From Candidatus Planktophila lacus (GTDB lineage: Bacteria; Actinomycetota; Actinomycetes; Nanopelagicales; Nanopelagicaceae): a stretch of 64,000 bases of DNA. Below are positions 1-64,000 of the stretch, in pieces (the stretch's first letter is position 1; each line of letters starts with the position of its first letter). The notes beneath the pieces are model-generated. The model was not told the origin of the DNA. It ran no database searches and saw only the letters and a list, made by a program, of their open reading frames with translations. The DNA lies in the NCBI RefSeq assembly GCF_002288385.1, contig NZ_CP016783.1, forward strand, positions 992,001 through 1,056,000, read 5' to 3'. Position numbers and translations under genes: made by a program.

Positions 1-487
1 TGTAAGAACGCCAGAGTTCGGGGCGTTGATTACGTGGGTTCCAGCTATGGCCTTCATCGCGAACGCTAAAGATTCGTTCCTTTGCGCGAGATTTTTCTTC
101 ATCACGGCGTGATCCCCCGATAGCGGCATCTACTTCATAGTGATCGAGCGCTTGCCGTAGTGCAACAGTCTTCATGATGCGCGTGTATTCAGAAATACCG
201 GTAGTAAATGGATTTGCTCCGGAAGTTGCGCCCTCTTGGTTTGTGTGAACAATCAAATTCAATTTGTGATCGGCGACAATCTTGTCGCGGAAGGAGATCA
301 TCTCTTTAAACTTCCATGTTGTATCGATATGTAACAACCGGAAAGGAACTGGGGCGGGATAGAAAGCTTTGATCGCTAAATGGAGAAGAACGGAAGAATC
401 TTTTCCAATGGAATACATCATCACGGGATTTCGGAAGGATGCGGCGGTCTCGCGCAGAATCTCTATCGATTCAGCCTCAAGGGCCAT
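1..487 (-). CDS. cysD: Sulfate adenylyltransferase subunit 2, CysD (3' part cut by window edge)
   Basis: Small catalytic subunit of ATP sulfurylase, which makes adenosine 5'-phosphosulfate from sulfate and ATP in assimilatory sulfate reduction. About 162 of the usual 300 or so residues are visible. The PP-loop motif SIGKDSS lies at about residues 21-27, followed by the family blocks [31 protein letters not shown] and NQRPELW. The chosen ATG has an AAGGAA ribosome binding site six bases upstream. The reading frame runs off the left edge of the window, where the partner cysN would be expected; that is an inference. No frameshift is seen in the visible part. Confidence 0.95.
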
Positions 488-540
488 TAAAATTCCTTCA
501 TTCACATGCACGCGCCTACGCTACTGGTTAATCCTGTGAT

Positions 541-1380
541 CTACCTGTATTTCTTCTGGCAGCGCGGGCAAAAATGCGATGATCTCGCACCAAATGTGAT
601 CCGGCGAATAGGTGTTCCACAACGCGGGCATGGCTCATCGGTACACCCATAAGCCGCAAGGGCTTGTTCGAAGAATCCACTTTCGCCATTTACATTTATA
701 TAGAGATCGTCAAACGATGTGCCACCTTGTTCGATTGCTTCACTCATAACCTCTGTTGCATAACTAATTATCGAAGCAAGCTTCTTCTTGGAAAGATCGG
801 CTGTAGATACTTCTGGATGAACCTTGGCGCGCCAAAGAGTTTCATCGGCATAGATATTTCCAACACCGCTCATGATTTCTTGGTTTAGTAGCGCGGTTTT
901 AATTCGGATCTTTCGCTTTGCAAACTTCTCAATCGTCTCTTGCAGATCAAATTGCGAATCAAAGGGATCGCGCGCAATGTGCTGGGCTGAACTTGGCACG
1001 CCATCAATTGTCTCTTCAACTGATACCCAGCCGAAGGTTCGCTGATCATTAAAAACTAGTTCGCGCTTGCGCATCTGCTTGGTCAGGTCAAACTGTGCGC
1101 GTACATGCTTTGCTCTGGGATGGCCTTGCTGATGAATTAAGAATTGCCCACTCATTCCCAAATGAGCAACTAATACCTGTGGGCGATCCAAAACAAACCA
1201 GAGAAACTTGCCACGTCGATTTAAATCGATGATCTTGGCGCCCTGAATAGATTTTAGCGGTGCGATTGATTCAGGTTTAAGCGCGCGTGGATGTAAATCA
1301 TGCGCCCCAACAATTTTGTAACCTTTAACCAGGCTGACTAAACCGCGGCGAACCGTTTCTACTTCTGGGAGTTCGGGCAC
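541..1380 (-). CDS. mutM: Formamidopyrimidine-DNA glycosylase (MutM/Fpg)
   Basis: Base-excision repair enzyme that removes oxidised purines such as 8-oxoguanine and nicks the abasic site. The N-terminus PELPEVETV supplies the catalytic proline (residue 2 after Met removal) and Glu3; Lys58 matches the conserved beta-lyase lysine. The helix-two-turn-helix block GVGNIYADETLW is present, and the C-terminal zinc finger is complete (C251-x2-C254-x16-C271-x2-C274). At 279 residues it has normal length. It starts with GTG three bases after the ribH stop, so it is probably the last gene of the riboflavin operon and under FMN riboswitch control. Linking flavin synthesis with oxidative damage repair is plausible but inferred. 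Confidence 0.97.
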   Translation of the reverse strand: MPELPEVETVRRGLVSLVKGYKIVGAHDLHPRALKPESIAPLKSIQGAKIIDLNRRGKFLWFVLDRPQVLVAHLGMSGQFLIHQQGHPRAKHVRAQFDLTKQMRKRELVFNDQRTFGWVSVEETIDGVPSSAQHIARDPFDSQFDLQETIEKFAKRKIRIKTALLNQEIMSGVGNIYADETLWRAKVHPEVSTADLSKKKLASIISYATEVMSEAIEQGGTSFDDLYINVNGESGFFEQALAAYGCTDEPCPRCGTPIRRITFGARSSHFCPRCQKKYR

Positions 1381-1383
1381 AAC

Positions 1384-1842
1384 TTAACCTTTTTTTATCA
1401 CGCTAAGTGCGGCAAGTGCGCTGTCATAACCCTTATCTTCTTTGCTTCCAGGAAGGCCAGCGCGCGCAGTCGCTTGTTCTAGGTTGTCGCACATAAGTAC
1501 TCCAAAGCCAATTGGCTTAGATCTGCTTAGCGAAACATCCATTACGCCCTGAGTGAGGCCCTGACAGACATAATCAAAGTGCGGAGTTTCACCACGAAGA
1601 ACAAGACCGACAATGACAGCAACGTCAAAGCCTTCATCAAAGGCTAACTGTGCAGCAAGTGGAAGTTCAAAAGAGCCAGCAACTGTGCGAACTACAGGAT
1701 TAGCTATACCCGACTCTTTAAAACCACGAACTGCACCGGCAACTAGCGCATCACATATATCTGGATGCCAAGCAGCGGTGATGACAATTGCCTTGAGATG
1801 TGGCATTTGTGGAATCTTTACTTCGGGGGCATGTCCAGCCAT
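1384..1842 (-). CDS. ribH: 6,7-dimethyl-8-ribityllumazine synthase (RibH)
   Basis: Penultimate riboflavin step: condenses 5-amino-6-ribitylamino-uracil with 3,4-dihydroxy-2-butanone 4-phosphate. The 152-residue length is typical. Visible family blocks are an AAWHPDIC segment near residue 25, SFELPLAAQ around 57-65 and GETPHFDYVC with the catalytic-type His88. The start ATG overlaps the ribBA stop by one base (TAATG arrangement), which suggests translational coupling. It lies fourth in ribD-ribE-ribBA-ribH-mutM. Confidence 0.97.
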   Translation of the reverse strand: MAGHAPEVKIPQMPHLKAIVITAAWHPDICDALVAGAVRGFKESGIANPVVRTVAGSFELPLAAQLAFDEGFDVAVIVGLVLRGETPHFDYVCQGLTQGVMDVSLSRSKPIGFGVLMCDNLEQATARAGLPGSKEDKGYDSALAALSVIKKG

Positions 1843-3035
1843 TAGAGCGCTCCTAACGCGTGGTTTAACTTATCTCGCTTGGTTTCTAGATACTTCTGGT
1901 TATGTTTGTTAGCAATTACTTCAAGTGGTGCGGTAGTTAGAGAAATTCCAGTTGCCTTTATCGCGGCAATCTTTTCAGGATTGTTGGTCAATAAAGTTAG
2001 TGATTTTACTTTTAAGCGGTTAAGGATCTCTGCCGCATCTTCATAGGTGCGATCATCTACAGGCTGACCGATTGAAATATTTGCTTCAACGGTATCTTGG
2101 CCAGAATCCTGCAACGCGTAAGCGCGAATTTTCTCAGCAAGACCTATGCCGCGGCCTTCGTGATCGCGAAGATAGATGACATATCCGTGGCCGTTTTCTT
2201 CAATCAGGCGAATTGCTTCTTGGAGTTGCGGACCACAATCACAGCGCTTGGATCCGAATACATCTCCAGTTAAGCATTCGGAATGAACGCGCACTACCGG
2301 CTGACTACTTGGAGTCTGGGCAAATTTAAGAACTGCGTGTTCTGCTCCAGTTGGTGAAATATATGTGGAGATCTGCCATTGCGCGCTGCCAAGTGGAAGC
2401 TCTGCCCATTCAAGGCTTGCTATATCAGCGCTCTTCTTTTCGGGCAGTACGCGAGATAGTTCATCGATAGAGATCACTTCTAAATCATGCGCTTTGGCAA
2501 ATTCGGTTATCTGAGAACCGCGCATCATCGATCCATCATCATTTACTAATTCAGAGAGAACTGCACAAGGATTAGATCCAGTTAGTTCGCATAGAGCCAT
2601 ACTTGCCTCGGTATGGCCACGACGTTGGTGAAGTCCACCCGGTACTGATATCAGCGGAAACACATGTCCTGGTCGTGCAAAATCTGTCGGCAGTGAACTG
2701 GCATTAGCAAGTGCACGCAGTGTGTTTGCTCGCTCGGCTGCCGGAATACCTGTCGAGCGGCCAGCGATTGCATCGACCGTAACGGTGAAAGCTGTTGTGT
2801 GGTTATCTTCATTACGCTTAACCATAAGTGGAAGTTTTAGCTTCTTGGCAGTTTCCTCAGTAATGATTCCGCAGATGACACCAGATGTGTATCGAACCAT
2901 AAATCCGATATTTTCAGGGGTGGCTTTATCAGCGAGGAGAATTAAATCTGCTTCGTTCTCGCGATTTTCATCATCGGTTACGACGATGAACTTGCCCGCC
3001 TTGAATTCAGAGAATACTTTTTCTAAATTACTCAT
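1842..3035 (-). CDS. ribBA: Bifunctional 3,4-dihydroxy-2-butanone 4-phosphate synthase / GTP cyclohydrolase II (RibBA)
   Basis: Supplies both precursors of riboflavin. Residues 1 to about 200 form the DHBP synthase domain (DDENRENEADL near 21-31, RRGHTEASMAL near 138-148). Residues from about 205 form GTP cyclohydrolase II with the zinc cysteines C254, C265 and C267 and the block LRDHEGRGIGL. The full length of 397 residues and both sets of active-site blocks argue that both activities are retained. The start overlaps the ribE stop by four bases (ATGA) and the stop overlaps the ribH start by one base. Confidence 0.97.
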   Translation of the reverse strand: MSNLEKVFSEFKAGKFIVVTDDENRENEADLILLADKATPENIGFMVRYTSGVICGIITEETAKKLKLPLMVKRNEDNHTTAFTVTVDAIAGRSTGIPAAERANTLRALANASSLPTDFARPGHVFPLISVPGGLHQRRGHTEASMALCELTGSNPCAVLSELVNDDGSMMRGSQITEFAKAHDLEVISIDELSRVLPEKKSADIASLEWAELPLGSAQWQISTYISPTGAEHAVLKFAQTPSSQPVVRVHSECLTGDVFGSKRCDCGPQLQEAIRLIEENGHGYVIYLRDHEGRGIGLAEKIRAYALQDSGQDTVEANISIGQPVDDRTYEDAAEILNRLKVKSLTLLTNNPEKIAAIKATGISLTTAPLEVIANKHNQKYLETKRDKLNHALGAL

Positions 3036-3640
3036 TTGTCATCCTGTCCACGTGCAATAAGTCTTTCAACGTACTTTGCTAGAACATCTACCTCGACGTT
3101 GAGGGGATCTGAAATCTTTTTGGCAGCAAGATTGGTCTTAGCTAGAGTTTCTGGGATTAACCAAACAGATACTTGATCAAGCCCATCGTTTAGTTCGCCA
3201 ACCGTCAGCGATACACCTTCAATACAAATAGAACCTTGTGCAACCACGTACTTCATAAGGTGGGCAGGCACTGCAATATCCATGCGCGTCCACTCTTTAT
3301 CAGCCGAGATTCCAGCAACTTTCGCTACGCCATCAACATGGCCCTGCACGATATGGCCACCAAGGCGATCTTGTGTGCGGGTAGCAAGTTCCAGGTTTAC
3401 AGGAGAACCAACACCAAGTGCGCCCGTTGAAGTTAGGTTGAGCGTTTGCATCATTACATCTACTTCAAAACTCTGGCTATCAAAAGATGTAACAGTTAAA
3501 CAGACACCGTTAACGCTAACCGAATCTCCTTGGGCTATTTGAGCGCAAATTTCGGCGCTCTTAATCTGCAACTTGGCGCTGCTTTCCTGGCGCTCAATTG
3601 CAGAAACTTGGCCGACTGCTTGAATTAGCCCTGTAAACAT
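3032..3640 (-). CDS. ribE: Riboflavin synthase alpha chain (RibE)
   Basis: Dismutates two 6,7-dimethyl-8-ribityllumazine molecules to riboflavin. It has the characteristic N-terminus MFTGLI and two tandem lumazine-binding repeats (about residues 1-95 and 96-195). Each repeat carries a G-x-S/I-V/C-x-x-x-G-V-x-LT block: VSVNGVCLTV in the first and ICIEGVSLTV in the second. The 202-residue length is normal. It is the second gene of the operon; its start overlaps the ribD stop by one base. Confidence 0.96.
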   Translation of the reverse strand: MFTGLIQAVGQVSAIERQESSAKLQIKSAEICAQIAQGDSVSVNGVCLTVTSFDSQSFEVDVMMQTLNLTSTGALGVGSPVNLELATRTQDRLGGHIVQGHVDGVAKVAGISADKEWTRMDIAVPAHLMKYVVAQGSICIEGVSLTVGELNDGLDQVSVWLIPETLAKTNLAAKKISDPLNVEVDVLAKYVERLIARGQDDK

Positions 3641-4659
3641 TAGCGCCCACCTTCTTCTTGGTTTGCGCTCTTTATAAGTGTTATCTTCAAATCTGCACCG
3701 ATTACTTCAACATCTGCGATCTCGAAATCTAAACGCTCTGAAATAGTGGCAACTCCCAAATCTGAAATTGATGGTGTGCCCGAGCCAAAGAAAGTTGGCG
3801 CCTGATACAGAATTACTTCATCGATTAAGCCTGACTTCAAGAGCGCAGTTCCAAAGGTTGGTCCAGATTCAATTAGCAATTGGTTAAAGCCACGTGCCTT
3901 AGCCAAGTTGATTAGCTCTTGCAGATCACGAGATTTGATGGCAATGGTTTCTGCATCGGCGTTAAGAATCTGCGAGCTTGAAGTAATTTCAGAGCTACCC
4001 ATCACAATACGGACCGGGTTCTTGCCGGCACCTTTACTGGTGAGCAAAGGATTGTCAGCCTTTACCGTTGTTGTAGATGTAACGATGGCATCGGCTTGTG
4101 AGCGAAGTAGCGCAACATCTGCTCGCGCTACTTCGCTAGTAATCCATTTGGAAGTGCCATCGGCGGCGGCAACTTTGCCATCCATGGTCGATGCGATCTT
4201 CCAGGTGATTCGCGGGCGCTCTTTGGCAATCTTGGTTATCCATGCGCGGTTATCAAAGGCTGCCTCACTTTCCAGCAGCCCTTGCTCTACATCAATTCCA
4301 GATGCGCGAAGGTACTCGCCTCCCCCAGAGGCAATCGGATTTGGATCGCTAACTGCATAAACAACTTTTTTGATTCCGGCGGCAATAATCGCTTGTGTGC
4401 AGGGTGGAGTTTTGCCCTGGTGGTTACATGGTTCAAGAGTTACATAAATGATTGCGCCCGCTGGAATACTCTTTGCCGCATTTATCGCAACTACTTCAGC
4501 ATGGTCTGCGCCCTGATGAAAACCTTCGCTTATGAATTCATCGGTAGAGCTGGTTATAACTGCGCCAACAATTGGGTTTGGGAAAGTCTTACCAAGGCCA
4601 GCGCGAGCACACTCGATGGCGCGCGCCATCGCGGCTTCAGCACTTAACACTTGGTTCAT
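3640..4659 (-). CDS. ribD: Bifunctional diaminohydroxyphosphoribosylaminopyrimidine deaminase / uracil reductase (RibD)
   Basis: Performs the deamination and NADPH-dependent reduction steps of riboflavin synthesis. Counting from the chosen start, the N-terminal deaminase domain shows the zinc motif HAE at residues 53-55 with C78 and C87 in the PCNHQGKTPPC block. The C-terminal reductase domain has KIASTMDGKVA and the SGPTFG block. A GTG nine bases further upstream (4668) is also possible, but it overlaps the AAAGGG ribosome binding site (4668-4673). That site stands eight bases before the ATG at 4659, so the ATG (339 residues) is preferred. It is the first gene behind the FMN riboswitch. Confidence 0.95.
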   Translation of the reverse strand: MNQVLSAEAAMARAIECARAGLGKTFPNPIVGAVITSSTDEFISEGFHQGADHAEVVAINAAKSIPAGAIIYVTLEPCNHQGKTPPCTQAIIAAGIKKVVYAVSDPNPIASGGGEYLRASGIDVEQGLLESEAAFDNRAWITKIAKERPRITWKIASTMDGKVAAADGTSKWITSEVARADVALLRSQADAIVTSTTTVKADNPLLTSKGAGKNPVRIVMGSSEITSSSQILNADAETIAIKSRDLQELINLAKARGFNQLLIESGPTFGTALLKSGLIDEVILYQAPTFFGSGTPSISDLGVATISERLDFEIADVEVIGADLKITLIKSANQEEGGR

Positions 4660-4665
4660 CTTCAA

Positions 4666-4761
4666 CACCCTTTATCGAGATTTGGTGTTGCATCTCGGGG
4701 TGGAAAGGCAGTGGCAGCCGACGCATTAGCCCTTTAAACAAAGTTAATTGCACAAAGGGTG
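4666..4761 (-). promoter_or_regulatory. Expression platform of the FMN riboswitch with possible anti-Shine-Dalgarno pairing
   Basis: In the transcript the segment CACCCTTT (4754-4761) is a perfect 8-base complement of AAAGGGTG (4666-4673), which contains the ribD ribosome binding site; one G-U pair extends it on each side. The same CACCCTTT lies in a small hairpin GCAC-CCTTT-GTGC, an alternative fold. A second inverted repeat, CGAGAT/ATCTCG, lies directly before the ribosome binding site. No U-tract terminator is visible, so translational rather than transcriptional control is inferred. Confidence 0.55.
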
Positions 4762-4778
4762 CGACAGCTACACGTTGG

Positions 4779-4899
4779 TTTTCTCTCATCCGGACTTTAA
4801 CCGTCGGTTCGGGAATTACACCCAATCCACCGGTCATTGGCTATGACCGGGTCGCAGACTTTCACTGCCGGTTCGAAATTACATCGACCCCGAAAAACA
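4779..4899 (-). ncRNA. FMN riboswitch (RFN element)
   Basis: On the minus strand this stretch carries the conserved RFN blocks in order: GGGGTCGATGTAATTTCGA, ACCGGCAGTGAAAGTC, TGCGACCC, a GGTCAT/ATGACC variable hairpin, GGTGTAATTCCCGA, ACCGACGGTTAAAGTCC and GGATGAGAGAAAAC. The U-rich 5' end (about 4890-4899) can pair with the final GAGAAAAC as stem P1. It sits between the stop of the GDPD-IMPase gene and ribD, so it should sense FMN and control the five-gene riboflavin operon. A TAGAAT sequence just upstream (about 4911-4916) could be a -10 box, but no convincing -35 box is visible. Confidence 0.96.
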
Positions 4900-4910
4900 A
4901 CACTCTTATT

Positions 4911-6458
4911 CTAGCGCCCCGCTTTGAGGGCTTTCATCCAAATCTCATAAAGTGGTTTTGCCGCCGCCTGTGTAGCGGTCATTACGCCACCTTTTTCAGG
5001 AAATAGGTTCTGTTTTCCATCTTCATCCCAGACTGCGCCACCTGCTTCAGCAACGATTAAGAGCGATGCCAAATGATCAATCGGACTGAAATGTCCAACG
5101 ACTGCGCCAACACCGCGCGCAAGGGCCGGACCAACGATCGTTAGCGTGCCAGAGCCCATGATGCGCATTGTGCAATATTGCTCCGCAAGTCCATCAAGTA
5201 ACCCAAGCATGCCGGGCCATGGTTGATATGCCGCAAGTTCGGTTGAAACTATTCGTGAAGCTAGTGGATTTTCAACGCCACTTTGATCTTCAATAACTAG
5301 CGGTTTGCCATTTCGTTTCGCACCTTTGCCACGCTGTGCTTCATACAACTCATCACGCCATGGATCTATAACAACGCCAACTAAGACATCGCGATTATGT
5401 GCAAGTCCGAAACAGAATGAAGTCCAAGGTAAACGGTTTGCAAAGTTAGTTGTTCCATCGATTGGATCGAGATACCAAGATGGAGTATCGGCAAGGTAAG
5501 CACCGCCCATCTCTTCGCCAACGAAGTTATGTCCAGGCAAGTTTGCCGCAATAACTTCACGTACGTGGGCTTCGATCATTACATCAATCTCGGTAACGAT
5601 ATCGGCGGCATTTGTCTTTAACTCAATTTTTCCAGGATCCATATTGCTAGCGACTAGAATCGCCCACTTGCCTAGATCGCGGGCGATAACCATCGCGCGG
5701 TCTAAATCAATATCTTCTAACTTCATCTTCCGTGGTCCACCTGTATCCATGGTTGGATTTTCAGCGATCACCTTTTGTAATTGAGTTAATTGATTAGAGG
5801 TAACTGAATCAACGCCGATAGCTGCTGCCCAGCGCATGGTGGCCTCGTCATCAACCGTCCAGACTGCAACTTTAAAACCTGATTCGTGGAGTGCCTTAAC
5901 AGACTTCTGAGTAACAAATGAGTAATGCAAATTTATAAATTCGGGCTGCAAAATATCGGTCTCAGCCTTTGTAGGAAGCGCCAACTTATCCCACGGCATC
6001 CAGATGCGAGCTTTTGGTGATAGCGAACGGATGGTGTGCATTCCATCGAAATTTCCGCACCAAAATATTTGTTCTTCAGGAAGTGGGCCACCGGCAACAA
6101 CCTCATAGGTTGGCTTTGCTGGCTCTGGTTGTTCCATATCGATCATCAAAATTGATTTGCTACCGACAAATAACTTTAAGACATCAATTAACAGCGGAAT
6201 GCGATCTTCACCATGGCCGAGTTGAGAAATCTGCGCCCAATCCATCTCGGTGCTCTCTTTGGATATTCCCCAAAGGCGTTCTAGGTTTGAGTCATGTAGA
6301 ACAATTACCTTGCCATCGCGAGTTATACGGACATCAATTTCAACGACTTCAGCGCCGGCGTCAATTGCGCTTTGGATAGCAACAATTGTATTCTCACGAA
6401 AGCGGCTGGAATCTCCGCGATGTGCGCAGGCAAAAGTTTTGGATTTGGATTCAGACAT
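4911..6458 (-). CDS. Fusion of glycerophosphodiester phosphodiesterase (GDPD) and inositol monophosphatase-family phosphatase
   Basis: A 515-residue protein with two catalytic domains. Residues 1 to about 235 are a GDPD TIM barrel, with His13-Arg14 in the AHRG motif, Glu40/Asp42 in EIDVRITRDG and His55 in VLHD; the enzyme would split glycerophosphodiesters to glycerol 3-phosphate and an alcohol. Residues from about 245 are an IMPase-type Mg-dependent phosphatase with GEE at 314-316, DPIDGTTNF at 331-339 and the second metal motif around Asp461 (PIDHLASLL...EAGG). No signal peptide is seen, so it should act in the cytoplasm. It starts three bases after the ABC transporter ATPase stop, so it very likely belongs to that importer operon. 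The substrate is not readable from sequence; glycerophosphoinositol is an inference from the two activities. Confidence 0.92.
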   Translation of the reverse strand: MSESKSKTFACAHRGDSSRFRENTIVAIQSAIDAGAEVVEIDVRITRDGKVIVLHDSNLERLWGISKESTEMDWAQISQLGHGEDRIPLLIDVLKLFVGSKSILMIDMEQPEPAKPTYEVVAGGPLPEEQIFWCGNFDGMHTIRSLSPKARIWMPWDKLALPTKAETDILQPEFINLHYSFVTQKSVKALHESGFKVAVWTVDDEATMRWAAAIGVDSVTSNQLTQLQKVIAENPTMDTGGPRKMKLEDIDLDRAMVIARDLGKWAILVASNMDPGKIELKTNAADIVTEIDVMIEAHVREVIAANLPGHNFVGEEMGGAYLADTPSWYLDPIDGTTNFANRLPWTSFCFGLAHNRDVLVGVVIDPWRDELYEAQRGKGAKRNGKPLVIEDQSGVENPLASRIVSTELAAYQPWPGMLGLLDGLAEQYCTMRIMGSGTLTIVGPALARGVGAVVGHFSPIDHLASLLIVAEAGGAVWDEDGKQNLFPEKGGVMTATQAAAKPLYEIWMKALKAGR

Positions 6459-6461
6459 GGG

Positions 6462-7475
6462 TTAAGCAGTTCTAACTAGCTTGCCATCCTTGTAAATCAG
6501 AGCCTTGTTTATCTTTACAAAGCCAGAATCACCAACTTTAGGAACATCGACTGAAATGAAGGCGCGAAGTGATGCATCAGCGCGCTTTAAGTAGACCTCA
6601 TGGAAGTGGCCACGAGGAACAACTAATTCGACCGTTGCTGGATAACTACCAGGAGCCTGAGTCTTCGAGAATGCAACATCTTCGGGGCGAATTCCAACTA
6701 CTTCGTTTCCTGAAACAACTTGTCCATCGCTGTAACCGCCTTCGACGCGATTTAAACTACCGATAAAGTTGGCAACGTATTCGGTTGCTGGACGATCGTA
6801 GAGTTCTTGCGGAGTGCTGAACTGTTCAATTCGACCATCGTTCATAACTGCGATGCGATCTGAGATAGAGAGGGCTTCATCTTGATCGTGGGTCACAATG
6901 ACAGTTGTAATTCCGAGGCGACGCTGTAGATCGCGGATATCTTCACGAACCTTTACACGCAACTTAGCGTCAAGATTTGAAAGTGGCTCATCTAGAAGCA
7001 AGATATCTGGCTCTTGTACTAAAGCACGCGCTAGAGCAACACGTTGCTGTTCTCCACCAGAGATCTGTCCTGGGCGAGAATCTTTATGGTGCATCAAATT
7101 AACAACTTCAAGTACTTCGTGAACTCGCTTTTCGATCTCGGCTTTACCCATCTTGCGGATCTTTAGCGGGTAAGCAACATTTTTAAATACTGTCATATGT
7201 GGCCAGAGCGCATAGTTCTGGAAAACCATCGCACTAGGGCGCTTTTCCGGACCAAGGTTAGTTACATCTTTACCTGCCAGATTTACAGTGCCTTTTTCAG
7301 GGATTAAAAAGCCTGCGATCATACGAAGGGTTGTTGTCTTACCGCATCCTGATGGGCCTAGCAGTGAGACCATCTCGCCTTTTTCAACGGTTAAGTTGAG
7401 ATTATCAATGATGACGCGTCCACCAAGAATCTTGGTTAAGCCAATTAGCTCTAGACCTTGCGTTGCGTTGCTCAT
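6462..7475 (-). CDS. ABC transporter ATP-binding protein (PotA/UgpC/FbpC-like)
   Basis: ATPase subunit of an importer. Walker A GPSGCGKT is at residues 40-47, the Q-loop FQNYALWPH near 85-93, the signature SGGEQ at 139-143, Walker B ILLLDEP near 158-164 and the switch His at 196. The C-terminal part (about 235-337) is a TOBE-like regulatory domain with the GIRPEDVAF block. It lies between the permease genes and the GDPD-IMPase gene. The family includes Ugp (glycerol 3-phosphate/glycerophosphodiesters), polyamine, iron and sugar systems, so the sequence alone does not fix the substrate. Confidence 0.93.
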   Translation of the reverse strand: MSNATQGLELIGLTKILGGRVIIDNLNLTVEKGEMVSLLGPSGCGKTTTLRMIAGFLIPEKGTVNLAGKDVTNLGPEKRPSAMVFQNYALWPHMTVFKNVAYPLKIRKMGKAEIEKRVHEVLEVVNLMHHKDSRPGQISGGEQQRVALARALVQEPDILLLDEPLSNLDAKLRVKVREDIRDLQRRLGITTVIVTHDQDEALSISDRIAVMNDGRIEQFSTPQELYDRPATEYVANFIGSLNRVEGGYSDGQVVSGNEVVGIRPEDVAFSKTQAPGSYPATVELVVPRGHFHEVYLKRADASLRAFISVDVPKVGDSGFVKINKALIYKDGKLVRTA

Positions 7476-7494
7476 TTTAAGCCTTTCGTAGTCA

Positions 7495-8337
7495 TCACTT
7501 GATTTGGAAACCTTCTGCTAACTGTCCACCAATAATCTGCTTGCGCGCCAATCCAATCAAAATCACTGAAGGGACTGCCAACAAGATTGAGAAGACCGCT
7601 GCAATTTGCACTGGGTAAGTAAGTACCAATGAATACATCTCAGTTGGCATTGTGAAGATCTCTGGAGAACCAACAAGGTATGTACCTTGCGCTTCATCGA
7701 AGGCAGAGATAAATGACATAACCATCGCAACTAAAATTCCAGGAGCGGCCATGCGTAGCGTTATGCCACGAAAGACGCGGAATTTAGAAGCACCGGCATC
7801 ACGTGCAGCTTCTTCTAAGTTCTTTGGAACTGCAGCAAATGCTGCAGCAGGAATCCAGGTCATGTAAATGATTGTGCCGAGCAACTGGATGATAATCACA
7901 CCCAGCATGGTGCCCATCAAGTTAAGTGTGTAGAAGAGCGTCGCAATCGATGCAAAGAGTCCCAACTTTGGAAACGAGTTTGCAGCAAACATACCGATGA
8001 GAAATACACGGCGACCGATGTAGTTATAGCGCGCTGCTGCATATGCCGCAGGAAGACAGATAAAGGCTGATACAAGCACAACTATTGGAGCGGTAATAAA
8101 TGAGTTGCGGATCGCCTCCACCATTGATGGCGTTTCAAAGACGCGTCTCCACCAAATTAAAGTCCAACCATCTGGCTTCCAATTCGGAAATGTCCAAGAA
8201 GATGTAAATGCTTGCAAGGCGAGCCAGATAAGCGGCCCCAAGATAAAGACGCCCATAAATGCTACGAAGGATCCGATAAAGAAGCGAGTAACCAAAGAAC
8301 CCGATTGGAGATTTAAACCATTATCGCGTTTGGCCAT
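7495..8337 (-). CDS. ABC transporter inner-membrane permease (second permease, PotC-like)
   Basis: Hydrophobic 280-residue protein with about six membrane segments; the first is near residues 18-38. It carries the EAA loop (EEAARDAGASKFRVFRGITLRMAAPG, about residues 175-200) that docks with the ATPase. Its start overlaps the stop of the first permease by one base (TAATG), and 19 bases separate its stop from the ATPase start. It is part of the importer operon 4911-10459. Confidence 0.92.
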   Translation of the reverse strand: MAKRDNGLNLQSGSLVTRFFIGSFVAFMGVFILGPLIWLALQAFTSSWTFPNWKPDGWTLIWWRRVFETPSMVEAIRNSFITAPIVVLVSAFICLPAAYAAARYNYIGRRVFLIGMFAANSFPKLGLFASIATLFYTLNLMGTMLGVIIIQLLGTIIYMTWIPAAAFAAVPKNLEEAARDAGASKFRVFRGITLRMAAPGILVAMVMSFISAFDEAQGTYLVGSPEIFTMPTEMYSLVLTYPVQIAAVFSILLAVPSVILIGLARKQIIGGQLAEGFQIK

Positions 8338-9278
8338 TAGATTCTTCCGCTCTGCTTTGCGCTACGAATATTGGCCCAGATGTAAAGAACGGCAATTCCA
8401 GATGCAGCGGCAAAGATAACAAATGCCATAACGATCGACTGTTGTGGTCGGTTATATGCAGTGAAGAAGTTAGAGATTTCAACGCCCAACATCGTCGGCT
8501 GATTTGGTCCTAGGAATAGAGGAACCGTGAAAGAACCCATGATTCCGATCGCAGTGAATGTTCCGGCGATAACGATTGGTACGAATGCAAGTGGAACAAG
8601 AATGGTACGCACGATGCGCATAAAGCTGGCGCCAGCATCTTGCGCTGTCTCGATAAGGGCATTTGGCACTGATTGCAGCCCAGAAGTAATCATTAAGATC
8701 GCAAAGGGAAGTGATGTCCAGATAGTTCCGATGATGATTGCATTTCGTGTTGCGGTAATTATTGGAAATTCGATTCCGAACTGTGACATGAAGGTTCGCA
8801 TAAATCCAACGCCGTTATAAAACTGGGCGATGGCATAAGCAGCGATTACAACTGGTACAAAGAGTGGAACCAGTGAGAGCATGCTTAAAATTGAAGCGAG
8901 TTTGCCACCCTTAATTCTCTGGTAAAGGCCCATGCCCATTGCCATAAACAACACTATGAACGTTGATACAAAGGTAACTACCAACGTAAGTGCGAAATCG
9001 GGAAGGAAGCGTGGATCCTTAAAGACAGCGAGATAGGCATCTGCTGTTCCCCACCAACTATTTTTGGTGTAAACATCCTGACCGATTATTGAGATAACTC
9101 GGTTAGGTCCTCCGGTGTAACCAATGCTGAAAATAAAGGCGACAAAGATTGGTAGGCCAACAAAGAGAACAATTAGCAAGACCGGTGGTAGCGCCATAAA
9201 AAACCCGAGAGTGGAGAGCTTTGCGGTTTTTACCTCCGCAAAGCCCTCCTTCGTGGCTACAAGGTTAGTTGTGGCCAC
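8337..9278 (-). CDS. ABC transporter inner-membrane permease (first permease, PotB-like)
   Basis: A 313-residue integral membrane protein with about six membrane segments; the first is near residues 27-52. It carries the EAA docking loop (ETAQDAGASFMRIVRTILVPLAFVP, about residues 208-232). It has a longer periplasmic loop between the first two membrane segments than its partner permease. The gene lies 44 bases downstream of the binding-protein gene and is overlapped by the next permease gene. With that permease it should form the heterodimeric channel. Confidence 0.92.
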   Translation of the reverse strand: MATTNLVATKEGFAEVKTAKLSTLGFFMALPPVLLIVLFVGLPIFVAFIFSIGYTGGPNRVISIIGQDVYTKNSWWGTADAYLAVFKDPRFLPDFALTLVVTFVSTFIVLFMAMGMGLYQRIKGGKLASILSMLSLVPLFVPVVIAAYAIAQFYNGVGFMRTFMSQFGIEFPIITATRNAIIIGTIWTSLPFAILMITSGLQSVPNALIETAQDAGASFMRIVRTILVPLAFVPIVIAGTFTAIGIMGSFTVPLFLGPNQPTMLGVEISNFFTAYNRPQQSIVMAFVIFAAASGIAVLYIWANIRSAKQSGRI

Positions 9279-9322
9279 AAGTACCTCTCGAGATTTGTAA
9301 CTTAGATCTTTGTTTCAAGTAA

Positions 9323-10459
9323 TTACTTACCTGGAACGTTAAGCGACCAAGCGCTCTTTAGATCATCAGAGTTTGCTGGGAAGTAAGGAGCACGCATGTC
9401 AGTGACATCGATATCCTTGAAGTTGTCAAACAGAGTTTGATCAAGCTTCTTGCCGTTTACGACCGGAATACCCTTTAGGGTGCCGCCCATAATTGCATTC
9501 TGCATCGCTGGTGACAGAACGAAGTTTGCAAGCAAACGTCCGCCTGTGCGGTTTGAACCATTGATTGGAATACCAAGGGTTGCTGGACCACCTGTAAGTG
9601 ATGGGCTCTTGATAGCAGTTGCCTTGATATTTGCTGGCATAGTGCCGGCTGCCTTGGCAGATGCGAATTGATCTGACCAAACAGTTCCCATATCGATTTC
9701 ACCTGTTGAAAGAAGGTTCAAAGTCGCAGCGTTATTTGCTGGGTATGTACCGTTCTTACCGTAGGTGTACTTATTGAGATCGCGGAGAGTGTCCCAACCC
9801 TTTGCCCACTTGGTCTGGATATCTTTATTTGCAGCAAGTGACATAGCCAGACGCTCATCTGCAGTTAGGTTCATATCAAGAACAGTTTGCGCGAATGAGT
9901 AACCAGATCCGCCACCTGATGGAACGTTGTATGTGAACTTACCTGGGTTGGCCTTAATCCACGCTAGAACTTCATCAAGAGTCTTAGGGACTTTAGTAAC
10001 TTTGGTTGAGTTGTATGCGAGCATAACTGTTGAAGCACGGTAAGGAATAGTTCCATTAGCCTGCTTAATCAGAAGCTTGCTGACATCTTTTAGGTTCGGC
10101 ATAAGTGATGGGCTTGGACGATAGAGAAGTCCTGCCTGTGATAGACGAACAGCAATTCCACCGTCGATTAGGTCAACGCCTGGATCGCGACGAGTCTCTT
10201 TTGCAGCAACGATCTTGGCAAATGTCTGAGCATCGCGAAGTCCGTTACGGTCGAAAGTTACATTGACTTTGTACCCTGGGTATTCCTTTTCAAAGGCTGG
10301 AATAAGAACTGTGTTCCAGAGAGTCTGAATATTTGTATCTGCAGAGATCAAAAGCTCAATTGTCTTTGATGCTGCTGGCGCGCTAGGAACAGATGATCCG
10401 ATAGCGAAAGTTGCCATTACAGCGACAACGGCTGATTTCATTAATTTTGATTTAAACAC
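9323..10459 (-). CDS. Extracellular solute-binding protein of an ABC importer
   Basis: Binding protein of 378 residues with an N-terminal signal peptide (basic MFKSKLMK, hydrophobic AVVAVMATFAIG, cleavage likely after PAA near residue 30). No lipobox cysteine is seen. The fold resembles the type-2 PotD/FbpA-like periplasmic binding proteins (blocks LLISADTN, YPGYKV, DLIDGGIAVRLSQAGLLY). The gene starts with GTG preceded by GGGGGA six bases upstream; a strong promoter and a leader hairpin lie just upstream. It is the first gene of the importer operon. The ligand cannot be read directly; a glycerophosphodiester is suggested only by the enzyme gene at the end of the operon. Confidence 0.9.
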   Translation of the reverse strand: MFKSKLMKSAVVAVMATFAIGSSVPSAPAASKTIELLISADTNIQTLWNTVLIPAFEKEYPGYKVNVTFDRNGLRDAQTFAKIVAAKETRRDPGVDLIDGGIAVRLSQAGLLYRPSPSLMPNLKDVSKLLIKQANGTIPYRASTVMLAYNSTKVTKVPKTLDEVLAWIKANPGKFTYNVPSGGGSGYSFAQTVLDMNLTADERLAMSLAANKDIQTKWAKGWDTLRDLNKYTYGKNGTYPANNAATLNLLSTGEIDMGTVWSDQFASAKAAGTMPANIKATAIKSPSLTGGPATLGIPINGSNRTGGRLLANFVLSPAMQNAIMGGTLKGIPVVNGKKLDQTLFDNFKDIDVTDMRAPYFPANSDDLKSAWSLNVPGK

Positions 10460-10487
10460 TGATTTCCCCCGAATTCAGATAAATGAG

Positions 10488-10504
10488 ATGGGGCTTTACC
10501 CCAT
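10488..10504 (-). promoter_or_regulatory. Hairpin in the leader of the binding-protein mRNA
   Basis: A perfect 6-bp inverted repeat, ATGGGG-TAAAG-CCCCAT in the transcript. It lies close behind the predicted transcription start and about 30 bases before the GTG start. There is no U-tract behind it. It could protect the mRNA 5' end or block read-through; the role is open. Confidence 0.5.
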
Positions 10505-10515
10505 TTCTATGCTTG

Positions 10516-10544
10516 AACTTATGCCTACCTAGCCCCCTAGTCAA
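10516..10544 (-). promoter_or_regulatory. Sigma-70 type promoter of the ABC importer operon
   Basis: TTGACT (-35, 10539-10544) and TAAGTT (-10, 10516-10521) on the minus strand with a 17-base spacer. The -35 box matches the consensus in five of six positions and the -10 box fits the actinobacterial TAnnnT form. It points at the binding-protein gene, with a leader of about 50 bases. Confidence 0.65.
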
Positions 10545-10657
10545 ACATCTGGCGGGGATATAGCGGGTTAATTCAAAGCGTTATCAGAATGAGATATTTA
10601 TTCGCCGCGGCGAGGAGCTGCCTTCCGTGGCGCGATCGGTTTCAGGTCACCTGAGAG

Positions 10658-11127
10658 TTAGGCAACGCCAATCGCATCGACTACGAAGATTAGAGTTTCA
10701 TTTGGTCCAATTGGTCCGCCGCCTTGTGCGCCATAACCTAAATCAGGTGGAATAACTAGCAGACGTCGTCCGCCAACTTTCATGCCCGGAATCCCTTGCT
10801 GCCAACCAACAATCACATTTGCCAATGGGAAGGTTGCAGGTGAACCGCCGTTCCATGAAGATTCAATCAACTGACCATTTGACCAAGTCATAAGTGTGTA
10901 ATGCACGGTCATGGTTGAAGTTGGAAGTGCTTCAGCACCGTTGCCAACGATTATGTCTTTTGTTACCAAGGTTGTTGGTGGGTTACCGGCGGGCGCACCA
11001 ATTGTTGGCGCTTCTCCTTGATTAGTTGTGACTGTTGGCAAGTTATCTGATGAAGCGCTCACTTCTTTATCTCCACATCCAGTTAGTAAAAGGGTACAAA
11101 CGGCAAATAGTGCTAAAACTTTCTTCA

Positions 11128-11128
<1 letters not shown>
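10658..11128 (-). CDS. FKBP-type peptidyl-prolyl isomerase, lipoprotein
   Basis: Proline isomerase, predicted to be anchored on the outer face of the membrane. The signal peptide has the lipobox LLTGC with the modified cysteine at residue 18, followed by a flexible Ser/Pro/Thr-rich linker. The FKBP domain covers about residues 60-156 with the blocks TVHYTLMTW, VIVGWQQGIPGMKVGGRR and the C-terminal ETLIFVVDAI. At 156 residues it has the size of a single-domain enzyme. Its start overlaps the argG stop by one base. A folding role for exported proteins is the usual assumption. Confidence 0.93.
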
Positions 11129-13660
<2,532 letters not shown>

Positions 13661-13700
13661 GTAATTAAAGTACCGTAATTCTCGAAGTTACTTGCTGATG

Positions 13701-14912
13701 TTAATTCGGAATCCTGATTGTTACTGCTAATCCGCCTAGTTGGCTCTTGCTAAGTTCAAGTTCACCGTTATGTTCTTGAACTATCGCTGCGATGATGCTC
13801 AGACCCAAGCCTGAACCGCCACTTTCGCGTGAGCGCGATGGATCGAATCTATTCATAAATTTGATTTCACTTCCATATGCCGAATCAGGCAGCCCCGGTC
13901 CACCATCTTCGATCCTTAACTCGGCGCGTTTGCCGATATTGCGAAGTGAGACTGAAACTGGGGCATCTATCGGAGTATGGCGGAGAATATTTGAGAGGCA
14001 ATTTTGAATCAAGCGGCTTAGATGTTCGCGAGATCCCTGGACGAAGCAGTCATCCGGTATTGCGGTAGTAACAGTGCGCGATGTATTTAGTACTTGAAAA
14101 TCATTTAGATGTGCGTTAACTAGCTCGTCAAAATCAACTTCAGCGAAATTTACTGGCTTGCTCTCTCCAAGTTCGGCAAGAAGTAGGAGATCGTGAATCA
14201 AACTTTCCATTCTTTCAATCTCAGAACCGACTCTTGAAAATGCGCGCGCTTGGTCTGGGGCTTGCGTAAATTGCCCTTTACTCAACATTTCGTTGTAACC
14301 CTTGATGACCGTCAATGGAGTCCTTAATTCATGCGAAGCATCACCTAAAAATCGCTGCATGCGTTGGAGCGCTTGGGCATCTAGCCCACGGTTGTGACGT
14401 CTTAAGAAGTAGATTGAGAAAAATATTGCTAGCGCATCAGCTCCCGCGGTAAACAGGCCAAGGCTCTTCAAGTTTGATATGAAATTCTCATTTAATTTAT
14501 CAAGCGAAGATGCGATTACTAGATAGTCACCTCCAGCAATCGCTGCGGATTGAAAACGAAACTCTGTAGGTTTTGCTGTAGTTACTGCGCCAGCCAAGCC
14601 CTTATTTACCAAAGATAAGTCGGTAATTCCTGGATAGATTAATTGCGATTCGTTGATAATCGTCTCATCGCCCTCTTGCGTTACTAGAGACAGGGTTAAA
14701 TCCAAACTTTCATCTTCGATCGTCAAGATTGCAGCTGAAATCGCTTCCGATGGAAAGGCGTTAACCCTAGTTACAACTTTTTGAAGTGATTGATCGATCT
14801 GCGCTAAATCTGCACTCCGAGCCGCAAGGGTTGCATATCCCCCAATAAGCGTTGAAAGAACTGTTGTTACGATTATTGAGATTACTGCAAACTTGCTACC
14901 CGACTTCTTCAT
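13701..14912 (-). CDS. Membrane sensor histidine kinase
   Basis: A 403-residue kinase. It has two membrane segments (about residues 8-30 and 150-168) around an extracytoplasmic sensor loop, and no clear HAMP domain. The H-box is DASHELRTPLT, the N-box NCLSNILRH, the G1 box DGGPGLPD and the G2 box GGSGLGLSI, so it looks active. It pairs with the response regulator gene two bases upstream. The stimulus is unknown. The short linker without HAMP resembles kinases of the mycobacterial TrcS/PrrB type only in general layout. Confidence 0.92.
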   Translation of the reverse strand: MKKSGSKFAVISIIVTTVLSTLIGGYATLAARSADLAQIDQSLQKVVTRVNAFPSEAISAAILTIEDESLDLTLSLVTQEGDETIINESQLIYPGITDLSLVNKGLAGAVTTAKPTEFRFQSAAIAGGDYLVIASSLDKLNENFISNLKSLGLFTAGADALAIFFSIYFLRRHNRGLDAQALQRMQRFLGDASHELRTPLTVIKGYNEMLSKGQFTQAPDQARAFSRVGSEIERMESLIHDLLLLAELGESKPVNFAEVDFDELVNAHLNDFQVLNTSRTVTTAIPDDCFVQGSREHLSRLIQNCLSNILRHTPIDAPVSVSLRNIGKRAELRIEDGGPGLPDSAYGSEIKFMNRFDPSRSRESGGSGLGLSIIAAIVQEHNGELELSKSQLGGLAVTIRIPN

Positions 14913-14914
14913 AC

Positions 14915-15622
14915 TTACTTCTGCTCAGGTTTAGGCTGGGGCTTGGGTTCCTGTATTACAAAGCCAACGCCTCTCACAGTCTTTATCCCCTCAAATCCAT
15001 CACGATGCAATTTCTTACGAAGGTAAGAGATATATGTATCTGCAACGGTGCTCTCAGATTCAAAGGTAATTCCCCATACTTCATCAAGTAGCAAACTCTT
15101 ACTTAAGACTCGATTTTTATTTTCAACCAAAACTTGCAAAAGTCGGAATTCAGTTGGGGAGAGATCGACTAGCTCACCAGCAAAGGTCACGGTGTGGCTT
15201 GCTTCATCTACCTTTATCGGACCGCACGTAAGATCTGCGCCATTTGATGTTGAGATCTGTGAACGGCGCAAAATAGCCTTAACTCGCAAAAGAAGTTCTT
15301 CCAAGCCAAATGGCTTAGTTACATAATCATCTGCGCCAAGAGTTAATCCGCGCGTTACATCTGCACGATCTGCCCGCGCGCTAAGCATCAGAGCAGGAGT
15401 GTTATCTCCGGTAGAGCGAAGCCTTTCAACTAACTCGAAGCCATCCATTAGCGGCATATTGATATCAATTATCAAAAGGTCTGGCTTCTTATTTCTAATT
15501 GCCGTCAGCGCTGACATTCCATCTGAGGCGGTAGCTGTCTCAAAGCCCGCGATACGGAGGGCATCGCCCAATAACTCGCGAACTCCGGCTTCATCATCTA
15601 CGATTAAAATCATCTCAGCCAT
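14915..15622 (-). CDS. OmpR/PhoB-family response regulator
   Basis: DNA-binding regulator of 235 residues. The receiver domain (about 1-120) has the acidic pair DDE near residues 9-11, the phospho-acceptor Asp in LLIIDINMP near residue 53, and the KPF lysine near 103. The winged-helix domain (about 130-225) shows LSPTEFRLLQVLVEN and DTYISYLRKKL. It is first in the unit with the kinase gene. Upstream, in the region shared with the divergent secreted-protein gene, lie two 11-bp-spaced TTTCAC repeats that are good candidates for its own binding site. Confidence 0.94.
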   Translation of the reverse strand: MAEMILIVDDEAGVRELLGDALRIAGFETATASDGMSALTAIRNKKPDLLIIDINMPLMDGFELVERLRSTGDNTPALMLSARADRADVTRGLTLGADDYVTKPFGLEELLLRVKAILRRSQISTSNGADLTCGPIKVDEASHTVTFAGELVDLSPTEFRLLQVLVENKNRVLSKSLLLDEVWGITFESESTVADTYISYLRKKLHRDGFEGIKTVRGVGFVIQEPKPQPKPEQK

Positions 15623-15690
15623 GTACTAAGCCTTCCATGTCGGCGATGAAATAGCCAAGCCTCTCGCAGAAATCTCTTCGATAAAGGTGT

Positions 15691-15707
15691 TTTCACCGAA
15701 ATTTCAC
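15691..15707. promoter_or_regulatory. Direct-repeat site TTTCAC-N5-TTTCAC, candidate OmpR-type binding site
   Basis: Two identical TTTCAC half-sites (15691-15696 and 15702-15707), 11 bp apart on the plus strand, with a weaker third copy TTAACC at 15712. Tandem half-sites at one helical turn are the usual form for OmpR/PhoB-type regulators. The site lies between the response regulator gene and the divergent secreted-protein gene, so it could serve both. Confidence 0.45.
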
Positions 15708-15767
15708 AAACTTAACCTTGATACTTAGGGCTAATTAATAAGGGTGCATTCGAGAAAGCGGAGCCAG

Positions 15768-16241
15768 GTGAATAAGACTAGAACAGCGGCAGTATCTGCT
15801 CTCGTCATTGCCTTTTCATTCGTGGCGCTGCCTTTAGCAAGCGCTGACAATAAGAATCCAAACTCTCCATCTCCGACCGAAGTAAGTAAAGACTTTAAAT
15901 CTGCGATGGAGAGATTTAAGGAAGATCAAAAGACATTTTCTGAAGCGGTAAAGGCTTACGACGCCGCCAGACGAACAATAAATAAGGCTTTTAAAGAGAG
16001 CGTGGATAAAGCCTTATCCGATGCAAAATCTTTGAGCGCACCTGGACAAACTCAACTCCAGAAACGTCAGAGCGCTGTAGCAAAGCAGAGCGCGGTTATT
16101 GCCGCCACCGCAATCAGAGACGCCGCTATTGAAGCGCTCGGGCCGGCACCTGTACCTCCGACTCCACCTGCTAAAGCACCACGCATGGAGAAGAGCAAGA
16201 AACCACAAACCGGTATTTCACCAAGCCCGTCCTCAAATTAA
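15768..16241 (+). CDS. Secreted helical protein of unknown function
   Basis: Not recognised as a known family. An N-terminal signal peptide (NKTRTAAVSALVIAFSFV, cleavage probably after LASA) is followed by a helical, Lys/Glu/Ala-rich region with coiled-coil character (about residues 40-115) and a Pro/Lys/Ser-rich tail. The GTG at 15768 is preferred because GGAG stands four bases upstream and the signal peptide then starts normally; a GTG at 15744 would add eight residues. It is divergent from the two-component pair and shares a candidate binding site with it, so it may be a target. Its 3' end shares the bases TTAA with the hpf stop on the other strand. Confidence 0.75.
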   Translation: MNKTRTAAVSALVIAFSFVALPLASADNKNPNSPSPTEVSKDFKSAMERFKEDQKTFSEAVKAYDAARRTINKAFKESVDKALSDAKSLSAPGQTQLQKRQSAVAKQSAVIAATAIRDAAIEALGPAPVPPTPPAKAPRMEKSKKPQTGISPSPSSN

Positions 16242-16585
16242 TCTGAATCTGCAAGCGGTTTATTTCGTAAAGTTTCGCGATCGTGGCTCTTTGATTTCTC
16301 GTGATGCTTGCGAATTTGTAATTCAAAGTTCTTAATCGCTTCATCAAATGCAGCAAGGTCATTAAACTCGGCGGCTTCTGCTCGCATCAGTGGCCCTGCG
16401 CCATGGGAAGTTAAAATAACGCGGTGTGCGTGTTTTCCTTGACGTGGATTTTGTTCATGCAAGATCTCTACTTCAACACGATCAATGGTGACGTTAAATC
16501 TCTCCATGCTCATTAGCTTCTCATGGGCAATCTCGCGAAAATCTTCAGCGAGTTCTGCGTGACGGGCATGAATAACAATTTTCAT
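16238..16585 (-). CDS. hpf: Ribosome hibernation-promoting factor, short form (HPF/RaiA family)
   Basis: Binds idle ribosomes and keeps them inactive. The beta-alpha-beta-beta-beta-alpha fold of the S30AE domain covers about residues 1-100 (MKIVIHARHAELAEDF, MSMERF, ILTSHGAGPLMRAEA, FDEAIKNFELQIRKHH). At 115 residues it lacks the C-terminal dimerisation domain of long HPF. In mycobacteria the corresponding gene stands beside secA and comF; here that place is empty and the gene sits elsewhere. The 3' end overlaps the convergent secreted-protein gene by four bases. Confidence 0.88.
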   Translation of the reverse strand: MKIVIHARHAELAEDFREIAHEKLMSMERFNVTIDRVEVEILHEQNPRQGKHAHRVILTSHGAGPLMRAEAAEFNDLAAFDEAIKNFELQIRKHHEKSKSHDRETLRNKPLADSD

Positions 16586-16597
16586 ATTCTCTCCCTG

Positions 16598-16618
16598 TGT
16601 AGCTACTTTGTAGTTACA
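16598..16618 (-). promoter_or_regulatory. Inverted repeat just upstream of hpf
   Basis: In the hpf sense strand the sequence reads TGTAACTAC-AAA-GTAGCTACA: two 9-base arms with one mismatch and a three-base centre. It ends 12 bases before the hpf ATG, next to the GGGAGAG ribosome binding site. It could be a repressor operator or an mRNA hairpin that affects initiation. Confidence 0.45.
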
Positions 16619-16670
16619 ACCATTGCACTCTTTGGATACTTTGGAAAGGGATAATCTGAATTAACTGGAA

Positions 16671-17054
16671 TTAAAGAGGTGGCGCTGCGACTGCTGCGGT
16701 GACCAGCAGCGCGTAAAGTGCGCTCTGGGCAAAGATCTTAATCGCAGTTTTTCGGTCGGCTGCGCGATCTGCCTGATCTGAAACTTTTGAAAGTTTCCCG
16801 AGAGTTCCAAAATTGAATGTACCCGCAAAGCCATAAGCAAGGCAGAAACGTTTACGAGATTGCACCCAGCCAACTGACATAACAAGTGCCGGCAGGAAAA
16901 TTCCCAAGCGAGATTGCCGGCTTGCCTCGGTAGAGATGAGAGTCGCCGCTGAAGATAAGGTAAGAATCAAACCTAGAACTGCAACCATTCGACGACGAGC
17001 GAGCTCTCCCCCACCGATATTGCAAGTGCCGGGTATGTATTCTGTTTGGCTCAC
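16671..17054 (-). CDS. Small membrane protein of unknown function
   Basis: A 127-residue protein, not assigned. The N-terminus has the block PGTCNIGGGELARRR, followed by two close hydrophobic segments (about residues 24-42 and 50-64), a cytoplasmic-looking basic stretch and a final hydrophobic helix (about 107-126). The start is a GTG that directly follows the TAA of the 50-codon gene upstream, with no intervening base, so translation is probably coupled. The short conserved-looking CNIG block may be a metal or cofactor site, but that is a guess. Confidence 0.65.
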   Translation of the reverse strand: MSQTEYIPGTCNIGGGELARRRMVAVLGLILTLSSAATLISTEASRQSRLGIFLPALVMSVGWVQSRKRFCLAYGFAGTFNFGTLGKLSKVSDQADRAADRKTAIKIFAQSALYALLVTAAVAAPPL

Positions 17055-17207
17055 TTATGCATCCTCAAATTCATCTTCATCTTCATCGATCCAAGCATCA
17101 GCTGGAGCATCTTCTTGGCGCTGTGCCCATGAAAGAAAACTTCCTACCGCCTGAAAGGCGACAGCCAGCACGGCGAAGAAGGCCAACGCTCTTCGGAAGA
17201 ATTTCAT
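17055..17207 (-). CDS. Small 50-residue membrane-anchored protein with acidic tail
   Basis: A short reading frame that would be missed by length filters. The product starts MKFFRRALAFFAVLAVAF, a basic N-terminus plus one hydrophobic helix (about residues 7-25), and ends in a very acidic tail (DEDEDEFEDA). The TAA stop abuts the GTG of the next membrane-protein gene and the strand is the same, which supports a real gene. The ribosome binding site (TAGG) is weak. Function unknown; a partner of the neighbouring membrane protein is an inference. Confidence 0.6.
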   Translation of the reverse strand: MKFFRRALAFFAVLAVAFQAVGSFLSWAQRQEDAPADAWIDEDEDEFEDA

Positions 17208-17241
17208 AACCTAAAAATACTACCTATCGCGGAGAATTTCC

Positions 17242-18360
17242 TTATTTAGCAGCGTGCAACGCGGAGTCGATATCTGCCCAAAGGTCTTCAACGTTTTCGC
17301 AACCAACAGAGAGACGGATCAAGGTTTCTGGGACGCTAGAACTTTCGATGGGCCAGCGACGACGGCGCTCCCAAAGTGATTCAACTCCACCAAGGCTGGT
17401 TGCATAAGTAACTATCTTGGAAGAGGCGCAGACTTTATCTGTACTTTCAGCGCTACCGACATATTCGAAGGAGACAATAGCTCCAAAGCTTTTCATAAAG
17501 GCTTTAGCTTTTTCATGTTGCGAATCAGTAGGCAGACCTGGATATCTAACGTTTTTTACCAATGGGTGCGCGCTCAGGCGCTTGGCAAGTTCGAGTGCAT
17601 TTTCGCAGGACTTCTGAAAGCGCAGTGGGAAGGTGCGAATACCGCGCAGTGCCAGCCAAGCTTCAAACGGACCAGGAATAGATCCATTAAATTTACGCGC
17701 ATCTTCTAACGTCTTAAATTGCGCCGCATCTGCGGTGCTAAGTGAGCCAAGAACAACATCGCTATGTCCAGCTAAATACTTTGTCACAGAATTCATGACG
17801 ATATTTGCACCTAGGGCAAGTGGCTTCTGACTCAGCGCAGTGGCAAAAGTGTTATCTACCGCAACGGTTACGCCCTTTTCTTTTGCCGCCTTGATGAGTG
17901 CGGGAAGATCGGCAACTTCTAAACCTGGATTAGTTGGAGATTCGATCCAGAGCAGAGTTGCGCCAGGTAACTCGTTAATAACCGCTGAAGTATCAGTAAC
18001 TGATACAAAGGAAACTTTTAAGCGATTTGCTGTTGCATAGTTGTTGAGCAGAGTCATTGTTCCTGAGTAGCCCTGATTTGATGCGATCACCTTTGCACCA
18101 ACAGGAAGAGTTGAAAATACTGCGGTGACAGCAGCCATTCCAGATGAGTAAGCCAGAGTGCGTCCGCCTTCTAGCGCGCTGATCGCTTCTTCAAGTGCCA
18201 GCCAAGTTTCATTTCCGTAACGCCCATAACCAACTGCTCCACCTGCAACAAAAGTTGAGTTAAGTGAGATTGGATGATTCAAAGAACTATCTGGACCTAC
18301 TGTTGGACGGCCCGCGGTAATTGCGATCGTCTCGGGGCTTAGCCCTTTATCTAAATTCAT
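17242..18360 (-). CDS. Cystathionine gamma-synthase / gamma-lyase family PLP enzyme (MetB-like)
   Basis: Cys/Met-metabolism PLP enzyme of 372 residues. The family blocks are SGMAAVTAV, WIESPTNPGLEVADL, VAVDNTFATA and the PLP lysine in SVTKYLAGHSDVVLG, with TSLGGVESL near the C-terminus. These enzymes make or break cystathionine in methionine/cysteine interconversion; synthase and lyase cannot be told apart with certainty by eye. It is the last of four tightly spaced genes (LacI regulator, MalY-type lyase, oxidoreductase, this gene; gaps 7-17 bases), which points to a shared role in sulfur amino acid use. Confidence 0.9.
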   Translation of the reverse strand: MNLDKGLSPETIAITAGRPTVGPDSSLNHPISLNSTFVAGGAVGYGRYGNETWLALEEAISALEGGRTLAYSSGMAAVTAVFSTLPVGAKVIASNQGYSGTMTLLNNYATANRLKVSFVSVTDTSAVINELPGATLLWIESPTNPGLEVADLPALIKAAKEKGVTVAVDNTFATALSQKPLALGANIVMNSVTKYLAGHSDVVLGSLSTADAAQFKTLEDARKFNGSIPGPFEAWLALRGIRTFPLRFQKSCENALELAKRLSAHPLVKNVRYPGLPTDSQHEKAKAFMKSFGAIVSFEYVGSAESTDKVCASSKIVTYATSLGGVESLWERRRRWPIESSSVPETLIRLSVGCENVEDLWADIDSALHAAK

Positions 18361-18369
18361 GACCTAAGC

Positions 18370-19917
18370 CTAATCCTTTGCCAACACTGCCATCGCTGCA
18401 TTATGGCCAGCGATACCGCTTACTCCGCCTCCACGTCGCGCACCAGCGCCTGCCAGAAAAATGTGGGAATCATCTGTTTCAGATCCCCATTTGATTGGGG
18501 CGCTCTCGGTTCCATCAATAAATGGAAAATCTAAATCGCGGTGGAAGATATTTCCGCGCGGCAGGCCAAGATCGTTATCCAAATCGATTGGAGATTTCGC
18601 TTCGATGGCAAGAGAGCCATCGCCACAGACAGCTAGTACCGATTCGATTGGTTCTTCTAAATATTGATTAAGGCTAGAAATCGCCGCAGCTTTAGCCGCC
18701 TCTTTTGCACCACTTGGATCTGCATCAAAGAGCGCAGCCGGAGTATGTAACCCAAAGAGGGTCAAGGTATGGAATCCGCGCTGGCTTAACTCTGGAGAAA
18801 GAATTGTCGGATCGGTCAAGGTATGGCAATACATTTCAAGTGGCAGGTCACTTGGAATATCACCAAGCTTTGCAACTTGATATGCCTTTTCTAACTGTGA
18901 ATATGTTTCGTTAACATGAAAGGTACCCGCAAAGGCTAACTTCGGATCTACTCCAGATTTTAGTCGCGGAAGTTTAGATAGCAGCATATTGATTTTCATC
19001 TGCGAGCCATCAAGAGATGCGGGAGCGCTCTTGCCACGCAATTTCGCCAGGGTCTGTGGCGCTCCAGCGAATAACAGATCCGTCGCGACATATTTATCTC
19101 CGGTTGCAGTAGTGACTGCAACACTGCTGGAGCTTGAATCAATATCGGTTACGTGTGAATTCAGATTGATTTCTACACCGTTTAAAAGCGCAACGCGATT
19201 TAACTCGGTGACAAATGCGCCCATACCGCCTTGTGGGACTCTCCATTGCCCGGTGCCATTTCCGATCAAGTGATACAAGAAGCAGCGATTTGCTTGCAAA
19301 TCTTGCGCTGAAGAAAAGGTTCCAATGAGCGCATCCGTTAACACGACGCCGCGAACAAGATCATCTTGAAAGCGATCCTGAATTACCTCACCGATTGGTC
19401 GCTCCATCATGAACTTCCAAACTTCCGGAAGACCGATTTCAGATTTCAAATCAGCAGCAGATTTAAGGGGTTGCAACATATATGGAGCAATTCGCTCAGC
19501 AAGCACGGCTATTTCGCTATAGAACTCTTGCCACTTCTTGCCTTCTTCATCCCCACCAGTTAGCTCACGAAAACTTTCCGCAGTTCGAGCATCCCAGTTT
19601 TGAGATATCAAAAGCCCGCCATCTTTACCGCCTTTTTTATATGGCGTATATGAAGCGATGGATCGTTCTAAAGTCTTAAAGTTAATTCCTAGATCTGCAA
19701 CGATCTGGTCAGGTAGAAGTGAAACCAGATAGGAGTATCGAGAAAGACGGGCATCGTATTCAGGGAAAGGTCGCACGCTAGTTGTAGCCCCACCTAGTTC
19801 GGAGGCGCTTTCCAATAGAACAACGCTCTTTCCCGCTTTCGCTAAATAAGCTGCGGCGACAAGTCCGTTGTGGCCACCACCGACAACAACGGCATCGTAT
19901 TTACTATCGGTAGACAT
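18370..19917 (-). CDS. FAD-dependent oxidoreductase, phytoene-desaturase superfamily (PYROXD2-like)
   Basis: A 515-residue flavoprotein. The N-terminal Rossmann motif VVVGGGHNGLVAAAYLAKAGKSV binds FAD; the C-terminal block IFLAGAGARRGGGVSGIAGHNAA closes the site. The family covers carotenoid desaturases and the poorly understood PYROXD2 group; the HNGL motif and the C-terminal GGGVSG block fit PYROXD2 better than carotenoid genes. No carotenoid neighbours are present. It sits inside an operon with two C-S bond enzymes, so a substrate linked to sulfur metabolism is possible but not shown. Confidence 0.85.
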   Translation of the reverse strand: MSTDSKYDAVVVGGGHNGLVAAAYLAKAGKSVVLLESASELGGATTSVRPFPEYDARLSRYSYLVSLLPDQIVADLGINFKTLERSIASYTPYKKGGKDGGLLISQNWDARTAESFRELTGGDEEGKKWQEFYSEIAVLAERIAPYMLQPLKSAADLKSEIGLPEVWKFMMERPIGEVIQDRFQDDLVRGVVLTDALIGTFSSAQDLQANRCFLYHLIGNGTGQWRVPQGGMGAFVTELNRVALLNGVEINLNSHVTDIDSSSSSVAVTTATGDKYVATDLLFAGAPQTLAKLRGKSAPASLDGSQMKINMLLSKLPRLKSGVDPKLAFAGTFHVNETYSQLEKAYQVAKLGDIPSDLPLEMYCHTLTDPTILSPELSQRGFHTLTLFGLHTPAALFDADPSGAKEAAKAAAISSLNQYLEEPIESVLAVCGDGSLAIEAKSPIDLDNDLGLPRGNIFHRDLDFPFIDGTESAPIKWGSETDDSHIFLAGAGARRGGGVSGIAGHNAAMAVLAKD

Positions 19918-19924
19918 GTTGGAG

Positions 19925-21091
19925 TTAGAGCGCGCGCGCCATGCGATCGAAGGCTTCGGTAATTATCTCAGGGCTGGTTGCAAAGTTGAGGCGAACATAA
20001 TCTTTTCCTAAGGCGCCATAGATATGGCCGGCGTTAAATGCCACTTTAGCGCGCTCCAATATGGCTGCGCCCGGATCTTCGCCAAGATTTAACTTACTTA
20101 CATCAAGCCAAGCCAGATATGAACAATGTGGAATCGTGTAGCCAATAGTTGGAATTTTAGTTTTTATAAGTTCAGCGATTAGCTTTCTATTGTGATCTAG
20201 TTGATCAAGAACTGTATCTAGCCAAAGCTCACCTTTTTCAAAGGCGGCAACTGTGGCAAAGGCGCCAAGCAAAGAAGCGCGATAGTGCAAGGCCGGTGGA
20301 AGTTCATTTAACTTCTCATGCATCTTCGCGCTCTGCGAAATGATAATTGCGCACTTGAGCCCTGCGATATTCCATCCTTTGCTAGCCGCGTTCACGGCCA
20401 CGCCTACTTCAGCGGCATCTTCACCCAGTGCTAACAATGGGGTAAACGGCTGCTCTTTAAAGGTTAGCGGCGCATGAATTTCATCTGAGATAACTATGAC
20501 GCCATGCTTCTTGGCTAGCGCAACTATGCGAAGTAAATCTTCGCGGCTGTAGACCTTGCCCATTGGGTTATGAGGGCTGCAAAGTAAATGCACCTTTAAC
20601 CCGCTTTGATAAGCCTTTTCAATGCCGGCCCAATCGTGGCTCCAACCTGTTCCATCGGCTTCTTCTGCGTTCTTTATAAATGGAACATCGACCATTGCAA
20701 TCTTGGTCTCATTAATCCAGGTGTAGAAGTTTTGATAGACAGGTGAGCTGATTAAAACCTTATCTCCCGGCTTGGCGAATACACGCAATAACTCGACCAC
20801 GGCAACTCCGACATCAGTTGCGATGCGCACAAAAGTTGGCTCCACATCCCAGTTCCAACGGCGCTTTGCGAAACCAGAAAATGAAGTACCCATCTCGGGG
20901 ATTGAGCCGAGATATCCCAAATCTGATTTCGAAATCATTTCAGATAAAACTTCGCGAATGCCGTCCGCTACTGGAAAATCCATCTCGGCGACAGGCAGCG
21001 GAAGGATGTCATGGGTAAAGCCTCGCCATTTCTCGCTGCGATGTGTCTGTAACTCAGCAAGAGAAGGTGCAGAAATCAGGCGATCGCTCAT
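19925..21091 (-). CDS. MalY/PatB-type aminotransferase-fold cystathionine beta-lyase
   Basis: Fold-type I PLP enzyme of 388 residues. The N-terminal WRGFTHDILPLPVAEMDFP, the SSPVYQNF block, CSPHNPMGKV, VISDEIHAPL, and the PLP lysine in AASKGWNIAGLKCA are typical of the MalY/PatB group, which cleaves C-S bonds in cystathionine, cysteine or related thioethers. It follows the LacI regulator by 17 bases and precedes the oxidoreductase by 7, so co-transcription is likely. Together with the cystathionine gamma-synthase-like gene it suggests transsulfuration or salvage of sulfur amino acids. Confidence 0.9.
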   Translation of the reverse strand: MSDRLISAPSLAELQTHRSEKWRGFTHDILPLPVAEMDFPVADGIREVLSEMISKSDLGYLGSIPEMGTSFSGFAKRRWNWDVEPTFVRIATDVGVAVVELLRVFAKPGDKVLISSPVYQNFYTWINETKIAMVDVPFIKNAEEADGTGWSHDWAGIEKAYQSGLKVHLLCSPHNPMGKVYSREDLLRIVALAKKHGVIVISDEIHAPLTFKEQPFTPLLALGEDAAEVGVAVNAASKGWNIAGLKCAIIISQSAKMHEKLNELPPALHYRASLLGAFATVAAFEKGELWLDTVLDQLDHNRKLIAELIKTKIPTIGYTIPHCSYLAWLDVSKLNLGEDPGAAILERAKVAFNAGHIYGALGKDYVRLNFATSPEIITEAFDRMARAL

Positions 21092-21108
21092 GTGCGTGAG
21101 TATGCCAG

Positions 21109-22122
21109 TTAAGCCTCGTTTGGTGAAAGGCGGCGCGTTGAATTTCGTACGACAAGCGTTGTTGGAAGAACTAGCGAATGCGGTTCAGCGCTTGGTTTTC
21201 TTAACCGTTCCATAATTGACCACGCTGCCATCTCACCCATTAACTGCACTGGTTGTTCGATAGTTGTTAAATCGGTGTATTCAGACATTTCATGGCCATC
21301 AAAACCCACAATAGAGAGATCCTCTGGCACTTTTAAGCCGTGGCGGCGAGCAGCTTGCATTGCACCAAATGCCATCTCATCTGATTCGCAGAAGATTGCA
21401 GTTGGGCGATTTGGGCGAGCCAATAGATCATCCATCGCTCTTGCTGCTGTGTGCATGGTGAAATCTCCGTGGACCTCAAGTGATGGAACCCATTCAATCT
21501 TGTTTTCTTGCAACGCTTGAATAAATCCTTTGCGGCGATCTTGTGGAACGCTGAAATTAAAGGGGTCGTCCGGATGTCCCGACATCAAGCCGATTCTCTT
21601 ATGGCCTTGATTTACTAAATGTTGCGTTGCAGTTCTTGCTGCAGCAACATCATCGATTGCCACGCTAGAACATTTGTCATGGTGCATCCCAACTAAAGAG
21701 ACAGGTATGCCAAGATTTAAAATTGAATCGAATTCTTCTTCAGTTGGCGGAAGGCTAATCACGATCAAGGCATCAACTCGCCCCTTTAGAAGTTGGTGCT
21801 GGAAGAGCCGCTCGCGGCCTTTTAGTTGGCTAAAGTTGTAGAGAAGTAGATCAAACCCAGCCTCGCGCAGCGCTTGTTCTGCTCCGCTGATTACTTGAGC
21901 GAAATACCACCGTGAAATATAGGGCGCGACAACTCCGATGCTATTTGTTCGACCGAGCGAAGTTCGAATCGTTGCTGGAGAGATTGGGTAGTTAAGTTTC
22001 TCTGCGGCAGCCACGATCTTGGCGCGAGTTGCATCGTTGACATGGTGAAAGCCGCGTAGTGCGCGCGAGACAGTGGCAGTGGAAACTCCCGCCTCTTCGG
22101 CAATCTCTTTAATTCCCGCCAT
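21109..22122 (-). CDS. LacI-family transcriptional regulator
   Basis: The helix-turn-helix is at the N-terminus (IKEIAEEAGVSTATVSRALRG), followed by the hinge and a periplasmic-binding-protein-like sensor domain (SIGVVAPYISRWYFAQVISG, HQRIGLMSGHP-like block, DLSIVGFDGHEMSEY). The ATG at 22122 is chosen because AAGGGGGGAG lies just before it; a start at 22188 would add 22 residues unlike the family. It heads an operon of sulfur-metabolism-like genes rather than sugar genes. Upstream lie five TGCAA repeats, a candidate self-operator. The inducer is unknown. Confidence 0.92.
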   Translation of the reverse strand: MAGIKEIAEEAGVSTATVSRALRGFHHVNDATRAKIVAAAEKLNYPISPATIRTSLGRTNSIGVVAPYISRWYFAQVISGAEQALREAGFDLLLYNFSQLKGRERLFQHQLLKGRVDALIVISLPPTEEEFDSILNLGIPVSLVGMHHDKCSSVAIDDVAAARTATQHLVNQGHKRIGLMSGHPDDPFNFSVPQDRRKGFIQALQENKIEWVPSLEVHGDFTMHTAARAMDDLLARPNRPTAIFCESDEMAFGAMQAARRHGLKVPEDLSIVGFDGHEMSEYTDLTTIEQPVQLMGEMAAWSIMERLRKPSAEPHSLVLPTTLVVRNSTRRLSPNEA

Positions 22123-22143
22123 AGCTCCCCCCTTCACCGCTCC

Positions 22144-22217
22144 TGCAACCTCTGAAAATTTCTGCAACAGATGATGCAAGAACTGCAAAAGTACGGCAAA
22201 GGTGGTGCAGGTTGCAA
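22144..22217. promoter_or_regulatory. Array of five TGCAA repeats upstream of the LacI-type gene
   Basis: TGCAA occurs in the same orientation at 22144, 22163, 22175, 22184 and 22213, with a further TGCAG at 22206. LacI-type operators often contain TGCA-like half-sites, so this may be the binding region of the regulator encoded next to it. The spacing (19, 12, 9 and 29 bases) is irregular, and no single perfect dyad stands out. Confidence 0.4.
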
Positions 22218-22241
22218 TAGGTGGAGTTGATTTACTTTATT

Positions 22242-22251
22242 TAGGTTACCT
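22242..22251. repeat. AGGTAACCTA copy between msrB and the LacI-type gene
   Basis: On the minus strand the sequence is AGGTAACCTA, the same 10-mer as at 23226-23235 upstream of msrA. It is a near-palindrome (AGGT/ACCT arms). It lies about 120 bases before the LacI-type start and just after the msrB stop. Confidence 0.4.
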
Positions 22252-22259
22252 GAATTAAG

Positions 22260-22664
22260 TTATGTGGCTTCCAGGATCATTGAGACAGAGTTGATGCACC
22301 AGCGTTGATCAGTTGGAACCTCATAACCTTCGCCCTCAAAGACATGGCCTAGATGTGAGTCACATGATGCGCAACGAACTTCAGTGCGAACTCGTGGCGC
22401 AAGCGAGCGGTCTTCGATCAAGGTGACGGCATCATCGGCGGTAGGTGCGTAGAAAGAAGGCCAGCCGCAGCCGGAATGAAACTTGGTCTCCGAGCGAAAG
22501 AGTTCTGCGTTACAAGCTTTGCAGCGATAAATTCCCACAGTTTCGCTATCGGTGTATTCGCCAGTAAATGGTCTCTCGGTAGCGCCATTACGTAATACTT
22601 CATATGAAAGTGGATCGAGTTTTGCCTTTAACTCTGCTTCAGTGAGCTCAACTTTTTTCGCCAT
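22260..22664 (-). CDS. msrB: Peptide-methionine (R)-S-oxide reductase (MsrB)
   Basis: Reduces the R form of methionine sulfoxide in proteins. The 134-residue protein has both zinc CxxC pairs (C48/C51 and C98/C101), the SGCGWPSF block and the catalytic cysteine C123 in RWCINS. It lacks a signal peptide, so it is cytoplasmic. The start overlaps the msrA stop by one base (TAATG), forming a two-gene unit for complete methionine sulfoxide repair. Confidence 0.96.
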   Translation of the reverse strand: MAKKVELTEAELKAKLDPLSYEVLRNGATERPFTGEYTDSETVGIYRCKACNAELFRSETKFHSGCGWPSFYAPTADDAVTLIEDRSLAPRVRTEVRCASCDSHLGHVFEGEGYEVPTDQRWCINSVSMILEAT

Positions 22665-23194
22665 TAGATGTTCGCTCCTTGAGGAAATGCCGTGCCGGTA
22701 CTTGAATGGCAGTCATATCCGTTGGGATTCTTCGCTAGATATTTCTGGTGGTACTCCTCGGCCAAGTAGTACACAACGCCAGTGGAGCTAAGAATTTCAG
22801 AGACAATGGGGCCGATTCCATCTGCTGTGAGCGCGTTTTGATACAGATCTCTAGTTGCGAGCGCCTCAGCCATTTGTTCAGGCGTTGTCGTATAGATCGC
22901 GCTGCGATATTGGGTTCCGATATCTCCACCTTGCGCATTTAGCGAAGTTGGATCGTGCATCGTCCAAAACTCTTCAAGTAATCTGCGATAAGTAACAATT
23001 GCTGGATCGAATTCAACACAAACCATTTCCGCGTGGCCTGTTGCTCCTGTACACACAGCTTCGTAGCTCGGATTGGCGATTGTGCCGCCCATGTAACCAA
23101 CGCTGGTATTTGTTACTCCATCAATCTTCCAATAACGCCTTTCAGCGCCCCAGAAGCAGCCAGTTGCGAAATATGCGATCTCCATAGCGCGCAT
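22664..23194 (-). CDS. msrA: Peptide-methionine (S)-S-oxide reductase (MsrA)
   Basis: Reduces the S form of methionine sulfoxide. The catalytic GCFWG motif is at residues 12-16, followed by VGYMGG, GHAEMV and AEEYHQKYL. At 176 residues it has normal length. An internal ATG at 23185 (three residues shorter) has a slightly better placed GAAAGA sequence and may be the real start. The gene is first in msrA-msrB; a dyad containing AGGTAACCTA lies 32 bases upstream and may be its operator. Confidence 0.96.
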   Translation of the reverse strand: MRAMEIAYFATGCFWGAERRYWKIDGVTNTSVGYMGGTIANPSYEAVCTGATGHAEMVCVEFDPAIVTYRRLLEEFWTMHDPTSLNAQGGDIGTQYRSAIYTTTPEQMAEALATRDLYQNALTADGIGPIVSEILSSTGVVYYLAEEYHQKYLAKNPNGYDCHSSTGTAFPQGANI

Positions 23195-23225
23195 TCTTTC
23201 AGGTGATAGCGATTCCTGCTCAGTT

Positions 23226-23244
23226 AGGTAACCTAGGTCTACCT
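23226..23244. promoter_or_regulatory. Dyad AGGTA-ACCTAGGT-C-TACCT between msrA and tRNA-Arg
   Basis: A 19-base near-perfect inverted repeat with AGGTA/TACCT outer arms and a palindromic CCTAGG centre. It starts 32 bases upstream of msrA and ends two bases before the tRNA-Arg gene. It includes the 10-mer AGGTAACCTA that recurs at 22242-22251. It looks like a repressor operator; the protein is unknown. Confidence 0.45.
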
Positions 23245-23246
23245 GC

Positions 23247-23318
23247 GCCCCCGTAGCTCAGGGGATAGAGCACCGCCCTCCGGAGGCGGGTGCACAGGTT
23301 CGAATCCTGTCGGGGGCA
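23247..23318 (+). tRNA. tRNA-Arg, anticodon CCG
   Basis: A 72-base cloverleaf. The 7-bp acceptor stem is GCCCCCG/CGGGGGC with discriminator A. The D arm is GCTC/GAGC, the anticodon stem CCGCC/GGCGG with loop CTCCGGA (anticodon CCG), and the T arm ACAGG-TTCGAAT-CCTGT. The 3' CCA is not encoded. It reads the rare CGG arginine codon. Confidence 0.97.
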
Positions 23319-23484
23319 CGCGACCTAAATCACCTCTCATTTACCAAATCTCTTTCCATTCATCCTTGTTTATCAACCTAGTAACAGGGAGAATTGGTTA
23401 CTTACGCGAGAAGATTTTGAGCTCACTTTGTCTTGATTTCATCGCGTCTTGGATTTCACTGCATTTACTAGAAGGAGATAACTC

Positions 23485-23754
23485 ATGGATTGGCGACATC
23501 AATCAGCATGCCGCGACGAAGATCCAGAGCTCTTCTTCCCCGTAGGAAATACCGGCCCCGCCCTAACTCAGATCGAAGAGGCGAAGAAAGTCTGTAATCG
23601 CTGCATCGTTAAAGATGCTTGTTTAGCTTGGGCGTTAGAGAGTGGACAAGATGCTGGTGTTTGGGGCGGTCTCTCTGAAGATGAGCGTCGTGCACTTAAG
23701 CGCCGTGCGGCACGTAATCGTGCGCGCATGATGGAGCAGAACAACTCCATTTAG
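23485..23754 (+). CDS. whiB1: WhiB1-type iron-sulfur transcription regulator
   Basis: An 89-residue WhiB protein. Four cysteines C9, C37, C40 and C46 bind a [4Fe-4S] cluster. The G-V-W-G-G turn (about 58-62) and the basic C-terminal DNA-binding tail (RRALKRRAARNRAR) are present. The N-terminus MDWRHQSACRDEDPELFFPVG matches WhiB1 closely, as does the position next to the pdtaS-type kinase gene, an arrangement also found in Mycobacterium. A strong ribosome binding site, AGAAGGAGAT, lies just upstream. The 166-base region before it (23319-23484) holds no other gene and no clear promoter that I can name. Confidence 0.95.
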   Translation: MDWRHQSACRDEDPELFFPVGNTGPALTQIEEAKKVCNRCIVKDACLAWALESGQDAGVWGGLSEDERRALKRRAARNRARMMEQNNSI

Positions 23755-23766
23755 TTTTAAATCTAT

Positions 23767-25236
23767 TTAGATCGGAAAAGTTAAACGCGCTTCGGTTCCT
23801 GCAGTTGTACGAACCAGATCAATATTTCCGCGTAACTCATTTTCAGTCAATGTGCGCACTATCTGCAAACCTAGGTTTGAAGATTCCGCCATTGAAAATC
23901 CTTTTGGTAGGCCGACTCCATCATCAAAGATAGTTATCTCGGCGCCACTTTGGCTGCGGGCAACCGTTATCGCTAAATGGTTTCCTGATTCGGCTAGGCC
24001 ATGCTCTAGCGCGTTATGAATTAGCTCGGTCACAACTAATGAAAGCGGTGTTGCGATGCGCGGATCAAGAGCACCAAGTTCTCCCGTACGCGCGATCTGT
24101 AGCTGCCCCATTCGCGGACTTAGGTCTAATGCATGGGCGACTAATCGATCGAGAACATCATCAAAGGCAACAGATGCTTCGGCGCTACTGGAAAGCGTTT
24201 CGTGAACTAGGGCAATAGATGCGATACGACGGACTGCTTCATTTAACGCAGCACTTGCGGCAGGATCTTCAATGCGCCGTGATTGCAATCTAAGTAAAGC
24301 CGAAACAGTCTGCAAATTATTTTTAACGCGATGATGGATCTCGCGAATTGTCGCATCTTTTGTTACTAGTTCGCGCTCGCGACGACGAAGTTCTGTAACG
24401 TTCTGCAAAAGTACAATTGCACCGATTCGATCGCCACCTGCAAGCAATGGAAGCGCTAAGAGATCAACAGTTCCACCTGCGTTTTCGATTTCAACTCTCC
24501 GCAAAGCTTTGCCGCTCAAACCTACTTCGATCGCTTCTTCGTGCGCTTCAAGTTTTACAACCGAGACTTTACGTGCGGCTTGTCCGAGATTATTTCCTTC
24601 AAGTTCACCGGCCCATCCCATTCGGCTAAAGGCCGATTTTGCATTTGGGCTGGCGTAGATAATTGCTCCGTTGATATCTAGGCGAATCAAACCATCTCCA
24701 ACACGTACTGCCGGATCGAAGAGCTCGCTATGTTCGGTATACGGAAAAGTTCCTTCTGCCACCATTCGATAAACGTTATGGGCGACTTCTCGATAATTTA
24801 ACTCAAGGCGACTTGGTTGGCGCATGAGTTCGGCGTTGCGATGTCGCGAAATTACTGCGATTACCTGATCACCGAGAATTACCGGAATTGTCTCTTCTTT
24901 AATAAATATTTCGCCAAACTTTTCTGGTTGCGCATCGCGAATAATTTCGGCCTCCGATAGCGCCTGATCGATTCTGGGGCGCGCACCCCATGCGATTTCA
25001 TCGCCGATTACATCCTGGTTAAAGACCGTCGCAGCAGTTGTTGGGCGAATATGTGCAACTGCAACATATCCAGAGGGCCAAGTTTTAAAATCTTTACGAA
25101 GTGGGACCCATAAAATTAAATCTGCAAACGAGAGGTCGGCTAGGAGTTGCCAGTCAGAGGTTAACTCGCGAATGCGCCTAATCTGTTTAGCATCTAACGG
25201 GCTTCGATCCCGCAAAAACTCTTCTAATTTAGGCAT
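23767..25236 (-). CDS. pdtaS: Sensor histidine kinase PdtaS-like (HisKA_2/HWE type)
   Basis: Cytosolic kinase of 489 residues without membrane segments. It has an N-terminal GAF-like domain (about 1-150), a PAS domain (about 175-290) and a HisKA_2-type phospho-acceptor (IREIHHRVKNNLQTVSALL, about 297-315) followed by the ATPase domain with DDGVGLP. In mycobacteria PdtaS phosphorylates PdtaR, an RNA-binding antiterminator. The partner gene is not in this window. It is convergent with whiB1 (12 bases apart). Confidence 0.92.
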   Translation of the reverse strand: MPKLEEFLRDRSPLDAKQIRRIRELTSDWQLLADLSFADLILWVPLRKDFKTWPSGYVAVAHIRPTTAATVFNQDVIGDEIAWGARPRIDQALSEAEIIRDAQPEKFGEIFIKEETIPVILGDQVIAVISRHRNAELMRQPSRLELNYREVAHNVYRMVAEGTFPYTEHSELFDPAVRVGDGLIRLDINGAIIYASPNAKSAFSRMGWAGELEGNNLGQAARKVSVVKLEAHEEAIEVGLSGKALRRVEIENAGGTVDLLALPLLAGGDRIGAIVLLQNVTELRRRERELVTKDATIREIHHRVKNNLQTVSALLRLQSRRIEDPAASAALNEAVRRIASIALVHETLSSSAEASVAFDDVLDRLVAHALDLSPRMGQLQIARTGELGALDPRIATPLSLVVTELIHNALEHGLAESGNHLAITVARSQSGAEITIFDDGVGLPKGFSMAESSNLGLQIVRTLTENELRGNIDLVRTTAGTEARLTFPI

Positions 25237-25242
25237 CGCAAA

Positions 25243-25635
25243 CTACCCCTGCAACCAATCGCTAAGCGCTGGCTTTATCTCCTGAGTCGCAAACCAAGTT
25301 AGCTCTTCACCATCTGGTGAGACCATGAAAGCGCATTGCACGTTCTCCCACTTGGCGAGATCTTTAAGAATTACAAAGTTTTCACCGTGTTCAGTAATTT
25401 CAGGATCGCTAACTTCCAGCGCCAAGATAAAGCCGGCACTTGTTGGATTTGCGCGCATCTCTAGCGCTTCATCGGCTGCGAGCATTGAAAGCAGGAATTC
25501 GCCCTCTTCTTCATCCATCTCGCTATTTGCTGTTAGAAACTTAATTGTTGGGGCATATAAAGGTCCGCACTCCATAGATTGTGATTCTAGGAATGCGGCG
25601 ATTTCTTCAACGGTTACTGGAAGATACCCACGCAT
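25243..25635 (-). CDS. Hypothetical protein, possibly DUF6912 family
   Basis: A 130-residue soluble acidic protein beginning MRGYLPVTVEEI. It has alternating strand/helix segments, an acidic loop (EMDEEEGEF) and a C-terminal TWFATQEIKPALSDW block. The start and size recall the actinobacterial DUF6912 family, but the match is from memory of its N-terminus only. It lies six bases before pdtaS on the same strand and may be co-transcribed. No catalytic residues stand out. Confidence 0.7.
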   Translation of the reverse strand: MRGYLPVTVEEIAAFLESQSMECGPLYAPTIKFLTANSEMDEEEGEFLLSMLAADEALEMRANPTSAGFILALEVSDPEITEHGENFVILKDLAKWENVQCAFMVSPDGEELTWFATQEIKPALSDWLQG

Positions 25636-25668
25636 GGCGCTAAGGGTATAAGAGATTTAAGGCTCGTT

Positions 25669-26763
25669 TTACTTCTGAGAAACCGCGCTTATCGCCTGTG
25701 CCATCTTGGCAATCTCTTTGCGCAGCGCTCCCCTTTCAGCAGATTGCACCAGAGTTGTGCGTTCATCGATTGCTAACTGGCAAGATCGCGGATCCCAAGG
25801 AAGGTTCCACAGAACTGCAGATTTCAGTGACGCCTTCCTTGAAGCGCTTATCTCCGGCGCCCGCTTATTGGATGAATGAGTATTCACCAGGTGAATATCG
25901 GCGGATAGGGAGATTTTTGTAAGACTTTGTACAAACTCATCCCATCGTTTCTGCGCCAGAAAAGTTGAATTAGTTGTAAATATAAATTGATCAGCGTTAC
26001 GAACCGCCCAGATCTTTACCGCTGAACTCCAACGCCTATCGGATAGTTCTCTAGCCAAGAAGGCGATTGAGCCGAGATCGATAACTATCAGGTCGAAGGT
26101 TTCTCCTGCAGCCATAATTCGTTGCTCAAAATCTACGATTGTCTCTTGGGTCAACTCCATAGCTGCTAAATTCTCTGAAACATCACGCCATCTTGTTTCG
26201 CTAGATAACTTACGTAAATCCAGTAACGCTGCGATAGCTGGTGCTTGAAAGTTGGCATCAATTAGCAGAGTTTTCACAGCTAACAGGGCGCTTTCTTGCG
26301 CCAGATTTATCGCGATCGTTGTAGTAGCTGTTGTATGCCCGATTCCTCCAACCGCAACTACCTTGGCTCTGCACTTTGCACTTGCGTGGATCATGGGAGT
26401 GCGAACTCCGGAGGATCTAATATTTTCTAAGATAATTAGAGTCAACTCTTCGGGAGAAGTTGGCCTTGCGAATATGTTTGAAAAACCTCGATCGTTTCCA
26501 GATTGATCAGCAAAACCAAAGAGTGAAACTCTGGGAGCTGCCAACTTTTCTATCTCAACTGCGCCAGATCCGGGTAGATCCGTTGAGAATATAAGCAGGA
26601 GGCTCTTTCCTGAGTTAACAGATACCGCCCTTTGCAGCTCTGAAAAATCCATTACTCGGGCGATAACGTTCCATCCTTGGCTAAATAACGCCCGTGATAC
26701 CAGCCCCTCAAATTCCGGATCCGAGATTGCAGTTATTACCGTTGGTACTTCTAAAGGATCCAT
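25669..26763 (-). CDS. CpaE/TadZ-like MinD-family protein with degenerate P-loop
   Basis: A 364-residue protein with an N-terminal receiver-like domain (about 1-120) and a MinD/ParA-like domain. The expected Walker A (KGGxGKT) reads GGIGHTTATT at about residues 139-148: both lysines are missing. The switch block LLIDANFQAPAIAALLDL and the DLIVIDLG block are kept. Atypical P-loops are known in some TadZ/CpaE proteins that localise Flp pili. It follows a CpaB-like gene by three bases. The secretion ATPase (CpaF) and pilin are not seen in this window. Confidence 0.72.
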   Translation of the reverse strand: MDPLEVPTVITAISDPEFEGLVSRALFSQGWNVIARVMDFSELQRAVSVNSGKSLLLIFSTDLPGSGAVEIEKLAAPRVSLFGFADQSGNDRGFSNIFARPTSPEELTLIILENIRSSGVRTPMIHASAKCRAKVVAVGGIGHTTATTTIAINLAQESALLAVKTLLIDANFQAPAIAALLDLRKLSSETRWRDVSENLAAMELTQETIVDFEQRIMAAGETFDLIVIDLGSIAFLARELSDRRWSSAVKIWAVRNADQFIFTTNSTFLAQKRWDEFVQSLTKISLSADIHLVNTHSSNKRAPEISASRKASLKSAVLWNLPWDPRSCQLAIDERTTLVQSAERGALRKEIAKMAQAISAVSQK

Positions 26764-26766
26764 TGG

Positions 26767-27369
26767 CTATCCCAAAGAGCGAACGATTACCAGGCGCCCA
26801 CTAACTGTGGCATCCAGCAAGTTGATGATTTGCGAATCTATAAGCGAGATTGTTAGGGCGATTTCGGATGAGAAATTGGCAGATTTTCTATCAATAGATC
26901 GGATGTAGGCGTTCTTTGCGACTACTTCTGGAATACCAATCTGGACGCCTCCCATCGACGGCTCAGGGACCCAATAAATATTGATCGCCTCACCAATTGA
27001 GATATCGATAGGTAAATCAGAACTGCGAACTGCAATCGGCACCTGTTGCATGCGTTGACTTGGCGCCAGATCGCTCACATCATCTATTGAAATTAACTCA
27101 CCAGCGCTTTGCGCCCTTGTAACAAAGCTGCCTATTAACGTTGTGCGACTTGAAAAATATCTAGATCCGCTCTCGCCCAGTGCGACCTTCACCAGAGTTA
27201 TCTGGTCACGTGAGATTTCAACACCCGGTGCAAGCGCGCTCTTTGCTATCCAATAACTATCTGTTCTGTTACCTAAAGCAGTAAGCGCTAGCGCAGAGAT
27301 TAAAGCTGCGGCAAATAGCGAGACAGCAACGATAAATCGAGTTTGGGCAGCCTTCTTCTGTGTATTCAT
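26767..27369 (-). CDS. CpaB-like SAF-domain protein
   Basis: A 200-residue protein with one N-terminal membrane helix (about residues 10-30) and an SAF domain (ALAPGVEISRDQITLVKVALG, LIGSFVTRAQSAGELISIDDV), as in the Flp pilus protein CpaB/RcpC. The C-terminal half has several strands and may bind sugar or peptidoglycan. With the downstream CpaE-like gene it forms a two-gene unit. A function in pilus assembly is inferred from the family; the rest of a pilus locus is not nearby. Confidence 0.7.
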   Translation of the reverse strand: MNTQKKAAQTRFIVAVSLFAAALISALALTALGNRTDSYWIAKSALAPGVEISRDQITLVKVALGESGSRYFSSRTTLIGSFVTRAQSAGELISIDDVSDLAPSQRMQQVPIAVRSSDLPIDISIGEAINIYWVPEPSMGGVQIGIPEVVAKNAYIRSIDRKSANFSSEIALTISLIDSQIINLLDATVSGRLVIVRSLG

Positions 27370-27492
27370 AGTGGGGTACTAAATGCGATCTGTGCACTTC
27401 GGCGGCTCGCTTATCCACAGTAGTACTTTCGGATGAGAAGAAGCAGCACTTTAGATTGATGAAGGTTCTCGCGTCACGAGCGACCCTGCGCC

Positions 27493-28032
27493 ATGACTAC
27501 TCAAAGAGAATATAAAGAAGGTAGAAGAGAACTGCGCCTAGTTTCTAGTTGTGAGGATCCAGCGCTATGGACTCATCCACAGTTAGATCTTTACTCGCTT
27601 TCCGAGATTGCAAATAAGAAGAAATTTGAGCCACTTCCCCAGCAAAGTGCAAAACTTTATTTAATTCCTTCCAGCTTTGGTGAAGAGTATGAACCAGGGT
27701 TTGAACCAGTTCCGACATCGGCAAGTGAGTTACCTGATTTACATACTTGGACGATGAAGTTTGCTGTCAGCGTTGTAGAAATTTGGGCCGGTCGCCGCCA
27801 GCCAGCACAATTGATATCACGCTGCCATCGCCATATCTATATGCAATTGTTAAAGCAGGTGGGAAGTCAGAAAGAGATTGGACGAATCAGAACTATCCAT
27901 CAGAGCCAACCCTTAGATGGCATTTGCGAATCAACGATAACCGTTAGATACGGTGATCGACTACGCGCGATGGTGATCCGCTTTGAAGGCGTTGATAAGC
28001 GTTGGTTATGTACGGAACTGCGTCTGCTTTAA
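27493..28032 (+). CDS. Rv3235-family protein
   Basis: A 179-residue protein without signal peptide. The first 90 residues are poorly conserved in character; the C-terminal part has the blocks [23 protein letters not shown] and [18 protein letters not shown] that recall the actinobacterial Rv3235 family near secA. Function unknown. No ribosome binding site is seen before the ATG, though transcription need not start there. Its stop shares TTAA with the secA stop on the opposite strand. Confidence 0.75.
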
Positions 28033-30701
28033 GCAGCGCCGTGGCAACGTTTAAATTTCTTACCTGAGCCACATGGACATTGTGCGTTACGCGAAATTTC
28101 ACCCTTTGTCGAGACTCCAGATTCATCGGCTGCTGTGTATTGCAGCGCAGATAGATCAGCAGGTTTCTCAGTGATACCTGCCGCAACAACTTCGGAGCCA
28201 TCGCCTTGTACAGAGACCTGTACGTTAAATACCAAACTTGCTAGCTCTTCTTTGATTCCATCCATCATGGCCGAGAAGAGTTCGTAACCTTCACGTTGGT
28301 ACTCAACAAGAGGATCACGTTGTGCCATTGCGCGCAGCCCGATTCCCTCTTGTAGATAATCCATCTCGTAAAGGTGTTCACGCCACTTACGATCTAGAAC
28401 TGAGAGCAATACCTTGCGCTCTAATTCGCTCATGACACCCGCACCTAGCTCGAGCTGGCGCTTTTCATAAGCGGCTGTGGCATCGACAAGGATTTGATCA
28501 GCTAAGTAATCGACATCTAGCGCGGCGCGTGAGCCAATCTTTGCGATCATCTCTTCGGCGGTAAAGCCAATTGGATAGACCAGCTTTAGCGCTTGCCATA
28601 GTCGATCAAGATCCCAATCTTCGCCGTAGCCTTCAGCGGTCTCGGCATTTACATAGGCAATTAAAGTATCTGCCAAGAAAGTTTGTACTTGCGCCGAAAT
28701 ATCTTCGCCTTCAAGTACTAGGCGTCGCTCACCGTAAATTACTTCACGTTGGCGATTCATGACATCGTCATATTTCAAAACGTTTTTGCGGATCTCGAAG
28801 TTCTGCGCTTCAACCTGGGTTTGAGCAGAGCGAATGGCATTGCTGACCATCTTTGATTCGATTGGTTCGTTATCTGGAAGGCCTGCCGCAGATAAGAATC
28901 GCTCAACTAACGCTGAATTAAAGCGACGCATTAGCTCGTCTTGCAATGATAGATAGAAGCGAGATTCACCTGGATCGCCTTGGCGTCCAGAACGTCCACG
29001 TAACTGATTATCAATACGACGAGATTCGTGGCGTTCGGTACCAAGAACATAAAGACCGCCAAGTCCAACAACTGCCTCATGATCTTTGGCAACTGCGGCT
29101 TTCTGCTTGGCAATTTCTTCAGGCCATGACGCTTCATATTCAACTGGGTTATCAACTGGTGATAGTCCGCGTCGTTGAAGTTCGAAGTCAGCCATGAATT
29201 CAGGGTTACCGCCGAGCATGATGTCTGTACCGCGGCCGGCCATATTTGTAGCAACTGTAACTGCGCCGCTTACGCCGGCACGAGCGATGATTGAAGCTTC
29301 GCGTTCGTGATGCTTAGCATTTAGAACTTCGTGAGGAACTCCTGATTTCTTAAGAAGATCCGAAAGTTCTTCAGACTTTTCAACTGAAACTGTTCCGACG
29401 AGAACAGGTTGGCCTTTGCGATGGCGCTCGACGATATCTTGAGTAACCGCCATAAATTTTCCGAGTTCAGTCTTATAGACCAGATCGGCCTGATCCATGC
29501 GCTGCATTGGGCGGTTGGTAGGAATTGGGACCACGCCGAGTCTGTAAATCTGTTGAAATTCAGATGCTTCGGTCATTGCTGTACCGGTCATGCCTGAAAT
29601 AGTTTCGTATAGGCGGAAATAGTTCTGGAGTGTGATCGTAGCTAAAGTCTGGTTCTCATCTTTAATTTCGATACGTTCTTTAGCTTCAAGCGCCTGATGT
29701 AAACCTTCGCTATAGCGACGACCCGACAACATACGGCCTGTGTGCTCATCAACAATTAGTAGTTCGCCGTTCATGACAACATAGTCTTTATCGCGCTTAA
29801 AGAGTTCCTTTGCGCGAACTGAGTTATTTAGATAACCAATTAGCGTTGTATTTGCCGCCTCATAGAGGTTTTCAATCTTGAGAAGATCTTCCACCTTAGT
29901 TACGCCATCTTCAAGGATTCCGATGGTCTTCTTCTTCTCATCTACTTCGTAGTGAGTATTACGTTGTAACTTGTCGGCAATATTTGCAAACTCTACATAC
30001 CACTTGGTGGCCTTGTCAGCAGGTCCGCTAATGATCAGCGGTGTACGTGCTTCATCGATAAGAATTGAGTCAACTTCATCGACGACTGCAAAGAAATGAT
30101 CGCGCTGAACGCAATCATCTAGCGTCCACGCCATATTGTCGCGTAGGTAATCGAATCCAAATTCATTATTTGTACCGTATGTAATATCTGAGTTATAGGC
30201 GGTGCGACGTTCTGTAGGAGTCATACTATTTACAATTACTCCAACGCTGAGTCCAAGGAAACGGTGGATACGACCCATCCATTCGCTATCGCGCTCAGCT
30301 AGATAATCGTTAACGGTAACGACATGCACGCCACGACCAGCAAGCGCATTTAAATATGAAGGAAGAGTTGCAACTAGAGTCTTTCCTTCACCAGTTCGCA
30401 TTTCAGCGATATTCCCGCGATGCAGCGCAGCTCCACCCATAATCTGTACGTCATAGTGGCGCTGACCAAGTGTGCGCTTTGCCGCTTCTCTGACAACTGC
30501 GAAAGCTTCAGGAAGTAAATCATCGAGAGTTGATCCGGCAGCAAAACGAGATTTAAATTCATCTGTCTTGGCGCGCAGGGCTTCATCTGAAAGTGCGGAG
30601 ATCGCAGGCTCAAAGGCGTTAACTTGATCGACAACCTTGCTTAACTCGCGAAGAAGCTTTCCTTCGCCAGCCCGCATGATTCGGTCAATAATCTTTGACA
30701 T
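28029..30701 (-). CDS. secA: Preprotein translocase ATPase SecA
   Basis: Motor ATPase of the general secretion pathway, 890 residues. Walker A is MRTGEGKTL (about residues 101-109), the [19 protein letters not shown] block spans the Walker B region, and [10 protein letters not shown] and [11 protein letters not shown] mark the second motor domain. The C-terminal zinc-binding SEC-C motif [13 protein letters not shown] is present. It lies downstream of comF-mtrB-mtrA on the same strand. Three to four 11-bp repeats occupy its leader. Confidence 0.98.
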
Positions 30702-30712
30702 TTACGACCCTT

Positions 30713-30745
30713 TCCAACCTGATTCCTACCCAATTCCTACCCAAT
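30713..30745 (-). repeat. Tandem 11-bp repeats in front of secA
   Basis: On the minus strand ATTGGGTAGGA occurs twice in a row (30735-30745, 30724-30734), followed by ATCAGGTTGGA (30713-30723). Upstream a degenerate fourth unit keeps the TAGG core in register. The 11-base period puts the TAGG cores on one face of the helix. The block ends 12 bases before the secA start. Confidence 0.6.
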
Positions 30746-30759
30746 GCCTACAAATCTAG

Positions 30760-30777
30760 ACCCCTTATCGTAGGGGT
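30760..30777 (-). terminator. Weak hairpin at the end of comF
   Basis: In the transcript ACCCC-TACGATAA-GGGGT forms a 5-bp stem; the comF stop codon lies in the loop. It is followed by CTAGATTTG, not by a real U-tract, so it is at best a weak or factor-dependent terminator between comF and secA. Confidence 0.3.
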
Positions 30778-31424
30778 TTAGCCGTACAACTTGTTACCGC
30801 GCCAAGCACGGTAAAGCCTGCAGTACGCAAGGCCCGGATCGCCTCGGCCAGGGTGGCCCCAGTGGTGATCAGATCATCAATAACAATAATCTTAGGTCCA
30901 GTATTCCCTGCGCAAATTTGAGTGGTGAAATCAGGTGAAATTGAAAGCGCCCCAGAAATATTCTCTGATCTATCCACGAGATTTAACTGAGATTGATCTC
31001 TGACTTTACGAATATGTGTCAATGGAGATTGGTGAGGTAGCCCCACTTCAAGTGCGACCTGCGTTGTAATCTCGTGCAAGAAATTCCTGCCACGTTTGCG
31101 ATTAGCCGATTTTCTCGAAGGTATAGGTATCAGAGTTGCAGGGCCGTGACGATTTACAAATAGTTTAAGTGAGTGAACTATTCCATTAATAATTAATTGA
31201 TCTGCCGCTTTGATTCGCGATTCCTTTGCGCTTAACAAGACACGTGAAGCGATCGGTGAATATTGGATAGCAGAGAAGACTGGGAAGATCTCGCCGCGCC
31301 AATTTATCGCTCGTTTATAAAGATGCGGGTGCCAATGTTTGCGACATTCAGAGCAGATCGAAATTCCTAGCCTGGAACAACCAATACAACGGGAAGGAAA
31401 GATAATTTCGGTGAGGTTAAACAC
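30765..31424 (-). CDS. comF: ComF-family phosphoribosyltransferase-like protein
   Basis: A 219-residue protein. An N-terminal zinc-ribbon with CIGC and CSEC pairs (about residues 13-27) precedes a type I PRTase domain with IIVIDDLITTGATLAEA (about 173-190). ComF proteins act in DNA uptake in competent bacteria, but the gene is widespread in actinobacteria without known competence. It starts with GTG. In the mRNA a GGAG-CAATA-CTCC hairpin sits just before the start and could hide its ribosome binding site. Confidence 0.88.
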   Translation of the reverse strand: MFNLTEIIFPSRCIGCSRLGISICSECRKHWHPHLYKRAINWRGEIFPVFSAIQYSPIASRVLLSAKESRIKAADQLIINGIVHSLKLFVNRHGPATLIPIPSRKSANRKRGRNFLHEITTQVALEVGLPHQSPLTHIRKVRDQSQLNLVDRSENISGALSISPDFTTQICAGNTGPKIIVIDDLITTGATLAEAIRALRTAGFTVLGAVTSCTAKPLR

Positions 31425-31464
31425 CGCAGGAGTATTGCTCCAAAGATAAGGAGGGGAACTCAGA

Positions 31465-33039
31465 TTAAATTGGTTGAGGATAATCTTTCGGTTGCGGACG
31501 TATTGGTCTACCCGAAATCTGAGATCCTGCGATTAGCGGAAGTGTAAGAACGAAGTGAGCTCCCTGGCCGAGCGCTCCCCAAGCATCGAGTTCTCCATTG
31601 TGTAAGCGCGCATCTTCGAGCGCAATTGAAAGACCAAGTCCTGTGCCACCGCGCACGCGCGCTCGAGATGGATCAGCGCGCCAGAAGCGATCGAAGACTC
31701 GTGAGAGTGCTGCAGGGTCCATTCCAGGACCAAAATCTCTAACTCCAACTCCAACTTCGGTTGCCGTTGCAACTACTGAAACATGAATTGGTTTCTCATC
31801 TGCGTGATCGAGAGCATTTGAAAGTAAGTTTCGCATTATGCGCTCAACGCGTCGAAAATCTGCTCGCACCATTACCTGCTCGGTTTCGTGGTCAATTTCC
31901 ACAGAAATAGTGTGGTCATGGGCGTTGGCTCGGACATCTTCAATACATCTCTCGATCAGCCTTACCAAGTCGAATTCAACTGGTTCAAGCACCGCTACTT
32001 CTGCATCAAATCGACTAACTTCTAACAAGTCTTCAAGTAACTTCTCAAAGCGATCAAGTTGGGCAACCAGCAGTTCAGAACTCCGTGCGATATTTGGATC
32101 AAAGCTAGCCTTCGCACTGTAGATAACTTCCGATGCCATACGAAGGGTGGTTAGCGGAGTACGAAGTTCGTGCGAAACATCTGAAACAAATCTCTGCTGT
32201 ACGCGAGATAAGTTTTCCAAACGTGTGATCTGTGATTCCAGCGAGAGAGCCATCTCATTAAATGCCGTACCCAATGTGGCAATTTCGTCAGAGCTTTCCA
32301 CCTTCATACGCTGTGAAAAATCGCCTTCCGTAAATTGTTGGGCAATGCGGGCAGCTTCTCTAACCGGTCGGACAACTTGCCTTACTACCAACCAAGTAAT
32401 TAAGCCGATCAGGAATAGCAGCGCCAAGCCGGTAAATAGCAAAGAACTCTTGATTAGCGAAAGAGTTGTATTTTGATTGGTCAGTGAGTAAACCAAGTAC
32501 ATCTCGTAGTTGCCGGAGTCAGGAATCGCAATTCGTCGACCTGCGATCAAGACATTGGCATCTGCGCGGTTTTTATATTTTACTGTTGCGTACTTGTATT
32601 CAACTATGTCACTGGCACGAACGCGTTGTCTGAGCTCGGTGGGAAACGATGAGATATCTAACTCATCTGTTGCAGTGCTGTAATCGGGCGCTATTTCAGT
32701 ACCTAATGGGTCTGCGCTCTGACCGAAGCGACTGAGAAAGATAGATTTTCGATCTTGGTTAAGGCTTACTTCGGTCGAAGAAATAATTATCTCTTGAACT
32801 GTCTCGGTGATGATCTTGGTGTTTGCACCCTTTACCAAGAGAAATTCATATTGCGCATTGAAGAAGGATGAGCGAGCTTCGGCAAGTGAGGTCTCTAAAT
32901 TAACCTGCTTAACGCCATCAGATAGCTGGGAATAAAGCGCTGAGCCAGTCAGCCACACAACACCGAGTGATAGAAGAACCGTTGAGAAAATTACCTTAGA
33001 GGCAAGTGAATTTCTGAAGGAAAAAATATTTCGGTTCAT
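31465..33039 (-). CDS. mtrB: Sensor histidine kinase MtrB
   Basis: Membrane kinase controlling cell-wall and division genes in actinobacteria. Counting from the ATG at 33039 it has 524 residues: a first membrane helix (about 15-35), an extracytoplasmic sensor, a second helix (about 200-222) with HAMP, and the H-box DVSHELRTPLT, N-box MRNLLSNALDHA, G1 DFGPGMDP and G2 GGTGLGLSI. A start at 33075 would overlap mtrA by 35 bases; the ATG one base after the mtrA stop is preferred. The usual next gene lpqB is missing, and comF follows after 40 bases. Confidence 0.94.
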   Translation of the reverse strand: MNRNIFSFRNSLASKVIFSTVLLSLGVVWLTGSALYSQLSDGVKQVNLETSLAEARSSFFNAQYEFLLVKGANTKIITETVQEIIISSTEVSLNQDRKSIFLSRFGQSADPLGTEIAPDYSTATDELDISSFPTELRQRVRASDIVEYKYATVKYKNRADANVLIAGRRIAIPDSGNYEMYLVYSLTNQNTTLSLIKSSLLFTGLALLFLIGLITWLVVRQVVRPVREAARIAQQFTEGDFSQRMKVESSDEIATLGTAFNEMALSLESQITRLENLSRVQQRFVSDVSHELRTPLTTLRMASEVIYSAKASFDPNIARSSELLVAQLDRFEKLLEDLLEVSRFDAEVAVLEPVEFDLVRLIERCIEDVRANAHDHTISVEIDHETEQVMVRADFRRVERIMRNLLSNALDHADEKPIHVSVVATATEVGVGVRDFGPGMDPAALSRVFDRFWRADPSRARVRGGTGLGLSIALEDARLHNGELDAWGALGQGAHFVLTLPLIAGSQISGRPIRPQPKDYPQPI

Positions 33040-33040
33040 A

Positions 33041-33726
33041 CTAGGAACCGCCCAAGACTCCTGCTTTATATCCAACTCCGCGCACAGTCATGATGATGTG
33101 TGGGTGCTCTGGATCATGCTCAACCTTGGAACGCAGGCGCTGCACATGGACATTTACAAGACGAGTATCCGTTGAGTGGCGATAGCCCCAAACCTCACCT
33201 AACAGCGCATCGCGTGTAAAGACGCGACCCGGCTCTTTAGCTAAGGCAACTAATAGATCGAATTCCAAACGAGTTAGCGCAATCTTCTTTCCGGCTCTGC
33301 TTACTTCATGGGCTGTAACATCAATTGAAAGATCACCGATTACGAGTAGCCCAGAGATGTCTGCATTTGTGCGACGCAAGCGCGTGCGAATACGAGCGAT
33401 TAATTCGGAAGGATGGCGAAATGGCTTAACCATGTAATCATCTGCACCAGCTTCAAGTCCGCGCACGACATCATGTGAGTCACCTTTTGCGCTCAACATA
33501 ACAATCGGCACCATGGATTCGGCGCGAATTAACTTACAAACTTCAATTCCATCTAAACCAGGAAGCATTACATCTAGCAGTACGAGATCTGGAGGATTGT
33601 TTCTAAATACCTCCAGAACCTCGTCACCACGACTTACGAGATCGACATCGATGCCGGCACCAGTTAATACGATGCCGAGCATCTCTGCCAGGTCTTGGTC
33701 GTCATCGACGACCATAACCAAAGTCA

Positions 33727-33727
<1 letters not shown>
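33041..33727 (-). CDS. mtrA: Response regulator MtrA
   Basis: OmpR-family regulator of 228 residues. The receiver domain has DDDQD near residues 8-12, the phospho-acceptor in DLVLLDVMLPG and the KPF lysine; the winged helix shows LTRLEFDLLVALAKEPGRVFTRDALL and VNVHVQRLRSKVE, nearly identical to MtrA of mycobacteria. Its start overlaps the ahcY stop by one base and its stop is followed one base later by mtrB. Co-transcription with ahcY is therefore likely. Confidence 0.97.
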
Positions 33728-35102
<1,375 letters not shown>

Positions 35103-36476
35103 TTAAGGGATTAATACGAGGATGTCTAGGTCGCCACGGATCATGTTAAGTACATCATCTCGAACCTTTTTCATACGGGCTTCCGTGGAAGCCTCAACGT
35201 TGAGTCGAAGGAGGGGCTCAGTATTTGACGCACGTAGGTTAAACCACCAGGTATCGCCACTTATCGTCAGCCCATCAAGGTGATCGGCTGCTACGCCATC
35301 TTTCTTGAGATAAATCTCTTCAACGTGCTTCATCGCAGCGTTTGCATCTGCGACTTCAGAATTGATTTCGCCACTAGAGATATATCTTGAATAAGGTTTA
35401 AGAAGAGTCGAAAGTGAACCCTTCGCTTCGCCGAGAGCTGCAATGGCGTGGAGTGCTGCCAACATTCCAGAATCTGCTCTCCAAAAATCTTTGAAGTAGA
35501 AATGTCCAGAATGCTCTCCGCCAAAAACTGCTCCGGTATCTGCCATTAATTGCTTTATATAAGAATGGCCAACGCGCGAACGAATAGCCTTCCCGCCTTT
35601 TTCTTCAACAATTTCAACGACTGCTCGGGAAGAAATTAAATTGTAAATAATATTTGATCCTGGATATTTCTTTAATTCACGATCTGCAATTAAAGCCGTG
35701 AGAGTAGATGGATTTACCAAATCTCCGTTTTCATCGACTAAGAAGCATCGGTCGGCATCGCCATCAAATGCTAATCCGATATCTGCCTTATGTTTTTTAA
35801 CCGCCTTCTGCAAATCTTTCAAATTCTTGGGATCTATTGGATTGGCTTCATGGTTTGGGAATGTGCCATCTAACTCAAAATACATCGGAATTACTTCGCA
35901 GTTAAGTCGGTCAAAGACCGCTGGAGCGGTGTGTCCAGCCATTCCGTTTCCAGCATCAATGACCACCTTTAGCGGGCGGATCTCTGATAGATCAACCAAT
36001 GAAAGTAGATGATCTACATATGAAGAAAGTAAATCCTGCTCTGACTCTTTACCTACGCTTCGAAAATCAATTGGAGATCCTTCACTTACAAATCGCTCAA
36101 TAGTTAAGAGCCCCGACTCTTTTCCTATTGGGCGGGCTCCACTTAAGCAGAGTTTGATCCCGTTGTATTCGGCTGGATTATGGCTGGCGGTAAACATCGC
36201 CCCAGGGAAATTGAGTTTGCCTGCTGCAAAATAGAGCATGTCGGTAGATGCCAACCCGATACGGATTACATCTAAACCTTGCGAGGTCACTCCTGCTGAA
36301 AAAGCATCGGCGAATAATGGTGATGAAGGGCGCATATCTTCGCCGATAACAACTGTTCCGGGTTCACGTTCTTGTTGCAGGAATCTGGCAAAGGCAACTC
36401 CTGTTGCAAATGTAAAGTCAGCGGTTATTTCAACATCAACTAATCCGCGAATGTCATAAGCTTTAAATATTGGAAT
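35103..36476 (-). CDS. Phosphomannomutase/phosphoglucomutase with probable ATT start
   Basis: Interconverts hexose 1- and 6-phosphates for sugar nucleotide synthesis. Phosphoserine motif TASHNPAEYNG, metal loop DGDADRC, sugar-binding GGEHSGHF and the C-terminal phosphate loop RASNTEPLLR are all present. The first in-frame ATG (36335) would lose about 47 residues, including the conserved IFKAYDIRG. That block is encoded upstream in the same frame, which opens after a TAA at 36495-36497 and contains no ATG, GTG or TTG. An ATT at 36474-36476, five bases after AAGGAAG, gives 457 residues, the normal family length, and is proposed as the start. It lies downstream of the DUF3499 gene. Confidence 0.85.
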   Translation of the reverse strand: MPIFKAYDIRGLVDVEITADFTFATGVAFARFLQQEREPGTVVIGEDMRPSSPLFADAFSAGVTSQGLDVIRIGLASTDMLYFAAGKLNFPGAMFTASHNPAEYNGIKLCLSGARPIGKESGLLTIERFVSEGSPIDFRSVGKESEQDLLSSYVDHLLSLVDLSEIRPLKVVIDAGNGMAGHTAPAVFDRLNCEVIPMYFELDGTFPNHEANPIDPKNLKDLQKAVKKHKADIGLAFDGDADRCFLVDENGDLVNPSTLTALIADRELKKYPGSNIIYNLISSRAVVEIVEEKGGKAIRSRVGHSYIKQLMADTGAVFGGEHSGHFYFKDFWRADSGMLAALHAIAALGEAKGSLSTLLKPYSRYISSGEINSEVADANAAMKHVEEIYLKKDGVAADHLDGLTISGDTWWFNLRASNTEPLLRLNVEASTEARMKKVRDDVLNMIRGDLDILVLIP

Positions 36477-36518
36477 TTTCTCTTCCTTCGCTAATTAATC
36501 CGGAGAAGTAGCAAGAAT

Positions 36519-36896
36519 CTAAGACGGGACTGCGCGTAAGTGTCCGCGCCGTCCAAGTGATGCGTTATCGGTTGTAACAGGATCCCCGTTTTGATCTTGC
36601 ATCGACTCATGGTTTGCAGCAACTTCACGGACTGCATCTGCAATTGCCATCAGATCATCTTCGGATGGTCCAAGGCCTGCCTGCGAAGACTCTTCCTTGA
36701 TTACTGTCCAACCATTAGGAACGGTTAGGCGCTTTCCATGTGCTTCGCAGAGATCATATGAATGTGGTTCTGAATAAGTAGCCAGTGGGCCAAGCACTGC
36801 TGTTGAGTCCGCATAAATATAAGTAAGCGTCATCGAAGCCATGCTTCGGCAACTTACCCGCGAACAACTGCGCCCTGTGCGCGCCAACTTACTCAT
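36519..36896 (-). CDS. DUF3499 family protein
   Basis: A 125-residue protein of the actinobacterial DUF3499 family. The conserved core is ATLTYIYADSTAVLGPLATYSEPHSYDLCEAHGKR-like: here TLTYIYADSTAVLGPL is at about residues 23-38, with cysteines in the CSRVSC pair and LCEAH that may bind zinc. The C-terminal half is variable. Function unknown. The neighbourhood (phosphomannomutase and WhiB2-GT2 genes) is conserved in actinobacteria. Confidence 0.9.
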   Translation of the reverse strand: MSKLARTGRSCSRVSCRSMASMTLTYIYADSTAVLGPLATYSEPHSYDLCEAHGKRLTVPNGWTVIKEESSQAGLGPSEDDLMAIADAVREVAANHESMQDQNGDPVTTDNASLGRRGHLRAVPS

Positions 36897-36938
36897 GACG
36901 CTAAGGCTAGTGGTTGGGTAGCAAAAAAACTGGGATTG

Positions 36939-38252
36939 TCAGGGAGTTAAGACGCGAATATTCGACATTGGAACTGATGATTTAGTCAGAACGCTTCCTG
37001 CTGTAAGTGGGAAATATCCATAGCCGCTCTTGGTTGCAACCAGCCCTGCGCCATAAATTCCTTTTCCTGCTTCGGTTATTGATATCGAGCGAACCCCATC
37101 TGGAATCCTTACTGCGGCGATATCTTCCCCATTAACGCGAACGGTTTTACGTTTTCCATTATTGAAGAGAAGTACAAGCTCGGCTTTAACTTTCGCTCCA
37201 ATAAAGATTAATTGTGGTGCAAGACCGGCCACTGAAAAGTTGGATTGGGTCAATTCGGCAGCTGCGGTGCTCCAGATAAAGTCTGATTTACCTTCAGAAA
37301 TTGTCTGTGAAAAAACTGAAGCAACTATCGGCTCATCGGAAGAAATTCTGATTCCAAATTTGCTCGCTGGTAAATTCGGATTTAAATCTAAAGTCGCTAC
37401 CGATCCGCTCTTGATAACTTTGCCTTCTAGCCCTGCAGGAATAAATGATCCATCGGTCGAGTAGACAGAGACGGTAATGCGAGCATCTATTTCACCAGGC
37501 GCCAAGATACGTAGAGTGTGAGGTAACTCAACTGATTTTGAGCCGACTTTACGGACCGTGTGTGGAATGGCAGGGATAAATACCTCTTTACTTGCCTTTG
37601 GCGCAAAATTAACTATGTCGCCACCAAGAGCGCGTAACCCACGTCCGCGTTCATCGATCATATAACTCGTAACTCGACCCGCTCGTGTGATTGTCTTGAT
37701 CACGAGAGATTGTGAACCTGGAGAAAGTGAATCAACTCCAACTTCGAGATATGAGTTTGCCTTAATGGTGATTGCCTTGGTTGGTTGCGCTCCGATTTCA
37801 TTCCAAACTTCAATATCTACGATTGCAGCGCTTAATCCGCTGTTAACCAGGATCAGCTTTCCCTTACTTGTTACATCAGCGGCCCCACCAACAAACCATT
37901 GCTCGCTCTGCAAGGAAGAGCAAATAGTGGAGCCAGCCCAAACTCCTTTTCTAATCTGCCATACAACTGGCGTTGCACCTTGTGATTCTAAAATTATTGG
38001 CGCTTTACTCTGCATGTAGCGGAGAGTTTGTGCCGGAATAAATGAAAGAGATTTTGTTCCTGTGGAACGTATCTGGCTCTTTGATGAAGGTAGAGATATC
38101 GCTGTGGTTAAACCGCTTGGCGTTGATGGACAGACAACGGCTGGGTAATTTGAAGAGAATTTTCCATCAGAGACCGTGACATCTACAGCGTTGGAAAGCG
38201 CTACAACTAAAATTAGGCCAGATGCCAAAGCTAATGGGCGCGTGATCTTCAT
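36939..38252 (-). CDS. Secreted DUF5719-like protein
   Basis: A 437-residue exported protein: an N-terminal signal or anchor helix (about residues 6-24), then a long beta-rich extracellular part without membrane segments. DUF5719 proteins typically sit directly after the large GT2 gene in actinobacteria, as here; the assignment rests mainly on that context and the general sequence style. Its start overlaps the GT2 gene by four bases (ATGA), so production is coupled. A cell-wall role alongside the glycosyltransferase is inferred. Confidence 0.72.
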   Translation of the reverse strand: MKITRPLALASGLILVVALSNAVDVTVSDGKFSSNYPAVVCPSTPSGLTTAISLPSSKSQIRSTGTKSLSFIPAQTLRYMQSKAPIILESQGATPVVWQIRKGVWAGSTICSSLQSEQWFVGGAADVTSKGKLILVNSGLSAAIVDIEVWNEIGAQPTKAITIKANSYLEVGVDSLSPGSQSLVIKTITRAGRVTSYMIDERGRGLRALGGDIVNFAPKASKEVFIPAIPHTVRKVGSKSVELPHTLRILAPGEIDARITVSVYSTDGSFIPAGLEGKVIKSGSVATLDLNPNLPASKFGIRISSDEPIVASVFSQTISEGKSDFIWSTAAAELTQSNFSVAGLAPQLIFIGAKVKAELVLLFNNGKRKTVRVNGEDIAAVRIPDGVRSISITEAGKGIYGAGLVATKSGYGYFPLTAGSVLTKSSVPMSNIRVLTP

Positions 38253-41200
38253 GCCAGCTCCGAATCTTCAATTTCGCGACGACGACGCCCGGCGGGAAGT
38301 GCCAAGACCACGACGGTGATAAAGATGATTAACTCTAGAGAAACTAACGCACGACGCAAGGTTCCGTCGTAAAGGAAGATGACTGGCCCTGGTTGCAATA
38401 CTTCAAAGACTGGCAAGTTATCCACGCTGCGATTTCGATCCAATCGCTGGCCTTCCTGCATCGCTCGCCAGCCTTGAGCATAATTTTCAGTAAGAGTTAA
38501 GGTACCTGGCTCTGGCACCGTTACTTCAAATTCATTTTGACTTACTGGAAGAACAGTTGCCTTGCCAGCAAGATTTGTAAATAAAACCGTGCCAGTGTTT
38601 GCAGAAATCTTCCAGACAATTCCTGCATTTGTAGATGAGGCTCTAGTGAATCCTCCTAAGCCATCGATAATGCGAACTAAGTTTTCATCGGTCGGATTTT
38701 TAAGGAATAGATACTTGATTCCATTTAACGCAAATGTTGAACTAGAAGTTAGCCCACTTCCATCGGCAAGCTCAAGTACAGCATTGGTGATTTGTTCACG
38801 ATTTGATGGTGCAATATCTGGGTCGCCAAGCATTGCATCGCCACCACGCGCCAAATAAAAGTTAAGTGATACATCTTCACCTACTGTGCGCGGTCTAATA
38901 ACCATTGTCTTGGCATCTTTTTCAACCGCTAAGAATGGAGGAAGGACTATCTCGCGACCGCTTTGCAGAGGCGCAGAACCCGCAGTTGTTGCTACCCAAA
39001 GAGTTGAAGAGAGTGCATACGTGGCGGTCGCAGCGAGCATTACCGCAGCTGAGATGTGACGGAAATTCACATGAGTTGCTTTAAGCCTTTCTCGCAACTT
39101 GTCAGATACGGCAATTGCGGAGGCGATTGCTGTCATTGTTGTGATTGTCATGAGCGTGCCGGGATAAAGCTGAGTTGCAATATTGGTGCCGTTGCCGGTT
39201 ATCGAGATGGTGCTGAAAAGAATTGAAATCAAGAGAGATACAAATCCAATTTCAGCGATAAAGCGCGCACGGGTGGATGAGAAAAGCGAAATTGCTAGTA
39301 CCAAGGTGAGTGGACTAATTAGGTACCACGGTAGAGAGCCAGGGCCACCCGGGTTGCCCACTAGGGAGAAGTTCGGGCCGCTTCCTTGCAATAAGAAGCC
39401 CGAATCCAATAAAAATCTATTTGGATTGAAGATTAACTCGAAACTCCAGGGTGCGCAGATGAGAAATGGCGTAAATGTCAGCGCAAGACGGCGATAGAGA
39501 CGAGCGTTGAATAAGACGAGATTTATTCCGCTGTTGCTATCAATGTAGTCGCGATAAATCGAAAAACCAGTAAGTGCAATTCCTAAAATAAAGATAAATG
39601 GAGAAAATGCAAAGATGATCGAGACGAGTAGAGAAAGTGCAAAAACCTTGCGCCAAGAGAATTCTTCTATTTCAAACCAGCCTCGAGCGGCGATCGCCAG
39701 CAGTGGCAGAAGCAGCAAGACGATTAAGGTGCTCAAGCGACCAGAGTTAATTGCTGAAATGGCAACCGGTGAAAGGGCATATAGAACGGCGCCAGATGTG
39801 GTGAGCCATCTATTTGTTGAGAACTCTTTTAAGAAGTGATGTCCGGTTAGCGCCAGCAATACTGGCGCCAGGAAGAAGAGCGCTGCAATAAAAAAGTTAA
39901 CGTTTCCAAAGAAAGGAGTTGCGGCAATCGCAAGAAAAGCCATCCATGTAGGGGCTGATGCGGATGTGCCCATAGCGATGGAGTGCCAACCGCTGAAATA
40001 GGTATTCCAGAGCGCACTTACACCAGAAGGTTGTTCGGGTAAGGCGCCGCCAGAGATAGAACCTAATCTAAATCTTGACCAGAAGAGCGTCAGAACAAAT
40101 AAGAATAGGGAGGCAGCGATTAGTGGACGCTTTAAGAGCGTTGTCCAACTGCGACTGTTAGCGGGAGTAAGCAAATCTTCTTCATCTAAATTCTCATCAA
40201 GCAGAGATGGATTTCGGACTTCGGTAATCTCACTTGGGAATATCTGCTCACGAATCCACTCTGCCGAACGCGAAGCAGCCATTCGCAGTTGCGACCATCT
40301 AGAAGGAATAAATCTCAGCGCGATGCCTGAAGGAACAAGGCGTTGCAACTTTCTTATCTTTCGGGCGCGAACTAGTTCGGCAGGATGTAAAAATTGCGTT
40401 CCTACAGCCAAAATTTCATCACCGGCATAACCAGGTAGTTTTGCAAAGAGAAAGGCAATTGATCTAAATATTGCACCGGCTAGCAATTGCACAGTGAGCA
40501 GCGGAAGTCGCCACCACGAGGAATTAACTAGAAGAACATATGCGGCATTTCTGCGATCTAATAAAAGTGGGCGATGCAAGAACGCTTCGGCCACATCGAC
40601 CGAGCGCCGCTCATTTGCAGAAGCTTCCGCATGGAATGCAACAGCGCTCGAAACCGCTATTGCGGCAAAACCTGCTGAGTAAAGGCGCCAACCAAAATCG
40701 ACATCATCACGGAATAAATCTAAATTAGGATCGAAACCACCAAGTTGTTCAAATACATCTCTACGAATTAAAGCTCCTGCGGTGCTAACTGCAAGTACTT
40801 CATGTACGCCATCGCGCTGTCCTTGGTCATATTCAGCTGGCTCAAGTCCGGTCCATCGATTTCCATTTGCAGCGATGCTGATACCAATTTCCAAAAGATG
40901 AGTGCGATCATGCCAACCAAGGAGTTTTGGACCCGCCATTGCAACGTTTGGGCGAGAATCTACTTCTGCAATTAAATTCTCAAGTGCAGACCGATCTACT
41001 GAAAGATCGTCGTGAATTATCCAAAGCCATTCATGATCTGGATCATTTGAATTGGGAAGGGTTGCAACAGCATGAGCAACTGCTTCGCCGAATCCAGTAT
41101 CGCGATCCATAGGTAGAACTGGAATTCTTGCGCCTTTAACAAGTTTCGCTGATGAATCGATAGAACCTGTATCAACAGCAACTATTGAATCAACTGGAAG

Positions 41201-41290
41201 GGTCTGTGAAGTTAAAGAGGCAACTACTTCTGGCAACCAAAGTTGTCCATCATGTAGTACCAGAATCGCGGTGACGCGATGTGAACTCAT
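38249..41290 (-). CDS. Large membrane glycosyltransferase, GT2 family
   Basis: A 1013-residue protein. The GT-A domain (about 1-240) has VTAILVLHDGQLWLPEVVASL, the DXD-like IIHDDLSVD, and the acceptor-side FRDDVDFGWRLYSAGF (ED-type general base region). The rest contains about ten to twelve membrane segments (from residue 265 to about 760) and a C-terminal extracytoplasmic domain ending in another helix (about 975-995). It probably transfers sugar to a lipid-linked acceptor for the cell envelope. It starts five bases after whiB2, in the same transcription unit. Confidence 0.88.
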   Translation of the reverse strand: MSSHRVTAILVLHDGQLWLPEVVASLTSQTLPVDSIVAVDTGSIDSSAKLVKGARIPVLPMDRDTGFGEAVAHAVATLPNSNDPDHEWLWIIHDDLSVDRSALENLIAEVDSRPNVAMAGPKLLGWHDRTHLLEIGISIAANGNRWTGLEPAEYDQGQRDGVHEVLAVSTAGALIRRDVFEQLGGFDPNLDLFRDDVDFGWRLYSAGFAAIAVSSAVAFHAEASANERRSVDVAEAFLHRPLLLDRRNAAYVLLVNSSWWRLPLLTVQLLAGAIFRSIAFLFAKLPGYAGDEILAVGTQFLHPAELVRARKIRKLQRLVPSGIALRFIPSRWSQLRMAASRSAEWIREQIFPSEITEVRNPSLLDENLDEEDLLTPANSRSWTTLLKRPLIAASLFLFVLTLFWSRFRLGSISGGALPEQPSGVSALWNTYFSGWHSIAMGTSASAPTWMAFLAIAATPFFGNVNFFIAALFFLAPVLLALTGHHFLKEFSTNRWLTTSGAVLYALSPVAISAINSGRLSTLIVLLLLPLLAIAARGWFEIEEFSWRKVFALSLLVSIIFAFSPFIFILGIALTGFSIYRDYIDSNSGINLVLFNARLYRRLALTFTPFLICAPWSFELIFNPNRFLLDSGFLLQGSGPNFSLVGNPGGPGSLPWYLISPLTLVLAISLFSSTRARFIAEIGFVSLLISILFSTISITGNGTNIATQLYPGTLMTITTMTAIASAIAVSDKLRERLKATHVNFRHISAAVMLAATATYALSSTLWVATTAGSAPLQSGREIVLPPFLAVEKDAKTMVIRPRTVGEDVSLNFYLARGGDAMLGDPDIAPSNREQITNAVLELADGSGLTSSSTFALNGIKYLFLKNPTDENLVRIIDGLGGFTRASSTNAGIVWKISANTGTVLFTNLAGKATVLPVSQNEFEVTVPEPGTLTLTENYAQGWRAMQEGQRLDRNRSVDNLPVFEVLQPGPVIFLYDGTLRRALVSLELIIFITVVVLALPAGRRRREIEDSELA

Positions 41291-41295
41291 GAGAG

Positions 41296-41604
41296 TTACG
41301 CTGGGCGGCGCTTCAAACGGCGACGCTCACGTTCGGAGAGTCCACCCCAGATTCCAAAACGCTCATCGTGTGCGAGCGCGTATTCCAAACATTCTTGACG
41401 AACATCGCAAGAGAGGCAGACGCGCTTTGCTTCGCGAGTTGAGCCACCCTTTTCCGGAAAGAATGCTTCTGGATCTGTTTGTGCGCAGAGTGCGCGTTCT
41501 TGCCAAGAGAGCTCTAGGTTCTCTCCGTTTGCTAATTTAATTGATGGGCCAGCAGTAGGGGCTGTTGGATTGCCAGTGGGTGTTGCTTCTGGACGAATCG
41601 GCAT
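41296..41604 (-). CDS. whiB2: WhiB2/WhmD-type iron-sulfur regulator
   Basis: A 102-residue WhiB protein with cysteines C40, C63, C66 and C72, the GIWGG turn (about 84-88) and the basic tail RRRLKRRPA. The N-terminal 30 residues are Pro/Thr-rich and unlike whiB1 in this window. WhiB2/WhmD acts in septation. The ribosome binding site GAGGAGATT stands six to eight bases before the ATG. A near-consensus promoter lies about 60 bases upstream. It leads the chain whiB2-GT2-DUF5719-DUF3499-phosphomannomutase. Confidence 0.94.
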   Translation of the reverse strand: MPIRPEATPTGNPTAPTAGPSIKLANGENLELSWQERALCAQTDPEAFFPEKGGSTREAKRVCLSCDVRQECLEYALAHDERFGIWGGLSERERRRLKRRPA

Positions 41605-41666
41605 CGACTAATCTCCTCAAGACCTTCGCAGCCAGCCTCGTGATGAGGTCGGCTTCTCTAGAACGA

Positions 41667-41695
41667 ATTACACGCTTGTAATCCCGTTTAGTCAA
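41667..41695 (-). promoter_or_regulatory. Sigma-70 type promoter of whiB2
   Basis: TTGACT (-35, 41690-41695) and TGTAAT (-10, 41667-41672) on the minus strand with a 17-base spacer; each box differs from consensus in one position. The leader of about 55 bases contains the hairpin CCTC-ATCAC-GAGG. This is one of the two best promoters in the window. Confidence 0.75.
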
Positions 41696-41750
41696 GTGCG
41701 ATCCCGAGGTTGAGGCTTGAAAATCTGCACATTTCTCAAAAATTGCCGCC

Positions 41751-41775
41751 AAATCCACCACTTTTTCGGTGATTT
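41751..41775 (-). terminator. Possible hairpin after the sugar nucleotidyltransferase gene
   Basis: In the transcript AAATC-ACC pairs with GGT-GGATTT with one bulged base around the loop GAAAAAGT. It starts six bases after the stop region of the upstream gene and ends before the whiB2 promoter. The following bases are not a clean U-tract, so the call is tentative. Confidence 0.35.
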
Positions 41776-41781
41776 ATCGAC

Positions 41782-42759
41782 TTAAGTAGGTGATATTTCC
41801 AAATTTTCACTCGGAGATAAGTATCTAGAGACGATCTGCGCACCATATTGAACATCACTGCCGTGGAGAATAAATGAATCGCGAATCTGCGCGCCATCAC
41901 CGATCTTTACGCCATCACCGATGATCGAGTTATCAATAGTTACACCCTGACCGATATCGCAATTAGCTCCGATACTCGAACCACCAGTTGCCAAGCTGTC
42001 GGGACCAAAAGTGGTGCCCTTCCCCGCTGCAAAAGCGCCATTTACTAAATCACGAGAGCCCTTAAATAGCGCCGCCGGGGTTCCGATATCAAGCCAGTAA
42101 GACTGCTCGCTATATCCAAACACCGGGCGCCCTGAATTTACTAAGTTCGGGAAAGTTTCGCGCTCAACACTTACAACTTTATTAAGTGGAATATCTGAAA
42201 TTACGCTAGATGAGAAGACGTAGCAACCGGCATTTATGGCGTTGGTTACTGGGTTATCCATTTTCTCTAGAAATGCTGTAACTCGACCGTCTTTATCGGT
42301 TGGAACACAGCCGAATGCACGAGCATCTTCGACATTTATCAAATGCAAGGTCACATCAGCTTTATTTTTACGATGAAACTCTAACTGCGTGGCAATGCTG
42401 TGGTGGCTAAGTACATCACCATTAAAAATCACAAATTCTTCATGAGCAGCTTTTGCTGCTTCTAAATCAATTAGCTCTGCAGCATTTCGAATCGCACCGC
42501 CCGTACCTAAAGGTTCTTTTTCAACGGCATATTTAAGTTGCATTCCCCATTTTGAGCCATCCCCAAAGTAAGGGATAAAAACTTCAGAAAGATATGAAGT
42601 AGCCAGAATTACCGTTGTGATCCCAGCTTTCTTCGCCGCAAGAAGTTGGTGCTCTGTTACTGGCAGGCCTCCCACTGGCAACATTGGTTTTGGAGTTTGA
42701 TTTGTCAACGGCTTCAGGCGAGTGCCAAATCCACCAACTAAAAGAATTCCGATTGCCAT
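41782..42759 (-). CDS. Sugar-1-phosphate nucleotidyltransferase (mannose-1-phosphate guanylyltransferase-like)
   Basis: Makes an NDP-sugar, most likely GDP-mannose. The N-terminal nucleotidyltransferase motif LVGGFGTRLKPLT-x-x-x-PKPMLPVGG is at residues 7-30. The catalytic domain runs to about 235, and a C-terminal left-handed beta-helix (hexapeptide-like IGANCDIGQGVTIDNSIIGDG) follows. At 325 residues it is slightly short for the family. The mycobacterial counterpart lies near whiB2 as well. It abuts dapC without spacing. The phosphomannomutase gene nearby would supply mannose 1-phosphate. Confidence 0.88.
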   Translation of the reverse strand: MAIGILLVGGFGTRLKPLTNQTPKPMLPVGGLPVTEHQLLAAKKAGITTVILATSYLSEVFIPYFGDGSKWGMQLKYAVEKEPLGTGGAIRNAAELIDLEAAKAAHEEFVIFNGDVLSHHSIATQLEFHRKNKADVTLHLINVEDARAFGCVPTDKDGRVTAFLEKMDNPVTNAINAGCYVFSSSVISDIPLNKVVSVERETFPNLVNSGRPVFGYSEQSYWLDIGTPAALFKGSRDLVNGAFAAGKGTTFGPDSLATGGSSIGANCDIGQGVTIDNSIIGDGVKIGDGAQIRDSFILHGSDVQYGAQIVSRYLSPSENLEISPT

Positions 42760-43830
42760 TTAAATCGCCGCTTTAATGCGCTGTGCAGCATCGGATATCT
42801 GCTTATCTGTCGCCGTCATTGCGATTCGGATATGTGAAGCACCGAGAGCGCCATAGAAGGAGCCTGGTGTTGCGACGATGCCCAATTTGGCCAGCCATTC
42901 CACAGATTTCCAGCAATCTTCTGACCTAGTACACCAGATATATAAACCGGCGGCAGATTCTTCAATTTTAAATCCAGCTTCAATCAGCGCTGGGGAGAGC
43001 GCAGCGCGTCGGGCGTTATAGCGATTGCGTTGCTCAACTACATGGGTCTCATCACTTAGCGCTGCCACCATTGCGTTCTGAATTGGCAACGGAACCATCA
43101 TGCCGGCATGTTTGCGGACTTCTCGAATTTGCGAAATCAGTTTTGCATCACCAACCAAAAACGCTCCACGATAGCCAGCCATAGAAGAGCGTTTAGATAG
43201 GGAATGAACCACCAAAATATTTGAGTTATCTCCATCTGTGTATTTTAAAAGAGATGAGGGAGTAGTGGAATCTCCGAAGTCGATATAACACTCATCGCAA
43301 ACCAGCGTTGCACCCTGCTTACGCGCCCATTTAATCGTTTCGCGAAGTTCGGATTCAGAGTGAACGCGCCCAGTTGGATTAGATGGTGTATTTACCCATG
43401 CAAAATCCGCGCTCGGCCAATCTGCCGCATCAATTCCAACTGCAATAGGTTCCGATTGCGCAAGTAACGCTCCAACTAAATAAGTTGGATATGCGATATC
43501 TGGATAGATAACTTTCTGGCTTTGCAAAAGCGTTGGTAGCCAAGCTACTAACTCTTTAGATCCGATAACCGGAAGTACATCAAAATCTCCCGTTGCACCT
43601 AAGTGGTTGATCGCCCAATTGCGAATAGCCTCTTGTAACTCTTTTGTTCCGGCGGTTACGGGATAGCGCGGCGAATCAGAACTTTCTTTAAGTGCGCTTT
43701 GAATAAGTTGCGGTGTTGCATCAACTGGCGTTCCTTGTGAAAGATCTATCGCACCATCTGGATGTTGACGTGCGATTTCAGAATATGGGGCGAGGGCATC
43801 CCACGGGAAATCCGGCAGTTTTTGACGCAT
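42760..43830 (-). CDS. dapC: N-succinyl-diaminopimelate aminotransferase (DapC)
   Basis: Aminotransferase step of the succinylase route to meso-diaminopimelate and lysine. It has 356 residues. The fold-type I blocks are PVIGSKELVAWLPTL, NTPSNPTGRV, CDECYIDFG and the PLP lysine in SLSKRSSMAGYRGAF. The start PDFPWDALAPY and the position next to ferredoxin match actinobacterial DapC. The window also holds dapD at its right edge, so two steps of the same pathway are present but far apart. Confidence 0.93.
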   Translation of the reverse strand: MRQKLPDFPWDALAPYSEIARQHPDGAIDLSQGTPVDATPQLIQSALKESSDSPRYPVTAGTKELQEAIRNWAINHLGATGDFDVLPVIGSKELVAWLPTLLQSQKVIYPDIAYPTYLVGALLAQSEPIAVGIDAADWPSADFAWVNTPSNPTGRVHSESELRETIKWARKQGATLVCDECYIDFGDSTTPSSLLKYTDGDNSNILVVHSLSKRSSMAGYRGAFLVGDAKLISQIREVRKHAGMMVPLPIQNAMVAALSDETHVVEQRNRYNARRAALSPALIEAGFKIEESAAGLYIWCTRSEDCWKSVEWLAKLGIVATPGSFYGALGASHIRIAMTATDKQISDAAQRIKAAI

Positions 43831-43871
43831 CGTTTTTTCGGTGAGTTAAGCGAACTAGCGTCTCTTGGGAA

Positions 43872-44189
43872 TTATTCTTTAGGAGGAAGCGAAACCACAT
43901 TTGGGTGGTCGCTATTAGTCAGGCCAACCTTGGCCGCTCCACCTGGTGAACCTAGTTCTACGAAGAACTCGGTATTTACCTTTGAGAAATCTTTCCACTG
44001 TGATGGAACATCATCTTCGTAGTAAATCGCCTCTACTGGGCACACTGGTTCGCACGCTCCGCAGTCGACGCATTCGTCGGGTTGGATGTAAAGCATGCGG
44101 TTACCTTCATAGATGCAATCAACCGGGCATTCCTCGATACAAGACTTATCTTTGATATCAACACACGGCTGAGCAATTATGTAGGTCAC
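43872..44189 (-). CDS. fdxA: 7Fe ferredoxin (FdxA-type)
   Basis: Small electron carrier of 105 residues with two cluster-binding cysteine sets: CVDIKDKSCIEECPVDC (first, near residues 9-25) and CVDCGACEPVCPVEAI (second, about 40-55). The pattern fits one [3Fe-4S] and one [4Fe-4S] cluster. The GTG at 44189 is chosen because GGAGGA stands seven bases upstream and homologues begin MTYII; an upstream ATG at 44216 would include the ribosome binding site in the coding region. The gene lies 41 bases before dapC, as in other actinobacteria. Confidence 0.95.
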   Translation of the reverse strand: MTYIIAQPCVDIKDKSCIEECPVDCIYEGNRMLYIQPDECVDCGACEPVCPVEAIYYEDDVPSQWKDFSKVNTEFFVELGSPGGAAKVGLTNSDHPNVVSLPPKE

Positions 44190-44293
44190 GAGAGTTCCTC
44201 CAAATAAAGTCCACATCGCTCTGGGTGTTCAGAGCCTGCGATGGCGCTAATTCTAACCATGCACTTGGGCCAACGCCCGATTAAAGTAACGAC

Positions 44294-45277
44294 ATGAGCC
44301 CGTCTAGCCAGAAATCGCAACCTAACCTGGCTGCTGCAATTGGCGCACGAGTCACAGTTCGGCTTCATGAAGCAAATGGTGGCTTTAGGGATATCGTCGG
44401 GATTCTGCAGAGCTGCGGCGATGGCGTAAACGAGTTACTTAACTCGAAAGGGCAAACAATTTCCTTCTCAGAAGATGAGATTGCTATCTGGCGCGAGATT
44501 AAAGCGCTGCCCGACCGCGCAGGAACTGGAGCTCCTTTCTCGCTACGAATTCAAGAGCTAGAACATCTCTCTGATTTAACTTGGCCAGCAGATGAGATTG
44601 AAGAAATAGGTAAATGGCGGCTAAGAATTTCAGATGGCTTCACTATGCGCGCAAATTCGGTTCTACCCACAGGTGCTGCACCATTTGGAGAACCTAATTT
44701 AGATATAGAAAAGGCAGTTGACGAAGTCGTAAAGATTTATCAGCAGAAAGGGCTAACGCCAACATTTACTTTGCCTTTGCCGCTCTATGAAGAACTTGAT
44801 AATTTCTTAGGTGATATTGGGTGGGGAGTAAAAGTTGGTGCAGAGTATTTAGTCAACGACATTCCAGATAACCTCGATCTTGAAAGTGCCGATTTTAAAA
44901 TTGTGATCTCCACGGAGCCAACTCTTGAATGGCTAGAAGTTCAATCTGATCATCAACTTGAACGAATCATGCGAAATTATCCAGCGCGATATGCACAAAT
45001 CAAATTCCAGAACAAGACAATTGCTATAGGCAGAATTGCAACTTTTGGAAAATGGTCGCTGGCTACTCGCGTATTTGTTAACCCTGAATTTAGAGGTAAA
45101 GGTATCGGCGCTTTGCTAATGCGCGCGCTTATGGCAGCTGCAAGCGAACAGGGTGCCACGAAAATTGGTTTACAGGTAGATAGCGAAAACGGCGCAGGAT
45201 TGGCCCTCTATAAATCAATGGGCTTTCGTTTCCACCATTTCTATAACTACCGCGTTCTTTCGGATGTGAGCAAATGA
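44294..45277 (+). CDS. GNAT-family N-acetyltransferase, Rv0428c-like
   Basis: A 327-residue two-part protein. The N-terminal domain (about 1-75) is a small beta-barrel-like module. The C-terminal half (about 240-325) is a GNAT domain with acetyl-CoA loop RVFVNPEFRGKGIGALLMRAL and the LYKSMGFRFHHFYNYR ending. The layout fits the actinobacterial family that includes Rv0428c/cg3035, sometimes linked to N-acetylglutamate synthesis. No ribosome binding site is seen; TAAAGT six bases before the ATG could be the -10 of a leaderless transcript. It overlaps cysS by four bases. Confidence 0.82.
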   Translation: MSPSSQKSQPNLAAAIGARVTVRLHEANGGFRDIVGILQSCGDGVNELLNSKGQTISFSEDEIAIWREIKALPDRAGTGAPFSLRIQELEHLSDLTWPADEIEEIGKWRLRISDGFTMRANSVLPTGAAPFGEPNLDIEKAVDEVVKIYQQKGLTPTFTLPLPLYEELDNFLGDIGWGVKVGAEYLVNDIPDNLDLESADFKIVISTEPTLEWLEVQSDHQLERIMRNYPARYAQIKFQNKTIAIGRIATFGKWSLATRVFVNPEFRGKGIGALLMRALMAAASEQGATKIGLQVDSENGAGLALYKSMGFRFHHFYNYRVLSDVSK

Positions 45278-46647
45278 GTATTTTCTCAATCTATAACACT
45301 CAGAGCCGTGATCTACAGACGGTAAATGTCACTGGCAGACCTGTTCATATCTATTGCTGCGGGCCAACTGTTTATCGCGATGCCCATGTTGGTAACTTGC
45401 GGACATTTCTCTTAGCCGACTTGATTTCAAGGACTCTCAAATTATCTGGGCTAGATGTTTTACTGATTCAGAACATTACCGATGTTGGTCATATGTCAGA
45501 GGATTTTGAATCCGAAGATAAAATGCTTAGCCAAGCCAAATTGGAAAAAGTAGATCCTTTTGAGATCGCCCGCAAATACGAAGAGAAGTTTCATACCGAT
45601 CTCGCTCGATTGAATATTGCACCTGCCAAGAGCTACCCACGAGCAAGTGAAACTATTCCAGGCATGCTTTCGAGTATTCAAACGCTGATTGAAAATGGCA
45701 GCGCATATGTCAGCGAAAGTGGCTCGGTCTATTTCAGCGCCGAGTCCTTTCCAAGTTATGGCGCAATAAGTGGTAATCGCCTTGATTCGCTAAAGCCCGG
45801 ACATCGCTACGAATACTCAGATGATGGAGAAAAGAAGTTCCACGCCGATTGGGCGCTCTGGAAATCAGCCGGCAACCGCAGTGAAATGGTTTGGGATTCA
45901 CCTTGGGGTCGCGGATTTCCTGGTTGGCATATTGAGTGCACAGCGATGTCACTTGATCTTTTGGATAGCCACGTAGATATTCATGTTGGTGGAATTGATC
46001 TTCGCTTTCCACACCATGAAAATGAACGTGCGCAATCAAATTCCATTATCGGAAGCGAAGCGGTTGATCTTTGGGTACATGGTGAACATCTACTCTTTGA
46101 GGGTCGCAAAATGTCAAAGAGCGCCAATAACGTTGTCCTTGTTGAAGATTTAATCTCGCAAGGCTTAGATCCACTCTCACTACGTCTGGCGCTAATGGAG
46201 AACCGCTATAGATCGCAAATGGATTTAACATGGGACTCACTACGTGCAGCAAATTCGACTCTTAACCGTTGGCGTAGCGCAATGGCTAGTTGGGGCAACT
46301 CTGAAACGATTGGTTTTGACTCCGAAATTCATTCTGCCTTACTTGCAGATTTAGATACTCCCCGCGCCTTGCTGAGATTGCGCGCTGTCGAAAAAGATCA
46401 ATTACTTACACAGATGCAGAAGCGTGAAATATTTAACTACGCCGACCAAGTATTTGCCTTAGATTTGAAACGAGTGGTCGAGGTTAAGCCGCTGACTTCT
46501 GAACAATCTGCTTTGCTAGAAAGCCGAGCAACGGCCCGTGTCAATAAGAATTGGGGCGAGAGCGATCGCATTCGAGATTTGTTAGCCCGCGATGGAATAG
46601 TCGTAAGTGATAACCCAGAAGGTCAGAGCTGGGCTTGGTCTATCTGA
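45274..46647 (+). CDS. cysS: Cysteine--tRNA ligase, NITDVGH subtype
   Basis: Class I aminoacyl-tRNA synthetase of 457 residues. HIGH corresponds to HVGN at residues 38-41, KMSKS is at 279-283, and the zinc ligands C28/C29, C222, H247 and following Glu are present. The usual NITDVDDKI is replaced by NITDVGHMSEDFESEDKM (about 67-84). That variant is the second CysRS type known from Streptomyces, not MshC, which has a different N-terminal motif. Whether it is the only CysRS cannot be seen here. Its start overlaps the GNAT gene (ATGA). Confidence 0.93.
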   Translation: MSIFSIYNTQSRDLQTVNVTGRPVHIYCCGPTVYRDAHVGNLRTFLLADLISRTLKLSGLDVLLIQNITDVGHMSEDFESEDKMLSQAKLEKVDPFEIARKYEEKFHTDLARLNIAPAKSYPRASETIPGMLSSIQTLIENGSAYVSESGSVYFSAESFPSYGAISGNRLDSLKPGHRYEYSDDGEKKFHADWALWKSAGNRSEMVWDSPWGRGFPGWHIECTAMSLDLLDSHVDIHVGGIDLRFPHHENERAQSNSIIGSEAVDLWVHGEHLLFEGRKMSKSANNVVLVEDLISQGLDPLSLRLALMENRYRSQMDLTWDSLRAANSTLNRWRSAMASWGNSETIGFDSEIHSALLADLDTPRALLRLRAVEKDQLLTQMQKREIFNYADQVFALDLKRVVEVKPLTSEQSALLESRATARVNKNWGESDRIRDLLARDGIVVSDNPEGQSWAWSI

Positions 46648-46652
46648 CCATT

Positions 46653-46967
46653 TTAATTCGCTGGTAAGAGAAGTGCTGCGATAATTGCAATAAATGAGAA
46701 GGCTAGAAAATAGTTTCCTAAAGAATCTCCCTGGATAAAGATTTCGTTTCCATTTCCGAAAGATGCGCCGCGAGTGAAGATAAACATCCAAGCCAGCGTT
46801 GCCAAGGCTTTGTATCTGCGTTTTCCATAACTTCTGCCAACGGCCCAAATAGCGGTAAAGGTTCCAATAACCGCTAAGGCGATACCAAAGGGTGGAAGAA
46901 AAAGATGTAGAAACACTGCGGCAACCCCGGCTGCTGCCCCCGCGACAAGAGAAGCAATTATCTTCAT
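46653..46967 (-). CDS. Small membrane protein next to the MshB-like gene
   Basis: A 104-residue protein with about four hydrophobic segments (residues 3-22, 26-44, 53-66 and 84-102). The first three bases follow the stop of the MshB-like gene directly, so the two are translated together. A similar small membrane protein gene follows mshB in mycobacteria, which makes conserved function likely, but none is known. The 3' end is only five bases from the cysS stop on the other strand. Confidence 0.75.
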   Translation of the reverse strand: MKIIASLVAGAAAGVAAVFLHLFLPPFGIALAVIGTFTAIWAVGRSYGKRRYKALATLAWMFIFTRGASFGNGNEIFIQGDSLGNYFLAFSFIAIIAALLLPAN

Positions 46968-47834
46968 TTAAAGTTTGACTCCGGCAAAGATGTCGCGCTC
47001 TCTACCATTTTCATCAAATGGCTCTGCTTTATTTCCACGAACTAAGGTGTAGTACTCATCGCCCCAGACTTGAAGCCCTAAATTATTAGATAGCGCAAAG
47101 AAAGGTCCGTCAGTAGAAATCTGAGTTACATGCGCCTTCATCGCCGCCATCTTCTTCTCAACCTGAGAATTTCCATCAATTAACGTTGTTACAAAGTGAT
47201 CATCCTTTGCGAAGGGGAGATCATCAACGCTTTCGGCCCCGAAGAAATCAGATCCAAGTTCTTTCATCTTTGCCATGCTTTCGGCGATTACTGATTTAGG
47301 CATTGTGTTCCAATAAATCTTTTGAATCTGCCAAGTCGATTTATCCGCCGCCAGCATCGCAATCCGGTGAGCCTGTATGTGATCGGGGTGGCCGTATCCC
47401 CCAATTTCATCGTAGGTAATCAAGACATGTGGCTTAACTTCATTAATTACCGATACAAGATATTGCGTTGCTTCTGCAAGATCTGCCTGCCAGAAAACAT
47501 CTGGGCGGTTATTTGGATCCGTACCCATCATTCCGCTATCTCGGTAAACCTTCTTACCTTCGGCTAAGAAGCGGTGATCGGTTATGCCCAACTCATTCAT
47601 TGCATCGGTAAGTTCAGTAATTCGGTGCTCGCCTAACTTATCTGTGGCGCCGCTTGCTAGATGTGTTAGTTCTGGAACGAGAATGTCGCCTTCTTCACCG
47701 CGCGTGCAGGTTATGAGCGTTACAGATGCGCCAAGCTCTGCATAAAGCGCCATTGTTGCGCCATTGTTTATCGTCTCGTCATCGGGATGCGCGTGAACAA
47801 GAAGTACGCGATAACCCGAATAAGACTTTGTCAT
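46968..47834 (-). CDS. mshB: PIG-L family deacetylase, MshB-like
   Basis: Zinc deacetylase of 288 residues. Motif AHPDDE at residues 15-20 and GYGHPDHIQAHRIA (about 145-158) supply the metal ligands and the base. In actinobacteria the closest functions are MshB (GlcNAc-inositol deacetylase of mycothiol synthesis) and Mca (mycothiol conjugate amidase); the neighbouring small membrane gene favours MshB. No other mycothiol gene is certain in this window, so the exact substrate remains open. Confidence 0.88.
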   Translation of the reverse strand: MTKSYSGYRVLLVHAHPDDETINNGATMALYAELGASVTLITCTRGEEGDILVPELTHLASGATDKLGEHRITELTDAMNELGITDHRFLAEGKKVYRDSGMMGTDPNNRPDVFWQADLAEATQYLVSVINEVKPHVLITYDEIGGYGHPDHIQAHRIAMLAADKSTWQIQKIYWNTMPKSVIAESMAKMKELGSDFFGAESVDDLPFAKDDHFVTTLIDGNSQVEKKMAAMKAHVTQISTDGPFFALSNNLGLQVWGDEYYTLVRGNKAEPFDENGRERDIFAGVKL

Positions 47835-47846
47835 TAACGCTGCTCT

Positions 47847-49043
47847 TTAATAAACCGGTAGCGAGGTATCGATTTGCTTGGCCCAAGCGATGACTCCACC
47901 AGAAACATGAGAAGCGCCTGAAAAACCTGCTCCTTTAAGAATGGCAAGACATTCGGCCGAACGTACCCCGCTCTTGCAGTGCAAAATAATTGGTTTATCT
48001 TGCGGCAGATCTGCCAGAACAGTTCCGTCTAAGAATCCTTGTTTAGGTAGCAGATGCGAACCTGGGATACGAACAATTTCAAATTCGCTTGGCTCGCGCA
48101 CATCAATAAGATAGAAATCTTCTTTGTTGTCCATCTTTGATTTGAGTTCGCTTACAGAAATTGTGGAGTCTTTAACTGCAACTTCTGCAGCATCTGACAG
48201 AGTTCCACAGAATGCTTCGTAGTCTGGGAGAAGCTCAGTCTGAGTTGGATTGTCACCGCACAATGGACACTTTGGATCTTTGCGAATCTTTACTTTGCGG
48301 AACGACATTTCAAGTGCGTCATAGACCATGAGTGAGCCAACCATCGGTTCGCCAACTCCAGTAATGACCTTTATCGCTTCGGTAGTTTGAATAGATCCAA
48401 TGGTTGCGCAGAGAACTCCGAGTACGCCACCTTCGGCACAACTTGGCACCATTCCAGGAGGTGGCGGTTCTGGATATAGACAGCGGTAGCAAGGTCCGTA
48501 TTCGGCCCAGAAAACGCTCGCTTGTCCATCAAAGCGATAGATCGAGCCCCAGACATAAGGTTTCTTTAACAAAACACAGGCATCATTTACGAGATAGCGA
48601 GTTGCAAAGTTATCTGTTCCATCAACGATGATGTCGTACTGCGCAAAAATTTCCTTCACATTTGTAACATCAAGACGAACTTCATGAGTAATCACATTTA
48701 CATAAGGATTAATCTCTGAGATTTTCTCTTTCGCAGATTGCGCTTTGCTCTTTCCAATATCGGATTGACCGTGAATTATCTGGCGCTGCAGATTAGATTC
48801 ATCGACGGTATCGAATTCAACTATTCCGAGAGTTCCAATTCCGGCTGCAGCTAGGTACATAAGGGCTGGCGAACCAAGTCCTCCTGCGCCTACGCAAAGG
48901 ACCTTTGCATTCATTAGCCGTTGCTGACCTGTCATAGCAACATCAGGAATAATTAGATGTCGGCTATAGCGGCGAACCTCATCAACAGTTAGCGCAGGGC
49001 CGGGTGAAACTAACGCTGGTATTGAATCGCGCTGTGAAGTCAT
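47847..49043 (-). CDS. moeZ: Adenylyltransferase/sulfurtransferase MoeZ
   Basis: E1-like ThiF/MoeB domain (about 1-270) with the ATP loop GAGGLGSPALMYLAAAGIG and two zinc CxxC pairs (CYRCLYPEP and CPLCGDN). A C-terminal rhodanese domain (about 290-398) carries the active cysteine in LHCKSGVRS. MoeZ activates and sulfurates small carrier proteins for molybdopterin, thiamine or cysteine pathways. The 398-residue length is normal. A leaderless promoter (49051-49080) is proposed. It is divergent from the TetR gene, as in mycobacteria. Confidence 0.95.
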   Translation of the reverse strand: MTSQRDSIPALVSPGPALTVDEVRRYSRHLIIPDVAMTGQQRLMNAKVLCVGAGGLGSPALMYLAAAGIGTLGIVEFDTVDESNLQRQIIHGQSDIGKSKAQSAKEKISEINPYVNVITHEVRLDVTNVKEIFAQYDIIVDGTDNFATRYLVNDACVLLKKPYVWGSIYRFDGQASVFWAEYGPCYRCLYPEPPPPGMVPSCAEGGVLGVLCATIGSIQTTEAIKVITGVGEPMVGSLMVYDALEMSFRKVKIRKDPKCPLCGDNPTQTELLPDYEAFCGTLSDAAEVAVKDSTISVSELKSKMDNKEDFYLIDVREPSEFEIVRIPGSHLLPKQGFLDGTVLADLPQDKPIILHCKSGVRSAECLAILKGAGFSGASHVSGGVIAWAKQIDTSLPVY

Positions 49044-49050
49044 GGTTCGT

Positions 49051-49080
49051 ATTCTGCCGTAGCCATCGGCTGAGTGCCAA
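49051..49080 (-). promoter_or_regulatory. Probable leaderless promoter of moeZ
   Basis: TTGGCA (-35, 49075-49080), 18-base spacer, CAGAAT (-10, 49051-49056) on the minus strand. The -10 ends seven bases before the ATG, so transcription would start at or next to the start codon. No ribosome binding site is present, which agrees. Confidence 0.5.
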
Positions 49081-49127
49081 TTCGATAACTTTCTTGCTGC
49101 AAACGACTCTCAACTGCATATCTCTCT

Positions 49128-49156
49128 TTCGCATTTGCCAGTATTGCCTCTACGAT
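49128..49156 (+). promoter_or_regulatory. Probable leaderless promoter of the TetR-type gene
   Basis: TACGAT (-10, 49151-49156) ends seven bases before the ATG; TTCGCA (49128-49133) at 17 bases upstream is a poor -35. No ribosome binding site precedes the gene, so a leaderless transcript is likely. Confidence 0.5.
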
Positions 49157-49163
49157 ATGCGCA

Positions 49164-49793
49164 ATGACTACTGTTGATCTAAATTCAAAAGGCGACAAGG
49201 CCCGCTTGCCACGCGATGAGCGTCGTGCAATTCTCTTAAACGCGGCGCTAGAAGTATTCACTGCAGCTGGCTACCACTCCGCTGCAATGGATGAGATCGC
49301 AGATCGCGCCAATGTCAGCAAGCCGGTTCTTTATCAGCATTTTCCATCGAAATTAGATCTTTACTTAGCGGTTCTAGACCTTCACATTGACTCTCTGGTC
49401 TACGAAATTCAAAAGGCAATATCTTCAACTCCAGATAACGCAAAGCGCGTACATGCAACCGTGGTTGCCTACTTCGAATTTATCGAAAATGAAGGTGAAG
49501 CATTCCGCCTGCTATTTGAAAGTGATATGAGCGTTGAACCACAAGTTCGTGAGCGTTTAAATCGCATGACCTACGATTGCGCGGCTGCAGTAAGCGCTGT
49601 GATTTCAAATGACACTGGACTTCCTAAAGATGTAGCAATGCTGCTTGGCGTAGGTCTAATTGGCTACGTCCAAGTAGCCGCTCGCCACTGGTTGGATCGC
49701 GACAGCAAATTATCTAGACAACAAGCCGTTGAACTCGTTGAGAATTTGATGTGGCGCGGAATTTCAGGGTTCCCGCTCTCTGGCGGCAATTAA
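49164..49793 (+). CDS. TetR-family transcriptional regulator (Rv3208-like)
   Basis: A 209-residue repressor. The N-terminal helix-turn-helix is RRAILLNAALEVFTAAGYHSAAMDEIADRANVSKPVLYQHFPSKLDLYL (about residues 20-68, in short quotes: AMDEIADRANVSKPVLYQHF). The C-terminal helices would bind a ligand and dimerise. It stands divergent from moeZ and before DUF3107 and rhlE, the order seen around Rv3206c-Rv3211 in M. tuberculosis. The regulated genes are not known. It appears to be translated from a leaderless mRNA. Confidence 0.93.
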   Translation: MTTVDLNSKGDKARLPRDERRAILLNAALEVFTAAGYHSAAMDEIADRANVSKPVLYQHFPSKLDLYLAVLDLHIDSLVYEIQKAISSTPDNAKRVHATVVAYFEFIENEGEAFRLLFESDMSVEPQVRERLNRMTYDCAAAVSAVISNDTGLPKDVAMLLGVGLIGYVQVAARHWLDRDSKLSRQQAVELVENLMWRGISGFPLSGGN

Positions 49794-49856
49794 CTCACCT
49801 TTTATCGCTTAATTTCTGGCAGATCTCTCTGATGGATTTGCCGATAGGATAAGGAC

Positions 49857-50114
49857 ATGAGTACAAAGAAGATTGATTCTGGCGCAGCAACCCAAGTGCG
49901 CATCTCCGTAGCAAATATTTCAGCAGATCTCGTATTTGAGACCAATTCTTCTGTTGCAGAGGTAAAGAGCGCAGTTGCGGCAGCGTTGGCAGGCGGCACC
50001 GCCTTAAATCTCCAAGATTCACGTGGGCACGAGATCATCGTTGCTGGCGACAAGATCGGTTTCGTCGATATCGGCGTCGCAGCAGATCGTCGCGTTGGTT
50101 TCGGCGCTCTCTAA
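49857..50114 (+). CDS. DUF3107 family protein
   Basis: An 85-residue protein of the actinobacterial DUF3107 (TB9.4) family. Most of the length is a small beta-alpha domain with VRISVANISADLVFETNSS and HEIIVAGDKIGFVDIG. Function unknown; structurally such proteins look like small nucleotide- or protein-binding modules. TAGGAT at 49845-49850 and AAGGA just before the ATG fit either a leaderless or a short-leader transcript. The rhlE GTG start follows its stop by one base. Confidence 0.93.
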   Translation: MSTKKIDSGAATQVRISVANISADLVFETNSSVAEVKSAVAAALAGGTALNLQDSRGHEIIVAGDKIGFVDIGVAADRRVGFGAL

Positions 50115-50115
50115 G

Positions 50116-51465
50116 GTGTCTATAACTTTTGCCGATCTTCCGCTACGTCCTGAGACGCAAGCGGCTCTTGCTGAGCATGGATTCAAATCTCCCTTTCCAA
50201 TTCAAGAGATGGTTCTACCAATTGCGCTCGGCGATGGCGATGTAATCGGTCAAGCAAAGACAGGCACTGGAAAGACACTTGCTTTCGGCATTCCCCTTAT
50301 CGAGCGAGTAATCGCACCACTGGATAAAGAGTGGGACGCGCTAGTTGCCAAGGGGCTTCCACAAGTACTTGTTGTTGTTCCTACTCGCGAACTTTGTGTT
50401 CAGGTTACAAAAGATATCGACGAGTTAACCGGCAACCGCGGCATTCGTACCCTTGCTGTTTATGGTGGGCGCGCCTTTGAACCACAAATCGAAGCGCTCG
50501 AAAAAGGCATTGAAATAGTTGTAGGTACACCAGGCAGACTCTTAGATCTCTATCGCCAAGGACAGTTAAAGCTAAAGGAAGTTTCGCGCGTTGTTCTAGA
50601 TGAAGCAGATGAGATGCTCGATCTAGGATTTCTTCCGGATGTAGAAAAGATCTTCACGAGCACTCCAAACCGTGCGCAAACAATGCTTTTTTCAGCAACC
50701 ATGCCTGGAGATATCATCGCTTTGGCGCGCAGGTTCATGAACCAACCAATTCATATTCGCACTCAAGATAATGAAGATGAAGGCGCGGTTGTCTCGCGCA
50801 TCAAGCAATATGTTCTACGCGCACATGCCCTAGATAAGATCGAGATGTTGGCGCGAATTCTGCAAGCCGATGGCCGCGGACCAACCATCGTTTTCTGCCG
50901 AACTAAGCGCACCTGCCAGAAGACATCTGATGATTTAGCAGAACGCGGCTTCCGCGCCGCTTCAATTCATGGTGATCTTGGACAAAGCGCGCGCGAGAAA
51001 GCGCTTAACGACTTTAAGGCCGGTAAATCTGATGTTTTAGTTGCAACAGATGTAGCCGCTCGCGGAATCGACATTGATGGAATAACTCACGTAATTAACT
51101 ATCAATGCCCGGAAGATGAAAAAACTTACGTGCACCGTATCGGCCGCACTGCTCGCGCCGGTGCAGATGGAATCTCAGTAACTTTTGTTGACTGGGATGA
51201 TTTAGCGCGCTGGAAGATGATTGATACTGCGCTAACTCTGGGCCTAGGTGAACCTGAAGAGACGTACTCATCATCTGAGCACCTATATGAAATGTTAAAT
51301 ATTCCAGCAGGTTCTAGCGGTCGAATGGTTAAAGCTAAGCCAGTAAGTGAAGCTCCAAGAAAAGAGCCAGCAAAGTCCTCTCCAACTAAAGACAAGCCAG
51401 CAAAAGAGAAGAGCGAAGACCGTACCGCTCGGGTACGAACCCGCACCAAGAAATTTACTTCTTAA
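50116..51465 (+). CDS. rhlE: DEAD-box RNA helicase (RhlE-like)
   Basis: ATP-dependent RNA helicase. The Q motif is in PFPIQEMVLPIALGDGDVIGQ, motif I AKTGTGKT, motif II DEAD, motif III SAT and motif VI HRIGRTARAG, so all core motifs are intact. The C-terminal tail is Lys/Ser/Pro-rich and probably binds RNA. The GTG at 50116, one base after the DUF3107 stop, gives 449 residues starting at VSITFADLPL, where the family begins. A start at 50023 would lie inside DUF3107. Its stop directly abuts the ParA-like stop on the other strand. Confidence 0.92.
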   Translation: MSITFADLPLRPETQAALAEHGFKSPFPIQEMVLPIALGDGDVIGQAKTGTGKTLAFGIPLIERVIAPLDKEWDALVAKGLPQVLVVVPTRELCVQVTKDIDELTGNRGIRTLAVYGGRAFEPQIEALEKGIEIVVGTPGRLLDLYRQGQLKLKEVSRVVLDEADEMLDLGFLPDVEKIFTSTPNRAQTMLFSATMPGDIIALARRFMNQPIHIRTQDNEDEGAVVSRIKQYVLRAHALDKIEMLARILQADGRGPTIVFCRTKRTCQKTSDDLAERGFRAASIHGDLGQSAREKALNDFKAGKSDVLVATDVAARGIDIDGITHVINYQCPEDEKTYVHRIGRTARAGADGISVTFVDWDDLARWKMIDTALTLGLGEPEETYSSSEHLYEMLNIPAGSSGRMVKAKPVSEAPRKEPAKSSPTKDKPAKEKSEDRTARVRTRTKKFTS

Positions 51466-52134
51466 CTACTCAAGCCCTAACTTTTCCAGTATTGAGTAGC
51501 CAACGTTTCTAAGGCTTTCTGCACTTTCACTTGCCTTGTCATGAGTCAAAATTGATAATTTGGTTGCGGCAGCTGCCTCTAACTCAGTTGATTCAAGGAG
51601 CGGCTCATCAATTAGCTCTGCCGCAGCGATTAGTGTGTTTTCGCCGATCGCTAGAGCCTTAACTTCAACTCCTGCCGAAATTGATTTGATCTGTAAATAG
51701 CCTCTGAAAGAGTGCAGGTTATTTCTAACTGGTACAACTACAAGTTGAGATACGGAAAGCGCCATAGATAAAGGCTGAGATAGAGATCCTGGTAGGTCCA
51801 AGACAACTACGTCATAGCTCTTGGGAAATTCAGATAGAACCTTGGAAAGTGCATCTACTGAGAAATTAGCAACGAGTCGTGAATCGGCAGGAATGAAATC
51901 AAATCTCTCTGAAGTTGTTACCAAGTTTGAATCAGTTATCTTGCTTCCGCTTAAGAAATCTGCGATTGATGTGCGCGGATTTTCAAAACCCAGTCGGAAA
52001 GTCAGCGCACCAGCGGGATCTAGATCAATCAGCAAAGTCTTCTTGCCAAATTCGGTAAATGAAACTGCAAGAGCGTGCGCCAGAGTTGTTTTCCCGACAC
52101 CACCTGCAGAATTGGCTATTGAGAGAACCTTCAT
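51466..52134 (-). CDS. ParA/Soj-like ATPase
   Basis: A 222-residue ATPase with the deviant Walker A SAGGVGKTTLAHALA at residues 9-23 and DLDPAGALTF; the signature lysine before GG is replaced by Ala, but the catalytic Lys of GKT is kept. The VVVLDLPGSLS block is Walker B-like. A Soj-like gene stands near rhlE in mycobacteria too. It lacks a ParB partner here; a role in positioning is possible. It overlaps the MpaB-type gene by one base. Confidence 0.85.
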   Translation of the reverse strand: MKVLSIANSAGGVGKTTLAHALAVSFTEFGKKTLLIDLDPAGALTFRLGFENPRTSIADFLSGSKITDSNLVTTSERFDFIPADSRLVANFSVDALSKVLSEFPKSYDVVVLDLPGSLSQPLSMALSVSQLVVVPVRNNLHSFRGYLQIKSISAGVEVKALAIGENTLIAAAELIDEPLLESTELEAAAATKLSILTHDKASESAESLRNVGYSILEKLGLE

Positions 52135-52940
52135 TATGCGGCCACAGAATTCCAGCGAACTAACGCCTGCTTATATACGGGAGGCGCGAGCAAAACTTCA
52201 GGAATTACTCCAAAGGTCGAGCGAACTGCCTTCAGTGAGATATCGGTAATTAAATTTTGGCCTGGTATCTGAGGAGTTCCATAAAGTCTGCGCGCCCATT
52301 GCGGCAGTGAACTTGCCGCAAGAAGTGCAAGCGAAGCCCAGGCAGGAGCTGCCGGGGTTGCAAACCTAACCGCGCTTGGCATGGGTGGAATCGTTAGAAA
52401 TAGCGCTGCTCTCTTTGCATCATCTGATGCGCGCAGTTCCGAAGCAATATTCTGAAAGTAGCTCTGCATCTCTGCCATATTTGCTGGAACATCGGCAGTT
52501 GGAACTCCAACTAACTCTGCGAATAAAACCATCTCTGATACATATTGATCAGCTTCTAGATCGCTAATCGCCATACCCGAGCGACGAGCGATATCAAGGA
52601 ATGAATCGACCATCGACATATGCACCCAGAGAAGCAGATGAGGATCATCTAAACCAAGAGAAGTATGAATTTTTCGCACCCGTGCTGCAAGGGCTTGTGC
52701 CTGACTTCTATCACCAAAGGTAATTGTTGAAACATAGTCGCCAGTGCGTTGCAGTCGCCCCCACGCATCTTCGCGAAAGTTTGAATTCTGAGCCACACCA
52801 TCCATGGCAATTGGATGAAGTGCTTGCTGTAGAAGGGCGCGAATTCCGCCAACTGCCATCGCGGGATCTGAATGAATCTTCCAGGTCATAGTTTCGGGTG
52901 AGAAAAGTCCGCGGGGATCTTCAAGTATTTGGGTAGTCAT
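52134..52940 (-). CDS. MpaB-family (DUF2236) oxygenase-like protein
   Basis: A 268-residue mostly helical protein of the DUF2236/MpaB type. Blocks are WKIHSDPAMAVGGIRALLQQALHP near residues 20-43, a DAWGRLQRTGDY segment and LLLWVHMSMVDSF. Family members bind heme via conserved His; a latex-clearing-like oxygenase reaction is known for a few, but the substrate here is unknown. The protein sits between the ParA-like gene and marC on the same strand. Confidence 0.85.
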   Translation of the reverse strand: MTTQILEDPRGLFSPETMTWKIHSDPAMAVGGIRALLQQALHPIAMDGVAQNSNFREDAWGRLQRTGDYVSTITFGDRSQAQALAARVRKIHTSLGLDDPHLLLWVHMSMVDSFLDIARRSGMAISDLEADQYVSEMVLFAELVGVPTADVPANMAEMQSYFQNIASELRASDDAKRAALFLTIPPMPSAVRFATPAAPAWASLALLAASSLPQWARRLYGTPQIPGQNLITDISLKAVRSTFGVIPEVLLAPPVYKQALVRWNSVAA

Positions 52941-52956
52941 AAATTATCTTTGCTCG

Positions 52957-53574
52957 CTACTGCGCGGTGAAGGCTTTAATCGCATCGACCAACATCTGAA
53001 CCGCAATTGCGGCAAGTAGCAAGCCGGCGATGCGCGCTAGCAAAGTGACTCCAGAATCTTTAATAATTCCGAGGATTGTTGTAGAAGCCATAAGTGAAAC
53101 AGCAATCACAACGTGTACTGCAACAACTGCTGCAATTAAGCCGAGGCTTTGCGCAGGAGTCTCGATTTGTTGGACAAAAATCATCGTTGCAACGATCGCT
53201 CCAGGTCCAGCTAATAGCGGCGTCCCTAGAGGAACAAGTGCAATGTTCTTATCTTTGCCGTCGGTACCGCCCATATCTCTACCGGTAAGAAGTTCTAACG
53301 CGACATAGAGAAGTAATAAACCACCAGCGGCTTGCAGGGCCTCGATGGAAACGTTCATATATTCGAGAATGAAGCGTCCAAAGATCGAGAAGAAGGCGAT
53401 AACAATTAAGGAAACTAGCGCTGCCTGCCAGGCGAGTTGAATCCGCTCGCGCTTACTTTTATCAGCAACTAAGCCAAGAAAAATTGGGGTGGCACCTGGT
53501 GGATCTAAAATCACCAAGAGAGTAACGAATGCTTGAATAGAGAAAGTTAAGGTGCTGACTTCAGCAATATTCAT
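52957..53574 (-). CDS. MarC-family integral membrane protein
   Basis: A 205-residue protein with six hydrophobic segments and the conserved LVILDPPGATPIFLGL block (about residues 18-33) and the PLGTPLLAGPGAI block. The family name comes from the multiple-antibiotic-resistance locus but the transport function is unproven. The ATG at 53574 is chosen because it overlaps the PHP gene stop by four bases (ATGA); a start at 53622 would add 16 residues outside the family. Part of the EamA-PHP-marC unit. Confidence 0.9.
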   Translation of the reverse strand: MNIAEVSTLTFSIQAFVTLLVILDPPGATPIFLGLVADKSKRERIQLAWQAALVSLIVIAFFSIFGRFILEYMNVSIEALQAAGGLLLLYVALELLTGRDMGGTDGKDKNIALVPLGTPLLAGPGAIVATMIFVQQIETPAQSLGLIAAVVAVHVVIAVSLMASTTILGIIKDSGVTLLARIAGLLLAAIAVQMLVDAIKAFTAQ

Positions 53575-54416
53575 GGCGTAACTACCCTTCGTTGACTTGC
53601 CAGCGACTCCAAGCGCTCCCATTGTGCAGGATCAGTGAGGTTTTCGCCTAATGAATTTAACTTTCCTTGGCCGTGATAGTCGCTTGCCCCAGTAATTACT
53701 AGATTCAACTCGGCTGCAACTTGCCTTAACTCAGTGCGCTCACTTGCAGTGTGGTCACGATGATCGATCTCGATCCCATGCAATCCTGCCGCAACTAAAT
53801 CTGAAAAAATAGAAGTAGAAATTACATCTCCGCGCCGCGATGCCATGGGATGCGCAATTACTGCGACTCCCCCGGCTGCAACGATGGTGCGGATAGCCAC
53901 TTGAGGTGTCGGCGTTGCATGGGTTACGTAATACTTTGAATCGTTTGTTAAAAGTTCTGCAAATGCCTCATCTCTCGATTTAACGACGCCATTTTTCACA
54001 AGCGCATCGGCTAAATGTGGTCTTCCTAGGGTTGCACCCTCTGGAGTCGCTGCGATTACATCTTCCATCGTTATAGCGAATCCATCGTTACGAAGTAGTT
54101 CAACCATCTTCTTCATTCTGGGAATACGGGTATCTCGGGCGTCAGATAACATCGCTTGGATCTCAGAATTTTCTCCATCGAAGAGTAATCCGAGCATATG
54201 AACGCTAATTCCATCTTCGGTGAGCGTAGAAATTTCTGCACCAAGTGCCAGCGAAATTGGTTTTCTTGCGGCAGAAATTGCTTCCGCCCAACCTGAAGTT
54301 GTGTCGTGATCGGTTAATCCAAGAACTGTGATTCCAGCAGAAAGCGCTTTATTAACTAACGCAAAAGGAGAATCAGTTCCATCGCTTGCGGTGGTGTGGG
54401 TGTGTAGATCAATCAT
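53571..54416 (-). CDS. PHP-domain phosphoesterase (TrpH/RNase AM-like)
   Basis: Metal-dependent phosphoesterase of 281 residues. The four PHP motifs are visible: DLHTHTTASDGT at the N-terminus, GLTDHDTT, VIAHPMASR, and the final ASDYHGQGK. YciV/TrpH relatives remove phosphate from nucleoside 3',5'-bisphosphates or trim RNA 5' ends. It overlaps the EamA gene by one base and marC by four, so the three are probably one unit. The specific substrate is inferred from family only. Confidence 0.88.
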   Translation of the reverse strand: MIDLHTHTTASDGTDSPFALVNKALSAGITVLGLTDHDTTSGWAEAISAARKPISLALGAEISTLTEDGISVHMLGLLFDGENSEIQAMLSDARDTRIPRMKKMVELLRNDGFAITMEDVIAATPEGATLGRPHLADALVKNGVVKSRDEAFAELLTNDSKYYVTHATPTPQVAIRTIVAAGGVAVIAHPMASRRGDVISTSIFSDLVAAGLHGIEIDHRDHTASERTELRQVAAELNLVITGASDYHGQGKLNSLGENLTDPAQWERLESLASQRRVVTP

Positions 54417-55327
54417 TACTCGGCCGTCTCTTTACTTGGAGCGCTAGTTGGACGTGTACGAAGAACTACGAGTGCGCAACCGAAGAGAATAAGTGCGATT
54501 CCTGGAACAACACCGAGAGGTGGTCGTTGATCCATCCACCACATTGCAAGGATCGCACTTACTGGAACTTCAAAGAAGACGATCAGTGATACGACCGCCG
54601 GTGAAACTCTCTTCAATACCGAGTTAAACATAGTATGGCCAAGAAATTGTGCACCAAATATCAGTCCTAACAGGATCCACCATTCGCGCGCTTCAAAGCT
54701 AAAGATCTGATTTCCGGCGATCAGCGCCATTGGTAGCGCAGTAATGGCGCAGAAGAAATAACAGATCGCTGTGTAGGTTGAAGTTTCTAAAGTCTGTTGC
54801 GCTTTCGATCCAACCAACATATAAACAGCTGCTAACGCTGCAGAGATAATCGCTGCTACATCACCGAGAAATGCCCGAAGTGAAATCTGGAGGTCGACTC
54901 CGGAAATCAAGAGCACTCCCCCAAAGCTAACAAACATGCCCATCCAGGCACGCGATGGAATATCTCCACCAGTTAGCTTTACAAAGAGCGCTGCAAATAT
55001 TGGCTGAAGTGCAACGAGGGCAGTTCCTGCAGCAACTGTTGTCATTCGCATAGCGAGAAAGAATCCGATGAAGTGAAGTGCAAGAACGATTCCTGAAAAA
55101 ATTGCCCATTTTGCGCCGGTGCGATCAATGCGATGGCGCAGCGCAAATGGCGCCGTCATTAGCGATCCGCCTAGATTTCTCCAGAAGATCAAGGTGAGTA
55201 CTGGCATTGCGCTCATGGCAATCAATGGACCTGAAGTGCCGATGCCAATAATTCCGAGGCCTAAGCGAATTAAATCTGGACGCGCAGGAATTTGTGTGTG
55301 GTTATCACGAGATAAAGGCTGCGACAT
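54416..55327 (-). CDS. EamA/DMT-family transporter
   Basis: A 303-residue protein with ten predicted membrane segments in two EamA repeats (about 15-145 and 155-290). Substrate unknown; relatives export amino acids or metabolites. TACCTT at 55335-55340 ends seven bases before the ATG and no ribosome binding site is seen, so the mRNA may be leaderless. It is first in EamA-PHP-marC and divergent from the MgtE_N-type gene. Confidence 0.9.
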   Translation of the reverse strand: MSQPLSRDNHTQIPARPDLIRLGLGIIGIGTSGPLIAMSAMPVLTLIFWRNLGGSLMTAPFALRHRIDRTGAKWAIFSGIVLALHFIGFFLAMRMTTVAAGTALVALQPIFAALFVKLTGGDIPSRAWMGMFVSFGGVLLISGVDLQISLRAFLGDVAAIISAALAAVYMLVGSKAQQTLETSTYTAICYFFCAITALPMALIAGNQIFSFEAREWWILLGLIFGAQFLGHTMFNSVLKRVSPAVVSLIVFFEVPVSAILAMWWMDQRPPLGVVPGIALILFGCALVVLRTRPTSAPSKETAE

Positions 55328-55334
55328 GGAAGTA

Positions 55335-55340
55335 AAGGTA
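55335..55340 (-). promoter_or_regulatory. Possible -10 box of a leaderless EamA transcript
   Basis: TACCTT (TAnnnT form) on the minus strand, seven bases before the EamA ATG. No good -35 box is visible at 16-18 bases upstream. Confidence 0.4.
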
Positions 55341-55374
55341 GCCGATACCCTTAGCCAATGAAGGGAGGCCGAAA

Positions 55375-56724
55375 ATGAGCGTTAGCCAAATAAATCGAGT
55401 CTTTATCGCCCGTCTAGCGGGTACCGCAGTATTTGATCCAAATGGAGATCCAGTTGGCAAAGTTCGCGATGCAGTTGCAACTCTGCGCAGCAACAATCAG
55501 CCTCCCCGAATTCTCGGCCTAGTTGTCGAGGTTCCATTACGTCGTCGTGTCTTTGTTCCGATTACCCGAGTTACTTCAATCGAATCTGGCGCAGTTGTTA
55601 TTACTGGCTTAGTGAATATGCGTCGCTTTGAAGCACGAGCTGGTGAGTTGCTGGTTCTTGGCGAACTACTCGATCGTTCTATCAATTTAATTGAAAGCGG
55701 CGAAGCCGTAGTTGTTGAAGATATGGGTATGGAACAAACTCGCACTGGTGACTGGTTTGTTAACCGAGTCCATATTATGAAGAAGGGCAGCGGCTTACGT
55801 CGCAAAGGCGCTACCTCAACTGTTCAATGGGAAGAGGTAACTGGTTTCGCCCTACCTGAACATAACCAAGGCGTTACTAACTTACTTTCAACGATCAGTA
55901 ATTTGCGCGCTGCCGACCTTGCTGCGGTTATTCAAGATCTAGCGCCGAAGCGTCGTGTGGAAGTTGCGCGCGCACTCGATGACGAGCGACTTGCTGATGT
56001 GCTGCAGGAAATGGATGAGGCCGAACGTGTTGCTCTCTTGGCTGAACTTGAAGGTGAACGTGCTGCAGATGTCCTTGGCGAAATGGATCCAGATGACGCT
56101 GCAGATTTGTTGCGTGAGGTTGGCGAAGAAAAGGCGCAGGTTCTAATCGATTTAATGGAACCAGAAGATGCTGAAGATGTGCTTCGCCTAATGACTTATG
56201 AGGATTACTCAGCCGGCGGCATGATGACAACTGAGCCGATTGTGATGAGCGCTGATTATTCAGTTGCCGATGCCTTAGCGAGTGTTCGAGCGCGAGAAGT
56301 TTCTCCAGCGCTAGCTTCGCAAGTATTTGTCTGTCGCCAACCGCTAGAAACGCCAACTGGTCGTTACATCGGAATGGTTCATTATCAGCGTTTATTACGC
56401 GAGCCACCTTCAACTTTGCTCGGTTCTATCGTCGATACAGATACGCAAGGGTTAAATCCCAACGCATCTCTGCATGAGGTTTCGTCATACTTAGCTAGTT
56501 ACAACTTGTTATCTGTGCCTGTTGTGGATGCAAATGAGCGTCTACTTGGCGCAGTTACTGTCGATGATGTACTCGATCACTTGTTGCCTGAGAACTGGCG
56601 TCTGGAACATCGCGACTCAACCCGCGGAACTGGGCCAAAGTTAAATCTCTCTGATGTAGCAGGTTCAGAAGTTAGTGAAGAAGATCTTGAATTAGATAAT
56701 CAGATGGAAGAGGAGGCGCGCTAA
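55375..56724 (+). CDS. MgtE N-terminal and CBS domain protein (soluble, PRC-barrel start)
   Basis: A 449-residue protein. It opens with a PRC-barrel-like part (about 8-80: LAGTAVFDPNGDPVGKVRDAV), continues with an MgtE intracellular N domain (about 160-265, repeated ALDDERLADVLQEMDEAERVALL units) and a CBS pair (about 280-400), and ends in an acidic tail. The membrane part of MgtE is missing, so it senses or regulates rather than transports. GGGAGG precedes the ATG. It shares the last base with the DUF1003 gene; this pair also occurs in mycobacteria (Rv1232c-Rv1231c type). Confidence 0.9.
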   Translation: MSVSQINRVFIARLAGTAVFDPNGDPVGKVRDAVATLRSNNQPPRILGLVVEVPLRRRVFVPITRVTSIESGAVVITGLVNMRRFEARAGELLVLGELLDRSINLIESGEAVVVEDMGMEQTRTGDWFVNRVHIMKKGSGLRRKGATSTVQWEEVTGFALPEHNQGVTNLLSTISNLRAADLAAVIQDLAPKRRVEVARALDDERLADVLQEMDEAERVALLAELEGERAADVLGEMDPDDAADLLREVGEEKAQVLIDLMEPEDAEDVLRLMTYEDYSAGGMMTTEPIVMSADYSVADALASVRAREVSPALASQVFVCRQPLETPTGRYIGMVHYQRLLREPPSTLLGSIVDTDTQGLNPNASLHEVSSYLASYNLLSVPVVDANERLLGAVTVDDVLDHLLPENWRLEHRDSTRGTGPKLNLSDVAGSEVSEEDLELDNQMEEEAR

Positions 56725-57224
56725 TGGCACGTTCAACCAGCCCTCGCAATAACGGTCTCGACACTCCGCGCGAATCACGTCGTTCAATTCGTCCAAATTA
56801 CGATCCAGAAGTTTTTGGCCGACTATCTGAGCGCTTTGCACGTTTTCTAGGCACAGCTCGTTTCTTGGTCTACATGACCGTCTTTGTACTCTCATGGGTC
56901 TTCTGGAATGCGCTAGCGCCACGAGATCTGCGCTTTGATGACTATCCATTTATCTTTCTGACTTTAATTCTTTCGCTCCAAGCATCTTATGCTGCACCGC
57001 TAATTTTGCTCGCGCAAAATCGTCAAGCAGACCGCGATCGAATTTCCCTAAATGAAGATCGCGCTCAGAACGCGCGCTCAGTGGCAGATACCGAATACTT
57101 AACGCGAGAGCTAGCAAGTCTGCGAATAACGCTAGGTGAAGTTGCTACACGTGATTTCTTGCGCAGCGAAATTGAAGATTTGGTAAAAGAGTTACGTGCT
57201 AAGCCCGAGTCGGACGCCAAGTAG
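56724..57224 (+). CDS. DUF1003 membrane protein
   Basis: A 166-residue protein with two membrane helices (about residues 47-66 and 73-98) joined by a short loop with the ALAPRDLRFDDYPFIFL block typical of DUF1003. A cytosolic helical tail follows. The function is unknown; the preceding MgtE_N/CBS gene shares one base with it, so the pair may work together, for example in metal homeostasis. The last 33 bases overlap the 3' end of mrp on the other strand. Confidence 0.9.
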   Translation: MARSTSPRNNGLDTPRESRRSIRPNYDPEVFGRLSERFARFLGTARFLVYMTVFVLSWVFWNALAPRDLRFDDYPFIFLTLILSLQASYAAPLILLAQNRQADRDRISLNEDRAQNARSVADTEYLTRELASLRITLGEVATRDFLRSEIEDLVKELRAKPESDAK

Positions 57225-58325
57225 CGAACTGCTACGCACAACTAGTTTTTCAGCGATCGCATAAATAGCTTGCGCACTTGGAGAATCTGGTGCGGCAATT
57301 ACGATCGGTGCTCCATTATCTCCTCCGGTGCGTAGCTCGGTACTAAAGGGAACTTTTCCAAGCAGTGGAACATCGCTGCCGACTAAATTAGATAGACGAG
57401 TCGCGGTTTCTTCTCCGCCTCCTGCACCAAATAAGGCAATTTCATCGCTGCAATGTGGGCATGGAAATGCTGACATATTTTCGATAACGCCAACTACGCG
57501 CTGATGAATTTGGTGAGCAATGCGACCGGCGCGCTCTGCAACTTCGGCAGCGGCGATTTGTGGTGTTGTTACAACGACAATTTCGGATGTTGGAATCAAC
57601 TGACCAAGCGAAATCGCTAAATCGCCAGTTCCAGGTGGTAGATCAATCAACAATAGATCTAAATCTCCCCAGTAAGCATCAGAGAGCAGTTGTTCAAGGA
57701 CTCTATGAAGCAGCGGTCCGCGATAAGCCACAGCATCAGCGCGCTCTGGCTTAAACATCTCCATCGAAACAACTTTTACGCCATAAGCCTCAAGTGGAAT
57801 AAACATCTGGTCGATAGCAGTTGGACGTTGCCCCATCAGACCCATCAGCCTTGGAATTGAATGGCCGTAAACATCTGCATCTAAAATTCCAACACGTAAA
57901 CCCTTGCGCGCTGCAGCGACAGCTAAATTAGTGGTGAGTGAAGATTTTCCTACTCCACCTTTACCTGATGCAACGCCGATGACGCGAGTAAGTGATTCGG
58001 GCTGCGCAAATGGAATAAACTTTTCGCGTCCGCCACGCAATAACTTCTTTACATTATTGCGCTGCTCTTCATTCATGACCCCAAAGAGAACTTCTACATT
58101 GGAAATACCAGAGACTTTAGTTACCGCTTCAGTAATATCGCCGCGCAACCTATCTTGCATTGGGCATCCCGAAATAGTTAATAGAATTTTAAGTTTTGCC
58201 ACGCCTTGCGTGATTTCTACTGATTCAACCATTCCGAGTTCAGGAAGCGGGCGATGGAGTTCAGGATCAGAGACAGTTGCTAGCGCAGCGTTAACTTGCT
58301 CTAGCAATTCAGCGGCGTTGGTCAT
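57192..58325 (-). CDS. mrp: Mrp/NBP35-family iron-sulfur carrier ATPase (ApbC)
   Basis: A 377-residue protein with an N-terminal MIP18/DUF59 domain (about 5-90) and the P-loop ATPase part: GKGGVGKSSLTTNLAVA (about 121-137), DADVYGHSIPRLMGL and the cluster-binding CPHCSD motif. It loads Fe-S clusters onto target proteins. Its stop lies inside the DUF1003 gene (33-base convergent overlap). Its start overlaps tatB by four bases (ATGA). Confidence 0.95.
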   Translation of the reverse strand: MTNAAELLEQVNAALATVSDPELHRPLPELGMVESVEITQGVAKLKILLTISGCPMQDRLRGDITEAVTKVSGISNVEVLFGVMNEEQRNNVKKLLRGGREKFIPFAQPESLTRVIGVASGKGGVGKSSLTTNLAVAAARKGLRVGILDADVYGHSIPRLMGLMGQRPTAIDQMFIPLEAYGVKVVSMEMFKPERADAVAYRGPLLHRVLEQLLSDAYWGDLDLLLIDLPPGTGDLAISLGQLIPTSEIVVVTTPQIAAAEVAERAGRIAHQIHQRVVGVIENMSAFPCPHCSDEIALFGAGGGEETATRLSNLVGSDVPLLGKVPFSTELRTGGDNGAPIVIAAPDSPSAQAIYAIAEKLVVRSSSLLGVRLGLST

Positions 58326-58630
58326 GGCAGGTCTGGATCAATCTTGGCTTTGAACTTCGGTGCTCTCTCTGCCGCATCTACTTCATCTAGCGCGTTTGCA
58401 ATATGTTTTTTGATGAACGTCTTGGGGCGCAAATCAGAAGGTGAAAGATCTTCGAAGCCTGGTCCAAGATTTTCGCGCAATTCGGTAGTTGCGTTAGTTG
58501 CCATGGCTCTGACCTTCTTAATCAGCTTTGCCGTATCTACCGCTAACTGTGGAAGACGTTCTGGTCCAACTAAAATCACAGCGAGAACGCCCAAACCAAA
58601 TATCTCACCGGCGCCAAAATCGAAGAACAT
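58322..58630 (-). CDS. tatB: Sec-independent translocase protein TatB
   Basis: A 102-residue protein: an N-terminal membrane helix (about residues 5-21, IFGLGVLAVILVGPERLP with the conserved GPE-LP), then an amphipathic helix and a polar tail. It forms the twin-arginine receptor with TatC, which is not in this window. The order htrA-tatB-mrp matches mycobacteria. Its stop overlaps the mrp start. Confidence 0.93.
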   Translation of the reverse strand: MFFDFGAGEIFGLGVLAVILVGPERLPQLAVDTAKLIKKVRAMATNATTELRENLGPGFEDLSPSDLRPKTFIKKHIANALDEVDAAERAPKFKAKIDPDLP

Positions 58631-58671
58631 AGTTGTTGATACTACTCTTTAATCAAAGATCCACACGCCGA

Positions 58672-59805
58672 CTATTTGCCCGCGGTCAGAGTCACAGTTG
58701 TGGTGGCAGTTACACCGTTTCGGATGTAAGTAAGTTGTACTTTGTCGCCGACGCTCTTTGAACGAATGGCCACAATCAACTCTTCTGAGGTGTTAATTGT
58801 TCGGCCATCAAATTTGGTAATTAGATCTCCTGCTTTGAGACCAGCCTTAGCTGCTGGGCCACCTGGCAAGATCGCCTTATCGTTAGCGGCAATTCGTGCG
58901 CCATCGCCTTCAAATTTCATATCTATTGATACGCCGAGTACTGGGTACGTTGCCTTGCCGTTCTTAATCAACTGATCTGCAGTCTTGCGCGCTTGATTGA
59001 TCGGAATTGCAAAACCTAGGCCGATAGATCCAGATTGTGATCCAAATGATGAACCTAACGTTGCGATTGCAGAGTTAACGCCAATTACCGCACCAGTTGA
59101 GTCAATTAGTGGGCCACCTGAGTTTCCAGGATTAATTGCCGCATCTGTTTGAAGTGCGTTAATAAATGAATTATCACTTCCGGTTTCACCAGCAGTTACC
59201 GCGCGATCTTTTGCACTGATAATTCCGAGTGTGACTGTTCCAGAAAGTCCAAGCGGTGAGCCGATTGCGATTACTGAATCTCCAACTGCGACTTTGTCGC
59301 TATCTCCTAATTGAAGGGCAGTTAAACCAGTTGTTGCAATCTTTATTACCGCTAAATCATATGAGGCATCTCTTCCGATAATTTTGGCAACGTATTTCTG
59401 GCCATTATTAAGAGTCACATCAATATCGCCGTTGTTAGTTGCTGCTTCAGCAATCACGTGGTTGTTGGTGAGGATGTATCCATTACTTTCGATGACAAAT
59501 CCTGTTCCCGTTGAGCCACCATCTTTTGAGCTTGCTTCAATTGAAACTACGGAAGGAATTACGCGCTGCGCCAGGTCGGCTACTGATCCAGGTGCACGTT
59601 CTACAGAATTTGTAACGCGCGATAAGTTTATTGATTGACCAAATAGTGAACCCGAGGATGATGCACCAAAAATTGCACCGACAAGGCCTGCGACAAAGGC
59701 GAGCAAGATGGCATTGGCACGGGTAATGAAATTAGCTTTACCGTTTCGAGAAGCCGGCACCCACCAAGGTCCTGTGTTTGGTCCACCAATTTGCGGAGAA
59801 GTCAT
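58672..59805 (-). CDS. htrA: HtrA/DegP-type serine protease
   Basis: Membrane-anchored quality-control protease of 377 residues. One N-terminal helix (about 31-52) precedes the trypsin-like domain with the triad His116 (TNNHVIAEA), Asp150 (YDLAVIKI) and Ser229 (NPGNSGGPLI), and a C-terminal PDZ domain (about 285-377). In M. tuberculosis the sigE-rseA pair stands between the O-methyltransferase gene and htrA; here only 12 bases separate htrA and the methyltransferase. Confidence 0.96.
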   Translation of the reverse strand: MTSPQIGGPNTGPWWVPASRNGKANFITRANAILLAFVAGLVGAIFGASSSGSLFGQSINLSRVTNSVERAPGSVADLAQRVIPSVVSIEASSKDGGSTGTGFVIESNGYILTNNHVIAEAATNNGDIDVTLNNGQKYVAKIIGRDASYDLAVIKIATTGLTALQLGDSDKVAVGDSVIAIGSPLGLSGTVTLGIISAKDRAVTAGETGSDNSFINALQTDAAINPGNSGGPLIDSTGAVIGVNSAIATLGSSFGSQSGSIGLGFAIPINQARKTADQLIKNGKATYPVLGVSIDMKFEGDGARIAANDKAILPGGPAAKAGLKAGDLITKFDGRTINTSEELIVAIRSKSVGDKVQLTYIRNGVTATTTVTLTAGK

Positions 59806-59817
59806 TACGCCATCTTC

Positions 59818-60444
59818 CTATAACTTAGTTGCTAGTAACAAACCATCGCCGGTTGGAATGAGTGAAACCACCCAATTCTCTGACTCGTTTTTCAAGGATT
59901 TCCCAGATTCGCGCAGCGCTACGGTTTTTGGATCGCGCTGCGCAGGATCTGAAACCTTTGATCCACCAAAGAAATTATCGATCACAAATACACCGCCACT
60001 GCGCAATATGCGATGTGCTTCGGTGATTGCATAAGGCAAATCTTCTGGGTTGTGGCGAAATATAACTAAGTCATAAGCGCGATCTGCCAGTTTGTTCATT
60101 ACATCCATGACCGGATTGGTAATCAATCTAAAGCGCGCTGGTGCAATATCAGCATCCTGAAACGCTGTCTTTGCAATATTGCTATGTTCCATTTCGTCGT
60201 CAATTGATGTCAAAGTTCCGCTGGCTAGCATTCCTTCTAAGACCCAGAGCGCACCAACACCTGAACCAGTGCCGATTTCAACTACTGATTGCGCAGAAAG
60301 GTTATGTGCCAAATGTTTTAAGTAAGCACCTGCTCCAGATGTTGCATCGATAACGCCAATTTCTTCACCGCGAGAACGGGCGCTCTTCTTAACTTCATCT
60401 TCGGAGATAAAGCTCTCAGCATAAGAATGTGGATCGATGATCAT
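59818..60444 (-). CDS. O-methyltransferase (Rv1220c-like)
   Basis: SAM-dependent methyltransferase of 208 residues. Motif I VVEIGTGSGVGALWVLEG is at about 52-70 after the AHNLSAQS block; VIDNFFGGSKV and the LIPTGDGLLLATKL ending fit the caffeoyl-CoA/catechol type. The ATG at 60444 is chosen because it overlaps the pepA stop (ATGA); a start at 60462 would reach into pepA. The substrate is unknown. The position next to htrA resembles the mycobacterial order. Confidence 0.9.
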   Translation of the reverse strand: MIIDPHSYAESFISEDEVKKSARSRGEEIGVIDATSGAGAYLKHLAHNLSAQSVVEIGTGSGVGALWVLEGMLASGTLTSIDDEMEHSNIAKTAFQDADIAPARFRLITNPVMDVMNKLADRAYDLVIFRHNPEDLPYAITEAHRILRSGGVFVIDNFFGGSKVSDPAQRDPKTVALRESGKSLKNESENWVVSLIPTGDGLLLATKL

Positions 60445-61991
60445 GAGAGAGATGTTAGCCATTCGATGAGCAATCGCACGCCGAAACCTGTGCCGCCTTT
60501 AGGATTTTCTCCAGAGTCGCTTTCACTGCGCGCAACGCCTGCAATATCAAAGTGAACCCAGGTCCGATCTCCGGCAAAGTGCTCTAGGAATAGGGCTGCG
60601 GTGACTGAACCTGCACTGAAATGTTTCTTCGATGTGATGTGGCTTAGATCTGCGATTGGACTTTCTAGCGCTTCCTTATAGTCATCTACCAACGGCATAT
60701 GCCAGACACGGTCTCCAGATCGCTCCCCCGCTTCTGAAAAACTCTTCGCAACTTTCTCATCCCGTGTATACATCGCAGCGTGTTGTCTACCTAAGCCAAG
60801 TGTTGCCGCGCCAGTAAGAGTTGCAATATCGATTAGGTAATCAGGGTTTAAATTTATATCTGCAAAGGCCAGGCCATCGGCAAGTACTAGGCGACCTTCT
60901 GCATCTGTATCTAATACTTCAACGGTCTTGCCACCGTAGTGGGTAATGACATCACTTGGGCGTTGGGAAGTTCCAGATAACGCATTTTCGGCGAGCATCA
61001 TCAAGACTGTTACTTGCACTTGTGGCTGGAAATATGGAAGAGCTGAGATAGCGCCTAACGCCGCAGCAGAGCCAGCCATATCTGATTTCATCGCTGTCAT
61101 AAATTCGTAAGGGCGCTTTAGAGATACACCACCGGTGTCGAAGGTAATTCCTTTACCGACTATTACAACGTGCGGGAGTATCCCTGCAGATTTTTTCTTA
61201 CCCTTTGGGTGATATGAGATTTGAACGAAACGTGGCCCGGGCTTTGGTGATGAATTACCAACTGCACGCAAGCCACCAAACTCTGCCAATTCTTTACCTG
61301 CTAAAACCTTTACTTCTAAACCGCTATCGGCGGCGATCTTCACCGCTTCATCTGCCAGCCAGAGCGGGGTCTTGATATTTGATGGGGTATGAATCAGATC
61401 TCTTGTGCGAGAAATAGCGCTTGCGATCGTTGATGCATCATTAATTACCACTGGGGAATCTGTATGAAATAGAAAGAGTGGGATTTCTTGGGTTGGTCCA
61501 GTTTTCTGTGTCCAAATATAAGCACCGAGTTGGACTGAGATGGCAAAGGCTTTTAACTGTTGTTCGTCTGAAACGCAGAGCGATGCGATTGTTACCGCTT
61601 TGCCTCGACCTTTTCTTCCAAGCGCCGCACCTGCTTGTCGTATCGCAGAATTTGACTCATCTCCAAGTCCGATTAAGAGAATTCGATCGGCAACAAATTG
61701 ATTTGATGAAACAGGAATTTCAAAAATCTCTCCAGCTTTTCCAGTTGCTGCGAAGAAGGCCAATTCATCGCGCAGGTCTATCTCAAAAGTTTCTTCTAAT
61801 TTTTCAATTAACTTAAGGTGAGACGGGAAGTTGTATTCCGGTTTCTCTTCTTTATCTGGATTTTTCTCTAGTTTTTTCTCTGGATTTTTCTCTAGATTTT
61901 TAATTGCTTGCGTAAACCCAATTGCAATAGATTGCGCATCAGCGAGCGCATCAGATAAAGATTTAAGGTCTACAGCAATGGGCTGAAGCAC
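60441..61991 (-). CDS. pepA: Leucyl aminopeptidase (PepA)
   Basis: Cytosolic metallo-aminopeptidase, family M17, 516 residues. The catalytic block GKGITFDTGGVSLK and the metal/carbonate motif LDTDAEGRLVLADGLAFA are intact. A low-complexity insertion KNLEKNPEKKLEKNPDKEEK (about residues 31-50) comes from four 12-base DNA repeats and lies outside the catalytic domain. The start is a GTG with no clear ribosome binding site. It directly precedes the methyltransferase gene. Confidence 0.95.
   Translation of the reverse strand: MLQPIAVDLKSLSDALADAQSIAIGFTQAIKNLEKNPEKKLEKNPDKEEKPEYNFPSHLKLIEKLEETFEIDLRDELAFFAATGKAGEIFEIPVSSNQFVADRILLIGLGDESNSAIRQAGAALGRKGRGKAVTIASLCVSDEQQLKAFAISVQLGAYIWTQKTGPTQEIPLFLFHTDSPVVINDASTIASAISRTRDLIHTPSNIKTPLWLADEAVKIAADSGLEVKVLAGKELAEFGGLRAVGNSSPKPGPRFVQISYHPKGKKKSAGILPHVVIVGKGITFDTGGVSLKRPYEFMTAMKSDMAGSAAALGAISALPYFQPQVQVTVLMMLAENALSGTSQRPSDVITHYGGKTVEVLDTDAEGRLVLADGLAFADINLNPDYLIDIATLTGAATLGLGRQHAAMYTRDEKVAKSFSEAGERSGDRVWHMPLVDDYKEALESPIADLSHITSKKHFSAGSVTAALFLEHFAGDRTWVHFDIAGVARSESDSGENPKGGTGFGVRLLIEWLTSLS
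61854..61901 (-). repeat. Four 12-bp tandem repeats inside pepA
   Basis: In the coding sense the unit is AAAAATCCAGAG with copies AAAAATCTAGAG, AAAAATCCAGAG, AAAAAACTAGAG and AAAAATCCAGAT. Each unit encodes four residues (KNPE-like), so copy-number changes keep the frame. Confidence 0.85.
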
Positions 61992-62000
61992 AAAAGTTAC

Positions 62001-62180
62001 TTACTTCTTGATAAGTGCTACAGCTGCTTCAAGGGCGGCGCTGAGATTATTTGCTTCTTGGGGGTTGAGTTCGACGACAAGGCGTCCGCCACCTTCTAGC
62101 GGAATACGCATAACTAGCGAGCGCGCTTCCTTGGTCACTTCCATGGGTCCATCACCAGTACGGGGTTTCATGGCTGCCAT
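62001..62180 (-). CDS. DUF3117 family small protein
   Basis: A 59-residue protein with the near-invariant start MAAMKPRTGDGPMEVTKEAR and the block MRIPLEGGGRLVVELNPQEA of DUF3117 (Rv1211 type). AAGGAG lies eight bases before the ATG. The family is almost universal in actinobacteria but has no assigned function. It lies nine bases upstream of pepA. Confidence 0.96.
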   Translation of the reverse strand: MAAMKPRTGDGPMEVTKEARSLVMRIPLEGGGRLVVELNPQEANNLSAALEAAVALIKK

Positions 62181-62285
62181 GGGGAGAACTCCTTTGATAC
62201 ATAAATGTCGGCCAGATTGCGCCGTTGGTTACTTAAGAGGAGAAGTATCTCGCAGAACTGGCTGAGTATGAAATCGGAGGTTGAA

Positions 62286-62480
62286 TTAGCCCATTCCAAG
62301 CAGGGCGGTAATGCGAGATTTTCCCGAAGCCATCACCGTTGAGACTGATTTTTCAGGAACGCCTAAAAGGGTGGCGATATCTCCGACCGACATCTGGCGA
62401 AGGTAATGGAGCGAGAGGATTATCCGCTCCTCCTCGGGCAACTGCGCCAAGGCCTCAGCCAAGGTAAGGGGCGCAGTCAT
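62286..62480 (-). CDS. Stand-alone sigma-70 region 4 (helix-turn-helix) protein
   Basis: A 64-residue protein that is essentially one sigma region 4 domain: EALAQLPEEERIILSLHYLRQMSVGDIATLLGVPEKSVSTVMASGKSRI. Region 2, which melts the promoter, is absent, so it is not a complete sigma factor. It could act as a small DNA-binding or core-binding regulator. The ATG at 62480 has GGGG before it; a start at 62546 would overlap the SRPBCC gene. It lies ten bases after the SRPBCC stop. Confidence 0.78.
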   Translation of the reverse strand: MTAPLTLAEALAQLPEEERIILSLHYLRQMSVGDIATLLGVPEKSVSTVMASGKSRITALLGMG

Positions 62481-62490
62481 AGCCCCAAGG

Positions 62491-62946
62491 TTACTCGCGT
62501 GGGCGCAGTGATGTGGAGAGGCGAGCCAATGAGATTCGCACTCCAACCCAGAGAAACGGTGCGATCGCTAGAAACTTTAAGCGAGAACACTCAATTGTCT
62601 CTGACCAATTGAATTTTGTTGATGTGGAGTTAATCGGTGAAAGTACAAAAGAACCGGTTCCTTTAAGAACTTTTCCGGTGTGCACTACATCGCAAATTTC
62701 AGGTGGTTGCCACTTTGTTACAACCATGGTGTCTAAAAGACCGAGCGATGAAAACTTCGGATAGAACTTATAAAACGGACCCGTAAATGCTGATATCGAA
62801 GTTCCGGCGCCTTCGCGAATTTGTGAAGTAACCCAAACTTTAGTTTGCAGCATCCAGTTGCCTTGTGATTCCCAATCTGCAATCGCCGCCCAAGCGCGTT
62901 CTTGAGGGCACGGTAGGTCAATTGTGATTCTAAGTGTGTTTGACAT
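62491..62946 (-). CDS. SRPBCC (START-like) family protein
   Basis: A 151-residue protein with the START-like fold: N-terminal strand TLRITIDLPCPQERAWAAIADWESQGNWM (short form PCPQERAWAAIADW), central curved sheet and a long C-terminal helix. The family binds hydrophobic ligands; members include polyketide cyclases and ligand carriers. No catalytic residues are evident. It lies between the LOG-family gene and the sigma region 4 gene on one strand, probably co-transcribed. Confidence 0.82.
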   Translation of the reverse strand: MSNTLRITIDLPCPQERAWAAIADWESQGNWMLQTKVWVTSQIREGAGTSISAFTGPFYKFYPKFSSLGLLDTMVVTKWQPPEICDVVHTGKVLKGTGSFVLSPINSTSTKFNWSETIECSRLKFLAIAPFLWVGVRISLARLSTSLRPRE

Positions 62947-62955
62947 TTGCTTGCG

Positions 62956-63504
62956 CTACTTACTACTCGAGTTAATAGTTGCGATATCGAGAGCTTGGTC
63001 AACGCTCTTTGCCCAATGTAGAAGCTCTCGCTGCCCTGGCTTCACAAAACCATGCTCTTCTAGATGATCAATCAAGGTAGCAAGCGGGGCATATAAATCG
63101 TAAGGATCTAAAATGATGACTGGCTTATTGTGAAACTTTAAGAATCGCCCAACCCAAATTTCAAAGAGCTCTTCTAGTGTTCCGATGCCACCAGGTAGTG
63201 CAATAAATGCATCGGAAAGATCTTCAATCATCGCCTTTCGATTGCGCATCGAATCCACGATATGCAGTTCATCGCACTCTTTATCGGCAAATTCAATATC
63301 TACTAAGCGCTGCGGGATAACTCCGATTGTTTTGCCACCGGCTTCGCGTGCACCGCGGGATACCGCTCCCATCGCCGAAATATGTCCACCGCCTGAGACC
63401 AATTCCCAAGAGCGAGCGGCAATTCCTGCACCCAACGAATGAGCCAGGTCGATGTATTTGGGATCGATGGCAAGGGATGAAGAACAGTAAACGGCGATGC
63501 GCAT
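62956..63504 (-). CDS. LOG-family protein (nucleotide 5'-monophosphate phosphoribohydrolase type)
   Basis: Rossmann-fold protein of 182 residues with the LOG motif PGGIGTLEELFEIW (about residues 109-122) and the upstream SGGGHISAMGAVSRGA block. LOG proteins release the base from nucleoside monophosphates, best known for cytokinins; the bacterial role is general nucleotide turnover. The ATG at 63504 begins MRIAVYCSS as in the family; TATCCT ends seven bases before it, so the mRNA seems leaderless. It is divergent from dapD with only 30 bases between the starts. Confidence 0.9.
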   Translation of the reverse strand: MRIAVYCSSSLAIDPKYIDLAHSLGAGIAARSWELVSGGGHISAMGAVSRGAREAGGKTIGVIPQRLVDIEFADKECDELHIVDSMRNRKAMIEDLSDAFIALPGGIGTLEELFEIWVGRFLKFHNKPVIILDPYDLYAPLATLIDHLEEHGFVKPGQRELLHWAKSVDQALDIATINSSSK

Positions 63505-63511
63505 GTGGGAA

Positions 63512-63528
63512 AGGATAGGGGTTAGGCT
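63512..63528. promoter_or_regulatory. Back-to-back -10 boxes of the LOG-family gene and dapD
   Basis: On the minus strand TATCCT (63512-63517) lies seven bases before the LOG-family ATG (63504). On the plus strand TAGGCT (63523-63528) lies six bases before the dapD ATG (63535). Neither gene has a ribosome binding site. The two -10 boxes are five bases apart, so the two polymerases should exclude each other. Confidence 0.5.
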
Positions 63529-63534
63529 TATCGC

Positions 63535-64000
63535 ATGTCTGCTTCGCAAAATTCGCCACATCTGGCATCTGGCCACGGAATTGCAACTTATTCTGGAGAA
63601 ACACTTTTGGATGTCTGGTTCCCAGAACCAGTTCTCGGTACGAATACTTCAAAAGCGCCTGCTGCGCTAAATGAACTTGCCGGAGTTGATGAAGTTAGAA
63701 AAGTAAGACGTGAAGTTATCTCTATTGAGATAGATCTCAATGTGGCGCCGACAAGTGCTGCTGATGCCTACTTGCGCCTTCACTTACTTTCACATCGCTT
63801 AATCAAGCCACATGGCGCGGTTATGGATGGCATCTTCGGGTTGCTCACCAACGTTGTTTGGACATCTGCTGGCCCATGTGCCGTCGAAGGTTTTGAATTG
63901 ATTCGAGGAGCGCTGCGCAACAAATATGGCCACGTCACAGTATTCGGCGTCGATAAATTCCCGCGCATGGTTGATTACGTAATTCCATCTGGTGTTCGAA
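63535..64000 (+). CDS. dapD: Tetrahydrodipicolinate N-succinyltransferase DapD (5' part, cut by window edge)
   Basis: First succinylase step to diaminopimelate and lysine. About 155 codons are visible up to the right edge. The blocks YLRLHLLSHRLIKPHG, FGLLTNVVWTSAGPCAVEGFE and TVFGVDKFPRMVDYVIPSGVR are nearly identical in layout to mycobacterial DapD (Rv1201c). The left-handed beta-helix part lies beyond the window. The ATG is six bases behind TAGGCT and lacks a ribosome binding site, so it is probably leaderless. Confidence 0.96.
   Translation, partial: MSASQNSPHLASGHGIATYSGETLLDVWFPEPVLGTNTSKAPAALNELAGVDEVRKVRREVISIEIDLNVAPTSAADAYLRLHLLSHRLIKPHGAVMDGIFGLLTNVVWTSAGPCAVEGFELIRGALRNKYGHVTVFGVDKFPRMVDYVIPSGVR

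Follow-up and report, generated by a model that had tools for sequence, protein, structure and literature searches.

The window, a stretch of 64,000 nucleotides from the 1.41-Mb single-contig genome of Candidatus Planktophila lacus, carries manB on its minus strand, between a DUF3499 gene upstream and an adenosylhomocysteinase-like gene downstream, which we take to be ahcY (Table 1). When translated from the ATT considered below, manB consists of 457 codons (35106-36476) followed by a stop codon. All four PGM/PMM domains (PF02878, PF02879, PF02880 and PF00408) were over the Pfam cut-off, and the translation contains the catalytic TASHNP motif, as TASHNPAEYNG. Twenty-four PDB sequences matched ManB; the best matches, the phosphoglucomutases 5kl0, 6nn2 and 5bmn, aligned from residue 1 and the PMM/PGM 1k35 from residue 3, the alignment to the solved PMM/PGM enzymes being full length. 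Judged by its sequence, the product is a bacterial phosphomannomutase/phosphoglucomutase of the alpha-D-phosphohexomutase superfamily.

Table 1. Features of the manB locus in window coordinates
Feature	Position	Strand	Evidence
manB, phosphomannomutase/phosphoglucomutase, 457 codons plus stop when read from ATT	35103..36476	-	Pfam PGM_PMM domains I-IV, PDB matches
Proposed start codon ATT	36474..36476	-	Same codon in all 17 clade species; counterpart outside the clade ATG (G027, G031) or GTG (G049)
Shine-Dalgarno-like AAGGAAG, 5 nt 5' of the ATT	36482..36488	-	Anti-SD GATCACCTCCTTTCT in the 16S rRNA of the same genome
In-frame TAA closing the manB frame upstream	36495..36497	-	Sequence reading
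First ATG in the manB frame; codes for an internal Met (GEDMRPSS), not the start	36333..36335	-	ATG in 17/17; preceding 46 codons with pN/pS 0.05
DUF3499 gene, upstream of manB	36519..36896	-	Pfam PF12005; stop 42 nt before the ATT
Adenosylhomocysteinase-like gene, downstream of manB	33727..35007	-	ORF list

On the minus strand, the TAA upstream of manB is followed by the codons TTA GCG AAG GAA GAG AAA and then by ATT CCA; ATA TTT AAA and GCT TAT GAC ATT CGC GGA come next and encode the conserved IFKAYDIRG block, which thus lies between the TAA and the first in-frame ATG. The initial annotation had reported that this interval holds no ATG, GTG or TTG and that the ATT stands five bases after AAGGAAG, and direct reading agreed on both points, coordinates included. 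In the list of open reading frames manB opens at 36335 only, with 410 aa, so an ordinary gene caller would cut 47 codons off the gene. A syntenic comparison of 72 matched reading frames singled out manB, which combines 53 codons from the frame opening to the first standard start with a conserved N-terminus. Other flagged frames, some of which were inspected singly, had shorter gaps or overlapped with neighbouring genes or a tRNA; DUF3499, flagged in the same comparison, has a conserved ATG and was set aside.

The manB gene was found in 132 of the 135 genomes of the genus (E <= 1e-150), and its start region was read in 85 loci, one per species genome, along with a few named duplicates. Seventeen of these loci form what we call the ATT clade (G000, G068, G148, G121, G058, G001, G048, G134, G012, G123, G006, G171, G129, G030, G173, G180 and G125), and 68 lie outside it; an eighteenth row, L033, is a named copy of the G173 sequence. 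Among the congeners, locus L032 (G065) has an upstream region identical to that of Candidatus Planktophila versatilis MMS-IA-79 (L040). In all 17 clade species the open frame before IFKAYDIRG lacks a standard start, and an ATT stands two codons before the block, in the pattern ATT-TCA/CCA-AT[ACT]-TTT. All 68 congeners read outside the clade have an ATG or GTG near the block, at a distance of 2, 4, 6, 7 or 8 codons upstream. The close relatives G027 and G031 carry ATG exactly where the clade has ATT (ATG TCA ATH TTT AAA), with the same predicted N-terminus, MSIFKAYD, and G049 has GTG at the homologous codon. One clade is therefore characterized by the same AUN codon throughout and by the lack of an apparently usable ATG, GTG or TTG. 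The 457 residues counted in the initial annotation are indeed obtained from the ATT; its argument that this is the family length is weak, because in most of the clade the gene runs to 448 codons when counted from this ATT, the extra residues forming a C-terminal tail.

A gene tree constructed by a quick method, with the first codons left out, grouped the 17 sequences as a single clade with an SH-aLRT of 100 and required one change of the trait. Synonymous sites are well diverged within the clade (pS 0.58-0.69), which makes the retention of the ATT informative. When the 17 genes are aligned by codon, the ATT never varies; the next Ile codon is ATA in 12 genes, ATC in four and ATT in one, and the two codons 5' of the ATT vary freely. 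Among the 23 all-Ile columns, only the start column and one other are all-ATT, and an invariant codon was found in only 16 of 317 invariant-residue columns; given that further all-ATT column, codon invariance alone would not prove a start. Non-clade congeners encode mostly Ala or Pro at the position of the ATT, and also Thr, Ser, Met and others, so an Ile there is not demanded by the protein. Outside the clade, ATT occurs at this position once only, inside an ATG-started frame (L144), which we judged coincidental. The single origin and the full retention in 17 species, even though a single base change from ATT to ATG would bring back a standard start, would favor selection rather than mere tolerance of a presumably low manB initiation rate.

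The sole conserved stretch before the ATT is a near-invariant purine block kept at 5-6 nt from it; the block reads AGAGAGAAG or, in the subclade to which the window belongs, GAAGGAAGA, with AAAAGGAAA in G134. The 16S rRNA of G000, G052 and G123 ends in GGATCACCTCCTTTCT, with the exact 3' end assigned by analogy, and AGAGAGAAG is imperfect against the anti-SD, with one G-U pair and one mismatch. Paired with the anti-SD, the block gives duplexes of -6.1 to -8.2 kcal/mol across the clade (median -6.6), and the median at the starts of the 68 standard-start congeners is -1.5 kcal/mol. Since shuffled versions of these 18 purine-rich bases form duplexes that are no weaker, the case for the block rests on its conservation and on the comparison with congeners, which point to a putative Shine-Dalgarno-like sequence of moderate strength at proper spacing.

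In Actinobacteria, TANNNT located about 12 nt before the start is a common promoter of leaderless genes (PMC3160421). Sixteen sister-clade species contain TTTACGAT or CTTACGAT six nt before the manB ATG (L011-L017, L019, L027, L032 and L122-L127), and this leaderless-type promoter is absent before manB in the ATT clade. The sister species and the ATT clade would differ in initiation mode at one gene inside one genus. The clade may have changed from leaderless AUG to SD-led AUU, or may descend from an SD-led AUG gene like that of G027. Across the clade, DUF3499 lies on the same strand and its stop falls 34-49 nt upstream of the ATT; with no leaderless-type promoter in front of manB there, the two genes probably share one transcript, in which manB would be the second cistron. 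The ATG of DUF3499 itself is preceded, at about 12 nt, by TAGCCT (window 36897-36909, minus strand), where relatives keep CACTAGCCTTA or CACTAATCTT, and the gene is probably leaderless.

Different readings of the start region were weighed against initiation at the ATT. If manB were read from the internal ATG, the N-terminal 47 codons would be untranslated or vestigial; this ATG is the first standard start, as a gene caller would report, and is kept in all 17 species. Its Met, however, belongs to the protein sequence GEDMRPSS, and a start there would drop the beginning of domain I including KAYDIRG, which every homologue and every matched solved structure contains. Moreover, codons 2-47 of clade manB have a pS of 0.58 and a pN of 0.028 (ratio 0.05; rest of the gene, 0.12), which indicates that the 46 codons from the ATT to the internal ATG are translated and that the latter is not the start, leaving this reading very improbable. 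The short distance to the DUF3499 stop might suggest that manB is fused or frameshifted onto that gene, or begins at another non-standard codon upstream, and G173 (also L033) does have a CTG two codons before the ATT, which, found in one species, we judged coincidental. Such an upstream start is hardly credible in view of the in-frame stops present 7-15 codons before IFKAYDIRG in 17/17 species, of the distance from the DUF3499 stop to the ATT, which takes all three values modulo 3 and so spans all three frames, and of the codons upstream of the ATT, which differ between species. The region 5' of the ATT shows intergenic substitutions and frame-changing indels in the clade, and a one-base deletion between the purine block and the ATT in L005, relative to the window, argues against a ManB protein that extends into the upstream frame.

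A start two codons later, at the AUA, AUC or AUU of IFKAYDIRG, comes closest to initiation at the ATT, as the codon is likewise AUN and only two residues would be lost. The initial annotation had listed this ATA as a second option, which is now disfavored: the later codon is not conserved, it stands 11-12 nt from the purine block vs 5-6 nt for the ATT, and two close relatives carry ATG at the earlier position. We regard initiation there as quite unlikely. Nothing that we found speaks for an error of sequencing or assembly confined to one genome, or for a recently formed pseudogene there. The initial annotation had proposed to check relatives for ATT or a standard codon at the same place, ATG there together with a lone misassembly being what would refute it; G027 and G031 do have ATG at the homologous codon, yet ATT is common to all 17 sampled species of the lineage and is therefore not a sequencing error. 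Four of the 17 genomes (G000, G068, G121 and G123) are single-contig, branch lengths on the tree are substantial, and the manB frame is intact throughout, so that error and pseudogene alike are excluded for practical purposes.

We thus favor, with a probability of about 0.9, the reading that clade manB is translated from AUU by the ordinary initiator tRNA, aided by the Shine-Dalgarno-like block, and that this start arose once and has been kept since; the probable AUU initiation proposed in the initial annotation is supported by an ATT without a standard start in every clade species. The standard start would have been lost in a single event and the resulting AUU retained afterwards. With the 30S subunit positioned by the purine block, fMet-tRNA would pair imperfectly with AUU, and the N-terminus produced would be fMet-Ser/Pro-Ile-Phe-Lys-Ala-Tyr-Asp-Ile-Arg-Gly. 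We infer that AUU is the codon actually used and that initiation on it is weak: IF3 would discriminate against it, rejecting most AUU complexes, and ManB synthesis would be low and IF3-dependent. The AUU start probably restricts the amount of ManB enzyme made. We know of no tie between manB and translation initiation. A more tentative idea, which we consider possible but rather doubtful, is that manB is IF3-controlled, with the supply of mannose-1-phosphate/glucose-1-phosphate for envelope glycans tied to the translation-initiation state, an arrangement fixed once in the clade, where manB would be an SD-led second cistron without a leaderless AUG promoter.

In all 19 congeners whose infC locus is full-length, inside and outside the clade, infC begins with ATC preceded by AGGAG (L188-L206, of which L205 is the window's genome). 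This use of ATC across the genus indicates that Planktophila cells very probably initiate at AUN codons already. In the ATT clade, the infC frame has no standard start at all. The initiator tRNA gene is identical in clade and sister species (G000, G121, G123, G052 and G040), which rules out an altered initiator tRNA as the cause of the ATT start. Together, the infC ATC and the unchanged initiator tRNA suggest that no special machinery would be needed for the AUU of manB. IF3 differs little between the two groups: clade and sister species share no residue at five columns, of which one falls in the ragged C-terminal tail, and we saw no link between these differences and the ATT start.

Infrequent start codons of this kind are best known from infC, the gene for IF3, which has an AUU start in E. 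coli. It starts with ATC in Streptomyces (PMC5472188) and with AUA in S. aureus (PMC13009471), and its repression by IF3 has been documented (PMC5472188, PMC13009471). With infC, manB would share a conserved AUN start behind a Shine-Dalgarno sequence; however, infC controls its own factor, whereas manB encodes a metabolic enzyme. The AUU start of E. coli pcnB limits expression (Binns and Masters 2002, as cited in PMC13009471); pcnB is, like manB in our reading, an AUU-started gene that does not encode an initiation factor, although it is another gene in another phylum. In Streptomyces, sigR has a GTC start, for which IF3 repression was shown experimentally (PMC5472188). Like manB, sigR is actinobacterial, with a non-canonical start conserved within the genus and misannotated by gene callers; unlike manB, whose start is proposed from sequence comparison, it uses GTC and is a regulatory gene. 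In S. aureus, cvfC1 (AUU) and ccpN (AUA) reach, in poor medium, about 10% of the expression obtained with AUG (PMC13009471). These clade-conserved starts beside extended Shine-Dalgarno sequences resemble the one proposed for manB, but these Firmicutes genes have a long, strong Shine-Dalgarno sequence, and that of manB is moderate.

In the open-access literature, we found no paper on an ATT start of a phosphomannomutase gene, or on start codons in Planktophila. The manB gene would join infC, pcnB, sigR and cvfC1/ccpN among the known genes with non-canonical starts, and on comparative grounds it is an unusually well supported candidate for an AUU start in a metabolic gene. To our knowledge, established AUU-start genes are very few, and because gene callers exclude AUU, they have been discovered singly. 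Here, a housekeeping enzyme has kept such a start through the divergence of 17 freshwater species with small genomes, which makes the clade a natural setting in which to ask whether such near-cognate codons persist because of a regulatory role or are simply tolerated. A search for clade-wide conserved N-termini without a standard start suggests itself as a cheap route to further cases. In current annotations, ManB of the clade species is probably 47 residues too short. Two metagenome-assembled genome records titled Bifidobacterium breve, L033 and L045 (isolates MiH-22jul19-253 and MH-09jul19-317), carry freshwater-actinobacterial manB genes that are 86% and 71% identical, respectively, to that of the window, and these records look mislabelled.
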